From a virus, in the IMG/VR virus record IMGVR_UViG_3300044796_000233, positions 1 through 58,847 of that record: DNA of 58,847 nucleotides. One strand, 5' to 3'. A program made the position numbers and the translations under genes. Shown one piece after another: positions 1-58,847 of the stretch. Within the stretch, counting starts at the first letter, position 1; every line of letters begins with the position of its first letter. Under the pieces are notes generated by a model. The model was not told the DNA's origin, made no database searches, and worked only from the letters and a program-made list of their open reading frames with translations.

Positions 1-871
1 GATTGGTTTCGTCCCTCTGTATTTTATGATTACGCCTACGTCATTGTTATTGTGGGCGGCGTCGACCTTGGATCCGGCTTCGAGGAATACGCGAGGTACA
101 CCGACTAGCTTGATCGCTCGGCTGATGGTGTACAGAAGGCTGTTGATCTCCATCTGCGTTCCCATAAGCTGTTCTGCTAAGCCCTGAGCCCAGAAGCCCA
201 GGAGGCGGGGGCTGTAGTGGAGGAACACAAACGGGAACTTATCCTTGGTGTACTCGTCGTCGCATAGCAAGCCTTCGCTGCAGGCAATGACATGGCGTCC
301 GTCTTTAGCGTTCTTTCCAGAAGGCAAGTGCCAGCCTTCGACTACCATGACGAGGTCCGACACCGTCTTGGACGAGTCGGCGCTGTTGTCGGGGTAGGCA
401 GCGGAGGCGTTGGTGATCATCGCATCCTTGCCCTCGAACATGTCTTTCAGCACCGAGCGGTCAATGAGCTTCATTTGGTACAGTTGCCGTGGCTCACCGT
501 AGATGCCTTCGTTTGGGTCGGTGAGAAGCTCTGTGAGTAATACGCGGTCGACACCGACTCGATTGTCCGGTGTCTCGTAAATCTTTAAGCAGCCGGTGCC
601 GGTAACAAGCGCGTCGCGAAGGATGGTGGCAGCTTTGTCGTAGGACTTAGTTTGATAGAATTCACCTTGGATGAAGTTATTTAGTTGTTTAGCTAGGCGG
701 CGTTCTTTGTAGTCGCTGTTGTCGGTGAGGAACACCGGGGCTGGGCGGCTTTGACTGATACGACTCACCAGGGTGTCGGCTGCGCTTTGTACTACGTTGA
801 ACGTCGGGCGATCGGCAGGAAGACCGGTGCTTTGGTCTAGCTTCGTCATGTTGCTGCCGATGAAGTTGTAC
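1..871. repeat. Left copy of near-identical contig ends
   Basis: These bases match 57977-58847 in the same orientation without any insertion or deletion. By eye I count about 42 substitutions (roughly 95% identity). Nearly all fall at third codon positions of the portal gene; one visible change is Asn to Lys (near 312-316). A directly repeated end in the middle of a gene is what a circular or permuted genome gives when cut. The mismatches mean that two natural variants, rather than one molecule, were joined. Confidence 0.9.
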
Positions 872-1086
872 AGACTTAAATTACCATAAAGCCTAGCATA
901 TATCGCAGTTTGCCTTGTTCGATACGCTTGAGTTTCCTTAAGATAAGCGGCGGTGCTTAGAACCATAGAACAGCGTTCGTTGGCGGAAGAGCCTTTCCAC
1001 CAGCTCCACTGCTGTTTAGACGTTTGTCCACCGCGTGTGCTAAAAGTAACTGATTTCGCAGGGCCTTTGCTGTTTGTTACGCGCAT
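1..1086 (-). CDS. Portal protein, N-terminal part (continues at the right end)
   Basis: Portal (head-tail connector) protein, which forms the dodecameric ring through which DNA is packaged and ejected. The frame is open from an ATG at 1086 to base 1, giving 362 codons. It rejoins in phase at 57976 and ends at 57140, for a full length of about 640 residues, normal for podovirus portals. The start is preceded by GGTGGAG and overlaps the stop of the upstream HNH gene by 10 bases. The N-terminus runs MRVTNSKGPAKS..., followed by the region ARLYGNLSLYNFIGSN and then MTKLDQSTGLPADRP. A later Met at 849 also opens the frame, but it would drop the first 79 residues. The portal identity is inferred from size, sequence character and position between terminase and scaffold/capsid genes. 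Confidence 0.85.
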   Translation of the reverse strand, partial: MRVTNSKGPAKSVTFSTRGGQTSKQQWSWWKGSSANERCSMVLSTAAYLKETQAYRTRQTAIYARLYGNLSLYNFIGSNMTKLDQSTGLPADRPTFNVVQSAADTLVSRISQSRPAPVFLTDNSDYKERRLAKQLNNFIQGEFYQTKSYDKAATILRDALVTGTGCLKIYETPDNRVGVDRVLLTELLTDPNEGIYGEPRQLYQMKLIDRSVLKDMFEGKDAMITNASAAYPDNSADSSKTVSDLVMVVEGWHLPSGKNAKDGRHVIACSEGLLCDDEYTKDKFPFVFLHYSPRLLGFWAQGLAEQLMGTQMEINSLLYTISRAIKLVGVPRVFLEAGSKVDAAHNNNDVGVIIKYRGTKPI

Positions 1087-1559
1087 TTTCTCCACCCTTC
1101 GTTATCGTAAGTACCGTCGAATTTTGCGCGCTTGCTGCAGTTTTCCGACTCAGTAAGGTATTGGAGATTGCACACTACGTGTAGCCCACACACATTCTCG
1201 CCTTGTAGCGGGATAATATGATCTACCTCCATTCCTTCCGGGCACCATGCGTAGACCTGCTTAAGTTCTTGCATCAGATCCCCGGACATCCACGGCGGGC
1301 ATGCGTTTTGTTTAGCTGCACGATGAGTAGCAGATATTGTCCTGCGCAAATCCAAATGTTCTTTTTCGTAACGTTGCTGAGATGCCCTAGCCTTTTCTTT
1401 GTTTTTGGCGTAATACGCACGTGCTCTAGCCTTAGCTTCCTCTCTGTGAGAGGCGTAATATTTAGCGCAAGACTCTTTGTCTTTTCCAGGATGAGCAGCT
1501 CGGTATTTCCTAGCGTATTCCCGGTAGTATTTTCTAGCAGCGTCTTTGCACTTAAACAT
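1077..1559 (-). CDS. HNH homing-type endonuclease
   Basis: A 160-residue HNH nuclease. The first 70 residues are very basic and rich in Lys, Arg, Tyr and Ala. The C-terminal half carries the HNH core: EVDHIIPL, then NVCGLHVVCNLQYLT and a final NCSKRAKF. It lies between the small head genes and the portal, a common site for free-standing homing endonucleases. Its ATG overlaps the TAA of the preceding gene (TAATG), and its own stop overlaps the portal start by 10 bases. It looks intact. By family knowledge such enzymes nick or cut intron-less alleles and promote their own spread. A DNA-packaging HNH partner role is a less likely alternative, because here it is far from the terminase. Confidence 0.85.
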   Translation of the reverse strand: MFKCKDAARKYYREYARKYRAAHPGKDKESCAKYYASHREEAKARARAYYAKNKEKARASQQRYEKEHLDLRRTISATHRAAKQNACPPWMSGDLMQELKQVYAWCPEGMEVDHIIPLQGENVCGLHVVCNLQYLTESENCSKRAKFDGTYDNEGWRKCA

Positions 1560-1807
1560 TAGGCTTCTCCTGCGCCGGGATCGTTAGGTAAGCCTTGGGA
1601 ACTCCAGAATAAAAGTTCCTCACCAGTGGGGGTGTCGGACTCGAATTTAACATCGGCACCCAGATCGGCGGTTTGGGTAATACGCTTACGGACAACTTTA
1701 GGTGGACTTTCAGCCGTTAGCGTAAACTCTACGTCACCGTGTTTATAGTGGGCGATGCCGGCTGCGCGACAAGCTTTCGCTAGCGCCTTGAGTTCTTTGA
1801 TTGTCAT
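1559..1807 (-). CDS. Conserved small phage protein of unknown function
   Basis: An 82-residue protein starting MTIKELKALAKACRAAGI, with a short helical N-terminus, a central beta-rich stretch (GDVEFTL) and a Pro/Gly-rich, acidic tail. I do not recognise a catalytic motif. It sits in the head gene block between a virion-type protein and the HNH/portal pair, and its stop overlaps the HNH start. No convincing ribosome binding site is visible, so coupling to the gene upstream (ends 1817) is likely. A small virion or assembly role is an inference from position only. Confidence 0.6.
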   Translation of the reverse strand: MTIKELKALAKACRAAGIAHYKHGDVEFTLTAESPPKVVRKRITQTADLGADVKFESDTPTGEELLFWSSQGLPNDPGAGEA

Positions 1808-1816
1808 AAAGAAAAC

Positions 1817-2716
1817 TTATTTCTTTTTGGCTTTACGTTTGATTTGTCCCACGATGCTGTCGTCGTGATCGTCTTCGGCGTCCTTTTCACGTTCGTCACC
1901 GTGTTCGTTGGAGTCCATAGGTTGCTCATCCAACTGGTCTAGGTCGTACTGCTCTTTCTTCAGAGCGTCGTAGCTCAGGTCGTCCTCGGTGTTTTCGTGC
2001 TCTTCGCTGTTGGCTTCCAGATCGACCATCCCACCGTCGGCCATTTTCTTGCGCTTAATGGTTTCAAAGACGTCATAGCCGGGGCTCATATCGTCTTCTT
2101 CACCGGGGGCTAGACCGCCGGCCACGCCGCCCATGGCCATCTTGTCGCCCATGTACTCTTCCATCGAAGGGCGTGGAGCCATGTACCCAGCCGCTGCTAG
2201 TTCAGTCGCATGCCTACGGAGCATGTCCTCGGCAGTCTCACCGGTGTGCGGGGCTTCCTCATCGAGACCGGGCACTGGTCCGCCAGCTGCCATAGGTTCT
2301 GGAAGTTTCTCACCGTATGGCCCTGGTGCTAGGGCCATCAAATGCTGCTCTTTTTCGAACAGGTCACGGTCATTGACTTTATGACCAGCGATAGGAAGTG
2401 GTGCTGGGCGTTGGCCCTGCTTAATGGACATGTTCTTGCCGAACTTCTGCCAAGTATCGTCGGTCCAGTCAGCCGATTCTAGAGGTTTCTTGCCTTTGTT
2501 GTGAGCTACGGAGGCGGCGTCGTTAAACGTCTCGTCCGGCATTGGTCGCTTTTCTTCTTTGGCGGACTCTACGTTGCCTCCGGCTGCCATTTTCTTGGGT
2601 TTTTTCTTAATGCTGTAGCTAATTGCCAAAGCTTGGTCCTGCGGTTTCCCTGCAGAAATTTCCGTCTTAACGTTATGTTTAAAGGCTTTTTTTGATTTAG
2701 ACTGAAATAGCGGCAT
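1817..2716 (-). CDS. Virion-associated protein with repeated M-A-x-GG motifs
   Basis: A 299-residue protein. Residues 1-40 form a basic domain (SKKAFKHNVKTEISAGKPQ followed by DQALAISYSIKKK) that resembles the DUF6496-type N-terminus found in phage structural proteins. The rest is low complexity, rich in Pro, Gly and acidic residues. It contains at least four copies of a motif like KKMAAGGNV, PMAAGGPV, KMAMGGVAGG and KKMADGGMV, and ends in a strongly acidic region followed by a basic KRKAKKK tail. The same short motif recurs in the internal virion proteins at 40708-42744 and 42744-44030. The start has an excellent GGAGG site and overlaps the endonuclease upstream by 20 bases. A minor capsid or ejection-accessory role is inferred. 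Confidence 0.6.
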   Translation of the reverse strand: MPLFQSKSKKAFKHNVKTEISAGKPQDQALAISYSIKKKPKKMAAGGNVESAKEEKRPMPDETFNDAASVAHNKGKKPLESADWTDDTWQKFGKNMSIKQGQRPAPLPIAGHKVNDRDLFEKEQHLMALAPGPYGEKLPEPMAAGGPVPGLDEEAPHTGETAEDMLRRHATELAAAGYMAPRPSMEEYMGDKMAMGGVAGGLAPGEEDDMSPGYDVFETIKRKKMADGGMVDLEANSEEHENTEDDLSYDALKKEQYDLDQLDEQPMDSNEHGDEREKDAEDDHDDSIVGQIKRKAKKK

Positions 2717-3206
2717 TTTGTTCCTCCAGAACTTCTCTGTAGTTCTTTAAATAAGTAATAGCACTTTGTAAAAATTCAATATTCTCGTCGAACATTCCGA
2801 TTCCTCTGTTGCATTTGCTGCAGAGTACCCCTCGGATATGTCCTAATTTATGATCATGATCCAAAGCTAGTTCTCTAATTTTATTGGATCTTTTATCGAT
2901 AATAGTTTCTGGTTTGTCACAGATAGCGCATCTGTTATTCCACAGTTTTATAAGAGCATCTTTATCGATAATAGTTTCTGGTTTGTCACAGATAGCGCAT
3001 CTGTTATTCCACAGTTTTATAAGAGCATCTTTATCCTCTCCAGTAATACCGTGTTTTTTCACTAACTTAGCGCTACGGGCTTTGACTTTACAGCAGGCTT
3101 TCTTATGACAGGACTTGCATCTACCGATAAGACCGTCTTTCGACTTCTTGCTTTTGTAGAAATCTTCCAGTGGTCTTGATTGTTTGCACACGGAGCAGGT
3201 CTTCAT
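2697..3206 (-). CDS. Endonuclease VII-like HNH nuclease with internal tandem duplication
   Basis: A recombination endonuclease VII family protein of 169 residues. The N-terminal zinc module is CSVCKQSRPLEDFYKSKKS plus CKSCHKK. The catalytic part is RCAICDKPETI, LALDHDHKLGHIRGVLC, SKCNRGIGMF, with a helical tail DENIEFLQSAITYL. A 69-bp exact tandem duplication repeats DALIKLWNNRCAICDKPETI, so the first CxxC knuckle of the HNH zinc site is present twice. The extra copy keeps the frame. Whether the enzyme still folds is uncertain; the second copy alone has the family's usual spacing to the histidine. It lies between virion genes, as mobile nucleases often do. Confidence 0.8.
   Translation of the reverse strand: MKTCSVCKQSRPLEDFYKSKKSKDGLIGRCKSCHKKACCKVKARSAKLVKKHGITGEDKDALIKLWNNRCAICDKPETIIDKDALIKLWNNRCAICDKPETIIDKRSNKIRELALDHDHKLGHIRGVLCSKCNRGIGMFDENIEFLQSAITYLKNYREVLEEQNAAISV
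2892..3035. repeat. 69-bp perfect tandem duplication inside an endonuclease VII gene
   Basis: Two identical 69-bp units (2892-2960 and 2961-3029) are followed by six more matching bases (TTTATC, 3030-3035). The unit is a whole number of codons (23), so the reading frame is preserved. The 6-bp sequence at each boundary suggests slippage or unequal exchange through microhomology. No mismatch between copies means the event is recent, or that the repeat is a collapsed assembly error. Confidence 0.95.
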
Positions 3207-3207
3207 A

Positions 3208-3606
3208 TTAAATATTGGCGGTTAAAAGAAATTGGTTGATTGCCACGTCAGTCTTAATGACGTTGGCGAGGGCGTCGTTAGCCGTTGACGAGGTAAGAGC
3301 AACGACAATGGCATCGTTAGCGGCACACGTTAGCTGGAACGTAAACCGCACCGCCTTGGCATGCGTGGTCAATGCCGGTGCGGTGTAGACCGTAGTGCCG
3401 TTCTGCGTGACAATAATCGTAGCTCCAGAGGTCACACCGGGGGTCCAGCTGTAGGTGCCAACACCGGCGCCGCCACTCGAGTGCCCCGGTGTAGGAGTCA
3501 CCGTACATTCGACTTGGATATTATAGATCCCGGCACTGGCGACGGTGTTAGTAAAAGAGTTCAACCCTACGAAACTACGAACTTTACCCGTAATAGGAAT
3601 AGACAT
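3208..3606 (-). CDS. Probable small virion protein, beta-rich
   Basis: A 132-residue protein rich in Thr, Ala, Val and Gly, with alternating hydrophobic pattern (GATIIVTQNGTTVYTAPAL, AVRFTFQLTC). No signal peptide, membrane segment or catalytic motif is seen. The composition suggests a beta-sandwich such as a head decoration or fibre-type domain. It sits in the leftward head block between two endonuclease VII derivatives, which may have inserted on both sides of it. The structural role is inferred from composition and position. Confidence 0.55.
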   Translation of the reverse strand: MSIPITGKVRSFVGLNSFTNTVASAGIYNIQVECTVTPTPGHSSGGAGVGTYSWTPGVTSGATIIVTQNGTTVYTAPALTTHAKAVRFTFQLTCAANDAIVVALTSSTANDALANVIKTDVAINQFLLTANI

Positions 3607-3609
3607 TAT

Positions 3610-3810
3610 TCAGCCTGCTTTCTTTCTGTAAGCATTAGGGTTACATTTCAAGGGTATAACCGTCGCTTCTGAGTAATCTTTCTCCAAATAACAAATTGCT
3701 CTTTTTAAGTTTTCAATGTTATGTTCACTTAGTCCGTCAGAAGTGTTTTCCTTTCTTGGCGAGAACTCCTTGTTGTCTTTAGCAATTTTACATGAAAAAC
3801 AATGTTTCAT
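3610..3810 (-). pseudogene. Endonuclease VII remnant lacking its catalytic core
   Basis: A 66-residue frame that matches only the two ends of an endonuclease VII-type protein. The N-terminus KHCFSCKIAKDNKEFSPRK parallels CSVCKQSRPLEDFYKSKK of the neighbour at 2697-3206. The stretch EHNIENLKRAICYLEK parallels its C-terminal DENIEFLQSAITYLKN. The whole central HNH region (CxxC...DHDH...C..C) is missing, apparently by an in-frame internal deletion, so it cannot be an active nuclease of that type. Its ATG overlaps the TGA of the gene upstream, so it may still be translated. Confidence 0.7.
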
Positions 3811-4076
3811 GTCGCAGCCTTCTCATTCATAGACTCAAAAGACTCTCCGGAGGGATTAGACTCCTCATGCGGTTCAGAGTCGCAGATTGCAAACGCTGCT
3901 TTAAGCGCAGAGGCAATGCCTGCAGGGTCCTTAGCGGCGATAGCGCGCATTAGGTCTTCGGCGCAGGCGTGTAGGCCTTCGTCGGAGTCTTGTTCCTCTT
4001 CTTGGGAACCGTCGGATTTACGGGTACTTACGATAACACCGGTTTGCGGCTTAGGTTTTAACCAAGGAAGTGGCAT
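3807..4076 (-). CDS. Conserved acidic protein of the terminase-head block
   Basis: An 89-residue protein beginning MPLPWLKPKPQTGVIVSTRK, followed by an acidic linker (EEEQDSDE) and a helix EGLHACAEDLMRAIAAKD, then ALKAAFAICDSEPHEESN. The arrangement is one I associate with small proteins lying next to terminase in podovirus-like genomes; no biochemical role is known to me. It is the first gene after the terminase and is preceded within 25 bases by one of the ACCACACT promoter-like motifs. A GAGG site lies before the ATG. Confidence 0.6.
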   Translation of the reverse strand: MPLPWLKPKPQTGVIVSTRKSDGSQEEEQDSDEGLHACAEDLMRAIAAKDPAGIASALKAAFAICDSEPHEESNPSGESFESMNEKAAT

Positions 4077-4083
4077 TTTTAGT

Positions 4084-4107
4084 CCTCACTAGTGTGGTTC
4101 CGTGAGG
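4084..4107 (-). promoter_or_regulatory. Late-promoter-like motif in a hairpin (site 1)
   Basis: On the minus strand this reads GGAACCACACTAGTGAGG. It is one of five copies of a motif RACCACACTWRT-RGAG, four of them between late genes. Here an inverted repeat CCTCAC/GTGAGG (4084-4089 and 4102-4107) encloses the ACCACACT core. The core and the following purine run resemble T7/SP6/K11-type promoters (CACTATAGGGA), but no matching RNA polymerase gene is seen. It sits just before the head gene at 4076. Confidence 0.5.
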
Positions 4108-4161
4108 ATTATGTAAATTTATGTTGCTTTATTACCGATTATTATGCTTTTTTACCCATTA
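4108..4161. other. AT-rich spacer after terminase
   Basis: Fifty-odd AT-rich bases between the terminase stop and the promoter-like hairpin. I see no clear stem-loop with a T run in the leftward direction and no open frame with a ribosome binding site. It may simply be the spacer in front of the late promoter. Confidence 0.5.
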
Positions 4162-5580
4162 TTAGTCGTCCCATTGCCGACTTAGCTCGGCCTCTTTCGA
4201 GAAGTGGGATTGTGCTGCCTCCCACATCTCCTGGGATTGCTGCTCAGCCCACTCCTTGGACCCATAGGCCGGAGCTTGTACCTTGGCTTGGTAAGCGAAT
4301 GCCGGGCTTTCCACGAAGGCATATAGCACCGCGTCGATGATATCGCTATGGGGTTGTTTCTTAACTACAATCTTATCCGGTGTAGATGCTTCCCAGTCTA
4401 TCTGCACAAGATACGAGTCCTGAGCAAATCGACTAGCACTCTTGGCTTTAAATCTACCGGTACGTAGGGCGTCATTGAGGAAGGCTACGTGTTCCTGTTT
4501 GCGGTGCTTGTCTGCCGCCTGCACCGGTATGCCGCGGCGTCTTCTAAGCTCTTCTGCCATCTTTTTACCGAGACCGCCTTCGTCGCATACTATCTTGTCA
4601 GGGTTATATCTTTTTATTACGTCTTCTATCTGTTCTGCCACTGCAGTAATGTCTTGTTTAGCGACTACCTTTTCTTCTACAAGATAAGTTTCTTTTGTCG
4701 TATCCGACCAAGCCAGAACAGCTATGGCATCAGCATCTTTAAAACCAAAGTCAACTCCTACTATGTAGTTCCACTTGTCCGGTGTAATCACCGGGAGTTG
4801 CGTGAAGTGATTTTTATTAGCCTCATATTGTATCCAAAGGCTTTTTTGATCTAACACCCACTCATTTCTGTATTCACGTCTAAGAGTAGGATTGTTCTCA
4901 TCCCACTCCCGCTTCTGCATAAGATCTGTGATGAATCCTTTCGGATCCGGCATGTAAGGATTGCTTAAAAGTGTCCACTTGTGGAGAGAGTATCCGTATT
5001 TTCCTTTTTGTGTCACGTCGAAGAAATAGCCATTTGGAACTGGTCCAGGAGTTCCGGTGAGAGCCAGCCAACCGTCTTCGTAGTCGGCTATTGCCGGCGT
5101 AAGTACGTCTTCCACAAGAGATTGCAAATGAACTGACATATCTTGCGCTTCATCGATTGCAACACCGGGGAATTTCCGTCCTCTCAATCTCTTAATGAAA
5201 TTCGACATATCTGCTCCGTAGAGCTTTAGCTGCGCACCGTTGGGGTGGGTCATAGTCAGGTTCGAAGGTACAAACGTGCATCCTAACTTATGCTTTTCGT
5301 TTAGCTCTTGTAAAACAGGCCATACAATGTCCCTTGCCGAATCTCGAGTAAGCGCTAGGTACACACACTGGGAGCGTGGGTACTTGGCCATAGTCTCAAA
5401 GAATCGCAGCGCTAATCCGTTAGTCTTACCGGAGCGACGAGAGCACTGGGCGGCGACGAATCTGCTGTTGTCATGAACAAATGCATTTTGTTCCGGGAAG
5501 TCAGCTCGTAATTCAAGAGGCTTTACTTCTAACGTCGCTCTTTTAATTATAGCTTTTTTGGCACCTCCCCTAGTCAGCAT
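4162..5580 (-). CDS. terL: Large terminase subunit
   Basis: The packaging motor ATPase and nuclease that pumps DNA into the prohead and cuts it. It has 472 residues from the ATG at 5580. The ATPase domain has Walker A CSRRSGKT (about residues 46-53), Walker B GVAIDE (D143, E144) and the coupling motif TGTPG (175-179). The RNase H-like nuclease has VDFGF (D277), CDEGG (D333, E334) and HSDIIDAVLYAF (D413, D416). All key residues are present. A TTG two codons upstream (5586) is also possible; ATG is preferred. The start overlaps the end of the gene upstream, the candidate small subunit. The next gene follows a short spacer with a promoter-like motif. Confidence 0.95.
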   Translation of the reverse strand: MLTRGGAKKAIIKRATLEVKPLELRADFPEQNAFVHDNSRFVAAQCSRRSGKTNGLALRFFETMAKYPRSQCVYLALTRDSARDIVWPVLQELNEKHKLGCTFVPSNLTMTHPNGAQLKLYGADMSNFIKRLRGRKFPGVAIDEAQDMSVHLQSLVEDVLTPAIADYEDGWLALTGTPGPVPNGYFFDVTQKGKYGYSLHKWTLLSNPYMPDPKGFITDLMQKREWDENNPTLRREYRNEWVLDQKSLWIQYEANKNHFTQLPVITPDKWNYIVGVDFGFKDADAIAVLAWSDTTKETYLVEEKVVAKQDITAVAEQIEDVIKRYNPDKIVCDEGGLGKKMAEELRRRRGIPVQAADKHRKQEHVAFLNDALRTGRFKAKSASRFAQDSYLVQIDWEASTPDKIVVKKQPHSDIIDAVLYAFVESPAFAYQAKVQAPAYGSKEWAEQQSQEMWEAAQSHFSKEAELSRQWDD

Positions 5581-5866
5581 TGGCAATTTTCTCTAATTCT
5601 TCATCTGTCATCTTATTCAGGATATCGTCTTCTTTTTCCTTTAATTCCTGCAGTAGTACCATTAGGTCTTTAAGGTTCTGCACGTCTGATCGTTCTAATA
5701 CCCCGTGGACAGATCTCTCAACGATATGTCTCATGGTACGCTCTATCGCTAGAAGACCCTTATTCAAAAGGCTATCAATAGATACATCAGTACGAGATGG
5801 AACCGGCTCAGGTTTTGGGACTTCTACCTTCACGTACTGTCCTTTGGAATCTTTTATATACGTCAT
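5570..5866 (-). CDS. Candidate small terminase subunit
   Basis: A 98-residue, mostly helical and acidic protein (KDLMVLLQELKEKEDDILNKMTDEELEKIA at the C-terminus) that overlaps the start of the large terminase by 11 bases. Residues 30-70 (SLLNKGLLAIERTMRHIVER) could form a helical oligomerisation core. Small terminases are poorly conserved, and I see no clear helix-turn-helix, so the call rests on size, helical character and its position directly before terL. The protein at 7157-7564, with a helix-turn-helix-like C-terminus, is an alternative candidate. Confidence 0.45.
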   Translation of the reverse strand: MTYIKDSKGQYVKVEVPKPEPVPSRTDVSIDSLLNKGLLAIERTMRHIVERSVHGVLERSDVQNLKDLMVLLQELKEKEDDILNKMTDEELEKIANAD

Positions 5867-5973
5867 AATTTACGGTACCCCGGTCGGGTAGGTGTCCACA
5901 GTACACACGACTTTTGCCCATCCTCCTCGAGCCGGCGTCGACACGGCTTGCGTTCGGACGAGGTACCTTCCTG
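5867..5973. other. Non-coding spacer before the terminase block
   Basis: About 107 bases with higher GC than the neighbouring spacers. On the minus strand a GAGGAGG lies immediately against an ATG (near 5921) that opens a 37-codon frame into the next gene. The spacing is too short for a normal start and the frame overlaps the next gene, so I do not call it. No promoter or terminator is evident. Confidence 0.4.
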
Positions 5974-6246
5974 TTAGGCGCTCTTAACTACTTTCACCGG
6001 TGGGATCTTCTCCGGTTCCAACATAACGGATGCTACGTTAGAAGCCCCGACGATGTAGCGCTTACGAAGTCCCTCCGAATCCCAAGTGAGTAAGATCGCA
6101 CCAGAATCTAGGTAGGTCATCTCAAGATTCTTCAGAAGTGTCGATTCTGGTGGCATCGTATCCTTGGTGTTGAGACTCTTACCGGGTCCGCCGGCGTTAG
6201 GGATAAAAAGACCAGAATGAAGCTTTGCAAACGTGATCTTAGACAC
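5974..6246 (-). CDS. Small phage protein, probably beta-rich
   Basis: A 90-residue protein with a GTG start supported by a strong GGAGGTGA site. The sequence contains GLFIPNAGGPGK, NLEMTYLDSGAILLTW and GLRKRYIVGASNVASVML, which looks like a small beta-barrel with a hydrophobic core. No known motif is recognised. It is the last gene of a tightly overlapping set (7868 down to 5974), just before the terminase block. Confidence 0.6.
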   Translation of the reverse strand: MSKITFAKLHSGLFIPNAGGPGKSLNTKDTMPPESTLLKNLEMTYLDSGAILLTWDSEGLRKRYIVGASNVASVMLEPEKIPPVKVVKSA

Positions 6247-6442
6247 TGGTCACCTCCGGCGCCGCCGCTTCTGCTTTCGCCTCAGCTTGAGCCTTCAATC
6301 CCTCGGTGTTTAGGTCCCGAATTTGTTCATTCAACAGAGCGAGATCCGCCTTAAGTTGAAAAATTTGGAACTGGACATAACCAGCTTTGGTGCTGGCGTT
6401 CCGGAAGTCATTTTCGATTTCTGCTACAGTGCGTTTAGTCAC
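6239..6442 (-). CDS. Small coiled-coil protein
   Basis: A 67-residue protein with a GTG start that overlaps the preceding stop (GTGA). Residues 15-60 (QFQIFQLKADLALLNEQIRD) form a clear heptad-type helix, followed by an Ala/Glu-rich tail. Such short coiled coils are often assembly or chaperone accessories, but nothing in the sequence fixes a role. It overlaps the gene at 5974-6246 by 8 bases. Confidence 0.6.
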   Translation of the reverse strand: MTKRTVAEIENDFRNASTKAGYVQFQIFQLKADLALLNEQIRDLNTEGLKAQAEAKAEAAAPEVTSV

Positions 6443-6750
6443 TTTCTATTTCTCCAGTAATGCGGTTTATACTCTTCGTTTGTGAATTTAACTCCTGCCT
6501 TGCGAAGAGCAGCAAGACAAATAGCTATCGGTAAAGAATCATTAGCAGCCCAATAAGGGCCGCTGAATGAAAATTGTACGAACCAAGAAGGTTCGTTGTC
6601 GTAGTGAGGGTTAGAGTAGTTGATGGTGACTCCTTCTTTTTTATGAAGTAACTGCAGTAGCCCTATAGCTGCACCCACGTCCCCGGTGTAGTCCTTACTT
6701 TCACCGGTGATGGTGTCGCTTATAAGCTTGTTGATTTCGTCAGTGTTCAT
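6439..6750 (-). CDS. Conserved phage protein of unknown function
   Basis: A 103-residue protein. The C-terminal half (WFVQFSFSGPYWAANDSLPIAICLAALRKAGVKF) resembles a widespread group of small phage proteins in which an aromatic stretch precedes LP.AICLAALKA.G. I recall no function for that group. The start overlaps the stop of the acetyltransferase-like gene as ATGA. Confidence 0.6.
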   Translation of the reverse strand: MNTDEINKLISDTITGESKDYTGDVGAAIGLLQLLHKKEGVTINYSNPHYDNEPSWFVQFSFSGPYWAANDSLPIAICLAALRKAGVKFTNEEYKPHYWRNRK

Positions 6751-7169
6751 AGAAGAAAAGGATTGTAGCTACAAGATTCAGGTTTTAGAGATCTGCCAAT
6801 TTTTGTCAGGTGCGTGCAGAAGGAGAAGGACAGAGGTACTAGGCTCTTAGCAATGCCGATATGTCTCCAAGCACTTTTTACGAACACGTAGTCGAGCACC
6901 GTAGTGCCTCCTGCTTCACGATAAATTACGTAACCCAAAATAGTACCTGGATCTTCCTTAAGACAGGCTACCCTCACCGTGGTGCTTGGGCATGCTAGTA
7001 GTTTCTCAACCACACCGTGGTAGTTGGACATGAAAAGTGATTTGTCCATCTCTGAGAATGCGGTTTCCCCGTAGTAGAGTCCGCGGAGCATGGTCGCTAG
7101 GATAAAGTTTTTATCATCCAGGACTCCATTGCGGATGGCGATTAAGTCCGCTTTATTTAACTGCTCCAT
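6747..7169 (-). CDS. GNAT-like acetyltransferase
   Basis: A 140-residue protein with the shape of a small GNAT domain. A helical N-terminus of about 60 residues is followed by a strand pair GTILGYVIYREAGGTTVLDYVFV and then KSAWRHIGIAKSLV, which fits the acetyl-CoA binding turn (R/Q-x-x-G-x-A/G) in a relaxed form. Many podovirus-like genomes carry such proteins near the virion genes, with no known substrate. A second GNAT-like gene lies at 44054-44434. Catalytic activity cannot be judged from sequence. Confidence 0.6.
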   Translation of the reverse strand: MEQLNKADLIAIRNGVLDDKNFILATMLRGLYYGETAFSEMDKSLFMSNYHGVVEKLLACPSTTVRVACLKEDPGTILGYVIYREAGGTTVLDYVFVKSAWRHIGIAKSLVPLSFSFCTHLTKIGRSLKPESCSYNPFLL

Positions 7170-7564
7170 AGTTGTCCTATCATAATCTTAGTGAGTTTTT
7201 TTACAGTCTCATGTACTATTGAGGTTTTTACTCTGAATCCTTGTTTTGATAACCTTTTCACGATATCCGGTGAGAACAATCCTTCTGCGTGAAGTTCCCA
7301 GATTCTTCGGTCTCGCTCTACTTCGAAAGGGTAGTTATGAAGGAAGTGCCCGGCTAGGCGGTAATACTCTTCCTTCGATGTTTGACCGCCATTTTGAACA
7401 GAATGTGATTTTCTGGCGAAGTGAAAAGAGTGCCACTGCTTAAGATTTCCGTCTTCTTGTTCGATATTTTCTACGCCTGATTTCTCTAGCTTCTTATTCC
7501 ACTCTCTAGATAGCTTTTGACAGTGCTTACACCCCTTGGTGATGTTACTGTGGTTGCACTTCAT
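7157..7564 (-). CDS. Protein with zinc-type Cys/His N-terminus and HTH-like C-terminus
   Basis: A 135-residue protein from the ATG at 7564 (a start 7 codons upstream lacks a good site; here AAGG is placed well). The N-terminus MKCNHSNITKGCKHC holds Cys and His in zinc-binding spacing. The middle is basic. The last 50 residues (RRIWELHAEGLFSPDIVKR followed by LSKQGFRVKTSIVHETVKKL) look like a helix-turn-helix. It could be a transcription regulator or an alternative small terminase. It lies four genes before the terminase block. Confidence 0.55.
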   Translation of the reverse strand: MKCNHSNITKGCKHCQKLSREWNKKLEKSGVENIEQEDGNLKQWHSFHFARKSHSVQNGGQTSKEEYYRLAGHFLHNYPFEVERDRRIWELHAEGLFSPDIVKRLSKQGFRVKTSIVHETVKKLTKIMIGQLWSS

Positions 7565-7868
7565 TCGCTGCCTTCTGCGCCGCAAACTGCCGTTGCTTTA
7601 TCTCCTGGAAAGCATTACCAGCTATTTGCTTTGCAGCTACGGCACGAATAGCCCTCACCATGCGATACTTAGAGCACCGGTGTTTGAGGGGTCCAAATCT
7701 TAGGATTTCTCCGGCAATGACAAATTTAACGTCGTCTTTACTGGAGGTAGGTAGGGAGTAGGTAGACATTAAGGCGTCTACCCACTCCTCGAAGGCTGGT
7801 ACTCCTTGGGGAAGAGGAGCAGGAAACAGCCCAAGAAACTTATTTAAATAACGTGTCCAAGTGTTCAT
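7545..7868 (-). CDS. Unknown protein with possible leaderless start
   Basis: A 107-residue protein, basic and Ala/Gln-rich at the C-terminus, with MNTWTRYLNKFLGLFPAPLPQGVPAFEEW at the N-terminus. No family is recognised. A TTGACA box at 7897-7902 with an AT-rich -10 at 7875-7880 places the transcript start practically at the ATG, and there is no Shine-Dalgarno sequence. The gene could therefore be translated from a leaderless message. It heads a run of overlapping genes ending at 5974. Confidence 0.55.
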   Translation of the reverse strand: MNTWTRYLNKFLGLFPAPLPQGVPAFEEWVDALMSTYSLPTSSKDDVKFVIAGEILRFGPLKHRCSKYRMVRAIRAVAAKQIAGNAFQEIKQRQFAAQKAANEVQPQ

Positions 7869-7874
7869 ATGTCA

Positions 7875-7902
7875 AATATGACACTTGGTTAAGAATTGTC
7901 AA
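7875..7902 (-). promoter_or_regulatory. Sigma70-type promoter with operator-like symmetry
   Basis: On the minus strand, TTGACA (7897-7902), 16 bases and CATATT (7875-7880). The -10 overlaps TGTCAAATATGACA, a near-palindrome around 7870-7883 that could bind a regulator. The expected transcription start lies at or next to the ATG at 7868. Confidence 0.5.
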
Positions 7903-7929
7903 TACAAATTATTAATTTTTATTCCACTA

Positions 7930-8433
7930 TTATCTCCAATACTTAAGGATGATTGTTCGGATTAGTTTTTCTTGCTTGATACGGTCGGCGACGAGGGCGG
8001 CGAAGAAGGCGGCGTCGTAGGCGGCGTCGTAGGCGTTGCAGGCGGCGGCGCTGGCGGCGAGGGCGGCGGCGTTGGCGGCGTCGTAGGCGGCGTAGGAGGC
8101 GTTGCAGGCGGCGGCGCTGGCGGCGAGGGCGGCGGCGTAGGCGGTGTCCTTATCTCCTTTTCTCGCTGCTTCAATAGCTTTCCGTGGCCTGCTATCGTTA
8201 GGATAGGCATTCTCAAATACATGTAAAACGCTCTCGGCGATGTCAGCAGCTGCTAGTACTACCTTTTCCGTTGGCATCAACCGAACCGCTACCCAAATCT
8301 TATCGGCATGCGTTATATGTTTCAATCCCATGAATTGCCGATACGTAAAGCTACGGTGACCGTAGCGCTTCAGATAATTTTCCCATCGATTGCTACAAGG
8401 CTTCAGTTTCTCAATCACATTTTTATTTATCAT
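7930..8433 (-). CDS. Ala-rich Imm5-like protein, copy 1
   Basis: A 167-residue member of a three-copy family in this genome (see also 8755-9240 and 51752-52312). The conserved N-terminal 90 residues include NRWENYLKRYGHRSFTYRQF, MGLKHITHADKIWVAVRLM, VLAAADIAESVLHVFEN and NDSRPRKAIEAARKGD. A tract of Ala repeats (AAYAA, AANAA, AALAASAAACNA twice) follows, then the conserved end KQEKLIRTIILKYWR. AADIAE, RPRKAIEAAR and an Ala-rich repeat tail are features of the Imm5-like putative immunity proteins (family knowledge). Function here is unknown. Start ATG 8433 follows AAGGAGTGACT. The repeat tract makes frame-neutral length change easy. Confidence 0.6.
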   Translation of the reverse strand: MINKNVIEKLKPCSNRWENYLKRYGHRSFTYRQFMGLKHITHADKIWVAVRLMPTEKVVLAAADIAESVLHVFENAYPNDSRPRKAIEAARKGDKDTAYAAALAASAAACNASYAAYDAANAAALAASAAACNAYDAAYDAAFFAALVADRIKQEKLIRTIILKYWR

Positions 8434-8442
8434 AGTCACTCC

Positions 8443-8553
8443 TTAGTTATCGATATTATGTAAGATCTCTATGAACATAGCTCTCCCATACACGGTGATA
8501 AACCACGTCTCGGTGTATTCGAATATATCGTCGTAGATTTGTTCGTCAAACAT
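8443..8553 (-). CDS. Small 36-residue protein
   Basis: A short frame, MFDEQIYDDIFEYTETWFIT..., acidic and aromatic. Its ATG overlaps the stop of the preceding gene as TAATG, and AAGGAG lies 9 bases upstream, so translation is likely. It ends 10 bases before the start of alanine-rich copy 1. No function is recognised. Size alone keeps confidence moderate. Confidence 0.5.
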   Translation of the reverse strand: MFDEQIYDDIFEYTETWFITVYGRAMFIEILHNIDN

Positions 8554-8753
8554 TAAGCGCACTCCTTTTCGTAAGCATCTTCAGCATCTAAAAGTCTTCG
8601 TACCTCGTACGTTAAGCAGCATTCAAGGGCAAATAAATCACCGACTAGCTCTTGGGCCTGCACATTGTCGTGATCTCTCCAAGCTTTACGTGCGCGTAGT
8701 TTTACTGAGTCGATGGCATCAAGGATATCTCTAACGTTCTGTGTGTTGTACAT
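8553..8753 (-). CDS. Small helical protein
   Basis: A 66-residue helical protein (DILDAIDSVKLRARKAWRDH...) with two Cys in the middle. The start is directly after the stop of alanine-rich copy 2, and its ribosome binding site (GGAGATAAT) is formed by the last codons and stop of that gene. No family is recognised. The gene depends on its neighbour for translation initiation context. Confidence 0.6.
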   Translation of the reverse strand: MYNTQNVRDILDAIDSVKLRARKAWRDHDNVQAQELVGDLFALECCLTYEVRRLLDAEDAYEKECA

Positions 8754-8754
8754 A

Positions 8755-9240
8755 TTATCTCCAATACTTAAGGATGATTGTTCGGATTAGTTTTTCTTGC
8801 TTTTTCCGATCGTCGGCGGCGATGGCGGCGTAGTCGGCGGCCCAGGTGGCGGCGGTGGCGCAGTCGTAGGCGGCGTTGATGGCGGCGTAGGAGGCGGCGT
8901 AGGCGGCGTAGGAGGCGTTGCAGGCGGCGGCGATGGCGGCGGCGCTGGCGGCTTTCCTATCTCCACTTCTCGCTGCTTCAATAGCTTTCCGTGGCCTGCT
9001 ATCGTTAGGATAGGCGTTTTCATAGATGTGCAAAACGCTCTCAGCGATGTCAGCAGCCGCTAACACTGCCTTTTCTTTTGGAAGTAACTGAAACGCTACC
9101 CATAATTTATCCGCATGCGTTATGTGCTTCAATCCCATGAATTGCCGATGCGAAAAACTTCGATCACCGTAGTGCTTCAGATAATTTTGCCATCGATCGT
9201 TGCACGGTTTTAGTTTCTCAATCACATTTTTATTTATCAT
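8755..9240 (-). CDS. Ala-rich Imm5-like protein, copy 2
   Basis: A 161-residue paralogue of 7930-8433 with the same N-terminus (MINKNVIEKLKPC), the RPRKAIEAARSGD signature, an Ala repeat tract differing in length and order (AAYAASYAAINAAYD) and the same end KQEKLIRTIILKYWR. ATG 9240 follows AGGAGTGACT. A sigma70-type promoter (TTGACT, 17 bases, GATACT) lies directly upstream. Its final codons supply the ribosome binding site for the gene at 8553-8753. The two neighbouring copies probably arose by duplication. Confidence 0.6.
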   Translation of the reverse strand: MINKNVIEKLKPCNDRWQNYLKHYGDRSFSHRQFMGLKHITHADKLWVAFQLLPKEKAVLAAADIAESVLHIYENAYPNDSRPRKAIEAARSGDRKAASAAAIAAACNASYAAYAASYAAINAAYDCATAATWAADYAAIAADDRKKQEKLIRTIILKYWR

Positions 9241-9257
9241 AGTCACTCCTAGAAATA

Positions 9258-9286
9258 AGTATCCTACTTCTCGACAAAAAAGTCAA
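9258..9286 (-). promoter_or_regulatory. Sigma70-type promoter for the alanine-rich gene pair
   Basis: Minus strand TTGACT (9281-9286), 17 bases, GATACT (9258-9263), about 18 bases before the AGGAGTGACT-ATG start at 9240. It lies in the AT-rich spacer after the DNA polymerase gene. It would allow the alanine-rich genes to be expressed separately from the replication genes. Confidence 0.5.
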
Positions 9287-9338
9287 AAGAGTTAACTATG
9301 AGAATGTACAACAAAATTTTTCAAAAGTTAAAAAACAT

Positions 9339-11405
9339 TTACTTCAAATCTCCTAAGTTCTTTGCAATCTTAGGTATAGCCACAAGATCAACACCGGGGA
9401 TGCGGCAGGTCTGCTGCATTGCGTTTTTAAGCATAGCGGATACAAGCTCCCCCTCCTCTTCTTTACACTCCACGATAATTTCATCGTGGACGCACAACAC
9501 TATTTTGCAGTCAATACCTGCTGCCTTAGCGGTGTTTTTAAATGCAATCATAGATCTATTAAGGATAGACGCCGCTGCGGACTGGTTAACAAAATTCACC
9601 GCGAGATTAAGCACAGTCTTAGCCTGGTAAGGCATGTCCATCCAGTCAACGCCCATGTAAACCTTACCGATACGTATGCCTTCCGGAAGTCGGCGTGGGC
9701 GTCCAAAAAGGCTTACCACACGTCCTTCGGTCTTTACTTGCTTATGACACCGGGTTTGGAGATATTTGACCGATGGAAAGGTCTCGAAATACGTGTCGAG
9801 AATTTCCTGCGCTTCGTTCATAGATATTCCAAGCACAGATGCGATACGAGGCGCAGTAGCTCCGTAGGTAGCGGCTAAGGCAATAGTCTTAGATATTTGG
9901 CGTTCTTTTTTGTATTTAATACCAAAGGCGTCTGGTCTTCCTTCTTTGAGTGGTACTGCGTCAGTTTTATTAAATACTTCCATTCCGATGACGGAATAGA
10001 AGTCCTCTCCATTCTTAAAACAGTTAAGCAACCGTTCGTCTCCTGACAAAGAAGCAAAGATTCTGGGTTCAATTTGCTCAAAATCTGCTCCGACAAAGAC
10101 TTTTCCAGGTCGACTAACGATGCACGACTTGATCCTCTTGTCATCTCTTGGCAAGTTCGTAAAATTTGGATCACGGCTACTGTACCTTCCACTGGTAGTT
10201 CCATGTTGAAGGAAGCTCGGTCGAATAACTCCATATTGTAATGACTCCTCTATGCCCTCTACGTAGGTGCTTAAAAGCTTGGTTAGTTTCTTGTACTGTA
10301 GCAGCTTCTGAACCCATTTGTACTTAGCTGCTACTTTCTTGAGCGCCTCTTCATCCACACTGATGTAGTTCCAGTATTCGCGAACCTTACGACCGCCAAC
10401 CACCTGCCCGGTGTACTGCTTCATCGTATGGATAAAGTTTCTCTTTGCTACGTCGGTGTAGATTTTACCAATTTGAAGGCTGTCTGCCCATTCTTTCCCG
10501 CCGTCAGTGAGACGGTAAAAGACCTCACCGAGTTGATCGTAGAGTAGCCACGCTAGTTGCGGTCCAGATCCTATATTGAAAGTAGTCTTGGCTGTATCAC
10601 CAGGGTACTTGTCCTTGATCTTATCTGCGATGTCTTTGTGGATGTCGGTGTATAGAGTAGCGATGTCTACCTCTAAGGTTTTTTTAAGTTTCCCGAGCGT
10701 TTCTACGTCGACCTTTAAACCCTCGGTGTTGAGGTCGTAAGTAGGACCGCGCAATAACGGCATGCTTTCCTCTTCGTAGAAGAACTTATCCAACCCTTCG
10801 TCCATGAGTTCTGGAAGCATTTCCCAGAACAAATTAAATGTTAGAATCGCGTCCTTGGCGCCGTACTTTGCGATAAGCTCGCTATCGGCTTTATAGAGTT
10901 CGTAGTTACCTTTTGTTACGCTTCCCCCATTTCGCTCGATCGACGACACCATTTCTTCTTTTTCCACAAGCGCTTGTTCACCGTAGAATTTGGCGCCCAG
11001 GGACTTCAGTCCTACATGTCTGTTTTCGTCAAGTAGGTGAGCCAAGATCATGGTGTCGGTGTGCACCGACGGCATCAGATCGACACCGTAGTTCACGTGG
11101 ACCTTGTCGCAGTCAAACGTAGCGTTGTGCATCAATAAGGGCTTATTGATCAAAGCTTTCATGACATCCGGTGCTGAAGAGTTGGTCTCAAGCACCGTCA
11201 TCGCCTGCTTTTCTCTGTCCCACTCCCTGGTGACTACATAGTAGGCGATATCCGATTCAGCGCACAGAGAGTACCCAATTATCTGGGATCTCTTCGCAAG
11301 GCCGTCCGTCTCGCAGTCAAAGCTGCAGTACGTCTTATCTTGTAGATAGCTTAGTAACTGTTGCACTTCTTTGTTCGTTCGTAGAATCCGCAATTCCTGG
11401 CTCAT
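9339..11405 (-). CDS. polA: Family A DNA polymerase with 3'-5' exonuclease domain
   Basis: A replicative polymerase of 688 residues, similar in size to T7 gp5. The exonuclease domain has DCETDG (D30, E32), NATFD (N94, D98) and YGAKD (Y181, D185). The polymerase domain has motif A DFEQIEPRI (D441), motif B RQISKTIALAATYGA (about 502-516) and motif C VHDEI (D641, E642). All catalytic residues are present, so proofreading and synthesis are both expected. The ATG at 11405 follows GGGAG and overlaps the primase-helicase gene by 71 bases. No thioredoxin-type loop could be judged by eye. Confidence 0.95.
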   Translation of the reverse strand: MSQELRILRTNKEVQQLLSYLQDKTYCSFDCETDGLAKRSQIIGYSLCAESDIAYYVVTREWDREKQAMTVLETNSSAPDVMKALINKPLLMHNATFDCDKVHVNYGVDLMPSVHTDTMILAHLLDENRHVGLKSLGAKFYGEQALVEKEEMVSSIERNGGSVTKGNYELYKADSELIAKYGAKDAILTFNLFWEMLPELMDEGLDKFFYEEESMPLLRGPTYDLNTEGLKVDVETLGKLKKTLEVDIATLYTDIHKDIADKIKDKYPGDTAKTTFNIGSGPQLAWLLYDQLGEVFYRLTDGGKEWADSLQIGKIYTDVAKRNFIHTMKQYTGQVVGGRKVREYWNYISVDEEALKKVAAKYKWVQKLLQYKKLTKLLSTYVEGIEESLQYGVIRPSFLQHGTTSGRYSSRDPNFTNLPRDDKRIKSCIVSRPGKVFVGADFEQIEPRIFASLSGDERLLNCFKNGEDFYSVIGMEVFNKTDAVPLKEGRPDAFGIKYKKERQISKTIALAATYGATAPRIASVLGISMNEAQEILDTYFETFPSVKYLQTRCHKQVKTEGRVVSLFGRPRRLPEGIRIGKVYMGVDWMDMPYQAKTVLNLAVNFVNQSAAASILNRSMIAFKNTAKAAGIDCKIVLCVHDEIIVECKEEEGELVSAMLKNAMQQTCRIPGVDLVAIPKIAKNLGDLK

Positions 11406-13221
11406 TGGTACTCCCGTTAAATGAAATCTTGGTGTAGGTTACTTGGTCTTTTTTCCGGTCTCGTCCGCGTAGCTTCCTTGCCACGTCGTCCCAGAACCTA
11501 AATGCCTCTTCCTCGTCGGTAGACATCTCTCTTAAAAGCTCTGCTTCGGAGTCAAAGTACATGTAATAAGGTACGTCTTCTTGTATGACGTCCTTACCTC
11601 GCTTTTTGTGACGTATCTTACAGAACTTGTAAGCCATCACCGTGGGGCAGCCGGGGTTGTGGTAACAGAGCTTTACAGGCTGCCACAGCGTGATTAAGAA
11701 GTCACAGTAGGATTCAAAAAATACGGTACCGTAGGCGGCATCCTTATTTAGCTCCAGATCTCCAATGCCTGCTTTTTCTCGGGGGGCCTGGGACTGCATG
11801 ATCAAAAGTGTGTTGGTGCGGATCGCAAATGCCTTCATGGCGTGGCATATGTCCATCAGCGCCTGATTCTCACCGTCCTTGCCTGATTTGCTAAGTGCGC
11901 CGATGTGGTCGATTACGACTACTCCTACTTTTTTCTTAGTTCGCATCTGGAACTGCACCAGGTATTCTTCAATGTCTGAGAGAGATAGTCTTCTGTACGA
12001 CCCATCCGGTGCGTAGTTACTCATGACATGCACTTTTTTATGTAGATGCTCGTCACCACGGCACATGTTTGCCCACCGCTCTGCTATCTCTGCGGCTGGT
12101 TGCTCTAGTGGTACGAAGAAATGTACGTAATTAGGATTATTTTGAACGATCCACTTGAACATGTTTAATGCTACGGTGGTCTTTCCCACGCCGGACCCAG
12201 CTACTAGTCCTATTACCTGTCCCAGGCGATAGCCGTATTCAGTGTTGTCCACCGATGGGTGGCATGGGATTCGGGTGCCTTTCATAGAATCACCGGCTTT
12301 CAAAATAATGTTGTCGACGCTGTCAGAAAGTTCTTCAAAAACCGAGGTCTCCTGATATTCAGGAATTTTATTAATGATGTCTTGTGCGTAGGCTTCACGG
12401 TGCTTAGGTGCTCGGGACAAGGCCTTGGGGCAGTTGGCTAGGATCGATAGTGCCTCTTCCTTAGAGAATCCGAAGGACCATAAAAGGTGCCCTAGCCTAA
12501 AATCTGATCTGCTACGATCGTCCGTGTTCCCTTGCCAAATTTCTCTTACTTCTTTACTTTCATTTAACAGTTTCTTAAACTTTCCTGACATCTTATAGTT
12601 AATCGCTATGACGTCAGATATCTCGTTATGGGTGTTATCCCAATGAGACTTGCAGTAGATTTCATCCTCCATACTGAGTTGCGGAAGAACTTGGTCCATC
12701 TGCTCAGAAGTGTATGTGTCTTCACCGGTGTAAATCTCTTCGCACGGCACCATGCGCTCCCAGGATTTCGTGTTTAGCGTGCCAGGAAGCCTCATAAGCT
12801 GACAAAGCTTACCTACTGCTAGGTCGGTATTGAGACACCGGGCTAGTCGCCTCTGGAGGCGAATGTAGGCCTTATCTGAAAGATCAGTGATTCGCCAGTA
12901 GGCGTGAACACCCCCGCCGCTATCAACTATCTTGGTGGGGCATAGAGGAAATTCACAGAGCCTATCTAAGAAAGCCTCTTTGGACGCGTAGACCTTTTCC
13001 TTTAGGTCCATGTCGACGAAAACGCACTCAAAAACGTTTATGTCTGTTCCCTGGACGCTACCGCCAGCGTAGTGACTCGGATAATTAGGAAAATAGTAAC
13101 AATTAAAACCACTCTCGTTATGTTTTTTAATTTCCTCCCACGTCAATTCGCCTTCGATGGTAGGAGGAGTTCCCGGTTTTTCCTCTCGAAGCCAGTCTGG
13201 ACTTATTAATCTAACCAGCAT
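11335..13221 (-). CDS. Primase (AEP-like) fused to a RecA-fold replicative helicase
   Basis: A 628-residue fusion. The N-terminal 200 residues carry FVDMDLKEK (D-x-D) and KIVDSGGGVHAYWRI, features of archaeo-eukaryotic-type primase (PrimPol-like) domains, rather than the TOPRIM and zinc finger of T7 gp4. Residues from about 330 form an SF4/DnaB-like ATPase, with Walker A GLVAGSGVGKTT, Walker B VVVIDHIGAL and LIMQSQAP. It likely primes and unwinds DNA at the fork with the polymerase just downstream. The last 71 bases overlap the polymerase start. The AEP assignment is motif-level only. Confidence 0.85.
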   Translation of the reverse strand: MLVRLISPDWLREEKPGTPPTIEGELTWEEIKKHNESGFNCYYFPNYPSHYAGGSVQGTDINVFECVFVDMDLKEKVYASKEAFLDRLCEFPLCPTKIVDSGGGVHAYWRITDLSDKAYIRLQRRLARCLNTDLAVGKLCQLMRLPGTLNTKSWERMVPCEEIYTGEDTYTSEQMDQVLPQLSMEDEIYCKSHWDNTHNEISDVIAINYKMSGKFKKLLNESKEVREIWQGNTDDRSRSDFRLGHLLWSFGFSKEEALSILANCPKALSRAPKHREAYAQDIINKIPEYQETSVFEELSDSVDNIILKAGDSMKGTRIPCHPSVDNTEYGYRLGQVIGLVAGSGVGKTTVALNMFKWIVQNNPNYVHFFVPLEQPAAEIAERWANMCRGDEHLHKKVHVMSNYAPDGSYRRLSLSDIEEYLVQFQMRTKKKVGVVVIDHIGALSKSGKDGENQALMDICHAMKAFAIRTNTLLIMQSQAPREKAGIGDLELNKDAAYGTVFFESYCDFLITLWQPVKLCYHNPGCPTVMAYKFCKIRHKKRGKDVIQEDVPYYMYFDSEAELLREMSTDEEEAFRFWDDVARKLRGRDRKKDQVTYTKISFNGSTNEPGIADSTNEQRSATVTKLSTR

Positions 13222-13411
13222 CGAATAGACTCCAGTGTTTTAGGTCCTTGTGCAGCACTACGTAGGTTCTAGTTTCGTAGAATATTTTATTATGCCTGTT
13301 GATTAAGTGTGCCCTGACCTTGGTGTGTGTGGTGAATTTGAGAGAATATAAAACATGTAGTGCTATGTCGTCCGTACAGTCATGCACCCACACTTCTCCG
13401 TAGTTAAACAT
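13211..13411 (-). CDS. Small protein before the primase-helicase
   Basis: A 66-residue protein from ATG 13411, chosen because TAGGAGTGACT precedes it; longer frames from upstream lack a site. The sequence MFNYGEVWVHDCTDDIALHVLYSLKF is followed by a basic patch and ends with KDLKHWSLFDAG. No family is recognised. Its stop overlaps the start of the primase-helicase by 11 bases, so it may be translated with the replication genes. Confidence 0.6.
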   Translation of the reverse strand: MFNYGEVWVHDCTDDIALHVLYSLKFTTHTKVRAHLINRHNKIFYETRTYVVLHKDLKHWSLFDAG

Positions 13412-13428
13412 AGTCACTCCTAATATAA

Positions 13429-13545
13429 TTGAGCAGGATCGGATTTGATACCGACAAACGTGATCTTTTCTTGCCTTATTACTCACTGCCCGGGCTTTGT
13501 GACGGGGTTAATGTGTCCTTTAGAATTGCCACATCGCCTGCTCAA
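13429..13545 (-). ncRNA. Candidate structured RNA or origin element
   Basis: A 9-bp inverted repeat TTGAGCAGG (13429-13437) and CCTGCTCAA (13537-13545) closes a 117-base region. On the minus strand, internal short stems can form: ATGTG/CACAT, TCAC/GTGA around GCCCGGGC, and TCGG/CCGA. This gives a multi-branch shape. It lies in the only long spacer between the SSB-like and replication genes, 18 bases before the start at 13411. It could be a leader RNA element or a replication origin. The pairing is read by eye; no known class is recognised. Confidence 0.4.
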
Positions 13546-13636
13546 AACTTTTTATAAATGGGCCGGTAACCCGTTCCGTTCGTTTAACCCCCGGCTGGAT
13601 AGGGGCACCCATGGTATCTACAAGTGGGGATAGTAC
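13546..13636. other. Spacer after the SSB-like gene
   Basis: Non-coding stretch between the SSB-like stop and the candidate structured RNA. It contains several short inverted repeats (GCCGG/CCGGC enclosing GGTTAAACGAAC on the minus strand, and GGATA/TATCC at 13627-13641) and no convincing gene. It may be part of the same structured leader. Confidence 0.4.
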
Positions 13637-14107
13637 TTATCCAGTCTTACGGTTGTTCAAACGCGCAGCAAGCTCTGCTTGACGAGCGCTAGACACCGCG
13701 GCGCCGGACGGGGCAGCCTTAGCGCGGGCCGTAGTCGCCGGGGGGGCTTCAACAACGTCCTCTTCCTGGCCGGCAAGTGCAGCTTCGATATCCGCATCGT
13801 CTGCAACGTAGCTGGTGTCTACTTCGAAGTCGAAAAGCTTAGTAGGATTACCTTGCTTAGACGGCTTAGAAGCGCTGTAGGTGATACGAACAAGCTGGCC
13901 CGGAGTCTTGGTGTCGGCCCAGTCCGAAAGCACTTTGGACGGGACGACGGCCTTAAGACCTTCCTGAGTCTTAAAGATAAGCTTAGTCGTAGGACCATAC
14001 TTACCGTTGAACGGGAAGCTGCCCAGATAAACACCGGTGAGGGAGTCACCGATGTTGGTGAACTTAAAGAACTCGCCGCTCATTTCGTTGTCTTTTTCAA
14101 ATGCCAT
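13637..14107 (-). CDS. Probable single-stranded DNA-binding protein
   Basis: A 156-residue protein from ATG 14107 (AAAGGA 6-7 bases upstream; ATG 14113 is too close to that site). Residues 1-90 fit an OB-fold type phage SSB: MSGEFFKFTNIGDSLTGVYL, GPTTKLIFKTQEG, QLVRITYSASKPSK, LFDFEVD. An acidic segment DDADIEAAL and an Ala/Pro-rich basic tail follow. It lacks the acidic C-terminal tip typical of many SSBs; the acidic stretch is internal instead. Its position before primase-helicase and polymerase supports a replication role. Confidence 0.65.
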   Translation of the reverse strand: MAFEKDNEMSGEFFKFTNIGDSLTGVYLGSFPFNGKYGPTTKLIFKTQEGLKAVVPSKVLSDWADTKTPGQLVRITYSASKPSKQGNPTKLFDFEVDTSYVADDADIEAALAGQEEDVVEAPPATTARAKAAPSGAAVSSARQAELAARLNNRKTG

Positions 14108-14143
14108 TTTCATTTCCTTTGCTAGTTGTTGAACTGATTTGTC

Positions 14144-14401
14144 TCACTTGACAAGTTTCAGTTTTCGGGATTTTTTACGTCCCAAACTTTCAAAATCTTT
14201 ACATGCTTCGCAGTAAGCACTATCCACTAAGCATGTCTGATACTCGCCTTCGTAGCAAGCTAAATGATAGCCGCAGAGCCTCCACGGTGGATCTTTTCTT
14301 TTCGGAGCGTTTGCTACAATCACTATCCACAGCACGCAGCACGACGAGAGTAAGGACACAAAAATTAAGCTGCTATATAGCGCGTGCTCGGTGTAGTTCA
14401 T
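14144..14401 (-). CDS. Small membrane protein with Cys-rich soluble part
   Basis: An 85-residue protein with one membrane helix (LIFVSLLSSCCVLWIVIVA, about 11-30), then a basic loop and a Cys-rich segment (CGYHLACYEGEYQTC, CEAC) and a Lys/Arg tail. No family is recognised. It overlaps the gene upstream as ATGA. Its end contains ACTTGTCAAGT, a palindrome also present in the divergent control region at 26620-26634. Confidence 0.55.
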   Translation of the reverse strand: MNYTEHALYSSLIFVSLLSSCCVLWIVIVANAPKRKDPPWRLCGYHLACYEGEYQTCLVDSAYCEACKDFESLGRKKSRKLKLVK

Positions 14402-14625
14402 ACTTGCCTCACGATTTTACGAGGAAAAGGCATGATGCCTTCTCTCCAGTAGCAGAACACATATTCGTCGTTTTTGATGTACTTCCAGCGTTCGTCTTCC
14501 GTAACATGCTTCGGCACATAACGAGTCTCGATTGGACGAACAAATGTTCCGGCTGAAACAGTTTTTTTATCGTATCCTTCATTGTACGAGTATTCTTCTG
14601 TCAGAGCATAGTCCGGTGTCTTCAC
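14398..14625 (-). CDS. Conserved small phage protein
   Basis: A 75-residue protein. The stretch SAGTFVRPIETRYVPKHV followed by YVFCYWREGIMPFPR looks like a conserved phage domain that I have seen without an assigned function. It is acidic at the N-terminus and basic at the end. It overlaps both neighbours by 4 bases in a tight run from RNR to the SSB-like gene. Confidence 0.55.
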   Translation of the reverse strand: MKTPDYALTEEYSYNEGYDKKTVSAGTFVRPIETRYVPKHVTEDERWKYIKNDEYVFCYWREGIMPFPRKIVRQV

Positions 14626-14948
14626 AGCTCGGCCTTATGCGCTAGCTGTTTGTATATATAAGCAGCATGCGTGTTCATGTTGTCCGTGTATACCGCGTGG
14701 AGTTCCGCTGATACCTCCTCCACTTGTGCCGGATCTAAATTAGCCGATGATACGCACAAGGAGGCATAGTAAGCGTGCCATAGCTCATGTTTCACTGTCT
14801 CCAAAGTAAAGTCACTGGCGTTAATCACTATCTCCTTGTTGGCGAAAATAGTTAGTCCCGCCGCGTCGTTTCCGTGAATTTTTGTAAATGCGTCGTTATC
14901 CAACACCCGTACTTTCCATTTACGGTCGAAGATTTTAAGTGTAATCAT
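14622..14948 (-). CDS. Zinc metallopeptidase-like protein (HExxH)
   Basis: A 108-residue protein with a KHELWHAYYAS motif (about residues 53-63), the HExxH signature of zincin metallopeptidases. The rest fits a minimal phage peptidase of the kind seen in ImmA/SprT-like groups: a strand TIFANKEIVINAS before the motif helix, then an acidic helix VEEVSAELHAVYT with a possible third ligand. A protease acting on a host regulator or a virion protein is possible. It overlaps the dUTPase gene by 4 bases. Confidence 0.6.
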   Translation of the reverse strand: MITLKIFDRKWKVRVLDNDAFTKIHGNDAAGLTIFANKEIVINASDFTLETVKHELWHAYYASLCVSSANLDPAQVEEVSAELHAVYTDNMNTHAAYIYKQLAHKAEL

Positions 14949-15370
14949 GCGCCGGTGCTCCCGTACTTTCCTACGCCGCGATCGGAGTCAGAGAGGCTGG
15001 TAACTTCGACGGGCGTGATCTGGGGGAACGGTATAATCACCAGCTGTCCTACCCGGTCCCCGATTGAGTACATACTACGAGTGTTAGCGACCTTACGGAA
15101 ACGAAAGGAAATTTCCCCTCTGTATCCAGCGTCAAGAACTCCCACAGAGTTACCGAGCATAAAATCTGTCTTAGTCACTGACGACCTTGGAAACAAGAGG
15201 CCCACGTATCCGTACGGAATCTCAACGGCTAGCCCGGTGTTGTACTCTACGTAACCGCCCTCTTCGTTAATGTTCATAGCCACTGCTGTTAAGTCAAGAC
15301 CGGCGTCTCCGTATTTTGCGTAGGTGGGAATAACAGCTTCAGAGTGCAGTTTCTTAATTTTGATAATCAT
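14945..15370 (-). CDS. dut: dUTPase
   Basis: Deoxyuridine triphosphatase, which converts dUTP to dUMP and keeps uracil out of DNA. It has 141 residues from ATG 15370, which overlaps the RNR stop as ATGA with AAGGAGG upstream; a GTG at 15379 is too close to that site. The trimeric dUTPase motifs are in order: AGLDLTA, PRSSVTKTD, GNSVGVLDAGYRGEI, RVGQLVIIP and the glycine-rich RGVGKYGSTGA at the C-terminus. It works with the RNR just upstream in nucleotide supply. Confidence 0.95.
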   Translation of the reverse strand: MIIKIKKLHSEAVIPTYAKYGDAGLDLTAVAMNINEEGGYVEYNTGLAVEIPYGYVGLLFPRSSVTKTDFMLGNSVGVLDAGYRGEISFRFRKVANTRSMYSIGDRVGQLVIIPFPQITPVEVTSLSDSDRGVGKYGSTGA

Positions 15371-16998
15371 GACGAACACGTGCCTCCTTTTACCAAATCA
15401 CATACATCAACAGACTCGTAGAACACCTCTCCGGTATGCTTTAGTGCAGTGCTTAGCTTCACCGGTGAAAGGGGTTGACCGCCCCTGCAGCCGTCTGGGT
15501 AGCAAGTCATGCCTCTTAAATTGGGAAGGTGCTTAATCAACATGCTACCAAACTCCTGTACCTTTGACTCGTTATTGTGCTCGCTGCCCCACGCAGGGAT
15601 GTTAAGCGTAGAAGAGATGGCATGATCAACAAACCCCTGTAGGTGTGCCTGAAACGAAACACGCCTTTCGATGTCTTCGGACAACGAGTAGGCATCTTCG
15701 ATGCTATCAGCATCCACACCGCTGTCAATAAGTCTTTTGGCGGTTGGATCTATTACGTACTCATATGCCCACGTAGTGCCTTTCAAGTAACGGCGCTTAT
15801 ACGAAACACAATAGATTGGTTCGAGTCCAGATGTCGTATTCGCGACAATCGAAATCGTTCCTGTTGGGGCGACTGCTCTAGTCTTCACCGGGGGGCTTAG
15901 ATCCCAGGCGTCAGCGTACTTGTGCGCAATCTCGGTGCTCTTAGCGTACTCTGCAAGCCATGTATCGAGCTCGGCATCTTGGCCATAGCGCTTACCTCGC
16001 TTCAGTAGCCATTCGTGGATGCCCATAAGACCCAGACCAAGCCTGCGATTCTTAGTTCTTACTTCGTCCACCTTTGCGTAGGGTACGTCTGAGTAGACGG
16101 TTCCTGCGAGAAGAAACTGAACACCAAGTTCAAGAACGCGCTTGAAATCAGTAAGAGTATCCACATTGGCAAGATTAATACTGCCCAGATTGCAAATGTC
16201 AGAATCATCCGCAGAGGTAACCTCAGTGCAAGCATTACGCAGTGTCTCCCCTTTGTTTACACCTGTGTCGATAGAAAATCCTGGTTCCGCCGTCTTAAGC
16301 ATCTGTCGCACCGTAGCCCAATAAACACCGTGGGCGAGTGAGTGGTGCGTGTGCTTTTCATCGTGGAAAGCTAAAAAAAATTCATCGTCAAGTAGCACCG
16401 AGATGTTCGTTCCGTCAAGAGTCGCTGGAAAATTAAAATCTTTTTCCTTTAATGCTCGAACCTCCGGTGACCAATTTTTCTTGGTGATGAACTCGTGAAT
16501 ATCAGGATGCTTCCAGTTCAACCCTGCCCAGATCGCTGACCGTCTCGCACCGCCCTGCATGATTTGACGCCCAAGGTCGTTTAAAATTTCTGCCAGGCTG
16601 CAGGGTCCGGTAGCTTGTCCGCCGGTCTTTCTGACTTTTGCTCCACGCGGGCGAACCTGACTGTAGTCGACTCCAATACCAGCGCCGGTCATAAGCGCCA
16701 TGGTGGCCTTCTGGACAAGTTCAGCCCATCCTTCGCGGGAATCTGTAGCGCGAAGTAAAAGACAGTTTTGGACCTGATGGAAGGGCCGACCGGCAGCGTA
16801 ACAGTAACGACCTCCTGGCATAAATTTTTTATCGTTGATGACTTCGTACACTTCCTGAGCCGTGCTAGTTTTCATGGTCAAGTTAACGGCTTTTAAAACA
16901 CTCTTCGTCACACGATGTGCGACATGCTTCCACTCGGTTTCATTGCGTTCGTCCCACAGGTACTTCTGGGCTAAAATTCTCTTGGAAAAATCATTCAC
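15367..16998 (-). CDS. nrdJ: Adenosylcobalamin-dependent (class II) ribonucleotide reductase
   Basis: It reduces ribonucleotides to deoxyribonucleotides for phage DNA synthesis. It has 543 residues, compact for class II and with no separate radical-generating subunit gene nearby. Visible features include PGGRYCYAAG, NCLLLRATDS, MTGAGIGVDYSQVRPRG, GGARRSAIWAGL, the catalytic NACTEV and CNLGSINLAN loops, APTGTISIVANTTSG and a C-terminal Cys pair CDLVKGGTC expected to relay electrons. Class II is inferred from the sequence pattern and the absence of an NrdB gene. The start overlaps the gene upstream by 4 bases. Confidence 0.9.
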   Translation of the reverse strand: MNDFSKRILAQKYLWDERNETEWKHVAHRVTKSVLKAVNLTMKTSTAQEVYEVINDKKFMPGGRYCYAAGRPFHQVQNCLLLRATDSREGWAELVQKATMALMTGAGIGVDYSQVRPRGAKVRKTGGQATGPCSLAEILNDLGRQIMQGGARRSAIWAGLNWKHPDIHEFITKKNWSPEVRALKEKDFNFPATLDGTNISVLLDDEFFLAFHDEKHTHHSLAHGVYWATVRQMLKTAEPGFSIDTGVNKGETLRNACTEVTSADDSDICNLGSINLANVDTLTDFKRVLELGVQFLLAGTVYSDVPYAKVDEVRTKNRRLGLGLMGIHEWLLKRGKRYGQDAELDTWLAEYAKSTEIAHKYADAWDLSPPVKTRAVAPTGTISIVANTTSGLEPIYCVSYKRRYLKGTTWAYEYVIDPTAKRLIDSGVDADSIEDAYSLSEDIERRVSFQAHLQGFVDHAISSTLNIPAWGSEHNNESKVQEFGSMLIKHLPNLRGMTCYPDGCRGGQPLSPVKLSTALKHTGEVFYESVDVCDLVKGGTCSS

Positions 16999-17333
16999 TT
17001 CTTGGCCCCTCGCACTTCAACAAATTCAATTTCTTCAATATTATCCCCGTAAGATTCCTTACAACACGGGGGTTGAAGCCCGTAAGTGTTCCAAGAATTC
17101 TCAGTAATCCAGATTTTTCGTAAAGGTCTTACTTTAAGTTTCCTGCATTGTCGATAGTGCGCCCACTGTGAGCATGGTTGTTTGATCATTCTCCCCGTGT
17201 CGTCGCAATGCTTTTCTAGCTCTACTAACATGAGGTCACCATGAACTTCTTTAACAGTACCTTTAGATTGTTCTTTAAATTCATTGTAAGTTCCATAATA
17301 CTTTACTCTATCACCGGGGTTGAATTTGTTCAT
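16995..17333 (-). CDS. Small SH3/KOW-like protein of unknown function
   Basis: A 112-residue protein from ATG 17333, preceded by AAGGAGCGACT and overlapping the transglycosylase stop. The N-terminus (MNKFNPGDRVKYYGTYNEF followed by KGTVKEVHGDLMLVEL) looks like a small beta-barrel of the KOW/SH3 type. The middle is Cys-rich (CSQWAHYRQC, PPCCKE) and the C-terminus acidic then basic. No enzyme motif is seen. It immediately precedes the RNR gene. Confidence 0.55.
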   Translation of the reverse strand: MNKFNPGDRVKYYGTYNEFKEQSKGTVKEVHGDLMLVELEKHCDDTGRMIKQPCSQWAHYRQCRKLKVRPLRKIWITENSWNTYGLQPPCCKESYGDNIEEIEFVEVRGAKK

Positions 17334-17710
17334 AGTCGCTCCTTCCAAGCATTGAGGACTTTTCTCACGTAGTCAAGATTTTTAGTAGGGCGATATGAGC
17401 CCGCGTTGTACGCCGAAATAGCCATCATTGCGTCGTTGTCGTATCGATCGAGCTGGTGTCGCAGGTAAGCGGCTGCCCAGTAAGCGTTGATTTTTGGATT
17501 AAAAAGCAATTGTTCGTCTCCTTTGAACCCCAACATTCTAGCAGTGCTGCTGTGAAGCTGGCATAATCCTACACTATTGGAGCCGCCGTCGTCAATATGT
17601 AGCGCTTTTGCATTATGGTGACTTTCGACATAACAAACCGCTGATAACATCCCAGTCGGCAGATTAAACTGTGCGGACAGTAGTGTAAACATAACAGCTA
17701 AGTTACTCAT
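17330..17710 (-). CDS. Lytic transglycosylase (SLT-like)
   Basis: A 126-residue SLT/goose-lysozyme-like muralytic domain. It has the catalytic Glu in CYVESHHNA, then GGSNSVGLCQLHSSTARMLG, NPKINAYWAAAYLRHQLDRY and AISAYNAG, all in family order. ATG 17710 overlaps the upstream stop as ATGA with GGGAG before it; the in-frame ATG at 17722 lacks this. No signal peptide is present. It lies among nucleotide metabolism genes, far from the lysis cassette at 32.4 kb, so a virion-borne cell-wall-piercing role is possible but unproven. Confidence 0.85.
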   Translation of the reverse strand: MSNLAVMFTLLSAQFNLPTGMLSAVCYVESHHNAKALHIDDGGSNSVGLCQLHSSTARMLGFKGDEQLLFNPKINAYWAAAYLRHQLDRYDNDAMMAISAYNAGSYRPTKNLDYVRKVLNAWKERL

Positions 17711-18348
17711 ATTTTCTCCCATCTGTAACCTTTATGTTGCTTAGCTTTAGTTCTTCTGTTTACCAACGGCTCTACGCACTCTGGATTGAATCCGTCACGT
17801 CTAACTGCATTTATATTTTCGTATTCTATGGTATTCCCAGTAATTATACATGTCCCTCGAACAGGTTTACCATATTTTCCTACGATGTAAGGACGGGATA
17901 CGCCTTTCCTTACTTCACTCATAGATTTTCTATGCTCCGGTGACTTTGGCTTACTTAAAGCCGCAGACATCCGTCTTCTTGTTTCCGCGCTAACTGCGGG
18001 ACGCCGCCGTTGCGCTTGAGACATTTTTTTACGAGTTTCTTCGCTATGTACAACTCCTGGTTTTGCGGATTCGCTTAAGTTATATCCATGAGGCATTTTA
18101 CAATTATAGAAGATCATAAAATAATCCTCTAAAACAGTAGCTGTCTCTTCTGTTGTTGCAGTGGCCAACACAATAACAGAAAAAGATTCTCTTCCATATT
18201 TAGCTACCGCTAACTGTAACGCACTTTTTGATGTGGGCCAATGAGCCAAATGCTCTTCTATTCTTCTCTCTAATCTTGTCGTCTGGCCCACATAATGCTT
18301 ATTGTTTACAGTATTTTTTATAAGGTATATGTAAAACTTACTGCCCAT
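17707..18348 (-). CDS. GIY-YIG homing endonuclease
   Basis: A 213-residue free-standing GIY-YIG nuclease. The catalytic domain starts FYIYLIKNTVNNKHYVGQTT (Y...YVG), then RRIEEHL (catalytic Arg) and a conserved Glu in VLEDYF. The middle contains NUMOD-type repeats (HSEETRKKMSQAQRRR, SAETRRRMSAAL, SPEHRKSMSEVRKG), and the C-terminus looks like a DNA-binding tail (VRRDGFNPECVEPLVNRR). It is inserted between the exonuclease and the transglycosylase genes. It appears complete. Confidence 0.9.
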   Translation of the reverse strand: MGSKFYIYLIKNTVNNKHYVGQTTRLERRIEEHLAHWPTSKSALQLAVAKYGRESFSVIVLATATTEETATVLEDYFMIFYNCKMPHGYNLSESAKPGVVHSEETRKKMSQAQRRRPAVSAETRRRMSAALSKPKSPEHRKSMSEVRKGVSRPYIVGKYGKPVRGTCIITGNTIEYENINAVRRDGFNPECVEPLVNRRTKAKQHKGYRWEKI

Positions 18349-18385
18349 GTATACATAGTGCCTATCTTTGAAGTAGTTGTCAACT

Positions 18386-19177
18386 CTAACGACTTGTTGA
18401 AACTCTTAGAGATTTCTTCTTTTCTTTACTGAACAGATTTTGTTTAGAGCGCGTTTCCGCCCCGCAAGCCATACACCGGTATTTCTGAAATTTACCGGAG
18501 GCAGTGTAGTAGAAACCTCGTCGTTGGAAATGTTTACCGCCGCACTTACAGGTCGTAACCTCTCCGTCGTCGTAAAGATCAAAGTTCAGCGACGTATCCC
18601 ATGCCTGTAGTTTGGTGTAAAGCTCTTCCAAAGCCAGTACGTCATGTTTGTTGTACTGCTCCATCTCTTGCCATGCTTTTTTATTGCCGGCTAAGCATTC
18701 TTTCCATAAATCAAATCCTTGAAACTGTTTCGTCTTTAGCTTTTTGTACTTAGTGCATAGCTTGTTGCTCATGTACTCAAGCTTATTTGAAGTGAAAGCA
18801 AAATATTTTTTTGCCAGTACCAGGGTGTCAATTTTCTTGTAGCTCGAAGGGGGTTGCATGCCGGACAGTACAAAACGAGCATTAAGTTTTTTAGTGTCGA
18901 ATTGATTACCATTTTGCGTCAGAACAATATCAGCTTCGTCGAGTAGCTTCCAGATCCACTTCAGCAGATCTGTGTCGTCATGAACATCCTTAGCGTTCCT
19001 TTGGTCTTTGTACATAACCTTCGACGCGGGATCTCCTAGCCATTTTGCCGCGACGCTAAGGACATTCCAATCAGTTTGGATTTGATTTAGCGCGACATTC
19101 TGGTCCCAAAGCCCCCATGTGTAGGAGATAATAGGACTAGTTTCGATATCCACGACAAGAACCTTAGGTTTACTCAT
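18386..19177 (-). CDS. DEDD-type 3'-5' exonuclease with C-terminal zinc ribbon
   Basis: A 263-residue RNase H-fold exonuclease. Motifs: VVDIETSP (Exo I D-x-E), QNGNQFDTKKL (Exo II) and YNKHDVLALEELY (Exo III). The last 60 residues carry CKCGGKHFQRRG and CMACGAETRS, a four-Cys zinc ribbon, and a basic tail. The pattern resembles YprB-like or DNA polymerase B-like exonuclease domains. It probably trims DNA in recombination or repair with SbcCD and the RecA-like protein encoded just upstream. The polymerase has its own proofreading domain, so this is an additional exonuclease. Confidence 0.8.
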   Translation of the reverse strand: MSKPKVLVVDIETSPIISYTWGLWDQNVALNQIQTDWNVLSVAAKWLGDPASKVMYKDQRNAKDVHDDTDLLKWIWKLLDEADIVLTQNGNQFDTKKLNARFVLSGMQPPSSYKKIDTLVLAKKYFAFTSNKLEYMSNKLCTKYKKLKTKQFQGFDLWKECLAGNKKAWQEMEQYNKHDVLALEELYTKLQAWDTSLNFDLYDDGEVTTCKCGGKHFQRRGFYYTASGKFQKYRCMACGAETRSKQNLFSKEKKKSLRVSTSR

Positions 19178-19179
19178 AT

Positions 19180-19413
19180 TTACTCCTTCGGCTTCGTGGC
19201 ATCCGCTATAGTGCGCATCACATACGATTCAATCTCCTTGGAACGCTTATCCAGTGCGTCCAACTTGAACCGCACCATGTTCTCGATCTGGCGCCAGCTT
19301 TCGGCATTGCGCTTATTCAGCTCGGCCACGATAGCTTTCACCGCCTCGTCGGTGAGGACTTCTGGGACTAACTGGCGGACTGCGCCGCGGAGGGCTTTTG
19401 CGTCTTTACTCAT
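19180..19413 (-). CDS. Small helical protein of the recombination block
   Basis: A 77-residue protein, almost entirely helical and charged (VLTDEAVKAIVAELNKRN, RFKLDALDKRSKEIESYV). No motif is recognised. It overlaps the HNH gene upstream as ATGA and ends two bases before the exonuclease start. It could be an accessory subunit of the exonuclease or SbcCD, but this is only suggested by position. Confidence 0.55.
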   Translation of the reverse strand: MSKDAKALRGAVRQLVPEVLTDEAVKAIVAELNKRNAESWRQIENMVRFKLDALDKRSKEIESYVMRTIADATKPKE

Positions 19414-19826
19414 TTCTTACTCCTTTTGTGTCTGCGTCTTTCTGCGTTCTCGATCGCAGATTTTTTAGAATGACAAGGCTTACAGATTCGTTGAAGATTG
19501 CTTTCTTCACAAAACACCCTGTCGTCAAAGTACTTATCAAAACCTAGTTCATCTAGATCAGCGTCTGTTTCATGGACTCTTTGCACCGGCTCAATGTGAT
19601 CGCAGGTCATTTCCCACTTCGGTGCAGGTTTTAGACACACCGTGCAGATCTGCCACATTCGTACTTTAGGCCTTGCAGGATCGTAATGCTGTACTAACTC
19701 CCCGGCCATGGCTTTTTTCCTTAGCTCCGAACGACTGAATATACGTCGCCCTGCTTGACGAATAAGCTTTCTCTCCTCCGGTGTAATTCGCTTATTCAAG
19801 CTCCAACCTCGACACGTCGTTCTCAA
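19410..19826 (-). CDS. HNH endonuclease
   Basis: An HNH nuclease of up to 138 residues with a zinc site: ICTVCLKPAPKWEMTCDHIEPVQ, then NLQRICKPCHSKKSAIEN. The first codon is uncertain. A TTG at 19826 overlaps the SbcC gene by 35 bases, and a later TTG at 19799 (overlapping the SbcC stop closely) would start NKRITPEERK. Neither has a strong site. The domain is intact with Cys pairs on both sides of the DH motif. It is likely another mobile nuclease inserted behind sbcC. Confidence 0.8.
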   Translation of the reverse strand: MRTTCRGWSLNKRITPEERKLIRQAGRRIFSRSELRKKAMAGELVQHYDPARPKVRMWQICTVCLKPAPKWEMTCDHIEPVQRVHETDADLDELGFDKYFDDRVFCEESNLQRICKPCHSKKSAIENAERRRHKRSKK

Positions 19827-21477
19827 TCGTAGCCTTGTAGCTGCGACTAAAGCAAGCTTTAGCTTCCGTACTATGCTCTACTACAAACACGGTCTCGTGC
19901 TCTAAGGCCAACTTCTCAAACAACCGCACCGCCTTTACTTTAAGTTCTGGATGTAGTCCGTCGGTTGGCTCGTCGAGCAGGAGAACGTTAAAGGTTTGTC
20001 CCAGTTGATTCGTCCTGGATTCCCTGGAAGCAAGCCAGAAGCAGAGACGTAGTAGCTGACGCTGTCCCTTGCTAAGCTGTTTGTAGCTGCAGGGGTAACT
20101 GGACTTAAACACAGAAATCTCAATGTCGTCGTCGGTCGCTTCAAACAATACACGAAGTTCACCATCGAAATACTCCTCTAGGTAGTGGTTAGTGCGCTGC
20201 TCAATTTGTTTCACCGTGGTGGTGAGTAGTGCGCCTCTTAAAGTTGCCGTAAGATCAAAGATCGTATTTAAAGAAGACAACTCCCTCATAAGATCAGCTT
20301 TTCTCTCTTCCTCCGTTTTCAGTTCGATCTCTACAGCGGCGAGATCTTGCTCAGTCGTAGCGAGAGGCTCTTCATACGGATTCTTAGCAGTTCTTTTCTC
20401 CGCCAACTGTGCATAGTAGAAGTTCTCAAGATTATGTGCTTCGGCTAAGGACACCGGGTTGGGTGTCGCCTTCATTTCTCGGATCCATTCTTCTGAAGCC
20501 TCGATCGTTTGTTTTTTATTTTCTAAAGAGAGTGCAGCTTTTTCGTACTGTATAAGTTCGCAGGTAATCCGTTCACTTAAGGCGCCACAGGTGGCACAGG
20601 TAGCTCCGCTTTTTAGCCCTTTTATAAGGGCTTCGTAGTCCGGTGCTTTCTCTACGTCGCTCTTAAGCCTTGCCAAAACACCTATCTCCTTGCTTAGTTT
20701 AACCCGGTGAGATTCGGCCCACGCTTTGTGCTTCGCTTCGACTTCTTTAATTTTTGCTTCTTTTTCTTGTTCGAAGTCTTGCGCTTTTTGTACGATGGTG
20801 CGTATGTCACGTGACACGATGGCTCCCCACGACTCAGATCGTTGTCGTAGTTGTGAGACGGTGTTAACGAGGCTAGTTTTTCGTCCTGCCATTTCTTGTA
20901 GTCGTCCGCCCACTTCGTCATAATCTTTTCTGAGTTCTCGTTTGATGTCCAGACATCTGGATCCCAATCGTTCGGGGAAGGACAGATCCGCCAGTTGTTC
21001 GAAGATTTCTCTTCGTTCTTTGGCTTTAGCCGAGAAGAAAGACGACGTACTGCTGAATTCGTGGTAGTAACAAGCTCCGACAAACCCGTCGCAATCGACT
21101 CCAAGGCGTTCCGAGAGTAATCGCTGAGTGTCGATAAGATCTTTCCCACGGATAGACACGCCATCCACACCGTGGAAAAAAAGATCGTTGTCAGCCTTTC
21201 CACCACGCTGGCGATGAATCCAAAAAAGAACCCCATCGTGTCTTTCAAGCTCGAGTCTTCCAACCGTTGCTCCGTTTGCGTTCGTCCAACTTCGTACGGC
21301 GTCAGCATTAGTGTCCTTTCCGGACTGTCCGTAGAGAGTCCAGTATATTGCATCTAAAACAGTACTTTTACCACTACCAGTCGCCCCGTGAATTAACGTT
21401 AATCCTTGCTTCGTCAAGTCTAATTCCAGTTTCTTATAAGATCCGAAATTCTCTATCGACAAGTGCTTAAGTCTCAA
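19792..21477 (-). CDS. sbcC: SbcC/Rad50-like (gp46) recombination ATPase
   Basis: An ABC-type ATPase of 561 residues that pairs with SbcD to process DNA ends. N-terminal Walker A is GATGSGKST (31-39) and the Q-loop lies near CYYHEFSS. A long coiled coil follows and contains a short zinc-hook-like CATCGAL. The C-terminal lobe has the signature LSKGQRQLLRL, Walker B FNVLLLDEPTDGLH and a His switch in VVEHS. It is shorter than bacterial SbcC, similar to T4 gp46. Overlap with sbcD (11 bases) supports co-translation. Confidence 0.9.
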   Translation of the reverse strand: MRLKHLSIENFGSYKKLELDLTKQGLTLIHGATGSGKSTVLDAIYWTLYGQSGKDTNADAVRSWTNANGATVGRLELERHDGVLFWIHRQRGGKADNDLFFHGVDGVSIRGKDLIDTQRLLSERLGVDCDGFVGACYYHEFSSTSSFFSAKAKERREIFEQLADLSFPERLGSRCLDIKRELRKDYDEVGGRLQEMAGRKTSLVNTVSQLRQRSESWGAIVSRDIRTIVQKAQDFEQEKEAKIKEVEAKHKAWAESHRVKLSKEIGVLARLKSDVEKAPDYEALIKGLKSGATCATCGALSERITCELIQYEKAALSLENKKQTIEASEEWIREMKATPNPVSLAEAHNLENFYYAQLAEKRTAKNPYEEPLATTEQDLAAVEIELKTEEERKADLMRELSSLNTIFDLTATLRGALLTTTVKQIEQRTNHYLEEYFDGELRVLFEATDDDIEISVFKSSYPCSYKQLSKGQRQLLRLCFWLASRESRTNQLGQTFNVLLLDEPTDGLHPELKVKAVRLFEKLALEHETVFVVEHSTEAKACFSRSYKATIENDVSRLELE

Positions 21478-22465
21478 GGATTTGTCTCCACATCGTCTTT
21501 AGTCGTTGTTTCTCATCTACGGTGTCGCTTAGTTCATCTATAAGCTTGTCTAAGGTTTCGGCGTTAGTCAAGTTTTTTGACACCGGGGTCGTCGTTTCGT
21601 TTTCAGTAGGTAGTAGATCTAGTTTGAAGTCCTCTTTACCGATAATCACTCCTAGCTGTTTTTTAGATATAGTGCTTAGCTCACTTTTACTGCCTGTAAT
21701 CTTAAGCCATAGTAAATCTTCTGGTTTTACGTAGTAAAGAGGATGCTCCATCGCACAAGCTTGGGCGTAGCCTTTGATTTCAGCGCAGGTCATTTCTATA
21801 ACATGGTGACGACGCAGGTTAGTTAGGACACGGTCGTAGCTGCCGTCGTCGTATACGACGAGGAAACCTTTCTCAGGGTCCTTAGCCTCTGCGAAATTAA
21901 TCGTATACGGTGACCCTATACTCACCGTGGTGCCTAGTTCGTAGAACGAGTGGTAGTGGGATAAGAAAACCTTGTAGTTGCTAGCGAGTTTGTAATCGAA
22001 GGCAGACTTGTCCTGTACATATTCGCCCATATTGCCCCCCAGAGTACCTTGATGCCCTATGACCACCGAGCCTTTAGGGAATTTATTTAACGCTGTCAAA
22101 AAGTTCTCAGTATTGTTTTGATAAGGAATGATGTTTAGTCCTTGAGTGGTAGTAGGACTACTAACAACTGTGGCGTAGGGTCTCAGAAAGTTTAGAGAGC
22201 TCTCCTTACTTTCAGAATTCAACAAATCGTGGTTGCCGGTGTTGATAATTACTTCTACTGGGGTACTCTCAAGCAGCTCTATGAGGCGATTGGCAATCTC
22301 AGCACGTATGACGGCCTTGGTGTCTAAAGTGTCCCCATTCATCAGAAAAGGAACTCCTAGACTCCTGGCCTTGGATAATCCCTGACTCACTGTATCTGAG
22401 GCTAGTTCAATACTATTCAAGGTAAAATGTATATCTCCAGCAACTATGCAGATAGGTTTAGGCAT
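21467..22465 (-). CDS. sbcD: SbcD/Mre11-like (gp47) nuclease subunit
   Basis: A calcineurin-type metallophosphoesterase of 332 residues, the nuclease partner of SbcC. Motifs in order: CIVAGDIHF (D-x-H), FLMNGDTLDT (GD), INTGNHDLLN (GNHD), VVIGHQG and LSHYHSFYE (H). The ligands expected for two metal ions are all present. The C-terminal 80 residues are the probable SbcC-binding region. It overlaps the AP2-HNH nuclease gene upstream by 22 bases, and sbcC starts within its end. Confidence 0.9.
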   Translation of the reverse strand: MPKPICIVAGDIHFTLNSIELASDTVSQGLSKARSLGVPFLMNGDTLDTKAVIRAEIANRLIELLESTPVEVIINTGNHDLLNSESKESSLNFLRPYATVVSSPTTTQGLNIIPYQNNTENFLTALNKFPKGSVVIGHQGTLGGNMGEYVQDKSAFDYKLASNYKVFLSHYHSFYELGTTVSIGSPYTINFAEAKDPEKGFLVVYDDGSYDRVLTNLRRHHVIEMTCAEIKGYAQACAMEHPLYYVKPEDLLWLKITGSKSELSTISKKQLGVIIGKEDFKLDLLPTENETTTPVSKNLTNAETLDKLIDELSDTVDEKQRLKTMWRQILET

Positions 22466-22929
22466 GCAAATTCTCCAAAATAATACTTCGCTGCTATGTC
22501 ATATGCGCGTGCAGCATCTATTTCTTTTTCAAAGGAACCTAGATATATGCCCTTACCGTTAACGTGAATTCTTGACAGCCATTTTTTACCTCCTGTCGCT
22601 TTGTGCACACCTTTAAATTTGGAAGTAGCTCCTTTTATGCGATCTTTAGGTCTGTTGGCAGCGTTCCCTTTCTTGTTCGTAAGACGTAAGTTCTCTCGTC
22701 TGTTATCAAGAGAATTGCCGTTGATGTGATCCACTGATAAGTGTTTTGGAGGAGATAAAAGGAATCTATGCATAGTCACCTGAGTTCCTCCTACTGATGC
22801 TTTAGCGTATATTTTCTGGCATCTGTCTTTATCTTTGTACTGCTGAACGCACCAGCAGTGCTTGGACACCTTCTCATAATCAGAAGCGTCAATCAAAGCA
22901 AAATAACCTTGAGTAAGTTCTATTTTCAT
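22444..22929 (-). CDS. HNH-AP2 homing endonuclease
   Basis: A 161-residue protein joining an HNH domain (LSVDHINGNSLDNRRENLRL, residues about 69-88) with an AP2/ERF-like DNA-binding domain (SKFKGVHKATGGKKWLSRI, IYLGSFEKEIDAARAYDIAA). This pairing is typical of phage and bacterial homing endonucleases. Its ATG overlaps the recA-like stop as ATGA, and its end overlaps sbcD by 22 bases. It is therefore inserted cleanly between two recombination genes. It appears intact. Confidence 0.9.
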   Translation of the reverse strand: MKIELTQGYFALIDASDYEKVSKHCWCVQQYKDKDRCQKIYAKASVGGTQVTMHRFLLSPPKHLSVDHINGNSLDNRRENLRLTNKKGNAANRPKDRIKGATSKFKGVHKATGGKKWLSRIHVNGKGIYLGSFEKEIDAARAYDIAAKYYFGEFACLNLSA

Positions 22930-23834
22930 TCCTCGTCGTCCTCTGAAAGTTCTCCCTCAGCAAGAAGCTTTGCGCCGTCAGCGGTGATCTGAAAATCGAG
23001 TTGATGAATAGAGGTGCTGCTTTGACTAAGATGATTTTTGGTCACCGTGGCGCGCGTAATGATGCCGTACTTCATCGTCTCACCTTTGATAACCCTGGTG
23101 AGTTTTTTAATTTGCTTTAGCATCACGATTAAAGAGCTGTGGTATTCGATCTTAGTACCTCCCGCCGCAGCGTCGCCCTTCTGCATAAATCCAATTTTGG
23201 CGTAAGTTTGGTTGGCAAGGTACACCGCGATGGAGTCCGGATAGAGATTAATAAGCGCTACCAGCGTCTTCATGACACTTCCGTTTTCCTTTGCATCCTG
23301 TCCTGGTTGTGCGTGCTTTTCGTCGTCCAGCACGCGTTCGGCGTGGGAGCGACTTTGCGAGCCGCCAACGCTGTCCCATATACAAAAAATCTTAGCGTTC
23401 TTGTCTTGTTCCTTCACCGCAGTGATGTATCGGCGCATGAGTTCTCCTCCTTTGAGAATCTCATTTGTTTTGATTAAGAGGATGTCTTTAGGACTACCCC
23501 CCATAGTCGTAAATCGCTGAGCATCAAACTTATCTTCTGAATCCCACAGAATCACTACGGCGCCACTTTGCTGAGCTGCCACCATGGCTTGGGCTGCCAG
23601 GGTACTTTTACCTGAGTCGGGCTTACCAGCAGCCTGGATTATTTTATTGAAAGGGATGCCATGCAGACCCAACAGCTTGGTGAGAGGGTGCGACACCGGG
23701 AGTGGTATGACGTCCTTCTCGGTGTAGGACACTTTGACTGAGTCGCCGGTGGTGATGATAGAGCTCACACGCTTTTCCCTGGCGTAGAGCTTACGCATAT
23801 CAGCGACAATCTTATCAAGATTAATTTTAGCCAT
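22926..23834 (-). CDS. RecA/UvsX-like recombinase
   Basis: A strand-exchange ATPase of 302 residues. Walker A GKPDSGKST (about 70-78), the glutamate-side strand VILWDSEDKFD, Walker B KIFCIWDSVGG, and a DNA-binding loop region with AYLANQTYAKIGF and GGTKIEYHSSLIVML are all in RecA-core order. It lacks the long C-terminal domain of bacterial RecA and has an acidic end (ELSEDDEE), as in phage recombinases. With SbcCD and an SSB-like protein it suggests recombination-assisted replication. The start overlaps the stop of the endonuclease gene upstream (TAATG). Confidence 0.85.
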   Translation of the reverse strand: MAKINLDKIVADMRKLYAREKRVSSIITTGDSVKVSYTEKDVIPLPVSHPLTKLLGLHGIPFNKIIQAAGKPDSGKSTLAAQAMVAAQQSGAVVILWDSEDKFDAQRFTTMGGSPKDILLIKTNEILKGGELMRRYITAVKEQDKNAKIFCIWDSVGGSQSRSHAERVLDDEKHAQPGQDAKENGSVMKTLVALINLYPDSIAVYLANQTYAKIGFMQKGDAAAGGTKIEYHSSLIVMLKQIKKLTRVIKGETMKYGIITRATVTKNHLSQSSTSIHQLDFQITADGAKLLAEGELSEDDEE

Positions 23835-24250
23835 TATGCGGCTTTCTTAAGATAGGAAGAAAATTTTTCGGACATGGCTTCAAACCATCCGAGATTGGTG
23901 TTGCAGCGGAAGCATAGTAACCCTCTAACATAACCTGTTTTATGACAGTGATCTACAGCTAAAACGCACGGCTTTCCTTGTTGCGGATCAATTTTTACTT
24001 CTGGATTCCCACAAATAGCACATAAACCACTCTGTCTATCATGCAGTTCATTGTAAAGTTTATAAGCTTCTTCTACAGATAAATGAGGAAAGTATTTTCT
24101 CCTCAATCTTTGCTTCCTACTTTTTAACTTAAATTCTTCTTTAGAATACAGATATTTTTCTTTCTGTTTTCTAAGTACTGTCTCCTTATTTTTCTTGTAG
24201 TACTCCTTGCGATATAGCTTATCGTAATTTTTCTTGTCTTGCTTATCCAT
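23834..24250 (-). CDS. Endonuclease VII-like nuclease
   Basis: A 138-residue protein with a very basic N-terminus (about 60 residues, many KxK) and a C-terminal endonuclease VII domain: GLCAICGNPEVKI, LAVDHCHKTGYVRGLLCFRC, NTNLGWF. The Cys4 zinc site and the DHxH active site are complete. It could resolve recombination branches together with the adjacent RecA-like protein, as T4 endonuclease VII does, or be a mobile nuclease. The presence of related genes elsewhere in this genome favours mobility. Confidence 0.85.
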   Translation of the reverse strand: MDKQDKKNYDKLYRKEYYKKNKETVLRKQKEKYLYSKEEFKLKSRKQRLRRKYFPHLSVEEAYKLYNELHDRQSGLCAICGNPEVKIDPQQGKPCVLAVDHCHKTGYVRGLLCFRCNTNLGWFEAMSEKFSSYLKKAA

Positions 24251-24638
24251 TATAACTACCTGATTTGCTTATACCTCTGAACCATAAATGAGCTTCATTA
24301 CAGATATCGTACTGTCTTTGTAACTCTTCTCTAATCACTTCTGCGTCGTCGTATGATGCCTCCTCCCCTCCCACTAACTCGCTTGTATTTACTAGGTCCT
24401 CAAGCTGGCCCTCTGTCGGACGCTTGTCTGATTTACTGACCGCATCTATACGTAAGGCTGATCTTATCGCTTTCACGCCACGCTTACGGAACCTACGATC
24501 TTTATCCGCTTTCGCAAGCTCCACTGAGATGGCATTCATGATGTAGAGACATTTTCCCGCCAGTAGTTCCGCCCTGTCAATTCGAACTCCGGATTCAGCT
24601 GCCTCTTGGATGTCTTTAATTAATTCCTCGTACGTCAT
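24243..24638 (-). CDS. Unknown helical protein of the early region
   Basis: A 131-residue, mainly helical and charged protein (MTYEELIKDIQEAAESGVRI, LYIMNAISVELAKADKDRRFRK, VIREELQRQYDICNEAHLWF). I recognise similarity only to generic phage proteins found next to recombinases. It overlaps both neighbours by a few bases. A recombination-accessory role is a guess from position. Confidence 0.55.
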   Translation of the reverse strand: MTYEELIKDIQEAAESGVRIDRAELLAGKCLYIMNAISVELAKADKDRRFRKRGVKAIRSALRIDAVSKSDKRPTEGQLEDLVNTSELVGGEEASYDDAEVIREELQRQYDICNEAHLWFRGISKSGSYNG

Positions 24639-24925
24639 AGTTTCACCGGTCTGAAAAATTTAACGTTGTCTCCTGAATGGAACAAGTGCAGCAGCAGATA
24701 TAGGTACTGCGCTTGGGAGTAGTCCAAAGTAATTTTGTCCTCATGGATTGTTAAAACGCCAGTTACATCGAGACCATCCCCGGTGTCTACTAAGGTGGCG
24801 GCAACTTTACCTTGCGTTTGTTCAGTCCATTCGGAACCTTCGTAGTACAAAACGCTCTTGTCCTCTACTTTGACAAGTTTGAAATCAACACGTCCGTTCG
24901 ATTCGATCAGATAGGTCTTTTTCAT
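24635..24925 (-). CDS. Unknown early protein
   Basis: A 96-residue protein with alternating strand-like segments (YLIESNGRVDFKLVKVEDKS, VLTIHEDKITLDYSQAQYL) and a helix LYLLLHLFHSG near the end. No motif is recognised. It overlaps the gene upstream as ATGA. It lies in the run of small genes directly behind the divergent promoter region, a typical place for early host-modifying proteins. Confidence 0.55.
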   Translation of the reverse strand: MKKTYLIESNGRVDFKLVKVEDKSVLYYEGSEWTEQTQGKVAATLVDTGDGLDVTGVLTIHEDKITLDYSQAQYLYLLLHLFHSGDNVKFFRPVKL

Positions 24926-25197
24926 TTACCTTTTTCCTCGAGCAGTTGGCAAATATAAGAAGTTTTCAGACGGATAGCTTTTTTCGCTTCAACATACGGA
25001 GCATTAAGATCACGCGCCGTAGCACGTGCAGCTTGTAGTCCTTCGTCCTCATCCTTGGTCTTTTCTACCTCCTCAAGGCCCTTAGCTAGCTGTACGATGC
25101 GAGCTTCTAGAGCAGTTGCGTCCAGAGACGCTACCTCATCAAAAAACTCAGGCATTTCTTTTTGGATCCGAACCGCAAGTGACTTCTTTTCTTTCAT
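24922..25197 (-). CDS. Small coiled-coil-type early protein
   Basis: A 91-residue, helical and highly charged protein (EEVEKTKDEDEGLQAARATARD, PYVEAKKAIRLKTSYICQLLEE). The pattern resembles small conserved phage proteins near recombination genes. No biochemical role is known to me. It overlaps the following gene by 4 bases and has a GGAG site. Confidence 0.55.
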   Translation of the reverse strand: MKEKKSLAVRIQKEMPEFFDEVASLDATALEARIVQLAKGLEEVEKTKDEDEGLQAARATARDLNAPYVEAKKAIRLKTSYICQLLEEKGK

Positions 25198-25206
25198 ATA
25201 GGCTCC

Positions 25207-25686
25207 TTAGAATTGTAGACCGACACTAGCTCCGTATGTCCCGGAACTGAGACCAAATACACCGATGGTGATTGGACCGAGGACCGCCTTGGTGACTGCG
25301 CCACCGTAAACAACAGTGGCGGGACCTAGACCGTTAGTAAGATTTACACCGGAGAGGACGGAAACGGTCAAGGGTTGATTGCTTTTCGTTACTTCTTTAC
25401 TTTTGTCTGTTGTCTTACTCACGGTATCAGTGTCCATGGAATCGACATGCTTGTCAACATCCGTCGTAGTCGTAGTGGTGACTGTTTTTGAACCGTCAGG
25501 CTTTGTTTTCTCGACCTTCACCGTCTTGCGGTGAGCTTCGGTGTCAGCCTGAGTGGTATCGGTCTTTTTTTCTACCTCCACGGTTTTAATTTCAGTTTTG
25601 ATCTTGTATGGCGCTGCGTAGTAGCCGGTAGCGAACGCTGCGGCGATTAAGACTACACCTACGGTTACCTTAGTCTTCGTTGTCAT
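25207..25686 (-). CDS. Membrane-anchored Thr-rich protein
   Basis: A 159-residue protein with an N-terminal membrane anchor or signal (KVTVGVVLIAAAFATGYYAA), then a long Lys/Thr/Asp-rich segment (TKPDGSKTVTTTTTTDVD...) and a Gly/Val-rich C-terminus (ITIGVFGLSSGTYGASVGLQF). This shape recurs in unassigned proteins of many phages. It probably projects into the periplasm. A role in the host envelope is possible; the order differs from known spanins, which lie in the lysis cassette. Confidence 0.55.
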   Translation of the reverse strand: MTTKTKVTVGVVLIAAAFATGYYAAPYKIKTEIKTVEVEKKTDTTQADTEAHRKTVKVEKTKPDGSKTVTTTTTTDVDKHVDSMDTDTVSKTTDKSKEVTKSNQPLTVSVLSGVNLTNGLGPATVVYGGAVTKAVLGPITIGVFGLSSGTYGASVGLQF

Positions 25687-25843
25687 TTTCTTCCTCAGCC
25701 GACATGCTCAAAAGCTCTATGGCTTGTTCCTTAGTTATTAAAGGGGTTCCGTGGCCGATCACAGTCACACCGTCTTCTCCTAATATCTCGGGACCTAATA
25801 ACAGCTCAGTAATAAGCTGTATTCGTCCGGCTGCTGTACTCAA
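25670..25843 (-). CDS. Small acidic protein (TTG start)
   Basis: A 57-residue protein starting at the TTG at 25843, which overlaps the TGA of the upstream gene (TTGA) with AAGGAGAG at the right distance. A longer frame from 25873 lacks such support. The sequence is hydrophobic in the middle (RIQLITELLLGPEILGEDG) and ends in AEEENDNED. No family is recognised. It overlaps the next gene by 17 bases. Confidence 0.55.
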   Translation of the reverse strand: MSTAAGRIQLITELLLGPEILGEDGVTVIGHGTPLITKEQAIELLSMSAEEENDNED

Positions 25844-26001
25844 TGTAACTCTCCTTGTAGTTCCGCAAGCCAAGATTCCACAGCTTCCTCAGAAGGAAAA
25901 AACTTAACCAGGGCTTGTTTCTTTTTGTAGTCCACCGCGGTGAATACTGCTATCCACTGCCCCTCCACCTGGAACGTGTCTCCTTCAACCGGTAGCTTCA
26001 T
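25840..26001 (-). CDS. Small protein, possibly an SH3-like fold
   Basis: A 53-residue protein from ATG 26001 (a GTG at 26034 is also possible). MKLPVEGDTFQVEGQWIAVF is followed by KKQALVKFFPSEEAVESWL, which could be a small beta-barrel. It overlaps the membrane protein gene upstream by 17 bases and is coupled to the next gene. No function is recognised. Confidence 0.5.
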   Translation of the reverse strand: MKLPVEGDTFQVEGQWIAVFTAVDYKKKQALVKFFPSEEAVESWLAELQGELH

Positions 26002-26203
26002 CTTGAGACCCTTTTTTGGTTTTGATGTAGTCACGTAAATGTAGAGCTCCCAACACCGGGGTTAAGAGGGCGGCGACTGTCGCGGCGTCTATGCTACCCA
26101 TAGTCACAACATTAGCGCCTATCTTGATGCTAAGTCCAGCACAAAGTACTTTCAGAAGCACTACTGTCACCGTGGTGACGACTACGTATTCGTTAAGCTT
26201 CAT
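25985..26203 (-). CDS. Small two-helix membrane protein
   Basis: A 72-residue protein (ATG 26203; ATG 26215 and GTG 26218 are alternatives) with hydrophobic segments EYVVVTTVTVVLLKVLCAGL and ATVAALLTPVLGALH, ending in a charged tail (KTKKGSQDEATG). The second segment resembles one seen in small phage membrane proteins. It could be an early superinfection-exclusion or holin-like protein, but the position is not the lysis cassette. It overlaps the zinc-knuckle protein gene upstream by 11 bases. Confidence 0.55.
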   Translation of the reverse strand: MKLNEYVVVTTVTVVLLKVLCAGLSIKIGANVVTMGSIDAATVAALLTPVLGALHLRDYIKTKKGSQDEATG

Positions 26204-26366
26204 GCTTACAGCCATCACAACGTCTATCTATTGCATTCCAGTCGATAACACTTTTTTGGCACCTGATACAGATTCTGCGAAGGTGCAGATCCTTGATCGA
26301 CCATAGGTATGGATTTAATGCATCTCTAATTCTACTGGTATCGATAAATAGCATTGTCTGTTTCAT
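26193..26366 (-). CDS. 57-residue zinc-knuckle-like early protein
   Basis: The first gene of the leftward unit, with 57 residues: MKQTMLFIDTSRIRDALNPY... and a C-terminal C-x2-C-x12-C-x2-C pattern (RICIRC...RRCDGCKHEA) that could hold one zinc. TAGGAG lies 9 bases before the ATG. It sits directly behind the palindrome-embedded promoter at 26389-26418, so it would be among the first transcripts. It may be a regulator or inhibitor of a host protein; this is inference. Confidence 0.6.
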   Translation of the reverse strand: MKQTMLFIDTSRIRDALNPYLWSIKDLHLRRICIRCQKSVIDWNAIDRRCDGCKHEA

Positions 26367-26381
26367 AGATTACTGCTCCTA

Positions 26382-26459
26382 TTACAGTACTGTAACTAGT
26401 AGTTGTTTCAGAAGTCAAGAGCTATTAGTAACTAGTATTCTAGAATACTGTAACTAGTA
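26382..26459. repeat. Operator-like palindromes and direct repeats
   Basis: TACTGTAACTAGTA occurs at 26388-26401 and again at 26446-26459, with a partial copy (TAGTAACTAGTA) at 26426-26437. Two perfect palindromes overlap these: TTACAGTACTGTAA (26382-26395) and AGTATTCTAGAATACT (26434-26449). The arrangement brackets a promoter and suggests binding sites for a dimeric repressor or activator. No regulator gene with an obvious match was identified. Confidence 0.7.
26389..26418 (-). promoter_or_regulatory. Early leftward promoter inside operator palindrome
   Basis: Minus strand TTGACT (26413-26418), 18 bases, TACAGT (26389-26394). The -10 is inside the palindrome TTACAGTACTGTAA. The start site would lie about 15 bases before the ATG at 26366, leaving a leader with the TAGGAG site. 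A protein bound to the palindrome would block this promoter. Confidence 0.55.
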
Positions 26460-26502
26460 ACGCTTACCAAAAACCAGTAAACAACCAATCGCATACGGCT
26501 AA

Positions 26503-26569
26503 ATCAATTTACGAGATGCCGAAGGCATCGAAGTAGAATTGATCGGGTTGTTAAGGGCGGAGCCCTTAA
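26503..26569 (-). promoter_or_regulatory. Two-part structured leader element
   Basis: An outer stem ATCAATT (26503-26509) with AATTGAT (26537-26543), extendable through one bulge, encloses GATGCC-GAA-GGCATC (26515-26529). Beside it TTAAGGGC-GGA-GCCCTTAA (26551-26569) is a perfect 8-bp stem with a three-base loop. If the promoter at 26603-26630 is used, both lie in the 5' leader of the leftward transcript. There is no T run, so they are not simple terminators. Confidence 0.5.
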
Positions 26570-26602
26570 ATTCCCCATAAACGCTAACGCCCCCAGTAAC
26601 AG

Positions 26603-26630
26603 ATACTAGGTTATTGAAATTACTTGTCAA
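26603..26630 (-). promoter_or_regulatory. Second leftward promoter with palindromic -35
   Basis: Minus strand TTGACA (26625-26630), 16 bases, TAGTAT (26603-26608). The -35 lies within TTACTTGTCAAGTAA (26620-26634), a 15-base odd palindrome whose core ACTTGTCAAGT also occurs near 14146-14156. It would give a leader of about 230 bases containing stem-loops and operators. Confidence 0.5.
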
Positions 26631-26733
26631 GTAAAATCGTATAAACACTAAAAATAATTATATTGCGCCCAAAGCCCCGGTGTAGTACTGTTTAATCATG
26701 AACGGATACAAACAACATTTTTTAGGAGATAAT

Positions 26734-27312
26734 ATGCAGTACGTTAAGCTCACCGTAGTAGCCTTGGTTCTTTGTTATCTAGCAGCTGGTTGTGCTAAAA
26801 AGCAGACCACACCCACGGTGTCAGCACCGTGTACTGTGGTTGCCATCACCAACGGCGTTGAAATTGATTGTCCCGGTAGCGCTTCCCAGTACGTTTATAA
26901 CGGAACTCCCGGTGTAGATGGCGCTACTGGCGCTACTGGCGCTACTGGCGCTACTGGCGCTACTGGCGCTACTGGCGCTACTGGCGCTACTGGCGCTACT
27001 GGTCCGCAAGGTGCGCCAGGTTCTGATGCAGAGACGTGCCATATCACCGAGATTTATGGTGGCGTTAACCTTACCTGCGGTACAACATCAGTGATTATTG
27101 CTTCGTTGTCGGTAGTGCAACTATGCCTTGGTACACCGGCTTACCCTAGTGTTTTCGTTGAGGATGCTATTTGTATCAGTAATAGCCTGTTCGCGGTGTA
27201 TTCTACTAACGGAGGTTTCTTGACTTATATTCCACCAGGAGCGTATAGTAGTGAAGGAGTAGGTAGCCGGTGTGATTTCACGGTACTGCCTAACTGTCAG
27301 ATTCAGAACTGA
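26734..27312 (+). CDS. Collagen-like lipoprotein
   Basis: First gene of the rightward cluster. The ATG at 26734 follows TTAGGAGATAAT. The N-terminus has a lipoprotein signal ([16 protein letters not shown], with LAAGC as lipobox), so the mature protein would be lipidated at Cys. A short domain with two Cys is followed by a collagen-like tract of Gly-Ala-Thr triplets (nine exact DNA repeats, 26920-27000) and GPQGAPG. A C-terminal beta-rich domain of about 100 residues with several Cys follows. A phage gene product on the host surface suggests superinfection exclusion or host surface change; a virion fibre is less likely because of the lipobox. Confidence 0.75.
26920..27000 (+). repeat. Nine exact copies of a 9-bp repeat (Gly-Ala-Thr codons)
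   Basis: GGCGCTACT is repeated nine times without a mismatch and codes the collagen-like Gly-Ala-Thr tract. Exact repeats of this length change copy number easily by slippage. A gain or loss of units is in frame and would only lengthen or shorten the stalk. Confidence 0.95.
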
Positions 27313-27318
27313 GGCTCT

Positions 27319-28149
27319 ATGAATACGTGGAACCAGAGAACACACGTCGTTGGGAAAGCATACGACTTAACTCAAGATAATTTTAATGCTGTAATTAGGA
27401 CAGTAGAGGAATTATTTGTGCGACTAGCGTCCTTAGACGAACAATTGTTGTGGAGCCTCAAAAATGAAGCTCAGTACAAAAAAGAGCTTCAGAATGTGTT
27501 TGCAGAAGCCACAGCAAGTAAGAAAATGGCGCTCGAGCAGCAGGAGCGGTACCGGGTTGCGATGAATGAGAGCAAGGCACTGGTCGAGCGCCTCTCCGCT
27601 ACGCAGCGCGAGCATGCCATTTGGGAGAAGTCGTCTCTTGTGCAGCTGACCCAAGAAAACGCTCGTCTTACTGAGGAGCGTCGCGAAATGGCCAAGCAAC
27701 ACCAGGAGGACGCGAGGCTATGGCAGATTGAACGTGGGCGCCTCACCGAGTGCGCCTCAGCTGAACACGAAAGATTTAGGCAGGCTCAGCTGCGGTGGGA
27801 CGAGGAGAGAAACCACCTGCGTGAGGTGCTTAGCGACTGTGAAGCGTTTTTGGCCACCGGTTGCACCGACGGTGAATCAGAGCACGTGGACCTATGGCGG
27901 CGGGTTACTGATGCGCTGATTAGGACTAAACAGCTAAATGCTGCGTCGGTGTCAGACGCGGATGGTCGCCAAGAGAAACATGCATGTAGCCCTGACGGGC
28001 TTGCGACCAAGTCGGTAGGGTGCAATCCACACGCAGCAAGTATTGAATCGACAGAGGTTCAGTTTGGCCGCTGCTTTTGTTGCGGCGGGTGGCGCGGTGT
28101 CGTGCGTCTAGCGATGGACGATTCTGAATCGGAGTCGTCAGATGGCTAA
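27319..28149 (+). CDS. Long coiled-coil protein
   Basis: A 276-residue protein. Residues about 45-180 are a continuous charged helix rich in Glu, Gln, Arg and Ala (QQERYRVAMNESKALVERL, RLTEERREMAKQHQEDARLW), clearly a coiled coil. The C-terminal 90 residues are of different character, with a CFCC cluster and an acidic Ser-rich end. No signal is present. ATG follows GAGG. It follows the lipoprotein gene with a 6-base gap. No function is recognised. Confidence 0.6.
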   Translation: MNTWNQRTHVVGKAYDLTQDNFNAVIRTVEELFVRLASLDEQLLWSLKNEAQYKKELQNVFAEATASKKMALEQQERYRVAMNESKALVERLSATQREHAIWEKSSLVQLTQENARLTEERREMAKQHQEDARLWQIERGRLTECASAEHERFRQAQLRWDEERNHLREVLSDCEAFLATGCTDGESEHVDLWRRVTDALIRTKQLNAASVSDADGRQEKHACSPDGLATKSVGCNPHAASIESTEVQFGRCFCCGGWRGVVRLAMDDSESESSDG

Positions 28150-28456
28150 ACAGACGCTTGTCATAAAAATAACCACGCCGGATGAAGGATATGGCGACAT
28201 ACACCCTGAGCTTATCTTGGCCGACTTTATGGGCAGTCCTCACGCCTTCGAGGTGGAGATTATGGAACACTCTGAACTGGACTGCGGTGACGACTGTGCG
28301 TGGACCAGGGGCGGCCAGTGCACTTGTGGCAAACAAAAGAAACGAATTCAGTCTGAGAAGGCATGTCCTGAACCCAGTCATAAAAGCTGCGGAAACGCCC
28401 TCTGCGAGACTCACTACCCAGCGCCGAAACAGTTCCGGAAGGAGAACGTCCGATGA
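28142..28456 (+). CDS. Small Cys-rich protein
   Basis: A 104-residue protein. The N-terminal half is a possible beta-rich fold (TLVIKITTPDEGYGDIHPEL), and the second half has many Cys (DCGDDCAWTRGGQCTCGK, ACPEPSHKSCGNALCETH), enough for one or two zinc sites. It overlaps the coiled-coil gene by 8 bases. No family is recognised. Confidence 0.5.
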   Translation: MAKQTLVIKITTPDEGYGDIHPELILADFMGSPHAFEVEIMEHSELDCGDDCAWTRGGQCTCGKQKKRIQSEKACPEPSHKSCGNALCETHYPAPKQFRKENVR

Positions 28457-28653
28457 TTCTATTTTGTATCGCCGGTGCCATCGCTCTAGTGGTTGGCCTG
28501 GCCATCGAAAACCCTCAGCGGTCCGGAGGAGCAACCATCGGTGCGGCCCTTTGCATTTGGCTCGCGATGGTCTTCTGGGAGTTAGCGATGGAGATCTGGC
28601 GAGTGCGCGTGGCGGAATTTAAAGGTCATACCCGGAAGGAGTTGACCAAGTGA
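28453..28653 (+). CDS. Small membrane protein
   Basis: A 66-residue protein with two hydrophobic segments (ILFCIAGAIALVVGLAI and ATIGAALCIWLAMVFWELAM) and a basic C-terminus (RVRVAEFKGHTRKELTK). It overlaps the preceding gene by 4 bases (ATGA). It probably inserts in the inner membrane as a hairpin. Role unknown. Confidence 0.55.
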   Translation: MILFCIAGAIALVVGLAIENPQRSGGATIGAALCIWLAMVFWELAMEIWRVRVAEFKGHTRKELTK

Positions 28654-28868
28654 CCAAGCAAGAGAGGCAGGCCCTGAACCAAGCACGAAAGGCACTGAAG
28701 TCTGTAAAGCAGTCGTTCGAGATTCTCTTCAGCCCGAGCCATTTTCCGCTCCCGCAAGATTCAATCGCGATGGGATGTGTAAAAGGAGTCTTCGTTTGTG
28801 TTCCGAACCAAGTGAATGAAGCCCTAGCCGCAATCGCAGTACTCCCCCAGAAAGGACGTGTTGAATGA
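28650..28868 (+). CDS. Small protein ending in a repeated cassette junction
   Basis: A 72-residue protein with a GTG start overlapping the preceding stop. It has a basic helical N-terminus (TKQERQALNQARKALKSVKQ) and a hydrophobic segment. It ends in KGRVE; the DNA for this end plus the next start (AAAGGACGTGTTGAATGA, 28851-28868) recurs almost exactly at the end of the next gene. No function is recognised. Confidence 0.5.
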   Translation: MTKQERQALNQARKALKSVKQSFEILFSPSHFPLPQDSIAMGCVKGVFVCVPNQVNEALAAIAVLPQKGRVE

Positions 28869-29110
28869 CCAATCGCGAAAGGGCGCTGAACATCGCCGAA
28901 TGCGAGCCTACGTACCTGGAGACGTTAATAGAGAACGAACTCGACGAAGCCGAGGCTCGCGGGAGAAAGGTCGGCCTCGAAGAGGCGGCTAAAGTCTGTG
29001 AATACCCATCCCAATTCGTGGACCCACTATTTGATTCTTGGAATAGAGGGCCAGAATACGTCCGCGAGGCGATTCGAAAACTCATCCCTCTCAAAGGACG
29101 TGCTGAATGA
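28865..29110 (+). CDS. Small protein with EAEARGRK helix
   Basis: An 81-residue helical protein with NELDEAEARGRKVGLEEAAK, a motif that reappears in the next gene product (ALNEAEARGRKAEGNRA). Such helices are common in small phage proteins of unknown role. The ATG overlaps the previous stop (AATGA) and AAAGGA serves as its ribosome binding site. Its own end carries the same junction sequence. Confidence 0.5.
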   Translation: MTNRERALNIAECEPTYLETLIENELDEAEARGRKVGLEEAAKVCEYPSQFVDPLFDSWNRGPEYVREAIRKLIPLKGRAE

Positions 29111-29517
29111 AATTCGATTACGCGTTCGTATTACGGGATACTCATGGCGATGCTGATGCAATTCAGCGCAGAGTCGACAAAGCCCTCAACGAAGCCGAGG
29201 CGCGCGGTAGGAAGGCCGAGGGTAACAGGGCGGTCGCCATTCTTAGAAATCAGGCTAAACGCGTTAGGCCGGGCACCCTTGTGAGTTATCACATTGCGGC
29301 TGAGGTCCTTGAGATCGAACTGAAAGAGACGAGTCCTCTCGGGAGTAAGTCAAATGGGGATAGGATAGAGCCATGGATGGAAGAGGTGTGGTTTATTGAG
29401 TGTCCGAAGTGCAGGCATGTCCACGACTTGGGGACCGGGGTTTGTTTTTCCAAGGAAGAGATGATGACCTGCGACGGATGCGAATATGAGTTTACGCTTG
29501 CACCACCAACGAATTAA
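29107..29517 (+). CDS. Small protein with C-terminal zinc ribbon
   Basis: A 136-residue protein. A helical region with EAEARGRK is followed by a linker and a zinc ribbon (FIECPKCRHVHDLG...MMTCDGCEYEF), CxxC pairs 24-30 residues apart. This could bind DNA, RNA or a protein. Start as for the preceding genes. It looks like a fusion of a cluster-typical helix to a ribbon domain. Confidence 0.55.
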   Translation: MKFDYAFVLRDTHGDADAIQRRVDKALNEAEARGRKAEGNRAVAILRNQAKRVRPGTLVSYHIAAEVLEIELKETSPLGSKSNGDRIEPWMEEVWFIECPKCRHVHDLGTGVCFSKEEMMTCDGCEYEFTLAPPTN

Positions 29518-29537
29518 TACCTTTCTGGGAGATGCTG

Positions 29538-29747
29538 ATGGGCAATGTCGTTCACATGAAAATCTTTGCCGAGGTTCCTACCTTCGGGAAACTGTGGGAC
29601 GTGCTTTGTGGATTTGAGGCGTGGAATGGAATTCTCATGACTGAGGACAGCGATGAAGTGACATGCCAAGAATGCACCCGGCGAGTCAAAGAGTGGCGTT
29701 GTAAACGAAAGAGTCCTATCCGGACTGAGTCGAAGGAGAAGAAATGA
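29538..29747 (+). CDS. Small Cys-motif protein
   Basis: A 69-residue protein from the ATG at 29538, with GGAG six bases upstream; the ATG at 29532 is too close to that site. It ends with VTCQECTRRVKEWRC and a basic tail. One Cys pair plus a further Cys may form half of a zinc site. No family is recognised. The end overlaps the next start. Confidence 0.5.
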   Translation: MGNVVHMKIFAEVPTFGKLWDVLCGFEAWNGILMTEDSDEVTCQECTRRVKEWRCKRKSPIRTESKEKK

Positions 29748-30061
29748 AAGCCTCAGACATACCCGACAAGCTGGTCTTAGAGTACCTGGCGAAACACCAA
29801 GGTTGTTGGAGCTGTTTGTTTGGGTTGCGATTTTACCCCGGTGACAGCGTTGTTGATAGGAATCTTCCGTTCGATGAACGAGGAGAGATGATCGTACCTC
29901 CTGGTACGCCGGATAAGGTCATGCACGCCAAGATGAAATCACTCTACCGTCGCGGTCTCGTCGGCGGTTGTGATTGCGGTTGTCGAGGAGATTGGGAAAT
30001 CACGGACAAGGGTCTGGCCTTAATCGGACAGCCCAGAACGAAGGAATACAGTGGTTACTAA
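29744..30061 (+). CDS. Winged-helix-like protein of unknown function
   Basis: A 105-residue protein. The N-terminus (IPDKLVLEYLAKHQGCWSCL) and the middle (VMHAKMKSLYRRGLVGGCDC followed by GCRGDWEITDKGLALIG) read like a winged helix: recognition helix, then a GDWEITDKG wing. Similar small proteins occur in phages of several bacterial groups. A DNA-binding role is inferred, not shown. Confidence 0.55.
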   Translation: MKASDIPDKLVLEYLAKHQGCWSCLFGLRFYPGDSVVDRNLPFDERGEMIVPPGTPDKVMHAKMKSLYRRGLVGGCDCGCRGDWEITDKGLALIGQPRTKEYSGY

Positions 30062-30084
30062 TACATACCTGCTTGGAGTGAATT

Positions 30085-30360
30085 ATGAGTTTTGAGGATT
30101 GGGCAGAAAGGCAACGCGGCAGTGGCGCTCTTAGGGTCCAGTGTGGTTATGAAATGCGCGCTGCCAGGGCCGCATGGGAGGCTGCAACTGAAGCTGCCGC
30201 GAAGGAATGCGACGATAGGGCGGCGGCACCGCAAACCGTCGCAAGTCCCGCCTACAAGGCAGGAGCGCGCGATTGTGCTATTTTCATACGCGGTAGCCTG
30301 AACCGGACCTATTCATCCACGCAGCAAGTCCCTCCGCAGGGAGTGCCAAAGGATGAGTGA
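30085..30360 (+). CDS. Unknown small protein
   Basis: A 91-residue Ala-rich helical protein (RAARAAWEAATEAAAKECDD) with a polar C-terminus. It has a GGAG-type site and overlaps the next gene by 8 bases. Similar Ala/Glu helices are frequent in the neighbouring gene products. No function is recognised. Confidence 0.45.
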   Translation: MSFEDWAERQRGSGALRVQCGYEMRAARAAWEAATEAAAKECDDRAAAPQTVASPAYKAGARDCAIFIRGSLNRTYSSTQQVPPQGVPKDE

Positions 30361-30607
30361 ACTTGAAAAGGCCGCAGAGGAATACGCGTCCCGCATCGAT
30401 AGTATGAATCAAGCTGACTGGGAAGCTGAGCGAGCATTCCTCGCCGGCGCCGCGTGGCAACGGGAAGCGGATGCGGTCCTTTGTGAAACCCTGGCTGGAA
30501 GCTGTGCCTACGATGCGAGCACGTCGAAATATCTTGCTGAGGACATCCGTAAGTCAATCGTGGCTCGGATTACTTCTCCTCGGACTGAGCCGGAGAAGAA
30601 AAAATGA
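30353..30607 (+). CDS. Unknown small protein
   Basis: An 84-residue helical protein (ELEKAAEEYASRIDSMNQAD, AFLAGAAWQREADAVL) with a short C-terminal basic end RTEPEKKK. The DNA for this end (CGGACTGAGCCGGAGAAG) is similar to the end of the gene at 29538-29747 and provides the ribosome binding site for the next gene. No function is recognised. Confidence 0.5.
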   Translation: MSELEKAAEEYASRIDSMNQADWEAERAFLAGAAWQREADAVLCETLAGSCAYDASTSKYLAEDIRKSIVARITSPRTEPEKKK

Positions 30608-30900
30608 AGTTTCAGAGTCACGTTCCAAGCAGCATTGACGTTGATCCCGCCATTCCAAAGCGAGACTTTAAAGACTTGGCCGAACTTCTAAGTGACCCAT
30701 GGATAGCTGGCTGGAACAAGGGGGAAAAAGACTTTGCCTATTACTGGTCAAAGAACGACGGTAGATGGTCTAAGGCGCGCCTTATGGCGATGTGGACAAA
30801 ACCGAACGGCAAAAAAGAGTGGTGGGTTTTAGGCTATATGGACGAAATCCCGACCGAACTCGCGGAGTGGACCTTCCCCAAAGAAAATACAGACCCATGA
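30604..30900 (+). CDS. Unknown small protein rich in Trp
   Basis: A 98-residue protein with many Trp and Lys (DPWIAGWNKGEKDFAYYWSK, RWSKARLMAMWTKPNGKKEWW). It looks like a compact mixed alpha/beta fold. No motif is recognised. It is the last gene of the tight part of the cluster; a 59-base gap follows. Confidence 0.5.
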   Translation: MKFQSHVPSSIDVDPAIPKRDFKDLAELLSDPWIAGWNKGEKDFAYYWSKNDGRWSKARLMAMWTKPNGKKEWWVLGYMDEIPTELAEWTFPKENTDP

Positions 30901-30959
30901 GGACTTGCCATTTTCATTTATTTCACTGTATTCGTCTTATGGACGAGTAGGAAGAAAAT

Positions 30960-31160
30960 ATGACTGTACCTAGAGAACGTAAAAACGCCATAAGCATTAC
31001 CCGTGAGTTCCTAAGGCGCCTCCTAGACCCTAAGCTTACACCGAGGGTGCCTAAGAAAATAAGAGTTGACGCCTACTGGTGCTTGAGGCATTATCCTAGT
31101 GAGCTAGATATGGAGCAGGCTAAAGAAGATTCACCGGAGATTTGGGGGGACGAGGAATGA
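30960..31160 (+). CDS. BPSL0761-like small protein
   Basis: A 66-residue protein with TVPRERKNAISITREFLRRLL and an end DAYWCLRHYPSELDMEQA. The P-x-ERt-A-x-x-x-TREFL and LRHYPS pattern matches small proteins named after Burkholderia BPSL0761, of unknown function. It has a TAGGAAGAAAAT site and overlaps the endonuclease start. Confidence 0.6.
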   Translation: MTVPRERKNAISITREFLRRLLDPKLTPRVPKKIRVDAYWCLRHYPSELDMEQAKEDSPEIWGDEE

Positions 31161-31750
31161 GCGTAGGACCGGCTATTTTGTCTTCGTTGCCAAATTGGAG
31201 ATGGCAAAGGGTCAGAATATCAGATGGTCTTACTTTCATAGAGTTTAGTAACGACCAAATTTTATGGACTGTTATTCTCACACCCGACTCAAAAAAATGT
31301 AGCAGATGTAAAGAGCAAAAATCGCTTGAGATGTTCTATAATTGCAAAAATTCTCCGAAAGGCAAGCATCACCGGTGTAAGGAATGCGCTAAAAAACTTC
31401 CTCAAACTTTTTCTCCGGATCAGTTGGAGAGAAGACGAAAAACATCCGCAGCGTGGTACAGGAAAAATAAAAATAACCTTCTACCGAAGATGCGCAGTAG
31501 TTCCTTGAAAAATAATTACGGCATAACAGATGTGGAATATGAAAAAATACTAGAGGGGCAGGGGAGAGTATGTAAAATTTGTGGTAGCGATAATCCAGGG
31601 CGTGGTAAGTATTTCTGCGTTGATCATTGCCATAAAACCGGTAAAGTAAGGGGATTACTATGTGATAATTGTAACAAAGGACTAGGACACTTTAAAGACA
31701 ATATTAGTTTCTTAGAGAGGGCTATGACATATGTCCGATCCTGTCAATAA
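31157..31750 (+). CDS. Endonuclease VII-like nuclease
   Basis: A 197-residue nuclease from ATG 31157, which overlaps the stop of the preceding gene as ATGA. An N-terminal extension of about 45 residues is followed by a Cys module (KCSRCKEQKSLEMFY, RCKECAKKL). The HNH core is VCKICGSDNPGRGKYFCVDHCHKTGKVRGLLCDNC, NKGLGHF (shown here in parts: VCKICG, VDHCHKTGKVRGLLC, DNCNKGLGHF). All zinc and active-site residues are present. Its end overlaps the DUF3310 gene by 20 bases. AT-rich codon use differs from the preceding cluster genes, suggesting a separate arrival. Confidence 0.85.
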   Translation: MSVGPAILSSLPNWRWQRVRISDGLTFIEFSNDQILWTVILTPDSKKCSRCKEQKSLEMFYNCKNSPKGKHHRCKECAKKLPQTFSPDQLERRRKTSAAWYRKNKNNLLPKMRSSSLKNNYGITDVEYEKILEGQGRVCKICGSDNPGRGKYFCVDHCHKTGKVRGLLCDNCNKGLGHFKDNISFLERAMTYVRSCQ

Positions 31751-31940
31751 ACCACCTCACTACACCAACTGTGGTATAGAAGTAATAGATTTTATTGAAG
31801 CTTGGAATTTTAATTTTAACCTAGGGTGTGCAGTAAAATACATATCAAGAGCTGGTAAAAAAGATCCTTTGAAACATATAGAGGACTTAGAAAAAGCAGC
31901 GTGGTACGTTGCTAGAGAGATAAGGAGACTGAAAAAGTGA
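31731..31940 (+). CDS. DUF3310 family protein (T7 gp1.7-like)
   Basis: A 69-residue protein with VNKPPHYTNCGIEVIDFIEA and NLGCAVKYISRAGKKDPLKH followed by DLEKAAWYVAREI, which is the full DUF3310 pattern. Family members include T7 gp1.7, reported as a nucleotide kinase, though the domain alone is not always catalytic. A role in nucleotide metabolism is plausible. It overlaps neighbours on both sides. Confidence 0.8.
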   Translation: MSDPVNKPPHYTNCGIEVIDFIEAWNFNFNLGCAVKYISRAGKKDPLKHIEDLEKAAWYVAREIRRLKK

Positions 31941-32422
31941 ACTGCCCAATCTGCGCCAGTGAGATGGTTTTGGCACAGGCTACTGACTTTGGGGACCAGT
32001 ACCACTATTGCCGAAATTGCAAAAAAGAGCTGAGCGAAATGACGGCAGTGCAGGCACCAACTCGACACACTGTTTATGTCCAGCCGCAAGGGGTCGATCC
32101 TTTCAAAGTTACTTGTAGTTTAGATTGCATTCTTCCCTACCACAAGGCCTTATACGGACAGTCCCGCTGTGCGTGCGGGAAAATGGAATTGTCCGCCGGT
32201 GTTTGGCGGGAGAAGCTGGCGACAGAACCGGAGACTAATTTGTCGCTGTTTGGACTAACGGCTTGGCTACCACCGTCAGCGCTGGGAAAAATTTTTCCCA
32301 GGACTCATGAGTATGACCCTATGACACGCGCCTGTACGTGTGGTAGTAGAGCTCTACCAGGCATCAAACTCGATGGCACCACAGGGGTGTGGTGTCACTC
32401 GTCAGGTATTGCTATTCTTTAG
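31937..32422 (+). CDS. Zinc-ribbon protein, last gene of the rightward cluster
   Basis: A 161-residue protein with a GTG start overlapping the DUF3310 stop. The N-terminal ribbon is CPICASEM...YHYCRNCKKEL. Further Cys pairs follow (CSLDC, CACGK, ACTCGS). No catalytic motif is seen. The stop lies inside the last codons of the lysozyme gene on the other strand, so the two transcription units meet with an 11-base overlap. A stem CACCACA-GGGG-TGTGGTG (32377-32394) is inside its last codons. Confidence 0.6.
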   Translation: MNCPICASEMVLAQATDFGDQYHYCRNCKKELSEMTAVQAPTRHTVYVQPQGVDPFKVTCSLDCILPYHKALYGQSRCACGKMELSAGVWREKLATEPETNLSLFGLTAWLPPSALGKIFPRTHEYDPMTRACTCGSRALPGIKLDGTTGVWCHSSGIAIL

Positions 32423-32864
32423 AGAACAACGCCGCTTCCGCCTGCCGTCTCCGTAGCAACCCCGGTACTTCCTTACCACCGGCGTGGGACCATTTCAGAA
32501 TAGCACCGGGGACGGCGTCAAAGTTACCAGCGTTACAGCATTTCACCACGAACGAGGTCTCAAGAGCGTAGGCGCCGATGTTGTACGCGAGGCAAGTAAG
32601 GGCATCTAGCTGGTTCTGGTTAAGCTCTACCTCTAGGAACCCCTTTATACGCGTTTGGAGGGCCTCTAGGCGTCTAGAAAGGTCGTCTAAGGCTTCCTGC
32701 ATGGTCCACACCGTATCGAGCGTTATAGGGCATCCTAATGCGTCTACACCGGTAGCGCCAAAACCTATCGTAATGGGCTCTCCGCCCGTTACCGGGTCGG
32801 GATAGGCTTTAAGGCGACACCCTTCGAACTGCTTCACCAAGGATAGCAGGGTATCCGTGACCAT
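32412..32864 (-). CDS. GH24 lysozyme (endolysin)
   Basis: A T4-type muramidase of 150 residues that cleaves peptidoglycan at lysis. The catalytic arrangement is E14 (QFEGCRLKAYPD), D23 and T32 (ITIGFGAT), followed by LNQNQLDALTCLAYNIG and GLLRRRQAEAALF at the C-terminus. No signal sequence or SAR-type helix is visible, so release would need a holin. The serine protease and the one-helix protein upstream overlap it in a tight lysis-type cassette. Confidence 0.9.
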   Translation of the reverse strand: MVTDTLLSLVKQFEGCRLKAYPDPVTGGEPITIGFGATGVDALGCPITLDTVWTMQEALDDLSRRLEALQTRIKGFLEVELNQNQLDALTCLAYNIGAYALETSFVVKCCNAGNFDAVPGAILKWSHAGGKEVPGLLRRRQAEAALFSKE

Positions 32865-33562
32865 TACCGACTCTTAAGGAAGCGGTGGATGTCGTTCATG
32901 GTTACGAGTCCTCCAAAGTGGCCGTCCCCGGTGCTTACAACGCCGACCAGGTCACCACTAGCGTTTACCACGGGACCGCCGCTACTACCTGGAACGATCA
33001 TGGCGCTAGTGACTTCCTCCTCGACGTCCATGATACAAGCTGCTTGGTCGCCGGCACGCAGCACGGTGTTCTTAGCGGGGAACTCTTCGCACTTAGCCAG
33101 CTGCTCCGGCGTTTCAATCATATCCACAAGTGCTTTAATGCTTTGCTTACCGATGAGAAAACCATCAGTCTCGTACGTTGGGTTGCCTGCACCGTGGGTG
33201 AACGTGCGTACGCGACTGAATCTAGGGGCAGCGTGGGCAATGTCTAACCCGGTGAGGTCTGGCACTCCTCTCAAAAGAAGCAGATCCGAAGCGGGGTCCT
33301 CTTCGATGATCTCTAGTCGATAGGTCTCACCGGACTCCGTAGTGGCGGTTATGAAGCCGCCCTCGGCTGTAGACATGCAATGAGCGGCAGTAAGAACGTA
33401 ATCCCTACCAGACGGTGCTGTCACCTGCTCACCGGTGCAGGTGTATCCGTTACCCGTAAGCTTTACAACACGGTCTCGGATGTAGGAATCACTTTTAGGA
33501 CTAAGGCTGAACACCAGGATTGCGGCGATAGCACCGATTACGGCACCGAAGAACTTATTCAT
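32864..33562 (-). CDS. Membrane-anchored trypsin-like serine protease
   Basis: A 232-residue protein. The N-terminal signal or anchor (FFGAVIGAIAAILVFSLSP) suggests export or inner membrane attachment with a periplasmic domain. The chymotrypsin-fold triad is visible: H61 (VLTAAHC), D93 (DPASDLLLL; D89 is an alternative) and S194 (PGSSGGPVV). It sits between the lysozyme and the one-helix protein, so a role in lysis, envelope damage or virion processing is possible. Phages of several podovirus-like groups carry similar proteases. Confidence 0.85.
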   Translation of the reverse strand: MNKFFGAVIGAIAAILVFSLSPKSDSYIRDRVVKLTGNGYTCTGEQVTAPSGRDYVLTAAHCMSTAEGGFITATTESGETYRLEIIEEDPASDLLLLRGVPDLTGLDIAHAAPRFSRVRTFTHGAGNPTYETDGFLIGKQSIKALVDMIETPEQLAKCEEFPAKNTVLRAGDQAACIMDVEEEVTSAMIVPGSSGGPVVNASGDLVGVVSTGDGHFGGLVTMNDIHRFLKSR

Positions 33563-33831
33563 TTGTGACCTCTAAAAAAATTAACGATATCTACGAAACC
33601 AGTTGCCCATGCACCGAGACCGGCGAGCACGAACGCCAAGAACCCGGTGACAGCCTTACCGGCGATGGCGGTGCGTCTTAGGCTATCGACCTGTGGCTTA
33701 AGTACGGCGACGTCGTCACGTACGGCACGGTCTTCTGCGATATGGGCCGCGAGTGACACCGCGAGATCGGACAACCGCTCCAGCGTCCGGTCCTGTTTCT
33801 CCTCAATTCTCTGTAAACGTTCGTCGCTCAT
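33559..33831 (-). CDS. XhlA-like coiled coil with C-terminal membrane helix
   Basis: A 90-residue protein. A coiled-coil helix (RLQRIEEKQDRTLERLSDL, RDDVAVLKPQVDSLRR) is followed by a membrane segment KAVTGFLAFVLAGLGAWATGF and a short basic end. The pattern is like hemolysin XhlA-type proteins associated with holins. It overlaps the protease start (ATGA) and is itself overlapped by the gene upstream. Likely part of the lysis cassette; which protein forms the hole is not certain. Confidence 0.65.
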   Translation of the reverse strand: MSDERLQRIEEKQDRTLERLSDLAVSLAAHIAEDRAVRDDVAVLKPQVDSLRRTAIAGKAVTGFLAFVLAGLGAWATGFVDIVNFFRGHK

Positions 33832-34205
33832 GGGGCTTTAGCATTGATCGTAGCGTTTAACACCGCGGTAGACGAACCGCTGGACCCGTCGGTGTAGACA
33901 AGACGTACCCAACTGTACATCGCGTCAGGGATGTTCCATATATAAGAGCCGGCAGCGCTAAGAGACTGGGAGCTATTAGCGATGTCGGTCCAGTTAGTGG
34001 GCTTATTAGAACCGGTGACGTTGGTCGTGGAGTTGTAGGATGTGGCAGGGTCGCAAGATGCTTGAAGCTTGATAGTGCCTGTTGGAGTACCGGTATACAC
34101 CGCCTGGATTGAGAACCCGTAGATCTGCTGCAGGTTGTAAGGATCGGAGTTGGTGTTGGCGTTCATTACAAAAGCAGTGACAATTTGTTTATTATAGACG
34201 TGCAT
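33828..34205 (-). CDS. Beta-sandwich virion protein, paralogue of 37345-37758
   Basis: A 125-residue protein. The stretch YGFSIQAVYTGTPTGTIKLQ, then KPTNWTDIANSS and SWVRLVYTDGSSGSSTAVLN match the second protein in order (YQFVWTGSPTGNISIEVSAD, GNWTPLTLS, PWIRAKYTNVSGSGTLTATI). Both end with A-T-I-x-A-K. The type is a small beta-sandwich found in phage tail or fibre accessory proteins. It lies between the tail fibre region and the lysis cassette. Confidence 0.6.
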   Translation of the reverse strand: MHVYNKQIVTAFVMNANTNSDPYNLQQIYGFSIQAVYTGTPTGTIKLQASCDPATSYNSTTNVTGSNKPTNWTDIANSSQSLSAAGSYIWNIPDAMYSWVRLVYTDGSSGSSTAVLNATINAKAP

Positions 34206-34212
34206 AAATCTC

Positions 34213-34869
34213 CTATGGGCAGTACTTCACTAGGGGGTGGTTTGGGTCGCCGAAATAAGCCGCGAAGACGGCCTTAAGACTGCCCATGTTTTTTGCAAGA
34301 CGGTATTTGTAGATTTTTGTTGCTAGGCGTTCGATCCAACCTTGGTTCCCAGACACCTCGGTGAGCAGCCACGATAGGATCCACGGGTCTTGAGAGGTCT
34401 TGGAGCCGGAAAATGCGACGGACACCGCCCAGCAAAGGCGAAGCAGAGGGTTTGGCGTCTCTAGTGCACACCACTTGATGTGGGCCATGAAGGCTGGGAA
34501 ACGGAAGAAAGCAGGCTCCCACCATTTAGCATCTTTGGAAGTCTTAAAGTACCAGTGACTACTTTCTGCATAGGAATGTATGTTTATAGCATAAACCGTG
34601 CTCCAAGCCGCTAGCCCGTAATAATCATCCGGCGCTTCCTGGTCCTGCATCCAGCCTGGGCGCCCGTAGAGACCGTCGTAGATGCGGGAGTGGTTGCTCA
34701 CCGCGGTCTTTAGCGCTAGTTCATCGTCTGCGGTCCAAGCACCGAGCTTTTTGCGCATGATCGCTGCTTCGCAGGAAAACAAAAGATCGTTACCGGTAGA
34801 TCCACCGGGTTTGTTGGAGATGAAGCCAAGAGCGTTGGTGTATTCTTTGAAGTCGGATTGGATGGTCAT
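34213..34869 (-). CDS. Unknown protein of the tail fibre region
   Basis: A 218-residue protein, mainly helical and rich in aromatic residues and Trp (PDDYYGLAAWSTVYAINIHS, WYFKTSKDAKWWEPAFFRF, WILSWLLTEVSGNQGWIERL). It resembles unassigned proteins I associate with podovirus tail fibre loci. It overlaps the fibre gene stop by 4 bases. A fibre chaperone or virion accessory role is possible. Confidence 0.5.
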   Translation of the reverse strand: MTIQSDFKEYTNALGFISNKPGGSTGNDLLFSCEAAIMRKKLGAWTADDELALKTAVSNHSRIYDGLYGRPGWMQDQEAPDDYYGLAAWSTVYAINIHSYAESSHWYFKTSKDAKWWEPAFFRFPAFMAHIKWCALETPNPLLRLCWAVSVAFSGSKTSQDPWILSWLLTEVSGNQGWIERLATKIYKYRLAKNMGSLKAVFAAYFGDPNHPLVKYCP

Positions 34870-37343
34870 TGGTAAAATTCTTCTACGATGATGATACCGG
34901 AACCGCCATTACCGCCCGCAGATCCACTTCCCGCCGCCGCTTGTCCAGTTCCTCCCGTCGGTACAGAGAATGTGTAGGTAGCAGACGGTGAGGTGACAAT
35001 GGCCTCGAGATAACCACCGGCACCACCGCCTGAGCCACTGAACAGACCGCTAGATGCGTTAGTGCTGCCAATACTAGCACCGCCGCCGCCCGCACCGGTG
35101 TTAGCAGCACCGTTATCGCCTGCTGTGCCTGAACTACCGGTTCCGCGACCGCCTCCGGCACCTCCACCGAAGGGGGTAGGCGCCCCCATACCCCCTGCTA
35201 TCTGCACAGCCGTTGTCGTACCGCCGTTGTAAGAGCCGGCCCCACCCACACCACCGGTGAATGCTTGTCCTAAAGCGCCCACAATGGAAGCTGTGCCGCC
35301 GGTACCACCGGGCGCGGAGTTACCGCCAGCGCCGCCGCCGTTTGCGGTTAAAAAAGACGAGCCGAACGTGGCATTACCGCCGGACGTTCCCGCAGTACCA
35401 CCACTTGTGCCTGAGTTACCACCACCACCACCACCGCCAACCATTTTTACGCGCAGGTACAAGGGTGTTGGATTAGTGGGTAGTGTGTAGGTAGGCGTAG
35501 TCACACCGCCGACGAGGACAGATGTCGGCTGGAAGCTAACGGTCCCAGTTGACCCGGTGAAGTTTTGACTCATGGTAATGGTGCCGGCACCGGAGTTGAA
35601 GCTCAGCACGTAGGTATTGTTAGGGATGCCGGTTCCGATTAATCCTACGCCATTGTAGATGCTCGTAAAGCTAGCTACCGAGCTGATAGTAGGGCTGCCG
35701 TTAACGAAGCCGCCGTTTCTAGACCCAGAGGCGTAGGTTAGTACCTGCACCGTGGGCGCAGTGTAAGTAGGTGCAGCTGGAGCCGCCCACGTAGGAACAC
35801 CGCCGGACACCGTGAGGACGTTACCTGTAGAACCGATCGGCAGGCGCGCAGGGGCGGGCGTAGCATTCTCGTACACCAGGTCGCCCTTTGTCGTCATGGG
35901 ATTGATAAACGGAGAGGACCACGTCATGGAGGTAGAGCCGCCGCCTTGAGACGTTAGTACTTGTCCCGAAGATCCAGCCGTAGTGGGTAGATTGAAAGCG
36001 TAGGCGGAGGTTGCACCGAGGTTTTGAACGGTTATTGTAGCACCGCCTGCAGTGCCGTTTGAGATACCAAGAGTCCCTGCAGTAGTGGCATCGGTACCAA
36101 GCTGTAGCAAATTAGAGGGCGACGTGTTACCGATCCCAACGTTACCGGCACCGTTGATGATCATGCGCTGCACACCGGTGTTATTCGTCTCGGTATACGT
36201 CGGCGCGGTGTAGAACGAAATATAGTTAGCGTCAGGTCGCGTCCAACCACCACCACCTAGGTACACCGTACGGGAGGAGTTGTCGTCGTACGTACCGAAC
36301 CCAGTGAAAGGGATGTTCGCATTCGTGTAGCGGGACCCAGTAATGACAGCGCCTTTTTGAGTCGTGTCTGCGTTGGTGTTGGCAAGAGAAATGGCACCGT
36401 ACCCAGGCGACGTTATCGCTAACGTGGTGTTAGGGCTCGTAGTGCCGATGCCGACGCTTCCACCGCGTGTGAAAGTGATGATAGGACCAAAATTATTCCC
36501 TGCGTCGTTCTGTGTACCGATCTCCAGCACTTGGGATCGGTTACTAATCTCAAAATTCTTGAGATCTGTCCCCTGGCTGGTATCGGTGATGAGAATATCC
36601 GAATTACCTGCTCCGGAGCCTGATATGTGGAGTAGACGCAGTGGGCTCGTTGTACCTACACCGAGGTTCCCACCGTTGAAGTAGGAGTTGCCCACGGTGC
36701 TGAAGGAGTTAGTGAGCACCCCCCCGGTGTACATATTATAGATAGCGGAGTTGGGGTTAATGAAGGATATGTTGTGGCAGGTGGTGCCGTTAGCCTGCAG
36801 GGTTATGAACCCGCTGGTGGTGTCGGTGTTATTAATTTTCATCGGGGTAGATTCCCCGGTGTTTCTTATGATGTGAAGTCTGGCAGAAGGTGTGGTAGTT
36901 CCGATACCGACGTTGCCGCTAAGAAGCGTGAACCCGGTTCCGCTGGGAGTGATGGAGACATTTTGATTTGTTCCACCGGCGACAAACGCCAGCGCACCAG
37001 ACCCTGTGATGGAACCGTTATTGCTACCGGTACCGCCAAAGGTGATAGGCAGAATTCCCGTAACCGCTGCGGCTTGGTCGAGATGAACAGCATCCCACGT
37101 TGCCGCCGAAGCTCCTTGATTCAGCACCTGGTACTGGGTACCTGTGGACAGAGTGTAGGGGGCTGTACCGCTACCGCCGCCGAGCATTACTTGACCCGCA
37201 CCGAGGAGGGCGGAGGATGCTATGGTCGTGGAGGTTTGATAAAATGGGATACCACCGGCGGTACCGGGGGGGATAGTGATACCGGTACCACCTCCGCCTC
37301 CGCCACTAAGGAATGGTGGGCTGTAGCGTACGAATAGAGACAT
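34866..37343 (-). CDS. Tail fibre with glycine-rich tip
   Basis: An 825-residue probable receptor-binding fibre. The N-terminus is short and Gly-rich. The middle has repeated VGIGTTxPS-type motifs (GNVGIGTTTPSARLHI, GNLGVGTTSPLRLLHI, GSVGIGTTSPNTTLAI, GNVGIGNTSPSNLLQL), typical of trimeric fibre shafts. The last 210 residues are strongly Gly-rich (VGGGGGGGNSGTSGGTAGTS...GGGAGGGRG...GSGGGAGGY) before a short C-terminal cap. This resembles polyglycine-type receptor-binding tips such as those of T-even gp38-like adhesins. It lies between two small beta-sandwich proteins. Confidence 0.8.
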   Translation of the reverse strand: MSLFVRYSPPFLSGGGGGGTGITIPPGTAGGIPFYQTSTTIASSALLGAGQVMLGGGSGTAPYTLSTGTQYQVLNQGASAATWDAVHLDQAAAVTGILPITFGGTGSNNGSITGSGALAFVAGGTNQNVSITPSGTGFTLLSGNVGIGTTTPSARLHIIRNTGESTPMKINNTDTTSGFITLQANGTTCHNISFINPNSAIYNMYTGGVLTNSFSTVGNSYFNGGNLGVGTTSPLRLLHISGSGAGNSDILITDTSQGTDLKNFEISNRSQVLEIGTQNDAGNNFGPIITFTRGGSVGIGTTSPNTTLAITSPGYGAISLANTNADTTQKGAVITGSRYTNANIPFTGFGTYDDNSSRTVYLGGGGWTRPDANYISFYTAPTYTETNNTGVQRMIINGAGNVGIGNTSPSNLLQLGTDATTAGTLGISNGTAGGATITVQNLGATSAYAFNLPTTAGSSGQVLTSQGGGSTSMTWSSPFINPMTTKGDLVYENATPAPARLPIGSTGNVLTVSGGVPTWAAPAAPTYTAPTVQVLTYASGSRNGGFVNGSPTISSVASFTSIYNGVGLIGTGIPNNTYVLSFNSGAGTITMSQNFTGSTGTVSFQPTSVLVGGVTTPTYTLPTNPTPLYLRVKMVGGGGGGGNSGTSGGTAGTSGGNATFGSSFLTANGGGAGGNSAPGGTGGTASIVGALGQAFTGGVGGAGSYNGGTTTAVQIAGGMGAPTPFGGGAGGGRGTGSSGTAGDNGAANTGAGGGGASIGSTNASSGLFSGSGGGAGGYLEAIVTSPSATYTFSVPTGGTGQAAAGSGSAGGNGGSGIIIVEEFYQ

Positions 37344-37344
37344 A

Positions 37345-37758
37345 TCAACCTACCTCTTTCGCCGTTATCGTTGCAGTGAGGGTTCCTGAACCGCTAACGT
37401 TGGTGTACTTGGCGCGGATCCACGGGGCGGACAGAAGAGTCAGGTCAATGTACACCGGGGAGCCAACGGAGGTGGGAATGGAGTTGGAGGTAGTGAACGA
37501 TGCCCCGTTCCAGTACGATAACGTTAGTGGCGTCCAGTTACCAGCATTCGCAGGACCTGAACCGACAGGACCCCCTGGTGCGTAGTCTGCGGACACTTCG
37601 ATGCTGATGTTACCGGTAGGAGATCCAGTCCATACAAACTGGTACCCGATGTCGTCCAGCCACTGTACGTCCGTCACCGAGGATGTCAGGGTGTTGGTGC
37701 CGGACATAGAGCCGGCTACGATGGAATCAAATTTTCTAAGATTATTTTTTCTCGACAT
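37345..37758 (-). CDS. Beta-sandwich virion protein
   Basis: A 137-residue protein with an N-terminal basic stretch (SRKNNLRKFDSIVAGSMSG) and a strand-rich body, paralogous to 33828-34205. Placed directly before the tail fibre gene and directly after a promoter-like motif in a hairpin (37794-37819), it may be a fibre-associated or head decoration protein. No enzyme motif. Confidence 0.6.
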   Translation of the reverse strand: MSRKNNLRKFDSIVAGSMSGTNTLTSSVTDVQWLDDIGYQFVWTGSPTGNISIEVSADYAPGGPVGSGPANAGNWTPLTLSYWNGASFTTSNSIPTSVGSPVYIDLTLLSAPWIRAKYTNVSGSGTLTATITAKEVG

Positions 37759-37793
37759 GGGCGCCTCTTATGGAGTTAAGGTGTGATTAACCT

Positions 37794-37819
37794 GCTCTAT
37801 AAGTGTGGTCCGGTAGAGC
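37794..37819 (-). promoter_or_regulatory. Late-promoter-like motif in a hairpin (site 2)
   Basis: Minus strand GCTCTACCGGACCACACTTA then TAGAGC: the motif ACCACACTTATAGAG sits in a 6-bp stem (37794-37799 with 37814-37819). It overlaps the stop of the internal virion protein gene and precedes the gene starting at 37758 by 36 bases. The resemblance to CACTATAG-type phage promoters is clear. Confidence 0.55.
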
Positions 37820-40701
37820 TAATCTCTAGAAATCTGATCTTTTTCAGCAGCTTGGGACTTAGTTTCGTACGACTTACCCATTTTCGCTAGCTTATCGCCA
37901 CCGTGCTGGGTCACCTTCTTGCCTTGTTGGGGTGGTTGGGGAGCCTGCGTTGGCGCCGGCTGAGCGGCTACGATTGAAGCCGGTGTCATGGTCGAATCCA
38001 GAGGCGCCCCCATGAATAAACTGACGCCGATGCGGGTGCGGTACGGTACCATTTTTCCTTTATTTGTCGCGTCGATCATTTGCGCGTACACCTGCTGCTT
38101 CATCTCAGCGTACATTTTGGGGTACACCGTCTGGAGGGTCTCAATCTCCGGTGCCGTGACTGTCCCCTGACGCACTCGGTCTAGAACATGCGTAGGGTTA
38201 GACACGGTGTCGTAGTACTGCTTGAACTTAGCGATGTCAGCTTGTGAAGGGCGCAGGGAAGGCTGAAAAGGAGTAGGCGGTGGCGTCACCGGGAGTTTGG
38301 ACTGCAAGAACGACGCTGCAGTGGCCGTGCGGTTCTGTAGGGCCCCCGCGGTGTTTGGTGCCACCTTCTGCATGTGCTTTGTGCGGGCAGTAGTGTCGCC
38401 GACGGCGCTGTTGAAATCCCCGTTGTAGTTTTTGAGCAGCTTGCTTACTTTGTCGTAGTCCCATTTTGCTGCAACAGATGCAACTGCTGGACCAGAGTCC
38501 GAGAAAATACGCTTCGCACCGGAGGCAATTTTGTTAGACACGGAGGTAGCGGCGCGGCTTAGGGAACTCAGAGCACTGAGTTTACTTTGATTGTCAGCGT
38601 AGGCGTCAATGAGTTTTTTGGCGAACGCGGGTCCATTTTTGTCGATAACATGGCCTGCAGCGGCACCGGCGGCGGCACCGGCATAACCAGCTAGCGGTGA
38701 CACACCGTGGAGGAAGGACCCGATGAAAGCGCCGATGGCGCCGGCGGCGTTTACGTTACGGGATCCGTTTGTAATCCCTTTTTCAAACGCCTGCTTCACG
38801 CGTAATGCATCGAGAATCTCTGGCATGGTTTTTCCTTCCATGCCGGGGATTTGTTCCATCAGCTTCCGCGCCTCGATGCTGGATCCGGATAGGGCTTTGT
38901 TAAGTTTACTTTGCAATCCAGCTGGTGAAACGCCTTTAAGCGCAGAAGCTTTGTTCTGTGCCTCCATCAGCGCCTTAAACTCGGGCGATTCGTGAAGCTG
39001 TGCCGCCAATGCCCGCTTTGTCTCCGGGTTCTTTAGCTCTTCAGCGAAGGCGGCAGCTTCACGAGCAGCTTTGGCCTCGGGAAGGCTACTTTCCATTGCG
39101 CTACGGAGCTCAGGGTTGGCATACTTCTCGATACCCTCGGTGATAGGGCTACCTACGCGGGCTTCAAGCTGCTTCAGCGCCGGCATTTCGTATTTGTACT
39201 TCACCGGGTTGGTGAGAGACTTGATATTACGTGCCGCGTCGGCGGGATCGGTGTAGTGATCGACGCTGTCTAATAGCTGCGCGTCACGGGCTACGGGCTT
39301 CATTGCAGCCGCGTACTCGGGAACCTGTTCTTTTAGTGACGCATCTAGCGTGTGGCGGATCTGGCGGAACTGTTTAGCGAGGTTATTGGCGTCGGCACTG
39401 TTACCTACGCTCCATTGACTGATGCCGTCTAGACCCTTGATGAGGGATTTCACCGCGGGGGCGGGGGCAATGCCGCCAGGATAGGTAGCATCCATGGTGC
39501 GGATCTGAGCCTCGATGCGGTCGGCTTGGGCGTTGGCCTCAAGTGTTCCCTGTTGCCGTAGCCCGTCAGCCATCTCCTTAGCCTTCTGGTACGTGGGATT
39601 CAGGTCTACGGACCGTCCGGACTGCTCAAGGGCGTCATAGGCTTGCTGCGAGCCCTCCATAACGTGTTTACGAAGGGTTTGGACGCTGTTAGAGACGCTA
39701 GGAGCGGCTTCTAGGGCCCCGTTAAGGGTATCCCCTGCCAACTTCTCTTGCGCCTCCCGTAGGGCAGTTTTAGCGGTCCTAGAGGCAGTCTGAGCGTCAT
39801 AGCCACGCTGCCGTAGGTCCTCTTTCATACCCGATTCAAGAGCCTGATACCCTTCTTTAGCAGTGCCCAAGTCGCTATGTAACTGCTCGAGGTGGATAAG
39901 TCCGTGGTTAGACACATCTTCGTAATCTGGCACCGAGTTGACAGCCTCTCGGTTCTTTAAATAGTCGCTGATGGTGTCGGAATCGACACCGGCTACGTGA
40001 CCAACAATTTTTTTCACCGCGGTGTCTGGGCTTAGTTCTGCTTTGTCGGCTAGGGATGCAAGCTTACCGGCACCCATGCCAAGGGCGGATAGGGCAGCGC
40101 CACCGGCACCGCCGATGAGGGCGTTGAGTCCGACTGTGGGTAGGAGTTTCTCACCGAGGGCTTCATGATCGCCCAGTAAAGATTCGTTAACATTGTTACC
40201 GACACCGCACAGTACGTTCTCGGCAGCCCCTTGCACGGCGGCGGCGCCTAGCTTACCGGCTATTGACGTGGAGCGAAGGGCATCGCCAGCGGCAACGGCA
40301 CCTTTGGCAAGTTCACCGACCTTAGAGAGTAGCGCACCCTCACCGACACCGGTTAACGATGATCCCGTGAGTCCGGCTACTTCGGATAAGCCTGCTTCAC
40401 CGGGGTTGACTTCCTGACGTGCCTTGATGGCCTCCGGTGTCGTGATGCCGCTGCTGATTTCAGCCTGCGTTGCAAGAGGGCCGGCTACACCGCGGGCTAG
40501 GCCTTCGGCGACAGTTGCCGCCTGCTGCCCCACGGTGCCGTATTGTTGTTCTTGGTAGTGTTGCTGTACCTGCTCAGGCGTTGCGTGTTGGTACCCCGCA
40601 CCTAGGGCAGCGGCTACGTCGTCAGGATGGACGCCCTGAAGGCTACCATCCGGCGCTATTAAATTCGGCCAGTTGTCGGCAGGAGCTGCTTGTAGTGCCA
40701 T
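37819..40701 (-). CDS. Large internal virion (ejection) protein
   Basis: A 960-residue protein, mainly helical and Ala-rich. A Gly/Ala-rich hydrophobic stretch lies near 190-220 (LNALIGGAGGAALSALGMGA) and another near residues 650-690 (AGAIGAFIGSFLHG, LAGYAGAAAGAAAGHV). Such segments are expected to enter the membrane in ejection proteins. The C-terminus is Pro/Gln-rich and basic. No tape measure motif is seen. It forms with the next two genes a set of large internal proteins typical of podoviruses. ATG 40701 follows GGTCC and slightly precedes the end of the next gene. Confidence 0.7.
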   Translation of the reverse strand: MALQAAPADNWPNLIAPDGSLQGVHPDDVAAALGAGYQHATPEQVQQHYQEQQYGTVGQQAATVAEGLARGVAGPLATQAEISSGITTPEAIKARQEVNPGEAGLSEVAGLTGSSLTGVGEGALLSKVGELAKGAVAAGDALRSTSIAGKLGAAAVQGAAENVLCGVGNNVNESLLGDHEALGEKLLPTVGLNALIGGAGGAALSALGMGAGKLASLADKAELSPDTAVKKIVGHVAGVDSDTISDYLKNREAVNSVPDYEDVSNHGLIHLEQLHSDLGTAKEGYQALESGMKEDLRQRGYDAQTASRTAKTALREAQEKLAGDTLNGALEAAPSVSNSVQTLRKHVMEGSQQAYDALEQSGRSVDLNPTYQKAKEMADGLRQQGTLEANAQADRIEAQIRTMDATYPGGIAPAPAVKSLIKGLDGISQWSVGNSADANNLAKQFRQIRHTLDASLKEQVPEYAAAMKPVARDAQLLDSVDHYTDPADAARNIKSLTNPVKYKYEMPALKQLEARVGSPITEGIEKYANPELRSAMESSLPEAKAAREAAAFAEELKNPETKRALAAQLHESPEFKALMEAQNKASALKGVSPAGLQSKLNKALSGSSIEARKLMEQIPGMEGKTMPEILDALRVKQAFEKGITNGSRNVNAAGAIGAFIGSFLHGVSPLAGYAGAAAGAAAGHVIDKNGPAFAKKLIDAYADNQSKLSALSSLSRAATSVSNKIASGAKRIFSDSGPAVASVAAKWDYDKVSKLLKNYNGDFNSAVGDTTARTKHMQKVAPNTAGALQNRTATAASFLQSKLPVTPPPTPFQPSLRPSQADIAKFKQYYDTVSNPTHVLDRVRQGTVTAPEIETLQTVYPKMYAEMKQQVYAQMIDATNKGKMVPYRTRIGVSLFMGAPLDSTMTPASIVAAQPAPTQAPQPPQQGKKVTQHGGDKLAKMGKSYETKSQAAEKDQISRD

Positions 40702-40707
40702 GGGGAC

Positions 40708-42744
40708 CTATCTGGGTTTAGTGCGTAATTGAGTACCACCGGGGACGCCACCGGGTGTGTTTGAAAGCTTAATGCCATAGGTGTCGAGCGTCGGGTAATG
40801 CATTGTCTGGCTAAGGATGTCGTTCAGCTTAGCGCGCTTCACACCGCGGGTCTCGTCGGTGTCGAGGCGATCTGGCTTAAGGGTCGACATCAGCGCTACG
40901 GTTTCCGGAGTCACGCGACCGCTAGTGTCCTTGGTGAGTTTGTCCATGGTCGCTCCCCACACCGCGTCAGCACGTTTGTAGGACTGTGGGTTGAGGGCGT
41001 TGCCTACACCGGAGTGGAGTTGGTTGACTTGGTCAAATGCCTTCAGAGTATCGTTGCGCAAGTTCTGTGCCGTTTGCGCTTGCGACAACTCCTTACGCGC
41101 CTGCTCCTGCTCTTTGTCAGGTACGATAGCGCGGATCACCTGCTCTGGTGGGATCTGCCCTGTCTGCATGCCGCTTAGGATGGTCTTACGCATCGCCATC
41201 TGGCCCTGAAGCTGTGCCGTGTTCATGTCTAACGCACCGGCGGCTTGTAGGGCGCGGGCACGGGCACCGAGATCGGTAGCGGAAGCGGCAGCTTTCTTAA
41301 GCTGATTTGACAAGATGTCCGTCTGCATGATGCGAGTCATGTCAGTAGCGTCCCGGAGATTGCCGAACTGGTGCATGTTCGCTGACAAAAGATTTTCTGA
41401 CTTACCGAGGTTGGCTTTCTGGGCAGCGATGTCGCGATCGATGTGGTTCTGAAGGAAACTGATCGCAGGATTTTTAGACGGGTCGCCGTTGGATCCAATG
41501 CCGCCGAGAATCAGGCTTAGAGCAGTGCGAATTCGGTCTCCAGTGCCGAGACTGTTCATGTAGTGGTTCGGATCGATGTGTTGATTATCGACATCACGCT
41601 GAAAATCTTTTCGTTCTTTATCAAGGTCGTTGAAGTGGTTTTGATACGTTAACTGTTGCAGATGCTGTTGATTAATGGCGTTATTAAGAGCAGCGCCTTG
41701 AAGTTCTGCAGCTTTTTGCTCTGCGTATTGTTGGCCAGTTATGCCTTTCTTAGTTTCATCTAGACCGGCTTGGAAGGTCTGGGACGTGGCGTTCACACCG
41801 TAGGGATCGTTTGGGGACGCTGGCGGTGCTTGTTGCGCATCAGAAGGTGCATCTTGCTGTGGGGATTGTAGTGTATCGGCAACGGTCGCAGGAGGCGGTT
41901 GCGGTAGTCCAGCCGGTGCTGACACCGCGTTGATGTCTGTGGGCTGCAGTTGCGGTTCCTGGTCCATGAGGCTTGCGCCGCCGTCACCGGTGCCCTCGTC
42001 GTAGTGGGCAACACCGCCGGCGGCCATCTTACGACGAGGCTTACCCCGGTTGCTCAGCATTTCGGCTTTATCTCTAGCCGCCATCTGCAACCTCACTTCG
42101 TCCATTGTCTGTGGCTTCATCTTTTCGAGCAGCTTACCGATTGGTGCGTTCTCGTCTAAACCGTGCTTAACCATAGCCTTTTGAATAAGACCCGGCGACG
42201 AGAGGTCGGATCCGATGGCTCCGATCTCGTTACCGGCGACAGCACCGGCGTCCTTGAGCATGGTACCGGCTAGGGGGGCGGCGCCGGCGGTCACCACGGT
42301 GTCGATAACTCCGTTACCGAGTGGATCTGGTTTCGCTTCACCGGAGTTGTATCCAGCGTCGCCGGCTTGGGGCATCTTTCCTTCGTCGGTGAGGGCAGCG
42401 ACACCGGGGACTTTGGAGATCTGGAAGTTATCCTCTTCCGTCACTTTTCCGCCATCCGCCATGCGTTTCTTATCACTCAGGACGTGTATTCCCCCTGCAC
42501 CTTTCTCGCTGTGTTGTGCAGCTTCACCGGGTAGTTTACCTGCGGGGGGAGACTTTTTAGATTCTTGAAGCTTGGGGTTACCACCTTTAAACATGGGCAA
42601 CGCCTTCATTTGTTCACGTACTTCGGGCGAAAGACCGTGGTGTGCAACCTTGATCTGGTGACCTGCAACATGTTGAAACGTGGTAGACTTACCGTCTTCG
42701 TCTACCTTGGACATTTTCTTGAGGTCTAAAAAAAGCTTGGCCAT
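40708..42744 (-). CDS. Internal virion protein with KMADGG motifs
   Basis: A 678-residue protein, low complexity and helical. The N-terminal 100 residues are basic; the motifs KKRMADGGKV and KMAAGGVAHYDEG recur in other virion proteins of this genome. The middle is Pro/Gln/Ala-rich and the C-terminal part is helical with many charged residues (QQHLQQLTYQNHFNDLDKER). It overlaps the gene upstream as TAATG. Role in DNA ejection or core assembly is inferred from size, composition and position. Confidence 0.65.
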   Translation of the reverse strand: MAKLFLDLKKMSKVDEDGKSTTFQHVAGHQIKVAHHGLSPEVREQMKALPMFKGGNPKLQESKKSPPAGKLPGEAAQHSEKGAGGIHVLSDKKRMADGGKVTEEDNFQISKVPGVAALTDEGKMPQAGDAGYNSGEAKPDPLGNGVIDTVVTAGAAPLAGTMLKDAGAVAGNEIGAIGSDLSSPGLIQKAMVKHGLDENAPIGKLLEKMKPQTMDEVRLQMAARDKAEMLSNRGKPRRKMAAGGVAHYDEGTGDGGASLMDQEPQLQPTDINAVSAPAGLPQPPPATVADTLQSPQQDAPSDAQQAPPASPNDPYGVNATSQTFQAGLDETKKGITGQQYAEQKAAELQGAALNNAINQQHLQQLTYQNHFNDLDKERKDFQRDVDNQHIDPNHYMNSLGTGDRIRTALSLILGGIGSNGDPSKNPAISFLQNHIDRDIAAQKANLGKSENLLSANMHQFGNLRDATDMTRIMQTDILSNQLKKAAASATDLGARARALQAAGALDMNTAQLQGQMAMRKTILSGMQTGQIPPEQVIRAIVPDKEQEQARKELSQAQTAQNLRNDTLKAFDQVNQLHSGVGNALNPQSYKRADAVWGATMDKLTKDTSGRVTPETVALMSTLKPDRLDTDETRGVKRAKLNDILSQTMHYPTLDTYGIKLSNTPGGVPGGTQLRTKPR

Positions 42745-44030
42745 TATAATTTGCCCCGTTTGGCGAAATGTGCTTTGACAAATGCTGCTGCTTCTTTAGC
42801 TGAGCCCATCTTGGAGCGTGGCACGACAATGCCACCCTCTTCTAATTTAGCAGGTACGATATCATTGGCGAGTGAGTCACCGGGGACCTTAGCCTTACCG
42901 GGCACCCTCTTACCCACCGCGGTGACCTTCTCTTTGTTCTTCGCAACTTCGCGTGCCTCAGCCGGTGTGAGATATTTCTCACCGGGGGATAGGATGGCGT
43001 CAACCTTGCCGCCTTTGTGGAACGCTGCCGATGCCATAGGCGCTGCCTTCATGGCTGCAGACATCATACCACCAGTTTGGGAGGGTTTATTAATTTGGCT
43101 ATCCGCAAATCCTTTTAGAAAGTTTGCAAGATATTTCCCCACTCCCGATGAAGGACCGTTTATAGGGGACTGTTGCATAGTAGGAGCCGTTGTCTCTCCG
43201 GACATCGGTGTGGACATCGGCGCCGTAGCGCTTACGCCACCAGGATTGAGGGCAGCATTTACAGCCGGCGATGCGTAGGCAGGATCCGTGCCAAGAGATT
43301 TGTCCCCGGACCAGCCGATGCCAGCTGAGGCATCCGAGGCTATGGAGTCCGGAGTATCTGTAGTCCCTTCTGACACGGGGGCCACACCACCATCCGGTGT
43401 GCCGTCGGCGTACATGTGAGGATTGCTACCGATCTGGGTTTTTTTAATTTTACCGCCGGTAGCAGCTGCGGCCAGGGATGCACCGCTTTGTAAAAGACCC
43501 ATGTTAGCTTTGTTCGCATTCTCCGCATTCTGCTGTGCGACGCCGGCGTTAATTTTTTCTGCGCCAAGGTTTGCTTCGTTCATTGTGGTTTGCTGTCCGA
43601 TGGCCCCCTGCTGTTGTTGCCCGTACAGGCTGCCAAGCTGACTCAGGGCGCCGAGCTGCTGCTGAGCGCTTAGGGTAGCGGCTTGGTTACCTGCTGCTTG
43701 GTTAGTTTGCACCAGATTTTGGTTAGCCATCTTGGCCGCCAGTGCTGGGTTTAGGTTACGGTTACCTGCAAGTTGAGCATTTGCTTGGCCGATGTTTTGC
43801 TGAGTGGTTGCTTGAAGCTGAGATAAGGCAGGGTTTGGACCTGTGCCGTTGGCAACGCCTTGGATCTGGTTGCCTAGGGCGTTTTGTTTGCCTTGTACCG
43901 CTTGCTGGAACGCGTACTGATCCTTTAGCTGCTGGGCCGTGTAGAATCCGGAGTTTTGATCTAGGGCGCCGTTACCCGCCTGTGCGCCGTTAGTTTGTCC
44001 GCCGAGAATGCTGGAAAGTGTGTCGCCCAT
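42744..44030 (-). CDS. Gln/Ala-rich internal virion protein
   Basis: A 428-residue protein. The first 190 residues are a long Gln/Ala/Asn-rich helix (AQQLKDQYAFQQAVQGKQNA, QTNQAAGNQAATLSAQQQL). The C-terminal part has SAAFHKGGKVDAILSPGEKY, a Lys-rich segment with GKRVPGKAKVPGD and an end LEEGGIVVPRSKM. This arrangement is common in uncharacterised podovirus virion proteins. It is preceded by the promoter-like motif at 44040-44058 and a GAGG site, and is translationally coupled to the next gene. Confidence 0.65.
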   Translation of the reverse strand: MGDTLSSILGGQTNGAQAGNGALDQNSGFYTAQQLKDQYAFQQAVQGKQNALGNQIQGVANGTGPNPALSQLQATTQQNIGQANAQLAGNRNLNPALAAKMANQNLVQTNQAAGNQAATLSAQQQLGALSQLGSLYGQQQQGAIGQQTTMNEANLGAEKINAGVAQQNAENANKANMGLLQSGASLAAAATGGKIKKTQIGSNPHMYADGTPDGGVAPVSEGTTDTPDSIASDASAGIGWSGDKSLGTDPAYASPAVNAALNPGGVSATAPMSTPMSGETTAPTMQQSPINGPSSGVGKYLANFLKGFADSQINKPSQTGGMMSAAMKAAPMASAAFHKGGKVDAILSPGEKYLTPAEAREVAKNKEKVTAVGKRVPGKAKVPGDSLANDIVPAKLEEGGIVVPRSKMGSAKEAAAFVKAHFAKRGKL

Positions 44031-44039
44031 TTTGACGCC

Positions 44040-44058
44040 TCTATAAGTGTGGTTTAGA
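44040..44058 (-). promoter_or_regulatory. Late-promoter-like motif (site 3)
   Basis: Minus strand TCTAAACCACACTTATAGA. A 4-bp inverted repeat TCTA/TAGA (44040-44043, 44055-44058) flanks the ACCACACTTATAGAGG motif. It lies between the GNAT-like gene and the internal virion protein gene, 10 bases before the latter's ATG, and its GAGG may double as the ribosome binding site. Confidence 0.55.
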
Positions 44059-44434
44059 TCAACTGGCGCGCTAAATTAGTCATAGATTTGTCAGCTATGA
44101 CGTAATTGTGTGAATTGACTAGTCTCTCCAACAATCTTTTATTTGACGTGGAGATGAGTATGGTTGAAAAACCTAATTCTTTCGCGCGGCTTTCTATAGT
44201 TTTTAGCACTGCATTTAATGCCTCATCTCTGATTTCAAAGGTTTTTTTAGGATTCGCTACTATCCATTCCATCCAGGCCACAGTACTGTTAGTTGTGTAT
44301 AAAAATCCCGCCGCCACACCAGGGACTATAAAACCTAAGTCTGGAAGAATTGATGGCGGAACAGGATCCCAATTTTGGTCTTTCCACCACTGCTCAAGGT
44401 CCTTGTAATCAGAAGGAGTATATGCTCTAACCAA
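44054..44434 (-). CDS. GNAT-like acetyltransferase in the tail block
   Basis: A protein of about 126 residues from a TTG at 44434 that overlaps the previous stop; a GTG at 44479 would add 15 residues. VRAYTPSDYKDLEQWW, LGFIVPGVAAGFLYTTNSTV, WMEWIVANPKKTFEIRDEAL and AKELGFSTILISTSNKRLLE fit a small N-acetyltransferase fold as found beside virion genes in many podovirus-like genomes. Substrate unknown. Confidence 0.7.
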   Translation of the reverse strand: MVRAYTPSDYKDLEQWWKDQNWDPVPPSILPDLGFIVPGVAAGFLYTTNSTVAWMEWIVANPKKTFEIRDEALNAVLKTIESRAKELGFSTILISTSNKRLLERLVNSHNYVIADKSMTNLARQLI

Positions 44435-47400
44435 CGGACACCGCCGATCGCACTTTGTGTAGTCCTTTTTTAATTCCACAGTTGAAGGACAGGTTGGTTA
44501 GGTCCATGAACTCACCGGAGGCACCGGTGACGACTTCTTGGATTAGTAGCGACATAGAATCGCATTTCTGAATCGTAAGGAATTGCCGGAACTGGAACGG
44601 GGTCTGGACGAATGTGAAAGGATTATGCGCGGTGTAGGTCTCGATGAAGTTCACCGCGGTGGAGATCTGCACACCGTGAGACCCGTTAACGGTACCGTCA
44701 CCGACGACTAGGAGATGCCGAAGCCGTTCGAACCCTTGTATGCCGGCGATAGCAAGCCAGCTAGTCTTCACCGTCAAGGCGAACGGTGTGGCGTTGTCGA
44801 GATACGTAGAAGAATTTTCTTGGTAGATAGCGCCATCAGTTCGGACATAGACGTAGGCACCATTCCAGTTGTCGGAGGAGTAACCCAGGTGGTTGGTGAA
44901 TACGGACCACTTGTTGAACATGTAGTCGTAGTGGAGGGATACACCGGAGGCGCAGAGGAACCGTACCTGTGTGGTGTTGGGGATGATCTTAGAATCTTGG
45001 ATCGGGGTCGTGCTGTAGGTTTCCACAGCGGCACCGTTAAAGACTTGGTCCGAGTAGTGAGGGTTGAGACCGCGATCGAGTAGGAATATGCCCTTTGTCG
45101 TCTGATAGATGATACCAGCCGGTACCAGGGTTAGGCTTCCTAGTACGGCCAGGCCTGATCCACTAGGGATGGTCTGCGGTTGTGTGAGAGTGGAATTGTT
45201 GCCGGTATCGTTAGCGCCGTCGCCTGCGAACCACAAGATTCCTTGGTCCTTGAAGACGATCATCTTGTCGTCCATGGCTTTAAGTCCAACGGTGTTTCCT
45301 TGTGTTGGTTGAATTTGAGTTATGTTAAAGTTAGCCGGTGATAAACCGTACCCCGGTGCGAACTGTTTGCTGTACCAGAGCGTGTTGGGTGCTTCAGCGT
45401 CGACACACCAGAGGCGATTGAAGCGAGGCTCTAACACCAGGGATGGGGGTGGCGTTGAGTTTTCCGATACACCACCGTTGGTGTAGAGTGGTGGAGCGTT
45501 GCGGAGCTGGGAATCGGTGGTGTTATCGATGAAGACTTGAGAGAAAACCGTGTTGGAGAAATTTCCGACTCCGCTATTGATCTGAAAGAATTCCGTACCG
45601 CTAGCGATAGTGCGGTACAGCTGGATTGTTACACCTGTCTTACCGGTTAGAAAAGGGTCAGTAACGGTGATGGAAACCTCTGAGTTGGCAGAGGCGACGG
45701 TGATGGAAACTTCTTGGGACGGAGCGGACTGGTGTAGGTTACCGTTAGCGTCTAACCATTGATACACCGCCACGTACGCGTAGGTACCTGCAGGAATCAC
45801 GCCGCCCATCGGGGTGCTTTGGGCGATCTTGTAGATTTCGGGGTACAGGTGATATCCCCACTCAGCACAGGTCTGCCCGTCGTACGCCGACAACAATGCC
45901 CCGTTAAGGATGTTCAACTCACCGGCCTGCGTGTTCTTGTACGTGCGTAGAGTGTTGAATCCAAAACTAAATGCAACCGATCCGTAGGAACTAACTGTGT
46001 TTTGTGTGAATGTAGAGTTGTTAGTGAAGGTTACCGAGGATGCGAATTGTTTTGTAGCGCAAAAAACGTAGTTTCCTGAACTAACAGTAGCCACATGCGG
46101 CGTGAACCAAGTAGTTATAGCAAGCGCTAAGCCACTAGCAAAGCGACCGGCAACGCAAGCATTAGCCGTGTCAATAATAAAATACGTAGGTTGTACGTTT
46201 GGGACGGTTGTGGAACTCACCGAGGAGTCGTACGTGGGTCCGTTGTAGTAGGCTATAAAATAATAGGCACCGTTGAATGAGAAGACACGTGACATAACTC
46301 CCACACCGAGGAGGTATAGTGCGATCCCTGTTATGCCCCCACTGATCGTGGGAATCGCGGTGTGGATAGAATTTATGCTATTACCGTTCGTGTCCTGTGT
46401 AACGACGGTGTAGAACACCGACTGGGTCGTGCTGTTAGTGGATTGCGCTACGATGTTCAGTATCGCGTTTTGTCCTTCGCTTGTGATGATCGTACTTGTC
46501 AGAATAGGAGTTAGATTTGAATCGTACACCTCGTAGTAGATGGAGTGCGTTGTGGAGATAGTGTCAGCATAGTAGACCCATATGTTACCGTTCGTGGGAT
46601 CCACGATATTGGCGACAGGGTTAGTCACCGTAGAGGACGTAGATAGGCTGATTGCGGCACTGTTTATGGTTGCCCCGGTGTCGTCTAGTGTTCTGGTCGT
46701 TACTGTGTCAGGGGAACTAAAAACATGGGACGTAAGCACGCAGCCGGTTGAGGTGGCAGACACATCGAATGACGGGTGGGACGGTAGTGAAGGTAAGTTT
46801 GCGTTGGGTTGAACAATAACCTGTGTGCCGATAGTCGCAGTAGTGCCGGATATGGTCACCACTTTCATGGCGATAGCGCTAGCTGTTCCGCCGTTTTGAG
46901 CTAGGTAAAATATACCGGCTTTTGTTGGACTTAAATTAATTACTCTGGGCGCGCTTGTGTCGGTGGTGCCGTTACCGCCATACGGTGCGACGAGAGTGTT
47001 GGGAAGAATCTCTACACCGGAGACGTTATCAACTATGGTGGTGTACACCGCTGGTGAGACGCCCGTAGCCCTAGCGTCCTCGTAAACATAGACGGTGTAG
47101 TTACCAACTACAGCACAGTCGGCGGCACCGGATACTGAGGTCTGGTAGAATATGCCTTTCTCGCTAAAGTCTATTGACGTGTAGTTTCCTTGTTTCTCCC
47201 ACGCTGGGAGAGATGGGCTGTAGGAATAGAACTGGCCTGAATCTTGACACGTAAGCTCGGTGCCGTAGGTGTCGATCATGCGCGGGGCGACGAGATTACC
47301 ACCGCCGGCAATAGCGCTTGTCAGGGCCGTGTAGCCATTCCTTTTCTGGATGTTGTCGATCTTGGTGTAGACGCCGTCTTGTACGAGGAGGAATTCACCG

Positions 47401-47480
47401 GGGACGACCTTTTTAGAGTCAGTCTTGGTGTTGATGCCGCCGCTGAAGTCAACTGGAAAGATTTGATCCTGAAGCGGCAT
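44427..47480 (-). CDS. Large tail protein (tail tube/stabilisation type)
   Basis: A 1017-residue protein from ATG 47480, which overlaps the upstream stop as TAATG. The N-terminus (MPLQDQIFPVDFSGGINTK, LLVQDGVYTKIDNIQKRNGY) is characteristic of the large tail stabilisation/nozzle-type proteins of podoviruses. The body is beta-rich with long Ser/Thr/Val segments. Possibly a ring of beta-propellers at the end of the short tail. No protease or hydrolase motif was found. Identity is inferred from N-terminal pattern, size and neighbours. Confidence 0.75.
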   Translation of the reverse strand: MPLQDQIFPVDFSGGINTKTDSKKVVPGEFLLVQDGVYTKIDNIQKRNGYTALTSAIAGGGNLVAPRMIDTYGTELTCQDSGQFYSYSPSLPAWEKQGNYTSIDFSEKGIFYQTSVSGAADCAVVGNYTVYVYEDARATGVSPAVYTTIVDNVSGVEILPNTLVAPYGGNGTTDTSAPRVINLSPTKAGIFYLAQNGGTASAIAMKVVTISGTTATIGTQVIVQPNANLPSLPSHPSFDVSATSTGCVLTSHVFSSPDTVTTRTLDDTGATINSAAISLSTSSTVTNPVANIVDPTNGNIWVYYADTISTTHSIYYEVYDSNLTPILTSTIITSEGQNAILNIVAQSTNSTTQSVFYTVVTQDTNGNSINSIHTAIPTISGGITGIALYLLGVGVMSRVFSFNGAYYFIAYYNGPTYDSSVSSTTVPNVQPTYFIIDTANACVAGRFASGLALAITTWFTPHVATVSSGNYVFCATKQFASSVTFTNNSTFTQNTVSSYGSVAFSFGFNTLRTYKNTQAGELNILNGALLSAYDGQTCAEWGYHLYPEIYKIAQSTPMGGVIPAGTYAYVAVYQWLDANGNLHQSAPSQEVSITVASANSEVSITVTDPFLTGKTGVTIQLYRTIASGTEFFQINSGVGNFSNTVFSQVFIDNTTDSQLRNAPPLYTNGGVSENSTPPPSLVLEPRFNRLWCVDAEAPNTLWYSKQFAPGYGLSPANFNITQIQPTQGNTVGLKAMDDKMIVFKDQGILWFAGDGANDTGNNSTLTQPQTIPSGSGLAVLGSLTLVPAGIIYQTTKGIFLLDRGLNPHYSDQVFNGAAVETYSTTPIQDSKIIPNTTQVRFLCASGVSLHYDYMFNKWSVFTNHLGYSSDNWNGAYVYVRTDGAIYQENSSTYLDNATPFALTVKTSWLAIAGIQGFERLRHLLVVGDGTVNGSHGVQISTAVNFIETYTAHNPFTFVQTPFQFRQFLTIQKCDSMSLLIQEVVTGASGEFMDLTNLSFNCGIKKGLHKVRSAVSVG

Positions 47481-47770
47481 TAGAACACCCACAGGGACAC
47501 AGTGCACGGTGTCGTCGCGTAGAGAGTTAATGTTTTCGTGTTAAAAGGCTTGGAGCGGGAGATGGTTACAGGGTTAGTGTCTAGGTCAATAATGATCCAA
47601 CCCTGCTGCAGCCGCCCCAACCCGGTGTTAATCACTGTCTCAGCTGACCCAGCTAGCTGCACGTTAAATATAAAATTCCCCTGCACGGGTGGGAGGGCTA
47701 GCACAGGGTTCAGCTGCGAGGACCACATGGTCTGCATCTGGGTTAGTGGTAGCTGTAGTGGGAGGCTCAT
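47480..47770 (-). CDS. Small virion protein
   Basis: A 96-residue protein (MSLPLQLPLTQMQTMWSSQL, NFIFNVQLAGSAETVINTGL, GWIIIDLDTNPVTISRS). A strand-rich, hydrophobic sequence without a signal. Placed between two tail proteins and coupled to the large one by TAATG, it is probably a tail or joining component. Confidence 0.6.
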   Translation of the reverse strand: MSLPLQLPLTQMQTMWSSQLNPVLALPPVQGNFIFNVQLAGSAETVINTGLGRLQQGWIIIDLDTNPVTISRSKPFNTKTLTLYATTPCTVSLWVF

Positions 47771-47776
47771 TTGACT

Positions 47777-49042
47777 TTATTCTCTACGTCTGTTATTCTG
47801 GTTGTATGAAAATCTAACCCTGGTGAAAGTAATCCCGCTGCTAAACTTACTTTTGAGCAGGTACAAGAAATAAGACGCCGCTACGCCGAAGAAGACATAT
47901 CGCAGCATAAGCTGGGAGCACAGTACGGTGTGAGCCAACGAATGGTATCCCTTATAGTAAGAGGAGAGAAATGGCGGCATAAGGACAAATCCTCCCTTGC
48001 CGATACCGGAGAAGGGTGACATGGATCCATTATTGCCGAATGGATTAACATCCACGATCGTTTGTGGCATACCTGCATCTCTGTTCATTGCTGATTCTTC
48101 GATGCGTTGTTTGAGAAACAGGAGTTCCTGAGTGATGACACTGGTGTCGGACTCTTCTTTATCCAACGCGTATTTTGCGGCTCTGCAAATAACATATTGC
48201 AACCAACCGCTGATGCCTGTCGTAGTCGTGTCTGTGTCGGCTAACAGTTCTTTTAATCTTGGAATGTACCACAGCCGAATCGGTTGGTTCGCTGACGGAG
48301 TTGGGATAAATTGAATGTTGTTCCCAAGAAGGCGGTACTCTAGATTAAATACACCGTAGATTGTGGAGGCGCTGTTGGGGTACAGGTAGCGGTTACGATC
48401 AGCAAAATTAAACTGCCTTACCGTCACAAAAGCCTGGTTAGCGGTATTGAGTCCTAGATCCACACCGATTAGCTTATAGAAGGGTGGTGCTACAAAAGTT
48501 CCCTGCCCCGTGATGCCATTGGTATAAGTCTGCACACCGTCTGGCAGTGGGTACAGGAACGTACTGCCGTTGGTGAGGAACTGTACAGGGATTGGCGCTA
48601 CATATTGATCTTCGTACAACGTTATGAGCATATCATACAGCTCAAACATGGCGTTGTTTATGAAATAATTCCATTCCGGTGTAGTCACAAACAAGCTATT
48701 AAGACGATCTGCACGCTGCTGGGCACGCGTTCTGAGCTCACCGAGGGATAGCTCCCCGGTCATGGTCGGAACGACGCTCTGAGAGGCTGTAAATGCGCTA
48801 GAACCGGATCCGTTAACGGCTTGGACTTGGTACCAGTAAGCGGTACCTGAGGTCACCGTGGTGTCAACGTAACTCGACGCAAGCGGGGATCCAGACAGCG
48901 TGGTGATCGTGGTGAAAGTAACGTTATCGAGTGACCGCTGTAGGACATAAGACGTTGCACCGGATGTCTGGTCCCACTGACTAAGGACCTGTCCATTTGC
49001 CTGAGTGACGTAAAAGTTGCTTGGAGTGCTAGGGGCTGCCAT
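47777..49042 (-). CDS. Tail tube/connector-type protein with Fn3 domain and captured C-terminus
   Basis: A 421-residue protein. The first 95 residues form a fibronectin-III-like domain (PSNFYVTQANGQVLSQWDQT, YWYQVQAVNGSG). The following 240 residues resemble podovirus head-to-tail joining proteins (LGELRTRAQQRADRLNS, WNYFINNAMFELYDMLITLY, IRLWYIPRLKELLADTD, NRDAGMPQTIVDV). The last 80 residues, from position 342, are encoded by DNA whose other strand carries a helix-turn-helix fragment (47810-48019). This C-terminus therefore seems to come from a small antisense insertion. Confidence 0.7.
   Translation of the reverse strand: MAAPSTPSNFYVTQANGQVLSQWDQTSGATSYVLQRSLDNVTFTTITTLSGSPLASSYVDTTVTSGTAYWYQVQAVNGSGSSAFTASQSVVPTMTGELSLGELRTRAQQRADRLNSLFVTTPEWNYFINNAMFELYDMLITLYEDQYVAPIPVQFLTNGSTFLYPLPDGVQTYTNGITGQGTFVAPPFYKLIGVDLGLNTANQAFVTVRQFNFADRNRYLYPNSASTIYGVFNLEYRLLGNNIQFIPTPSANQPIRLWYIPRLKELLADTDTTTTGISGWLQYVICRAAKYALDKEESDTSVITQELLFLKQRIEESAMNRDAGMPQTIVDVNPFGNNGSMSPFSGIGKGGFVLMPPFLSSYYKGYHSLAHTVLCSQLMLRYVFFGVAASYFLYLLKSKFSSGITFTRVRFSYNQNNRRRE
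47810..48019 (+). pseudogene. Helix-turn-helix fragment of a mobile nuclease, antisense in the tail gene
   Basis: On the plus strand 69 codons run from just after a TGA to a TGA at 48017-48019, with no start codon. They read SNPGESNPAAKLTFEQVQEI followed by LGAQYGVSQRMVSLIVRGEKW. This is the usual pattern of a DNA-binding helix-turn-helix at the end of HNH homing endonucleases (G-x-NP-x-AKLT...EQV.EIR...YGVSQ..V..I..G..W). No catalytic part is nearby, so it is a remnant, and the tail gene runs through it in antisense. Confidence 0.7.
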
Positions 49043-49056
49043 CTAATCCCTTCTGA

Positions 49057-49127
49057 CCCGGCAGGATCGACTGTTTGAACCTTCCTGCCGGGCGCTTGTG
49101 GTCACGCTGTGAAACCCCGTAGGGGTT
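49057..49127 (-). terminator. Two stem-loops behind the gene at 49126
   Basis: AACCCC-GTA-GGGGTT (49113-49127) starts at the stop codon. CCCGGCAGGA (49057-49066) pairs perfectly with TCCTGCCGGG (49083-49092) over 10 bp. Both are downstream of the gene at 49126-49785 on the minus strand. T runs are short, so they may slow or end transcription partially or protect mRNA ends. Confidence 0.5.
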
Positions 49128-49785
49128 ATGAAGAGGAGCCGACTGGAACGGAGCTGTCGTTCAGATAGAACGTGAGTCCGAGCACGGAGCCGTCCGTAGG
49201 GGCAGTAACAGATCCGCCAGAGTAGCAGGTCATGATGATCTGCTTACCGGCGGTTTGTGGGTTCGTCGAGTTAGAGAGGTTAGAGTCACCAACGACTTCG
49301 ATGTGGTCGATGCCTGATCCACCGGAGTGGAGGGCCTGCACGGTGCCGCCACCAGCGACAGAGGTAGCAGCAGCGATAAACGCTACACCGACGGCGGGGG
49401 TGATGTTGGCAGACAAGCCTGCCGTCTGCCACTGCGCAGCGGTAGTCGATCCCAGGGACGTGATTACGTACGGGACGTGGGCAGTCATGCCTGACGAGAT
49501 GTTGGAGCCGCTCAGCGCCGACACCTGACCGGAGAACCCGCCGAGGTAGGCATTGAAGTTATCCGTGAGAGTAACTACAATGTAACCGGAAGCCGGGTTA
49601 GGGTTCCCGGTAGCCGGTGTCGCTGACGTGTGCATGTACACGCTCTTGACGTAGGCGCCTTTTAGGCTACGGATGCCGAGTCCGTTACCATTCGCGCTGT
49701 CGACGACAAAGTTGCAGTCGATAAGCGTCGGTTTGACGTGGGGGATGTAGATTGATTTGCCGTTAGGGTAGTTGCGATTAGCCAT
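49126..49785 (-). CDS. Conserved podovirus structural protein
   Basis: A 219-residue protein from ATG 49785, with GAGGATAAC before it. The N-terminus (MANRNYPNGKSIYIPHVKPT, DCNFVVDSANGNGLGIRSLK) and the middle (SVYMHTSATPATGNPNPASG, DNFNAYLGGF) are conserved in a family I associate with virion proteins of podovirus-like phages. A head decoration or minor capsid protein is likely. Downstream stem-loops separate it from the tail proteins. Confidence 0.7.
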   Translation of the reverse strand: MANRNYPNGKSIYIPHVKPTLIDCNFVVDSANGNGLGIRSLKGAYVKSVYMHTSATPATGNPNPASGYIVVTLTDNFNAYLGGFSGQVSALSGSNISSGMTAHVPYVITSLGSTTAAQWQTAGLSANITPAVGVAFIAAATSVAGGGTVQALHSGGSGIDHIEVVGDSNLSNSTNPQTAGKQIIMTCYSGGSVTAPTDGSVLGLTFYLNDSSVPVGSSS

Positions 49786-49969
49786 GTTATCCTCGGTTTG
49801 CCTAGTATGAGTACCGGATATACCAGTACTTCTCACCGTGGCGGCCTAGGCACCGACACAGGCGGGGCTCCGAGGATATCCCGAGGCTCCTACTAGTGTG
49901 GTTTCCTTAACTATGGCTAACTTTATTCAAGGATAATCCCGGTGCCGTCCTTAGCACCGGGGCGTCTAA
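49786..49969. other. Spacer with stem-loop and promoter-like motif (site 4)
   Basis: The minus strand reads CCCCGGTGCTAAGGACGGCA then CCGGGATTATCC, a GC-rich stem (CCCGGTGC/GCACCGGG, near 49939-49962) behind the gene at 49970. It is followed by GGAAACCACACTAGTAGGAG (motif at 49895-49903). About 110 bases later the gene at 49785 starts. This layout fits a terminator followed by a late promoter. CCGAGGATATCCCGAGG (near 49870) is another partial palindrome. Confidence 0.5.
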
Positions 49970-50173
49970 CTATCTGTGTTCTTGGGGTAAAGTCGGCTTC
50001 CTTATGACTACACCGCGGGCTTGACGGTACAGTTCTAGGTTGAATATCTCGTGCCAAGGTCGAACACCGTTCGGTAGTAAATATATTTTTGCTCCAGGAC
50101 TTTCTTTTTCTATGCACTGGCATATTTTAGCCAGGTCGCTGTCTTTTGTTGTTCGTTCTATAAAAATATTCAC
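49970..50173 (-). CDS. Unknown small protein (GTG start)
   Basis: A 67-residue protein with a GTG start 3 bases after the previous stop and AAAGGAGA at good distance. Sequence MNIFIERTTKDSDLAKICQC, then IEKESPGAKIYLLPNGVRPW. No motif is recognised. It is the last gene of the accessory patch behind the capsid gene. Confidence 0.5.
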   Translation of the reverse strand: MNIFIERTTKDSDLAKICQCIEKESPGAKIYLLPNGVRPWHEIFNLELYRQARGVVIRKPTLPQEHR

Positions 50174-50175
50174 CG

Positions 50176-50721
50176 TTATTCTCCTTTCGAGAATTTCTCC
50201 ACTAAAGCAGCGATCTCAAGCGCTGTCAAGTTTGCAGGTACCGGGATGTTGATGGGCTTGTCGCCGAGGAGGACGGTCAGGACGATACGTGCGCCGGAAG
50301 TCTGCCATGGACGTGGAGATCGGGCTGCTCGTACCTCAGGGGCGGCCTTAGGGGGCGTAGGCTGCGGCAGCGTTCCAAAGTTGGTTCGGGGACGGAAGCC
50401 CTTTAGCTCGTCTTTGACCTCACCGAGGGCAGCGGCTCCGAGGGACTGTAGCTTGATGCGGATGTCTTTTAAGGCTCGTATGCGTCCCTTATGGTCCTTA
50501 TCGATCTTTCCTACACCGAGATCGGCGAGCAGCTTAAGAACACTGATTATTTTATCGTCACTGTGGTCAAACCCTTGTGCCTTCATGTTACGGGACACTG
50601 ACACCACGGTGAGGTCTTTGCGGGCACGGTGGCGGCTCGCGCACAGTAGTGCGAAGTCTTTGAAGACTGGGTTCTTTTGGACTTCTTGGCTGAGGGCGGT
50701 GACGAGGTCTTTGGTAGTCAT
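50176..50721 (-). CDS. Unknown basic protein
   Basis: A 181-residue protein from ATG 50721 (CAGGAGTAACAGT upstream). The first 100 residues look like a winged-helix region (MTTKDLVTALSQEVQKNPVF, VVSVSRNMKAQGFDHSDDKI, VLKLLADLGVGKIDKD). A Pro-rich basic linker and a C-terminal beta/helix unit (ARIVLTVLLGDKPINIPVPA) follow. A sigma70-type promoter lies directly upstream. It could be a DNA-binding regulator; not proven. Confidence 0.55.
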   Translation of the reverse strand: MTTKDLVTALSQEVQKNPVFKDFALLCASRHRARKDLTVVSVSRNMKAQGFDHSDDKIISVLKLLADLGVGKIDKDHKGRIRALKDIRIKLQSLGAAALGEVKDELKGFRPRTNFGTLPQPTPPKAAPEVRAARSPRPWQTSGARIVLTVLLGDKPINIPVPANLTALEIAALVEKFSKGE

Positions 50722-50764
50722 ACTGTTACTCCTGTTTCTCACCGGGTTATTCCGGCTGATGCAG

Positions 50765-50793
50765 GGTATATTTCAAGTACGATACCAAGTCAA
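50765..50793 (-). promoter_or_regulatory. Sigma70-type promoter
   Basis: Minus strand TTGACT (50788-50793), 17 bases, TATACC (50765-50770). It lies in the 120-base spacer before the gene at 50721, which also contains AGCTCAAATATAAGCT, a short inverted repeat. It would allow expression of the winged-helix-type protein without the late genes. Confidence 0.5.
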
Positions 50794-50863
50794 TGCTTAT
50801 TCGTTACAGCTTATATTTGAGCTGTGTCTTTTTTGACGTCAAAGAGCTAAGCAGGTGTAAAGC

Positions 50864-51445
50864 CTACCTAGTATCACATCCTACGACGACTAGATCGTGG
50901 TCTAAATCAGGCGCGCAGTATACACGTACGGGACCGAAGGAGCAGTGGACATTGGGTGCTGACTTTACTTCCTTCCAATCTTTTGGGCTTACGAATGCGT
51001 AGGTGGGGATAACACCGGTGTCGTTAACAAACTCCTGACACTCTTTAGCAATCCGCTCTTGTACTGTTGTCTCTTCCATCACCTCCATTGCGGCGGGGCT
51101 TGTTATTCCGGCGGGTCTATAATCAACCCCGGTGCCGAATACCATTGCTTCCAGCATCGCTTTTTCGGCTTTTCTCACCGCGTTCTCAGTTAACGCAATA
51201 AATTCCTGCTGTTTATCCGGAGTAAGTGAAGGTGTATCCTTCCAGAAGCGACCTTTGCAGTTCTGAAAAATGTAGTCGTACTGACTAGTAGCTTCCTCTA
51301 GTTTTAGACTATGTTCACCGGTGCTCTTGTTCCAGTGCTCCGTTACAAGCACGGTCTCCTCCCCCTTCTTAACGTCGCACTGGGTGCAGTATTCGAAACG
51401 GTTAGTGATGCCTTCGTATAGTTTCCAAGTGTGGTTGCAGGTCAT
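50864..51445 (-). CDS. Unknown protein with N-terminal zinc-type motif
   Basis: A 193-residue protein. The N-terminus CNHTWKLYEGITNRFEYCTQCD fits a C-x2-H...C-x2-C zinc site. The middle is helical and acidic (ALTENAVRKAEKAMLEAM); the end contains YAFVSPKDWKEVKSAPNVHC. No family is recognised. It overlaps the gene upstream as ATGA. Confidence 0.5.
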   Translation of the reverse strand: MTCNHTWKLYEGITNRFEYCTQCDVKKGEETVLVTEHWNKSTGEHSLKLEEATSQYDYIFQNCKGRFWKDTPSLTPDKQQEFIALTENAVRKAEKAMLEAMVFGTGVDYRPAGITSPAAMEVMEETTVQERIAKECQEFVNDTGVIPTYAFVSPKDWKEVKSAPNVHCSFGPVRVYCAPDLDHDLVVVGCDTR

Positions 51446-51750
51446 AGATTCTCCTCGATCCAGTCGGCGATTTGTGAAAATGATTTAGGTTCTATTTGTG
51501 CGGAAAAACTACCGTCGTTCATAATAACTAATTTATCTTGAGTTGATTGGTCCAAAAAGGAATATTCAACAAAGTCAGATAACCCCTCTAATCTTGGTTG
51601 TGCTATGCCTATTTCGCATGCGACACCGAGGCAACAATAGGCGAAGCCGTCCTTGTCCTCTGTCATTAGCGTTAACCTCCCTTGGCGGTATTTTCCGCTG
51701 CGTAGTGCTTCGATCCATTGTTTTTTTACACCGAGGTTGAGTTTGTTCAT
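51442..51750 (-). CDS. Conserved phage protein with CCLGVACE motif
   Basis: A 102-residue protein. The stretch WIEALRSGKYRQGRLTLMTE then FAYCCLGVACEI is a well-known pattern in phage proteins of unknown function. The C-terminus (KSFSQIADWIEENL) is a helix. The start lies directly behind alanine-rich copy 3, whose last codons provide GGAGATAAT as the ribosome binding site, as at 8753. Confidence 0.65.
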   Translation of the reverse strand: MNKLNLGVKKQWIEALRSGKYRQGRLTLMTEDKDGFAYCCLGVACEIGIAQPRLEGLSDFVEYSFLDQSTQDKLVIMNDGSFSAQIEPKSFSQIADWIEENL

Positions 51751-51751
51751 A

Positions 51752-52312
51752 TTATCTCCAGTACTTAAGGATGATTGTTCGGATTAGTTTTTCTTGCTTG
51801 TTACGGTCGGCGACGGCGTTGGCGGCGCGGGCGGCGCGGGCGGCGTTGGCGGCGTAGGCGGCGGCGGCGGCGTGGGCGGCGTTGGTGGCGGCGCGGGCGG
51901 TGCCGTAGGTGGCGGCGTAGGCGTAGGCGGCGTAGGCGGCGGCGTAGGCGGCGGCGTAGGCGGCGGCGTCGGCGGCGTCGGCGGCGTCGGCGGCGTCGGC
52001 GGCGTAGCGGGCCTCGTAGGCGGCGTCCTTATCTCCACTTCTCGCTGCTTCAATAGCTTTACGTGGTCTGTCATCGTTAGGATTGGCGTTCTCGTAGATG
52101 TGTAAAACGCTTTCAGCAATGTCAGCAGCTGCTAGCACTACTTTTTCTTTTTGCATCAGCCGAAACGCTACCCATAACTTATCGTCATGCGTAATGTGTT
52201 TCAATCCCATGAATTGCCGATGCGTAAAGCTACGATCCCCGTAGTGCTTCAGGTAATTTTCCCATCTATCGTTACAAGGACTTAATGCGATGATTGTGTG
52301 CTTGTTAAGCAT
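51752..52312 (-). CDS. Ala-rich Imm5-like protein, copy 3
   Basis: A 186-residue paralogue of 7930-8433 and 8755-9240, far from them in the late region. ATG 52312 follows GGAG; a TTG at 52327 is spurious. N-terminus MLNKHTIIALSPCNDRWENY, signature NDDRPRKAIEAARSGDKDAA. The longest Ala tract (DAADAADAADAAAYAAAYAA...) is followed by the shared end KQEKLIRTIILKYWR. Its Ala tract is coded mostly by GCC/GCG-containing repeats, so other frames stay open. Confidence 0.6.
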   Translation of the reverse strand: MLNKHTIIALSPCNDRWENYLKHYGDRSFTHRQFMGLKHITHDDKLWVAFRLMQKEKVVLAAADIAESVLHIYENANPNDDRPRKAIEAARSGDKDAAYEARYAADAADAADAADAAAYAAAYAAAYAAYAYAATYGTARAATNAAHAAAAAYAANAARAARAANAVADRNKQEKLIRTIILKYWR

Positions 52313-52323
52313 GTTTTTACTCC

Positions 52324-52443
52324 TCAAATAAGATTACTAATAGTGGCGATAGCGATAATGACTACGATCCAAGGACCGCAGATTCGCACAAGGAGGGTTG
52401 GGATGTAAAGGGCGACTATTGCGAGAAAGATTAGTGTCTTCAT
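52324..52443 (-). CDS. 39-residue membrane peptide
   Basis: A short frame MKTLIFLAIVALYIPTLLVR, ICGPWIVVIIAIATISNLI: two hydrophobic segments divided by a short polar loop. It ends with the TGA that overlaps the ribosome binding site (TTTGAGGAG) of alanine-rich copy 3. No clear Shine-Dalgarno lies upstream. A pairing of small membrane peptide and the Imm5-like protein is intriguing but only positional. Confidence 0.45.
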   Translation of the reverse strand: MKTLIFLAIVALYIPTLLVRICGPWIVVIIAIATISNLI

Positions 52444-52483
52444 GTCTAAAGCATAGACTAGTGCATACACCGTGTAAAGTGTG

Positions 52484-52684
52484 TCATTTCTTCACTTCCC
52501 AGTTTTTGGAGAGGATGTCTACCACGGTGAGGTGGGTCACCGACAGGAACCACTCAGGGTCGAGCCAGGTATGAGGGGACACGTAGCTGAAGCTGCTGGT
52601 GTACGGATCTTTGTTACTGATACACCAGGTGCGTCCGGGGAGACGGATGGGTTTACCGGTTTTGAGGGCTTTGCGGAGGGTCAT
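52484..52684 (-). CDS. Small phage protein with DIL-x-NWEV end
   Basis: A 66-residue protein, MTLRKALKTGKPIRLPGRTW at the N-terminus and VVDILSKNWEVKK at the C-terminus. The frame A-x-x-GK-x-I-R...DIL-x-DWEV is a frequent pattern in phage proteins, including the DUF2829 (Tad2-type) proteins, but this one is shorter and the similarity is weak. Function is open. Confidence 0.45.
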   Translation of the reverse strand: MTLRKALKTGKPIRLPGRTWCISNKDPYTSSFSYVSPHTWLDPEWFLSVTHLTVVDILSKNWEVKK

Positions 52685-52687
52685 GGG

Positions 52688-53263
52688 TTACTTCTTAGGA
52701 ATAAGGGCTATAAAGGGGTTTGTCCCGTTAGTAAGATTCATGTGAAGAGAGCACAGCTGGTCACGTAAGTGTTTTTGATCATGACATAGCTGATAAACCA
52801 CCGGAATACCGGGTGTTAGGTTGCACATCCAGCAATCTTTCTCGTCCACTAAGCGTAGCTTGATTAAGTCAGTCATAGGTTCATCTCGATCATGTTTGGC
52901 TGCTTTCTTGTCTGTTCTAAACTTTATATAGGCACGAACGTCGTGACCCATACAACCCCAATTTATCAATGCCTTGGAGAAATCTTTTTCCTTTAAAGGC
53001 CGTCCTAGCTTAGTTTCAACGCACGATAAACAGAGATACTGGTGTTTTGTATCCTTAGTCACTTTTTTCCACAAAGAATTTAACAGCATGTAGGGTTCAT
53101 CTGGGTTGCCGCAAGAGTCACAGCCTGATCTGCTATAAGGTCGTTTAGTCTCAGACCAGTACAAATGTATTACTGCTAGTAGATTTTCCTCTTCAACACC
53201 GGCTTTGGTGGCTGTGCAGTAAATACACATATCAGAATCGTAATGCATACAGTACCTAGTCAT
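52688..53263 (-). CDS. Cys/His-rich protein, possible nuclease
   Basis: A 191-residue protein from ATG 53263 (AAGGAC upstream), just after the GIY-YIG gene stop. It has several Cys pairs (MCIYCTATK, SGCDSCGNPDEPYM, YLCLSCVETKLGRP, CWMCNLTPG) and ends with QLCHDQKHLRDQLCSLHMNL, which could be part of an HNH-type zinc site, but no clear DH motif appears. A mobile nuclease or a zinc-binding DNA protein is possible. Confidence 0.5.
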   Translation of the reverse strand: MTRYCMHYDSDMCIYCTATKAGVEEENLLAVIHLYWSETKRPYSRSGCDSCGNPDEPYMLLNSLWKKVTKDTKHQYLCLSCVETKLGRPLKEKDFSKALINWGCMGHDVRAYIKFRTDKKAAKHDRDEPMTDLIKLRLVDEKDCWMCNLTPGIPVVYQLCHDQKHLRDQLCSLHMNLTNGTNPFIALIPKK

Positions 53264-53267
53264 AAAG

Positions 53268-54101
53268 TTAGTCCTTATCTTTAAGGTACCGGAAATGTTT
53301 ACCGCCTGCAACTTTTATTGTACCTTTTATCTGCAGATATATGCTCTGTCTATTTACACCCAGTGCCTTTGAAGCCTCTGTCAAACCTTCAAACACCTGC
53401 CCAGTCTCTATGCATTCAACTTTTTTGGTATTAGCTGGTTTCTTGCCTAACTTCGTGGCTCGCATCTTGGCTCGAACTTCGGTTGTGTATTGATCCTTGT
53501 GAGCTTCGGTCCAAGCCTCACCGGTGGGCAGTTCGCGTTTCCGGTAGGCTTTGTGTAGGTTATCTAAGGCTTCGCCGGTTCGTTTCTGACCTACGTTTGG
53601 GTTGACGTATCCAGGAACCTCGTAAGCTGCCTTACGGGCCTTCCCTACCTTGAGCTTTTGTGCTTCCGACATAGGAATGCCTTTGTTGGGAGGTGTCTTA
53701 CCTTTTAGCTTTGGATAATTTCTTGCTTGGTATTCCGGATCTTTGTGCAAAGCAACCATTGTGTCAGAGATTCGTTCTCTGACTTCCTCGGCCATTTCTC
53801 CATTCATGTGACCACCGACAGTCTGATTGTACCCATTCGGAACCATAGTCCCTAGAAGTTTGATGTAAAACCGCTCCCGTTCATTAAGATGGTCACAGTC
53901 TCTGCATTCTTCTAAAACTTCCCACACAAAATCTCCGGAACCGTACTCACTTATAGCTTTGTGAATAGGAGCTGGATAAATAACATCTGCAATATTAGCG
54001 GCGGCTCTTAGATGCTCTCCCCTCCTAGTATTTAAAGAGCGCGAAGTTTGGCCAATATAAGACTTACCAGTACTGACGTTAGTGGCTTTGTAAATAATCA
54101 T
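53268..54101 (-). CDS. GIY-YIG homing endonuclease with NUMOD repeats
   Basis: A 277-residue nuclease. GIY-YIG core: IYKATNVSTGKSYIGQTSRS, RRGEHLRAA (Arg) and NERERFYIKLLG (Glu). Then GYNQTVGG and a run of NUMOD-type DNA-binding units (KLKGKTPPNKGIPMSEAQKL, VGQKRTGEALDNLHKAYR). The C-terminal IENR-like domain is KKVECIETGQVFEGLTEASK with ALGVNRQSIYLQIKG. It has its own promoter and GGAG site and follows the capsid terminator, so it can be expressed on its own. Confidence 0.9.
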   Translation of the reverse strand: MIIYKATNVSTGKSYIGQTSRSLNTRRGEHLRAAANIADVIYPAPIHKAISEYGSGDFVWEVLEECRDCDHLNERERFYIKLLGTMVPNGYNQTVGGHMNGEMAEEVRERISDTMVALHKDPEYQARNYPKLKGKTPPNKGIPMSEAQKLKVGKARKAAYEVPGYVNPNVGQKRTGEALDNLHKAYRKRELPTGEAWTEAHKDQYTTEVRAKMRATKLGKKPANTKKVECIETGQVFEGLTEASKALGVNRQSIYLQIKGTIKVAGGKHFRYLKDKD

Positions 54102-54118
54102 AAATGTCTCCTATTGCC

Positions 54119-54146
54119 AGTATGATCTAGGGGACAAAAATGTCAA
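54119..54146 (-). promoter_or_regulatory. Sigma70-type promoter for the GIY-YIG gene
   Basis: Minus strand TTGACA (54141-54146), 16 bases, CATACT (54119-54124), followed by ATAGGAG and the ATG at 54101. It lies directly behind the capsid terminator. This separates nuclease expression from late transcription. Confidence 0.55.
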
Positions 54147-54157
54147 GTATCTGTAAT

Positions 54158-54187
54158 AAAAAAAGGCCAGGACTTTCGATCCTGGCC
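54158..54187 (-). terminator. Rho-independent terminator after the capsid gene
   Basis: Minus strand GGCCAGGA-TCGAAAG-TCCTGGCC followed by seven T. The stem has 8 GC-rich pairs (54180-54187 with 54165-54172), and the T run is at 54158-54164. It is 29 bases behind the capsid stop. It is the clearest terminator in the window and would set a high level for capsid mRNA relative to the following genes. Confidence 0.9.
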
Positions 54188-54215
54188 TCAAAATCAAATG
54201 ATTTTAACTAGTTAT

Positions 54216-55499
54216 TTAGGCAGAAAGCTGGACCACACAATTCCATCCCGGGGCCGAGCAGATAAGGTTGCCATAGTAACCTATACGAATCTCTAAAGCA
54301 TCCGCATTACCAACACGCAAGCCTTCTAACCCCTCCATGCCGTAGGTCAAAATATGTGGAACTTTTCCGAGTGAACGCAATTTCCAAGTTGACATGGTCA
54401 ACAAGTAGCACGTCTGCGGAGGGCAGCTGCGATCGGCCAGCACAGTAACGCGTCCGTAAGCGCTCTGGAAGGTGATACCTTCGAAAGCAACTTCAACCTC
54501 GTCGTGCTTAACTTGCACGTACTGAACCTTCGCTCCGAGCGCATTCACCAGGGCCGCGTAGCTAGCGAAGTCCATGATCGCGAGATCAGGCTTGCCACCT
54601 TCGCGGTTGAGGAACGCAAGCGCATTCGTCATACCTTCTTCGATGGTGTACGACTGCGCATTGTACCGGAGACCTGCCAAACGAGTCGGATCTACAGAGC
54701 GGTTAACGCCCCAGAAGTTATCCGAACCACCCGGTGTAGTCGTCGGGATCCACGCCGCAAGACCGGAGAGAGCTACGTAGCTCGCTACTGCACTCGCACC
54801 GGAGATCACGTCACCATACACGCCGAGCTGGTTACCAGCCGTCGTCCAAGACGAATCGGTGGAGGTAGCCGTACCGGTAACGATACCGTTAGCGCGGTCA
54901 ACTGCTGTCACCGCGAGCTGGGTCGAGGAGACAGAGCCAATCGTTCCAGCGGTGTTAACGAAATTGACAAGAGTCATGCCAACTTCGAAGTTAACGATCT
55001 GCTGAGCGTTACTGAGCGTGATCGCATAGATCGCGCCGGATGGGTTAGTCGCAGAGCCGATTTGACCACGGGAAGCCGTACCGTCACCGAACAACTCGAA
55101 AGCGATGTTGTTGGTGATGTTGCGGAACCCGCCGTCCATCTGGAGCTTAGCGGCGTCAACGAATGCACCGGCATTCGTCTTCGTCTGTTCCATCAGGAGG
55201 TTGGTGATCGTCACCAGCTGGTAGTCTTCGATCGTGTAGACGAAGAAGGATGCCAGCTGCGTAGGCGTCTGTTGGTTCTGGGCGTTCGAGAACGTATGCG
55301 AACGACCTTGCGGCGTTCCGTACTCGAGCGGGACCGGGATGTACTTACCGGCGAAACCGTCTGGGCTTTCGTTCTTAGGAACGAGGGCGAAGAACGGATT
55401 CTCCTTGTACACCAGGTCTTTCATGTACTCCTTATCGTCGGTGTACAATTCTTTCAAGGCTGCGGTCTGATTAGAGCTATTTGCGTAAGTGGCGGCCAT
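54216..55499 (-). CDS. Major capsid protein
   Basis: A 427-residue HK97-fold-type capsid protein. The N-terminus is MAATYANSSNQTAALKELYT, followed by KENPFFALVPKNESPDGFAG, YIPVPLEYGTPQGRSHTFSN, the E-loop/spine region LASFFVYTIEDYQLVTITNL and a C-terminal part RVTVLADRSCPPQTCYLLTM with LGKVPHILTYGMEGLEGLRV. A Ser/Thr/Gly-rich insertion lies around 160-250. It follows the scaffold gene and precedes a strong terminator. Fold assignment is by pattern and genome position. Confidence 0.85.
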   Translation of the reverse strand: MAATYANSSNQTAALKELYTDDKEYMKDLVYKENPFFALVPKNESPDGFAGKYIPVPLEYGTPQGRSHTFSNAQNQQTPTQLASFFVYTIEDYQLVTITNLLMEQTKTNAGAFVDAAKLQMDGGFRNITNNIAFELFGDGTASRGQIGSATNPSGAIYAITLSNAQQIVNFEVGMTLVNFVNTAGTIGSVSSTQLAVTAVDRANGIVTGTATSTDSSWTTAGNQLGVYGDVISGASAVASYVALSGLAAWIPTTTPGGSDNFWGVNRSVDPTRLAGLRYNAQSYTIEEGMTNALAFLNREGGKPDLAIMDFASYAALVNALGAKVQYVQVKHDEVEVAFEGITFQSAYGRVTVLADRSCPPQTCYLLTMSTWKLRSLGKVPHILTYGMEGLEGLRVGNADALEIRIGYYGNLICSAPGWNCVVQLSA

Positions 55500-55570
55500 C
55501 GGGCTACCCTTTCATGTTGCGGCTACTGGCATCGGTCGTCAGACCTATCCGGTAACAGCGAGATTGATTG

Positions 55571-56584
55571 TTAGGATTTATTAAGTTTTCCCTCGAAAGC
55601 GAGTAGTGCTCTTTCCTTCGCAGTGAGAGGCCTATTGGCGCTCATGGCGTTAGTGAGAGTTTTCGCTGGCGGTGACTGCTTAGGGGTTGCCGCAGCTGGT
55701 GCGGGTTGAAGCTTCTGGGTAATCTTCTTAGTCTTGGCGATCTTTAACGCCTCTTCGACCAGGTGATCTTCGACCATCTTTGCGGCTACTTCAATATCCA
55801 GCACGGTACCAGCAGGGTACTCGTCGCTTAGGCCTTCTTTGAAGGTACGCTCGATTAGGTCAACCACATCGCCAACGGAGCCGGTGGCATGAACTACCTC
55901 GAAGTCGGGATTGGTCTTCACCAGGGTCGCAACGTCTCGGCGGATCGTTTCCACTGCTTGTTTATAAGCGTTAGTTTGGTTTTCCTCGTAGGATCGCTTG
56001 GTCTGCTCTTGCTCGCCCTTCAGGGCTTTGATTTCGTCACGTAGCGCCTTCAACTCACCGGCCAAGGCAGCGTCCTCGATGCGGGGTTGGTTAAGAATGC
56101 GATTGGTCAGATCGTCATAATTAACACCGGCTTCGTTAAGAACAGAGAGGGGGTCTTCCGTTAGACGGGACTTGGCAATATAATCGGTCTTATATTGCGC
56201 CTCTAAGGCCTTCACAGCCTCTTCCCTAGCTTTAAAAGCAGCTTCTTGTGCTTTAATTTCTAAGGCTTTGGCTCTGATGGCTTTTTCTCTACGTGCCAGC
56301 TGCGCGTACTGAGACGAAAGCGGTTCCTCCGGTGCCTTTGTCACTGCGGGCGCTTGGGAACTCTCACTAGTGTGGTTTTCTGTGGCGGGCTCTTGAACTT
56401 GGGACGTTACCGCTCCCATTTCCTCCGGCGAAATACGGGTAGGATTGGATACAGGATTGGATATGGCGTTAGCCTCCATAGCAGCGTTTAGCTTAGCTAG
56501 CGCTCTAGCTTTACCATCCTGCATGGGTTGGGAGGTTGAGGGCGTGACTGTAGGACCAGCTTTAGGGCTTACTTGAAATGACAT
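55571..56584 (-). CDS. Scaffolding protein
   Basis: A 337-residue acidic, helical protein between portal and capsid, as expected for scaffold. After a Pro/Ser/Thr-rich N-terminus a long coiled coil runs through residues about 100-215 (REKAIRAKALEIKAQEAAFK, LAGELKALRDEIKALKGEQE). The C-terminus is basic, Pro/Ala-rich (QKLQPAPAAATPKQSP, AKERALLAFEGKLNKS), a typical capsid-binding tail. Site 5 of the ACCACACT motif (56369-56377) lies within the gene. Confidence 0.8.
   Translation of the reverse strand: MSFQVSPKAGPTVTPSTSQPMQDGKARALAKLNAAMEANAISNPVSNPTRISPEEMGAVTSQVQEPATENHTSESSQAPAVTKAPEEPLSSQYAQLARREKAIRAKALEIKAQEAAFKAREEAVKALEAQYKTDYIAKSRLTEDPLSVLNEAGVNYDDLTNRILNQPRIEDAALAGELKALRDEIKALKGEQEQTKRSYEENQTNAYKQAVETIRRDVATLVKTNPDFEVVHATGSVGDVVDLIERTFKEGLSDEYPAGTVLDIEVAAKMVEDHLVEEALKIAKTKKITQKLQPAPAAATPKQSPPAKTLTNAMSANRPLTAKERALLAFEGKLNKS
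56366..56386 (-). promoter_or_regulatory. Late-promoter-like motif inside the scaffold gene (site 5)
   Basis: Minus strand GAAAACCACACTAGTGAGAG, matching the motif seen between other late genes, but within the coding sequence and 870 bases before the capsid start. It might boost capsid transcription or be a chance match. I see no flanking inverted repeat here. Confidence 0.35.
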
Positions 56585-56602
56585 ATAGTTGCTTTCTTTT
56601 GG

Positions 56603-57034
56603 TTATTGTTCGCTATCAAAGGCATCTCGCCATACGCGAGATAGCCGCTCCTGGCACCGTTGCCAGAAAGTCTTTTGTGTTGGGATTTCAGCGGGGTAAA
56701 AGGCGGCGTAATCTTGCTCATACCGTGCTCGTTCAAGTTTGGCCTCGGTATCCTCCAGCTGCCGTTTCCGAATCAGAGTTTGGATCTCTTCCCGCTCCTC
56801 CGGTGTGAATGACACCGTGGACATCTGCTCTTCTACCATTAAAATCGCTTTAGACCGCCTAGAAGCCTCTAGGATCGATTTGTTTGCTTGCCATAGGGTC
56901 TCCCTATGTTCTTGCTCCGATCGCCAAGCCTTGAGGCTATTAGCGTCTCCAATAGGGATTACGGTGTAGGGGACCTTTTTAGCAGCGGGGGCGACATAGG
57001 TGGCGTCGGTCTCAAGACCGTATTTGTTTCTCAT
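56603..57034 (-). CDS. Unknown protein between portal and scaffold
   Basis: A 143-residue helical, charged protein (KYGLETDATYVAPAAKKVPY, SLKAWRSEQEHRETLWQANK, RKRQLEDTEAKLERARYEQD). It lies in the head operon between portal and scaffold, where minor head or assembly factors are often encoded. No motif is recognised. The ATG follows AAGAAAGCAACGACT with only weak ribosome binding site character. Confidence 0.6.
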   Translation of the reverse strand: MRNKYGLETDATYVAPAAKKVPYTVIPIGDANSLKAWRSEQEHRETLWQANKSILEASRRSKAILMVEEQMSTVSFTPEEREEIQTLIRKRQLEDTEAKLERARYEQDYAAFYPAEIPTQKTFWQRCQERLSRVWRDAFDSEQ

Positions 57035-57059
57035 AGTCGTTGCTTTCTTTTTGGTTTTA

Positions 57060-57084
57060 GGTGCTCGAGTTACTTTTGAGCACC
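57060..57084 (-). promoter_or_regulatory. Small stem-loop between portal and the next gene
   Basis: GGTGCTC (57060-57066) pairs with GAGCACC (57078-57084). It lies 25 bases before the start at 57034 and directly behind the long portal-end hairpin. No T run follows, so mRNA processing or stability is more likely than termination. Confidence 0.4.
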
Positions 57085-57096
57085 GGGAGTTATAGC

Positions 57097-57142
57097 TAGT
57101 TTATGTAGATCTATTGAGTTTGCGATAGATCTACATAAACTA
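57097..57142 (-). terminator. 18-bp perfect inverted repeat at the portal stop
   Basis: TAGTTTATGTAGATCTAT (57097-57114) and its exact complement (57125-57142) enclose a 10-base loop. The repeat begins in the portal stop codon itself (TAG at 57142-57140). It is AT-rich and is not followed by a T run on the minus strand. It could act as a weak terminator, an RNase III site or an mRNA end stabiliser between portal and scaffold messages. Confidence 0.55.
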
Positions 57143-58847
57143 TGCTGCGGCGGGGGCGTTCTGCAGGAGCGGGGACGAGGGAGGAGCCTCCGGTGTAGCT
57201 AAGGGTTGCGCACCGGGGGGTCCGGGCATGTTCGGTGCTGCCATGGCCGGTGCTGGAGGCGGTGTCGCCGCCTGTACGATTGCCTGTATCTGCGCAAAAA
57301 AGTCACGTAGCATCTGCATACGGTCTTCTGGAAGCTTGCACTGGCCATACTGGTTGATGTACTGCACGACGAACTTAGACGCTAGTTGCAGGTCCATGAA
57401 TGGATCCGGCGGCGTTGCAATACCGTCCTCGACGATCTGGTCCAGGATCTGAAAGATACGCTCTTCAGCGGCATTCTCCAGGGTGTCGATCTGCTCGATG
57501 TCCGGGAACCGCAGTAGGCGTCTAGCTTCACGCAGATCGATCATACCGGCTTGTGCCATCTCGGTGACTTTTTGCATACGCCCAGCTGGATCTCGTGGGA
57601 GTGACGATTCGTTAAAGCACTGGATGACAAAGGTGTCATCAAGCAGAGACGCCTCCGGTAGATCAATCTCCTTACGCCCGGTCTTGCGGTCGGGGTACAC
57701 CGTGGAGTAGGACCCGTCTCTGACTGCTATGTCTTTAGCAAGGTCAATGATCTGGTAGGCGAGATCCACAAATACGTTGTCGTAATTTCTTGCAAGGGCT
57801 GCGAATCGATCCGTTGCGATGTCGTCGTAGACTCGTTGTGCCTCACCAGAGTTGAGCCCAGCTGGTTTCTCGCCTGACGCTTGCATGTTAGATACACCGC
57901 ACTGTTGGTAGGCGTACTGTATGAGACGCTGAAGCTGTCCGTATAGCTCTTGAGGGACACAAGGTGCAACTTCATAGATTGGTTTCGTCCCTCTGTATTT
58001 TATGATTACGCCTACGTCATTGTTATTGTGGGCGGCGTCGACCTTGGATCCGGCTTCGAGGAACACGCGTGGTACACCAACCAGCTTGATAGCGCGGCTG
58101 ATGGTGTATAGGAGGCTGTTGATCTCCATCTGCGTTCCCATAAGCTGTTCTGCTAGGCCCTGAGCCCAGAAGCCTAAGAGGCGGGGGCTATAGTGGAGGA
58201 ACACAAACGGGAACTTATCCTTGGTGTACTCGTCGTCACAAAGTAAGCCTTCGCTACAGGCAATGACATGGCGTCCGTCTTTAGCGTTATTACCAGAAGG
58301 CAAGTGCCAGCCTTCGACTACCATGACGAGGTCTGACACCGTCTTGGACGAGTCGGCGCTGTTGTCGGGGTAGGCGGCGGAGGCGTTGGTGATCATCGCA
58401 TCCTTGCCTTCGAACATGTCTTTCAGCACCGAGCGGTCAATGAGCTTCATTTGGTACAGTTGCCGCGGCTCACCGTAGATGCCTTCGTTTGGGTCAGTGA
58501 GGAGCTCTGTAAGTAGTACGCGATCGACGCCGACTCGATTGTCCGGCGTCTCGTAAATCTTTAAGCAACCGGTGCCGGTAACAAGCGCGTCACGAAGGAT
58601 GGTGGCAGCTTTGTCGTAGGACTTAGTTTGATAGAACTCGCCTTGAATAAAGTTATTTAGTTGCTTAGCTAAGCGGCGTTCTTTATAGTCGCTGTTGTCG
58701 GTGAGGAACACCGGGGCTGGGCGGCTTTGGCTGATACGGCTCACCAGGGTATCGGCTGCACTTTGTACTACGTTGAACGTCGGGCGATCGGCAGGAAGAC
58801 CGGTGCTTTGGTCTAGCTTCGTCATGTTGCTGCCGATGAAGTTGTAC
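57140..58847 (-). CDS. Portal protein, C-terminal part (5' end outside window)
   Basis: Second piece of the portal gene. The frame is open to the right edge; the Met at 58825 is internal, and the residues before it match codons 73-79 of the left copy. The region includes SAADTLVSRISQSRPAPVFL, LRDALVTGTGCLKIYE, HYSPRLLGFWAQGLAEQLMG followed by MEINSLLYTISRAIKL, GEAQRVYDDIATDRFAALAR, and a Pro/Ala-rich C-terminus (TPPPAPAMAAPNMPGPPGAQ). Bases 57977-58847 repeat the left end with about 5% substitutions. Confidence 0.85.
   Translation of the reverse strand, partial: YNFIGSNMTKLDQSTGLPADRPTFNVVQSAADTLVSRISQSRPAPVFLTDNSDYKERRLAKQLNNFIQGEFYQTKSYDKAATILRDALVTGTGCLKIYETPDNRVGVDRVLLTELLTDPNEGIYGEPRQLYQMKLIDRSVLKDMFEGKDAMITNASAAYPDNSADSSKTVSDLVMVVEGWHLPSGNNAKDGRHVIACSEGLLCDDEYTKDKFPFVFLHYSPRLLGFWAQGLAEQLMGTQMEINSLLYTISRAIKLVGVPRVFLEAGSKVDAAHNNNDVGVIIKYRGTKPIYEVAPCVPQELYGQLQRLIQYAYQQCGVSNMQASGEKPAGLNSGEAQRVYDDIATDRFAALARNYDNVFVDLAYQIIDLAKDIAVRDGSYSTVYPDRKTGRKEIDLPEASLLDDTFVIQCFNESSLPRDPAGRMQKVTEMAQAGMIDLREARRLLRFPDIEQIDTLENAAEERIFQILDQIVEDGIATPPDPFMDLQLASKFVVQYINQYGQCKLPEDRMQMLRDFFAQIQAIVQAATPPPAPAMAAPNMPGPPGAQPLATPEAPPSSPLLQNAPAAA
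57977..58847. repeat. Right copy of near-identical contig ends
   Basis: Partner of 1-871. The match starts at GATTGGTTTCGTCCC and runs to the last base. The differences spread evenly, so this is a second natural variant rather than sequencing noise at an end. Counting one copy gives a unit of 57,976 bp. Confidence 0.9.

Follow-up and report, generated by a model that had tools for sequence, protein, structure and literature searches.

A putative HNH endonuclease remnant read in antisense as the C-terminus of a predicted phage head-tail adaptor, with evidence that antisense insertions may keep their reverse strand readable

In phage T4, segD encodes a GIY-YIG endonuclease that lies antisense between genes 23 and 24 and is the sole antisense one in that phage (PMC2988022). 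It resembles the locus studied here, the junction behind a predicted head-tail adaptor gene, in that a free-standing endonuclease runs opposite to the flanking structural genes. However, terminators around segD were described in that review and no readable reverse strand was reported there (PMC2988022). For mobE and other T4 endonucleases, translational coupling to the upstream gene was suggested (UAAUGA), and the same review described overlapping stop and start codons, as well as ribosomes that re-initiate no more than about seven codons away from a stop (PMC2988022). Such overlaps occur at the insertion junction in the mobE-type cases and at the adaptor site alike, but in T4 it is the endonuclease that is coupled, whereas at the adaptor site the coupled ORF would be its antisense reading. 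In the E. coli gal operon, a failed start of the next gene at a cistron junction was linked to Rho-dependent termination (PMC9239205). Antisense overlapping genes, such as the overprinting cases of E. coli O157:H7, also have both strands open in one stretch of DNA (PMC9927249). Unlike in those cases, the reverse product described here bears no sign of a function of its own, and only its openness appears to be constrained. In our literature search, with subscription papers mostly beyond reach, an open reverse strand in endonuclease genes was nowhere reported.

The DNA analysed (the window) is a 58,847-base contig of an uncultured tailed phage with its structural genes on the minus strand. No near relative of the record was found. 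The minus-strand ORF at 47777-49042 is open throughout and encodes 421 amino acids. It lies in the structural operon alongside portal (57140-58825) and capsid (54216-55499) genes, both upstream of it on the same strand, as is expected of a podovirus head-tail adaptor gene. Relatives, the AF2 model, Foldseek and FN3 matches together delimit the native part as residues 1-352 (47987-49042, minus strand), an N-terminal FN3 domain and a podovirus adaptor body ending in ...GKGGF. The AF2 model had a mean pLDDT of 80, with the body mostly above 90, and Foldseek matched the body to the podovirus portal-tail adaptor chains 7z47, 9nwi, 7wmp and 8zkk (E 1e-6 to 4e-5). An earlier reading, made from the sequence alone, had called the product a tail protein. 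It was right about a structural protein, but the product is best called a predicted podovirus-type head-tail adaptor with an N-terminal FN3 domain. The fold of the body is shared with the adaptors of SU10 (7z47), Pa223 (9nwi), KHP30 (7wmp) and VP1 (8zkk), which differ from the window protein in that the latter has the FN3 domain, a Gly-rich C-terminus and the antisense extension. Searches of cultured phages with the adaptor, as DNA and as protein, gave no match. The next gene of the operon (47480-47770, minus strand, 96 amino acids) is a conserved partner, found behind the adaptor gene in nearly all relatives. The window also contains an intact co-directional GIY-YIG homing endonuclease gene of 277 amino acids directly downstream of the capsid gene (53268-54101, minus strand).

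On the plus strand, the adaptor gene is overlapped by a frame at 47810-48019 which reads KSNPGESNPAAKLTFEQVQEIRRRYAEEDISQHKLGAQYGVSQRMVSLIVRGEKWRHKDKSSLADTGEG followed by a stop, 69 codons between two stops (codons at 47810-48016). As the sequence-only reading had stated, it has no start: no ATG, GTG or TTG occurs within the 69 codons, and the frame is not a complete ORF of an HNH_3-HTH endonuclease. BLASTP aligned its residues 2-56 with the C-terminus of a full-length HNH protein from a relative, L002 (62% identity over 55 residues, E=1e-22), the outcome of the search against HNH endonucleases which that reading had proposed. The peptide also matched the PHROG endonuclease family phrog_6156 (E=2.5e-7) and Pfam Sigma70_r4 (E=1.1e-4, below that family's curated cut-off). 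Such similarity is confirmed to be far beyond chance for the predicted helix-turn-helix (HTH), and it supports reading the peptide as the last third of an HNH homing-type endonuclease. The remnant itself covers 47813-47977 on the plus strand, 55 codons corresponding to residues 100-154 of the L002 HNH protein, and carries a putative C-terminal HTH DNA-binding module. In free-standing phage HNH endonucleases, an HNH_3 domain (PF13392) is combined with such a C-terminal HTH (PHROG 6156/59); intact versions stand at the same junction in relatives, where both empty and occupied alleles exist. The window copy differs from them in that the nuclease domain and the start codon are gone. The HNH nuclease motif (PF13392) was absent from 47777-48019, and the above-cut-off HNH_3 match of the window lies elsewhere, at 22660-22749. 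It belongs to a second, co-directional HNH gene (22444-22929, minus strand, 161 amino acids) between RecA-like and phosphoesterase-like genes, whose C-terminus was judged by eye to be AP2-like. When PDB was searched by profile with the HNH alignment, no relative emerged. An intein-like protein at L082:3338-4504 (CFAGETPVITEMGTRQIRD...) contains the same HTH module, with 60% identity to the remnant in the window.

The plus-strand frame is codon-aligned with the adaptor frame, which reads straight through it as previously described. The earlier boundary had to be moved: residues from 342 onwards had been taken as antisense of the nuclease, and the C-terminus is indeed antisense, but residues 342-352 (SPFSGIGKGGF) are the native Gly-rich/aromatic end found in relatives, so that the last native residue is 352 and the foreign part begins at 353, about ten residues later. 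Therefore the last ten residues of the plus-strand frame (KSSLADTGEG), which together with its stop run into native adaptor DNA, are the antisense of adaptor DNA and not nuclease. Since ...GKGGF is followed by 69 further codons up to TAA, the insert consists of the 207 nt at 47780-47986 that separate the last native codon from the stop, and it encodes on the minus strand residues 353-421 as the antisense of the HNH remnant. The TAA (47777-47779, minus strand) lies 6 nt before the ATG of the next gene. When the extension alone was used for a scan, L002 was the only match, indicating that the tail is not a shared family domain. Between the window and L002, the HTH frame was 62% identical and the antisense frame 44%, and the differences concentrated at the third position of HTH codons (30 of 59). 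The better preservation of the HTH reading and this third-position bias indicate that the stretch evolved as nuclease coding sequence rather than as an adaptor tail. In the AF2 model residues 322-421 were of low confidence, except for a predicted hydrophobic helix (368-397) of intermediate confidence.

From the viral collection, 86 distinct relatives with a readable adaptor end were obtained, after exclusion of the truncated L080 and of L108 with its unrelated continuation. In 84 of them the adaptor stopped after the Gly-rich stretch, mostly with Gly plus an aromatic residue (GGW, GGF etc.), at the equivalent of window residue 352. Homologues had been expected to stop near residue 340; they do so at about residue 350. 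In most relatives the adaptor stop overlaps or abuts the start of the next gene, e.g. TAATG. Only L002 and L067 among the 86, and the later-found L280, had adaptors running past the native end, and in each of the three an intact HNH gene lies antisense at that place. No extension was present in relatives with empty sites, and a comparable one was found only where an antisense HNH gene sits. Furthermore, no homologue shared the last residues without the HTH frame: L002 and L067, the only ones with an aligned open extension, carry the HTH inside intact HNH genes. Alignments past residue 352 in L028, L052 and L053 were rejected as extensions because they ran through stop codons; their true ends were established separately. 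In L002 the insert was placed exactly between the last sense codon TGG and TAATG, and the adaptor frame reaches the native stop after crossing the whole of the intact nuclease gene (171 codons). A long extension alongside an intact nuclease argues against the earlier proposal of a new tail born from a mobile-element scar. Because relatives with intact antisense nucleases already read through, the extension probably arrives with the insertion and not with decay. The central idea of that proposal, an antisense homing-endonuclease fragment serving as the C-terminus of a structural protein, nevertheless appears to be right.

Inserts stand at the adaptor junction in about a dozen relatives, several of them endonucleases, while other relatives have the empty site. 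Antisense HNH genes occur in L002, L067, L018, L028 and L280, the last found independently in an HNH scan, and the PF13392 motif is present at the junction in L002, L067 and L018. Sense HNH genes occur in L023 and L005, a sense GIY-YIG gene in L031, and unrelated cargo in L014, L020, L025, L050 and L062. By this comparison the junction between the adaptor gene and the next gene is an endonuclease hotspot, hit repeatedly in this phage group. In L025 and L020 the cargo at the hotspot includes a small membrane-like ORF of about 60 amino acids.

The intact relatives at the junction differ from free-standing HNH endonucleases in general in being antisense to the operon with the reverse strand kept open. 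As the reverse reading is codon-aligned with the nuclease, reverse stops can arise solely from the nuclease codons TTA, CTA and TCA (Leu/Ser). The five intact antisense genes contained 3 such codons in the codon-aligned phase, while 22.9 were expected when synonymous codons were drawn from the usage of the same phage (ratio 0.13; binomial P=5e-7 in four of the five genes). No depletion was found in the other two reverse phases, where observed/expected was 1.34 and 1.27, and other A-ending codons were not depleted (control made on the window and four of the genes). By these phase and A-ending codon controls, strand composition was rejected as an explanation for the lack of stops. The three reverse stops that do occur (L028, L067 and L280) are each a TAG with an ATG right behind it, a combination produced by a His-Leu pair. 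The operon strand was translatable without a break at all six loci (the five and the window), restarts being placed at 0 to -11 nt. The final stop lies at most 6 nt ahead of the next start and at most 11 nt beyond it. With lenient restarts, the late strand stayed continuous in 3-34% of random synonymous recodings, so continuity is only mildly unusual per locus and the weight of the case falls on the stop-codon depletion. The open antisense frame of the window taken alone is unremarkable (P=0.085 given local codon usage). It appears that reverse amino acids are not conserved, while stops are avoided only in the codon-aligned reverse frame of the intact genes.

HNH genes were also collected irrespective of the adaptor and classed by the strand of their neighbours, antisense genes being called tight when both neighbours lay on the opposite strand at ≤50 nt. 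In co-directional genes stop-type codons were at 1.41 of expected and control codons at 1.36, i.e. without specific avoidance. Tight antisense genes gave 0.30 for stop-type against 1.47 for control codons, whereas loosely placed antisense genes gave 1.17 against 1.47. By permutation, the tight genes (n=9, including L280 of the adaptor site) differed from the co-directional ones (n=71; p=5e-5; control codons p=0.77) and from the loose ones (p=0.028). Most of the tightly embedded antisense genes are bridged by a single reverse ORF, which is 163-211 codons long in L277, L280, L286, L324 and L339. Only one tight gene was added by a replication sample, together with a further bridged locus, L401, from the phage that also has L277. 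The bridging ORFs of these six loci begin -4 to +5 nt from the previous stop and end -3 to 0 nt from the next start. In L306 the reverse ORF begins at -4 but overruns the called next start by 86 nt. There were exceptions: L335 has a tight antisense HNH gene yet is full of antisense stops, and in a cultured isolate, Gordonia phage Belphegor, the antisense HNH gene is embedded without a bridge. Belphegor's was the only one embedded antisense among eight cultured-phage HNH loci inspected; it lies beside minor-tail genes (gene 34, L444) and may serve as a bench system, though unbridged. In such relatives as Phinally and Leonard the flanks match and the HNH does not. In bacterial genomes antisense HNH genes were few, and none was clearly bridged. 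Because the cut-off was set after the first sample had been seen, L280 is among the nine tight genes and the replication sample is small, readability of antisense HNH genes across phages is a strong lead from codon counts rather than a settled rule.

These observations can be assembled into a model in which a free-standing HNH gene with a C-terminal HTH would insert antisense at the adaptor stop codon. Where structural genes are tightly coupled in an operon, such an insertion would put several hundred bases out of translation, and the next gene would lose its coupling. If the insert directly follows the last sense codon, ahead of the stop, and has an open reverse strand, ribosomes leaving the adaptor gene could cross it and terminate beside the next start, and both costs, lost coupling and polarity, would be spared. 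Translation across the insert would then be selected because the next structural gene stays expressed, whether by stop-start coupling, by protection from Rho-dependent polarity or by both. The nuclease domain and the start codon of the window copy would subsequently have been lost, leaving the 207-nt in-frame stump that may be translated as a 69-residue antisense tail of the adaptor. We consider this whole account, antisense insertion at the adaptor stop, selection of a readable reverse strand and decay in the window, to be probable. We infer that selection was for ribosome passage (coupling or anti-polarity) and not for a new protein. What goes beyond the sequence-only reading is the evidence that antisense insertions may keep their reverse strand readable.

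A neutral accident would account for part of the data: the remnant happened to be open in the adaptor frame, readability was unselected and the tail is a tolerated by-product. The chance openness calculated for the window alone, the low AF2 confidence of the C-terminal region and antisense residues conserved no more than HTH conservation gives all agree with it. However, five intact relatives at the same site share the depletion in the codon-aligned phase only, and the same bias recurs in tightly embedded antisense HNH genes of other phages, and we regard such an accident as unlikely. If, on the other hand, selection had favoured the antisense product itself, the extension would be a co-opted virion part and a genuine new protein tail. 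The frame is open up to the stop beside the next gene and the helix at 368-397 is predicted, but same-site relatives have extensions differing in length and sequence, or none, and the antisense reading is without amino-acid conservation; co-option therefore seems very unlikely.

Two further explanations question the reading of the window sequence. The nearest ATG (47806-47808, plus strand) stands directly before the remnant, one base out of its frame (ATGAAAATCTAACCC), so a one-base sequencing error or recent frameshift between the two is possible. The plus strand might accordingly encode a present or very recent functional stand-alone HTH DNA-binding protein, masked by an error or mutation in the AAAA run after that ATG, and the adaptor would then end in another frame, overlapping the start of the next gene. 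The HTH residues are intact, and phage proteins annotated 'helix-turn-helix DNA binding domain protein' match the peptide. Against this, as sequenced the frame is without a start codon, it meets no stop before it enters native adaptor DNA, and the segment is the C-terminus of HNH nucleases in L002 and L067; we hold a stand-alone protein to be distinctly unlikely. An assembly chimera that fused an HNH fragment to the adaptor gene would fit a single metagenomic record with no near relative, but this junction is occupied by antisense HNH genes in other contigs too, of 5 to 59 kb, and the gene that comes next is as expected, which leaves misassembly highly improbable.

With some reserve, we favour a general two-strand rule: antisense endonucleases in translated phage operons would keep a codon-aligned reverse ORF that runs from the previous stop to the next start, or extends the preceding protein at its C-terminus, so that ribosomes pass. 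In the window, an example in decay, the reverse reading would have survived the loss of the nuclease. If the selection is real, it would provide a simple testable rule for the survival of selfish genes inside essential phage operons, and gene callers would be predicted sometimes to annotate the reverse ORF and miss the nuclease. It would also offer a route to antisense-derived C-terminal extensions on structural proteins, which come in with an intact element and, as in the window, can persist after it has decayed.

Possible traces of the insertion itself were seen at two loci. In L067, each end of the insert has a GGCTGG (about 1077-1085 and 1605-1613), a possible short duplication restoring the GTG start of the next gene. 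In L324 (HNH gene at 3001-3453) the reverse ORF opens with a near-copy of the N-terminus of the next gene (MAINTFATLKTAVANW vs MAISNYSELKTAVATW), suggesting a target duplication at insertion.
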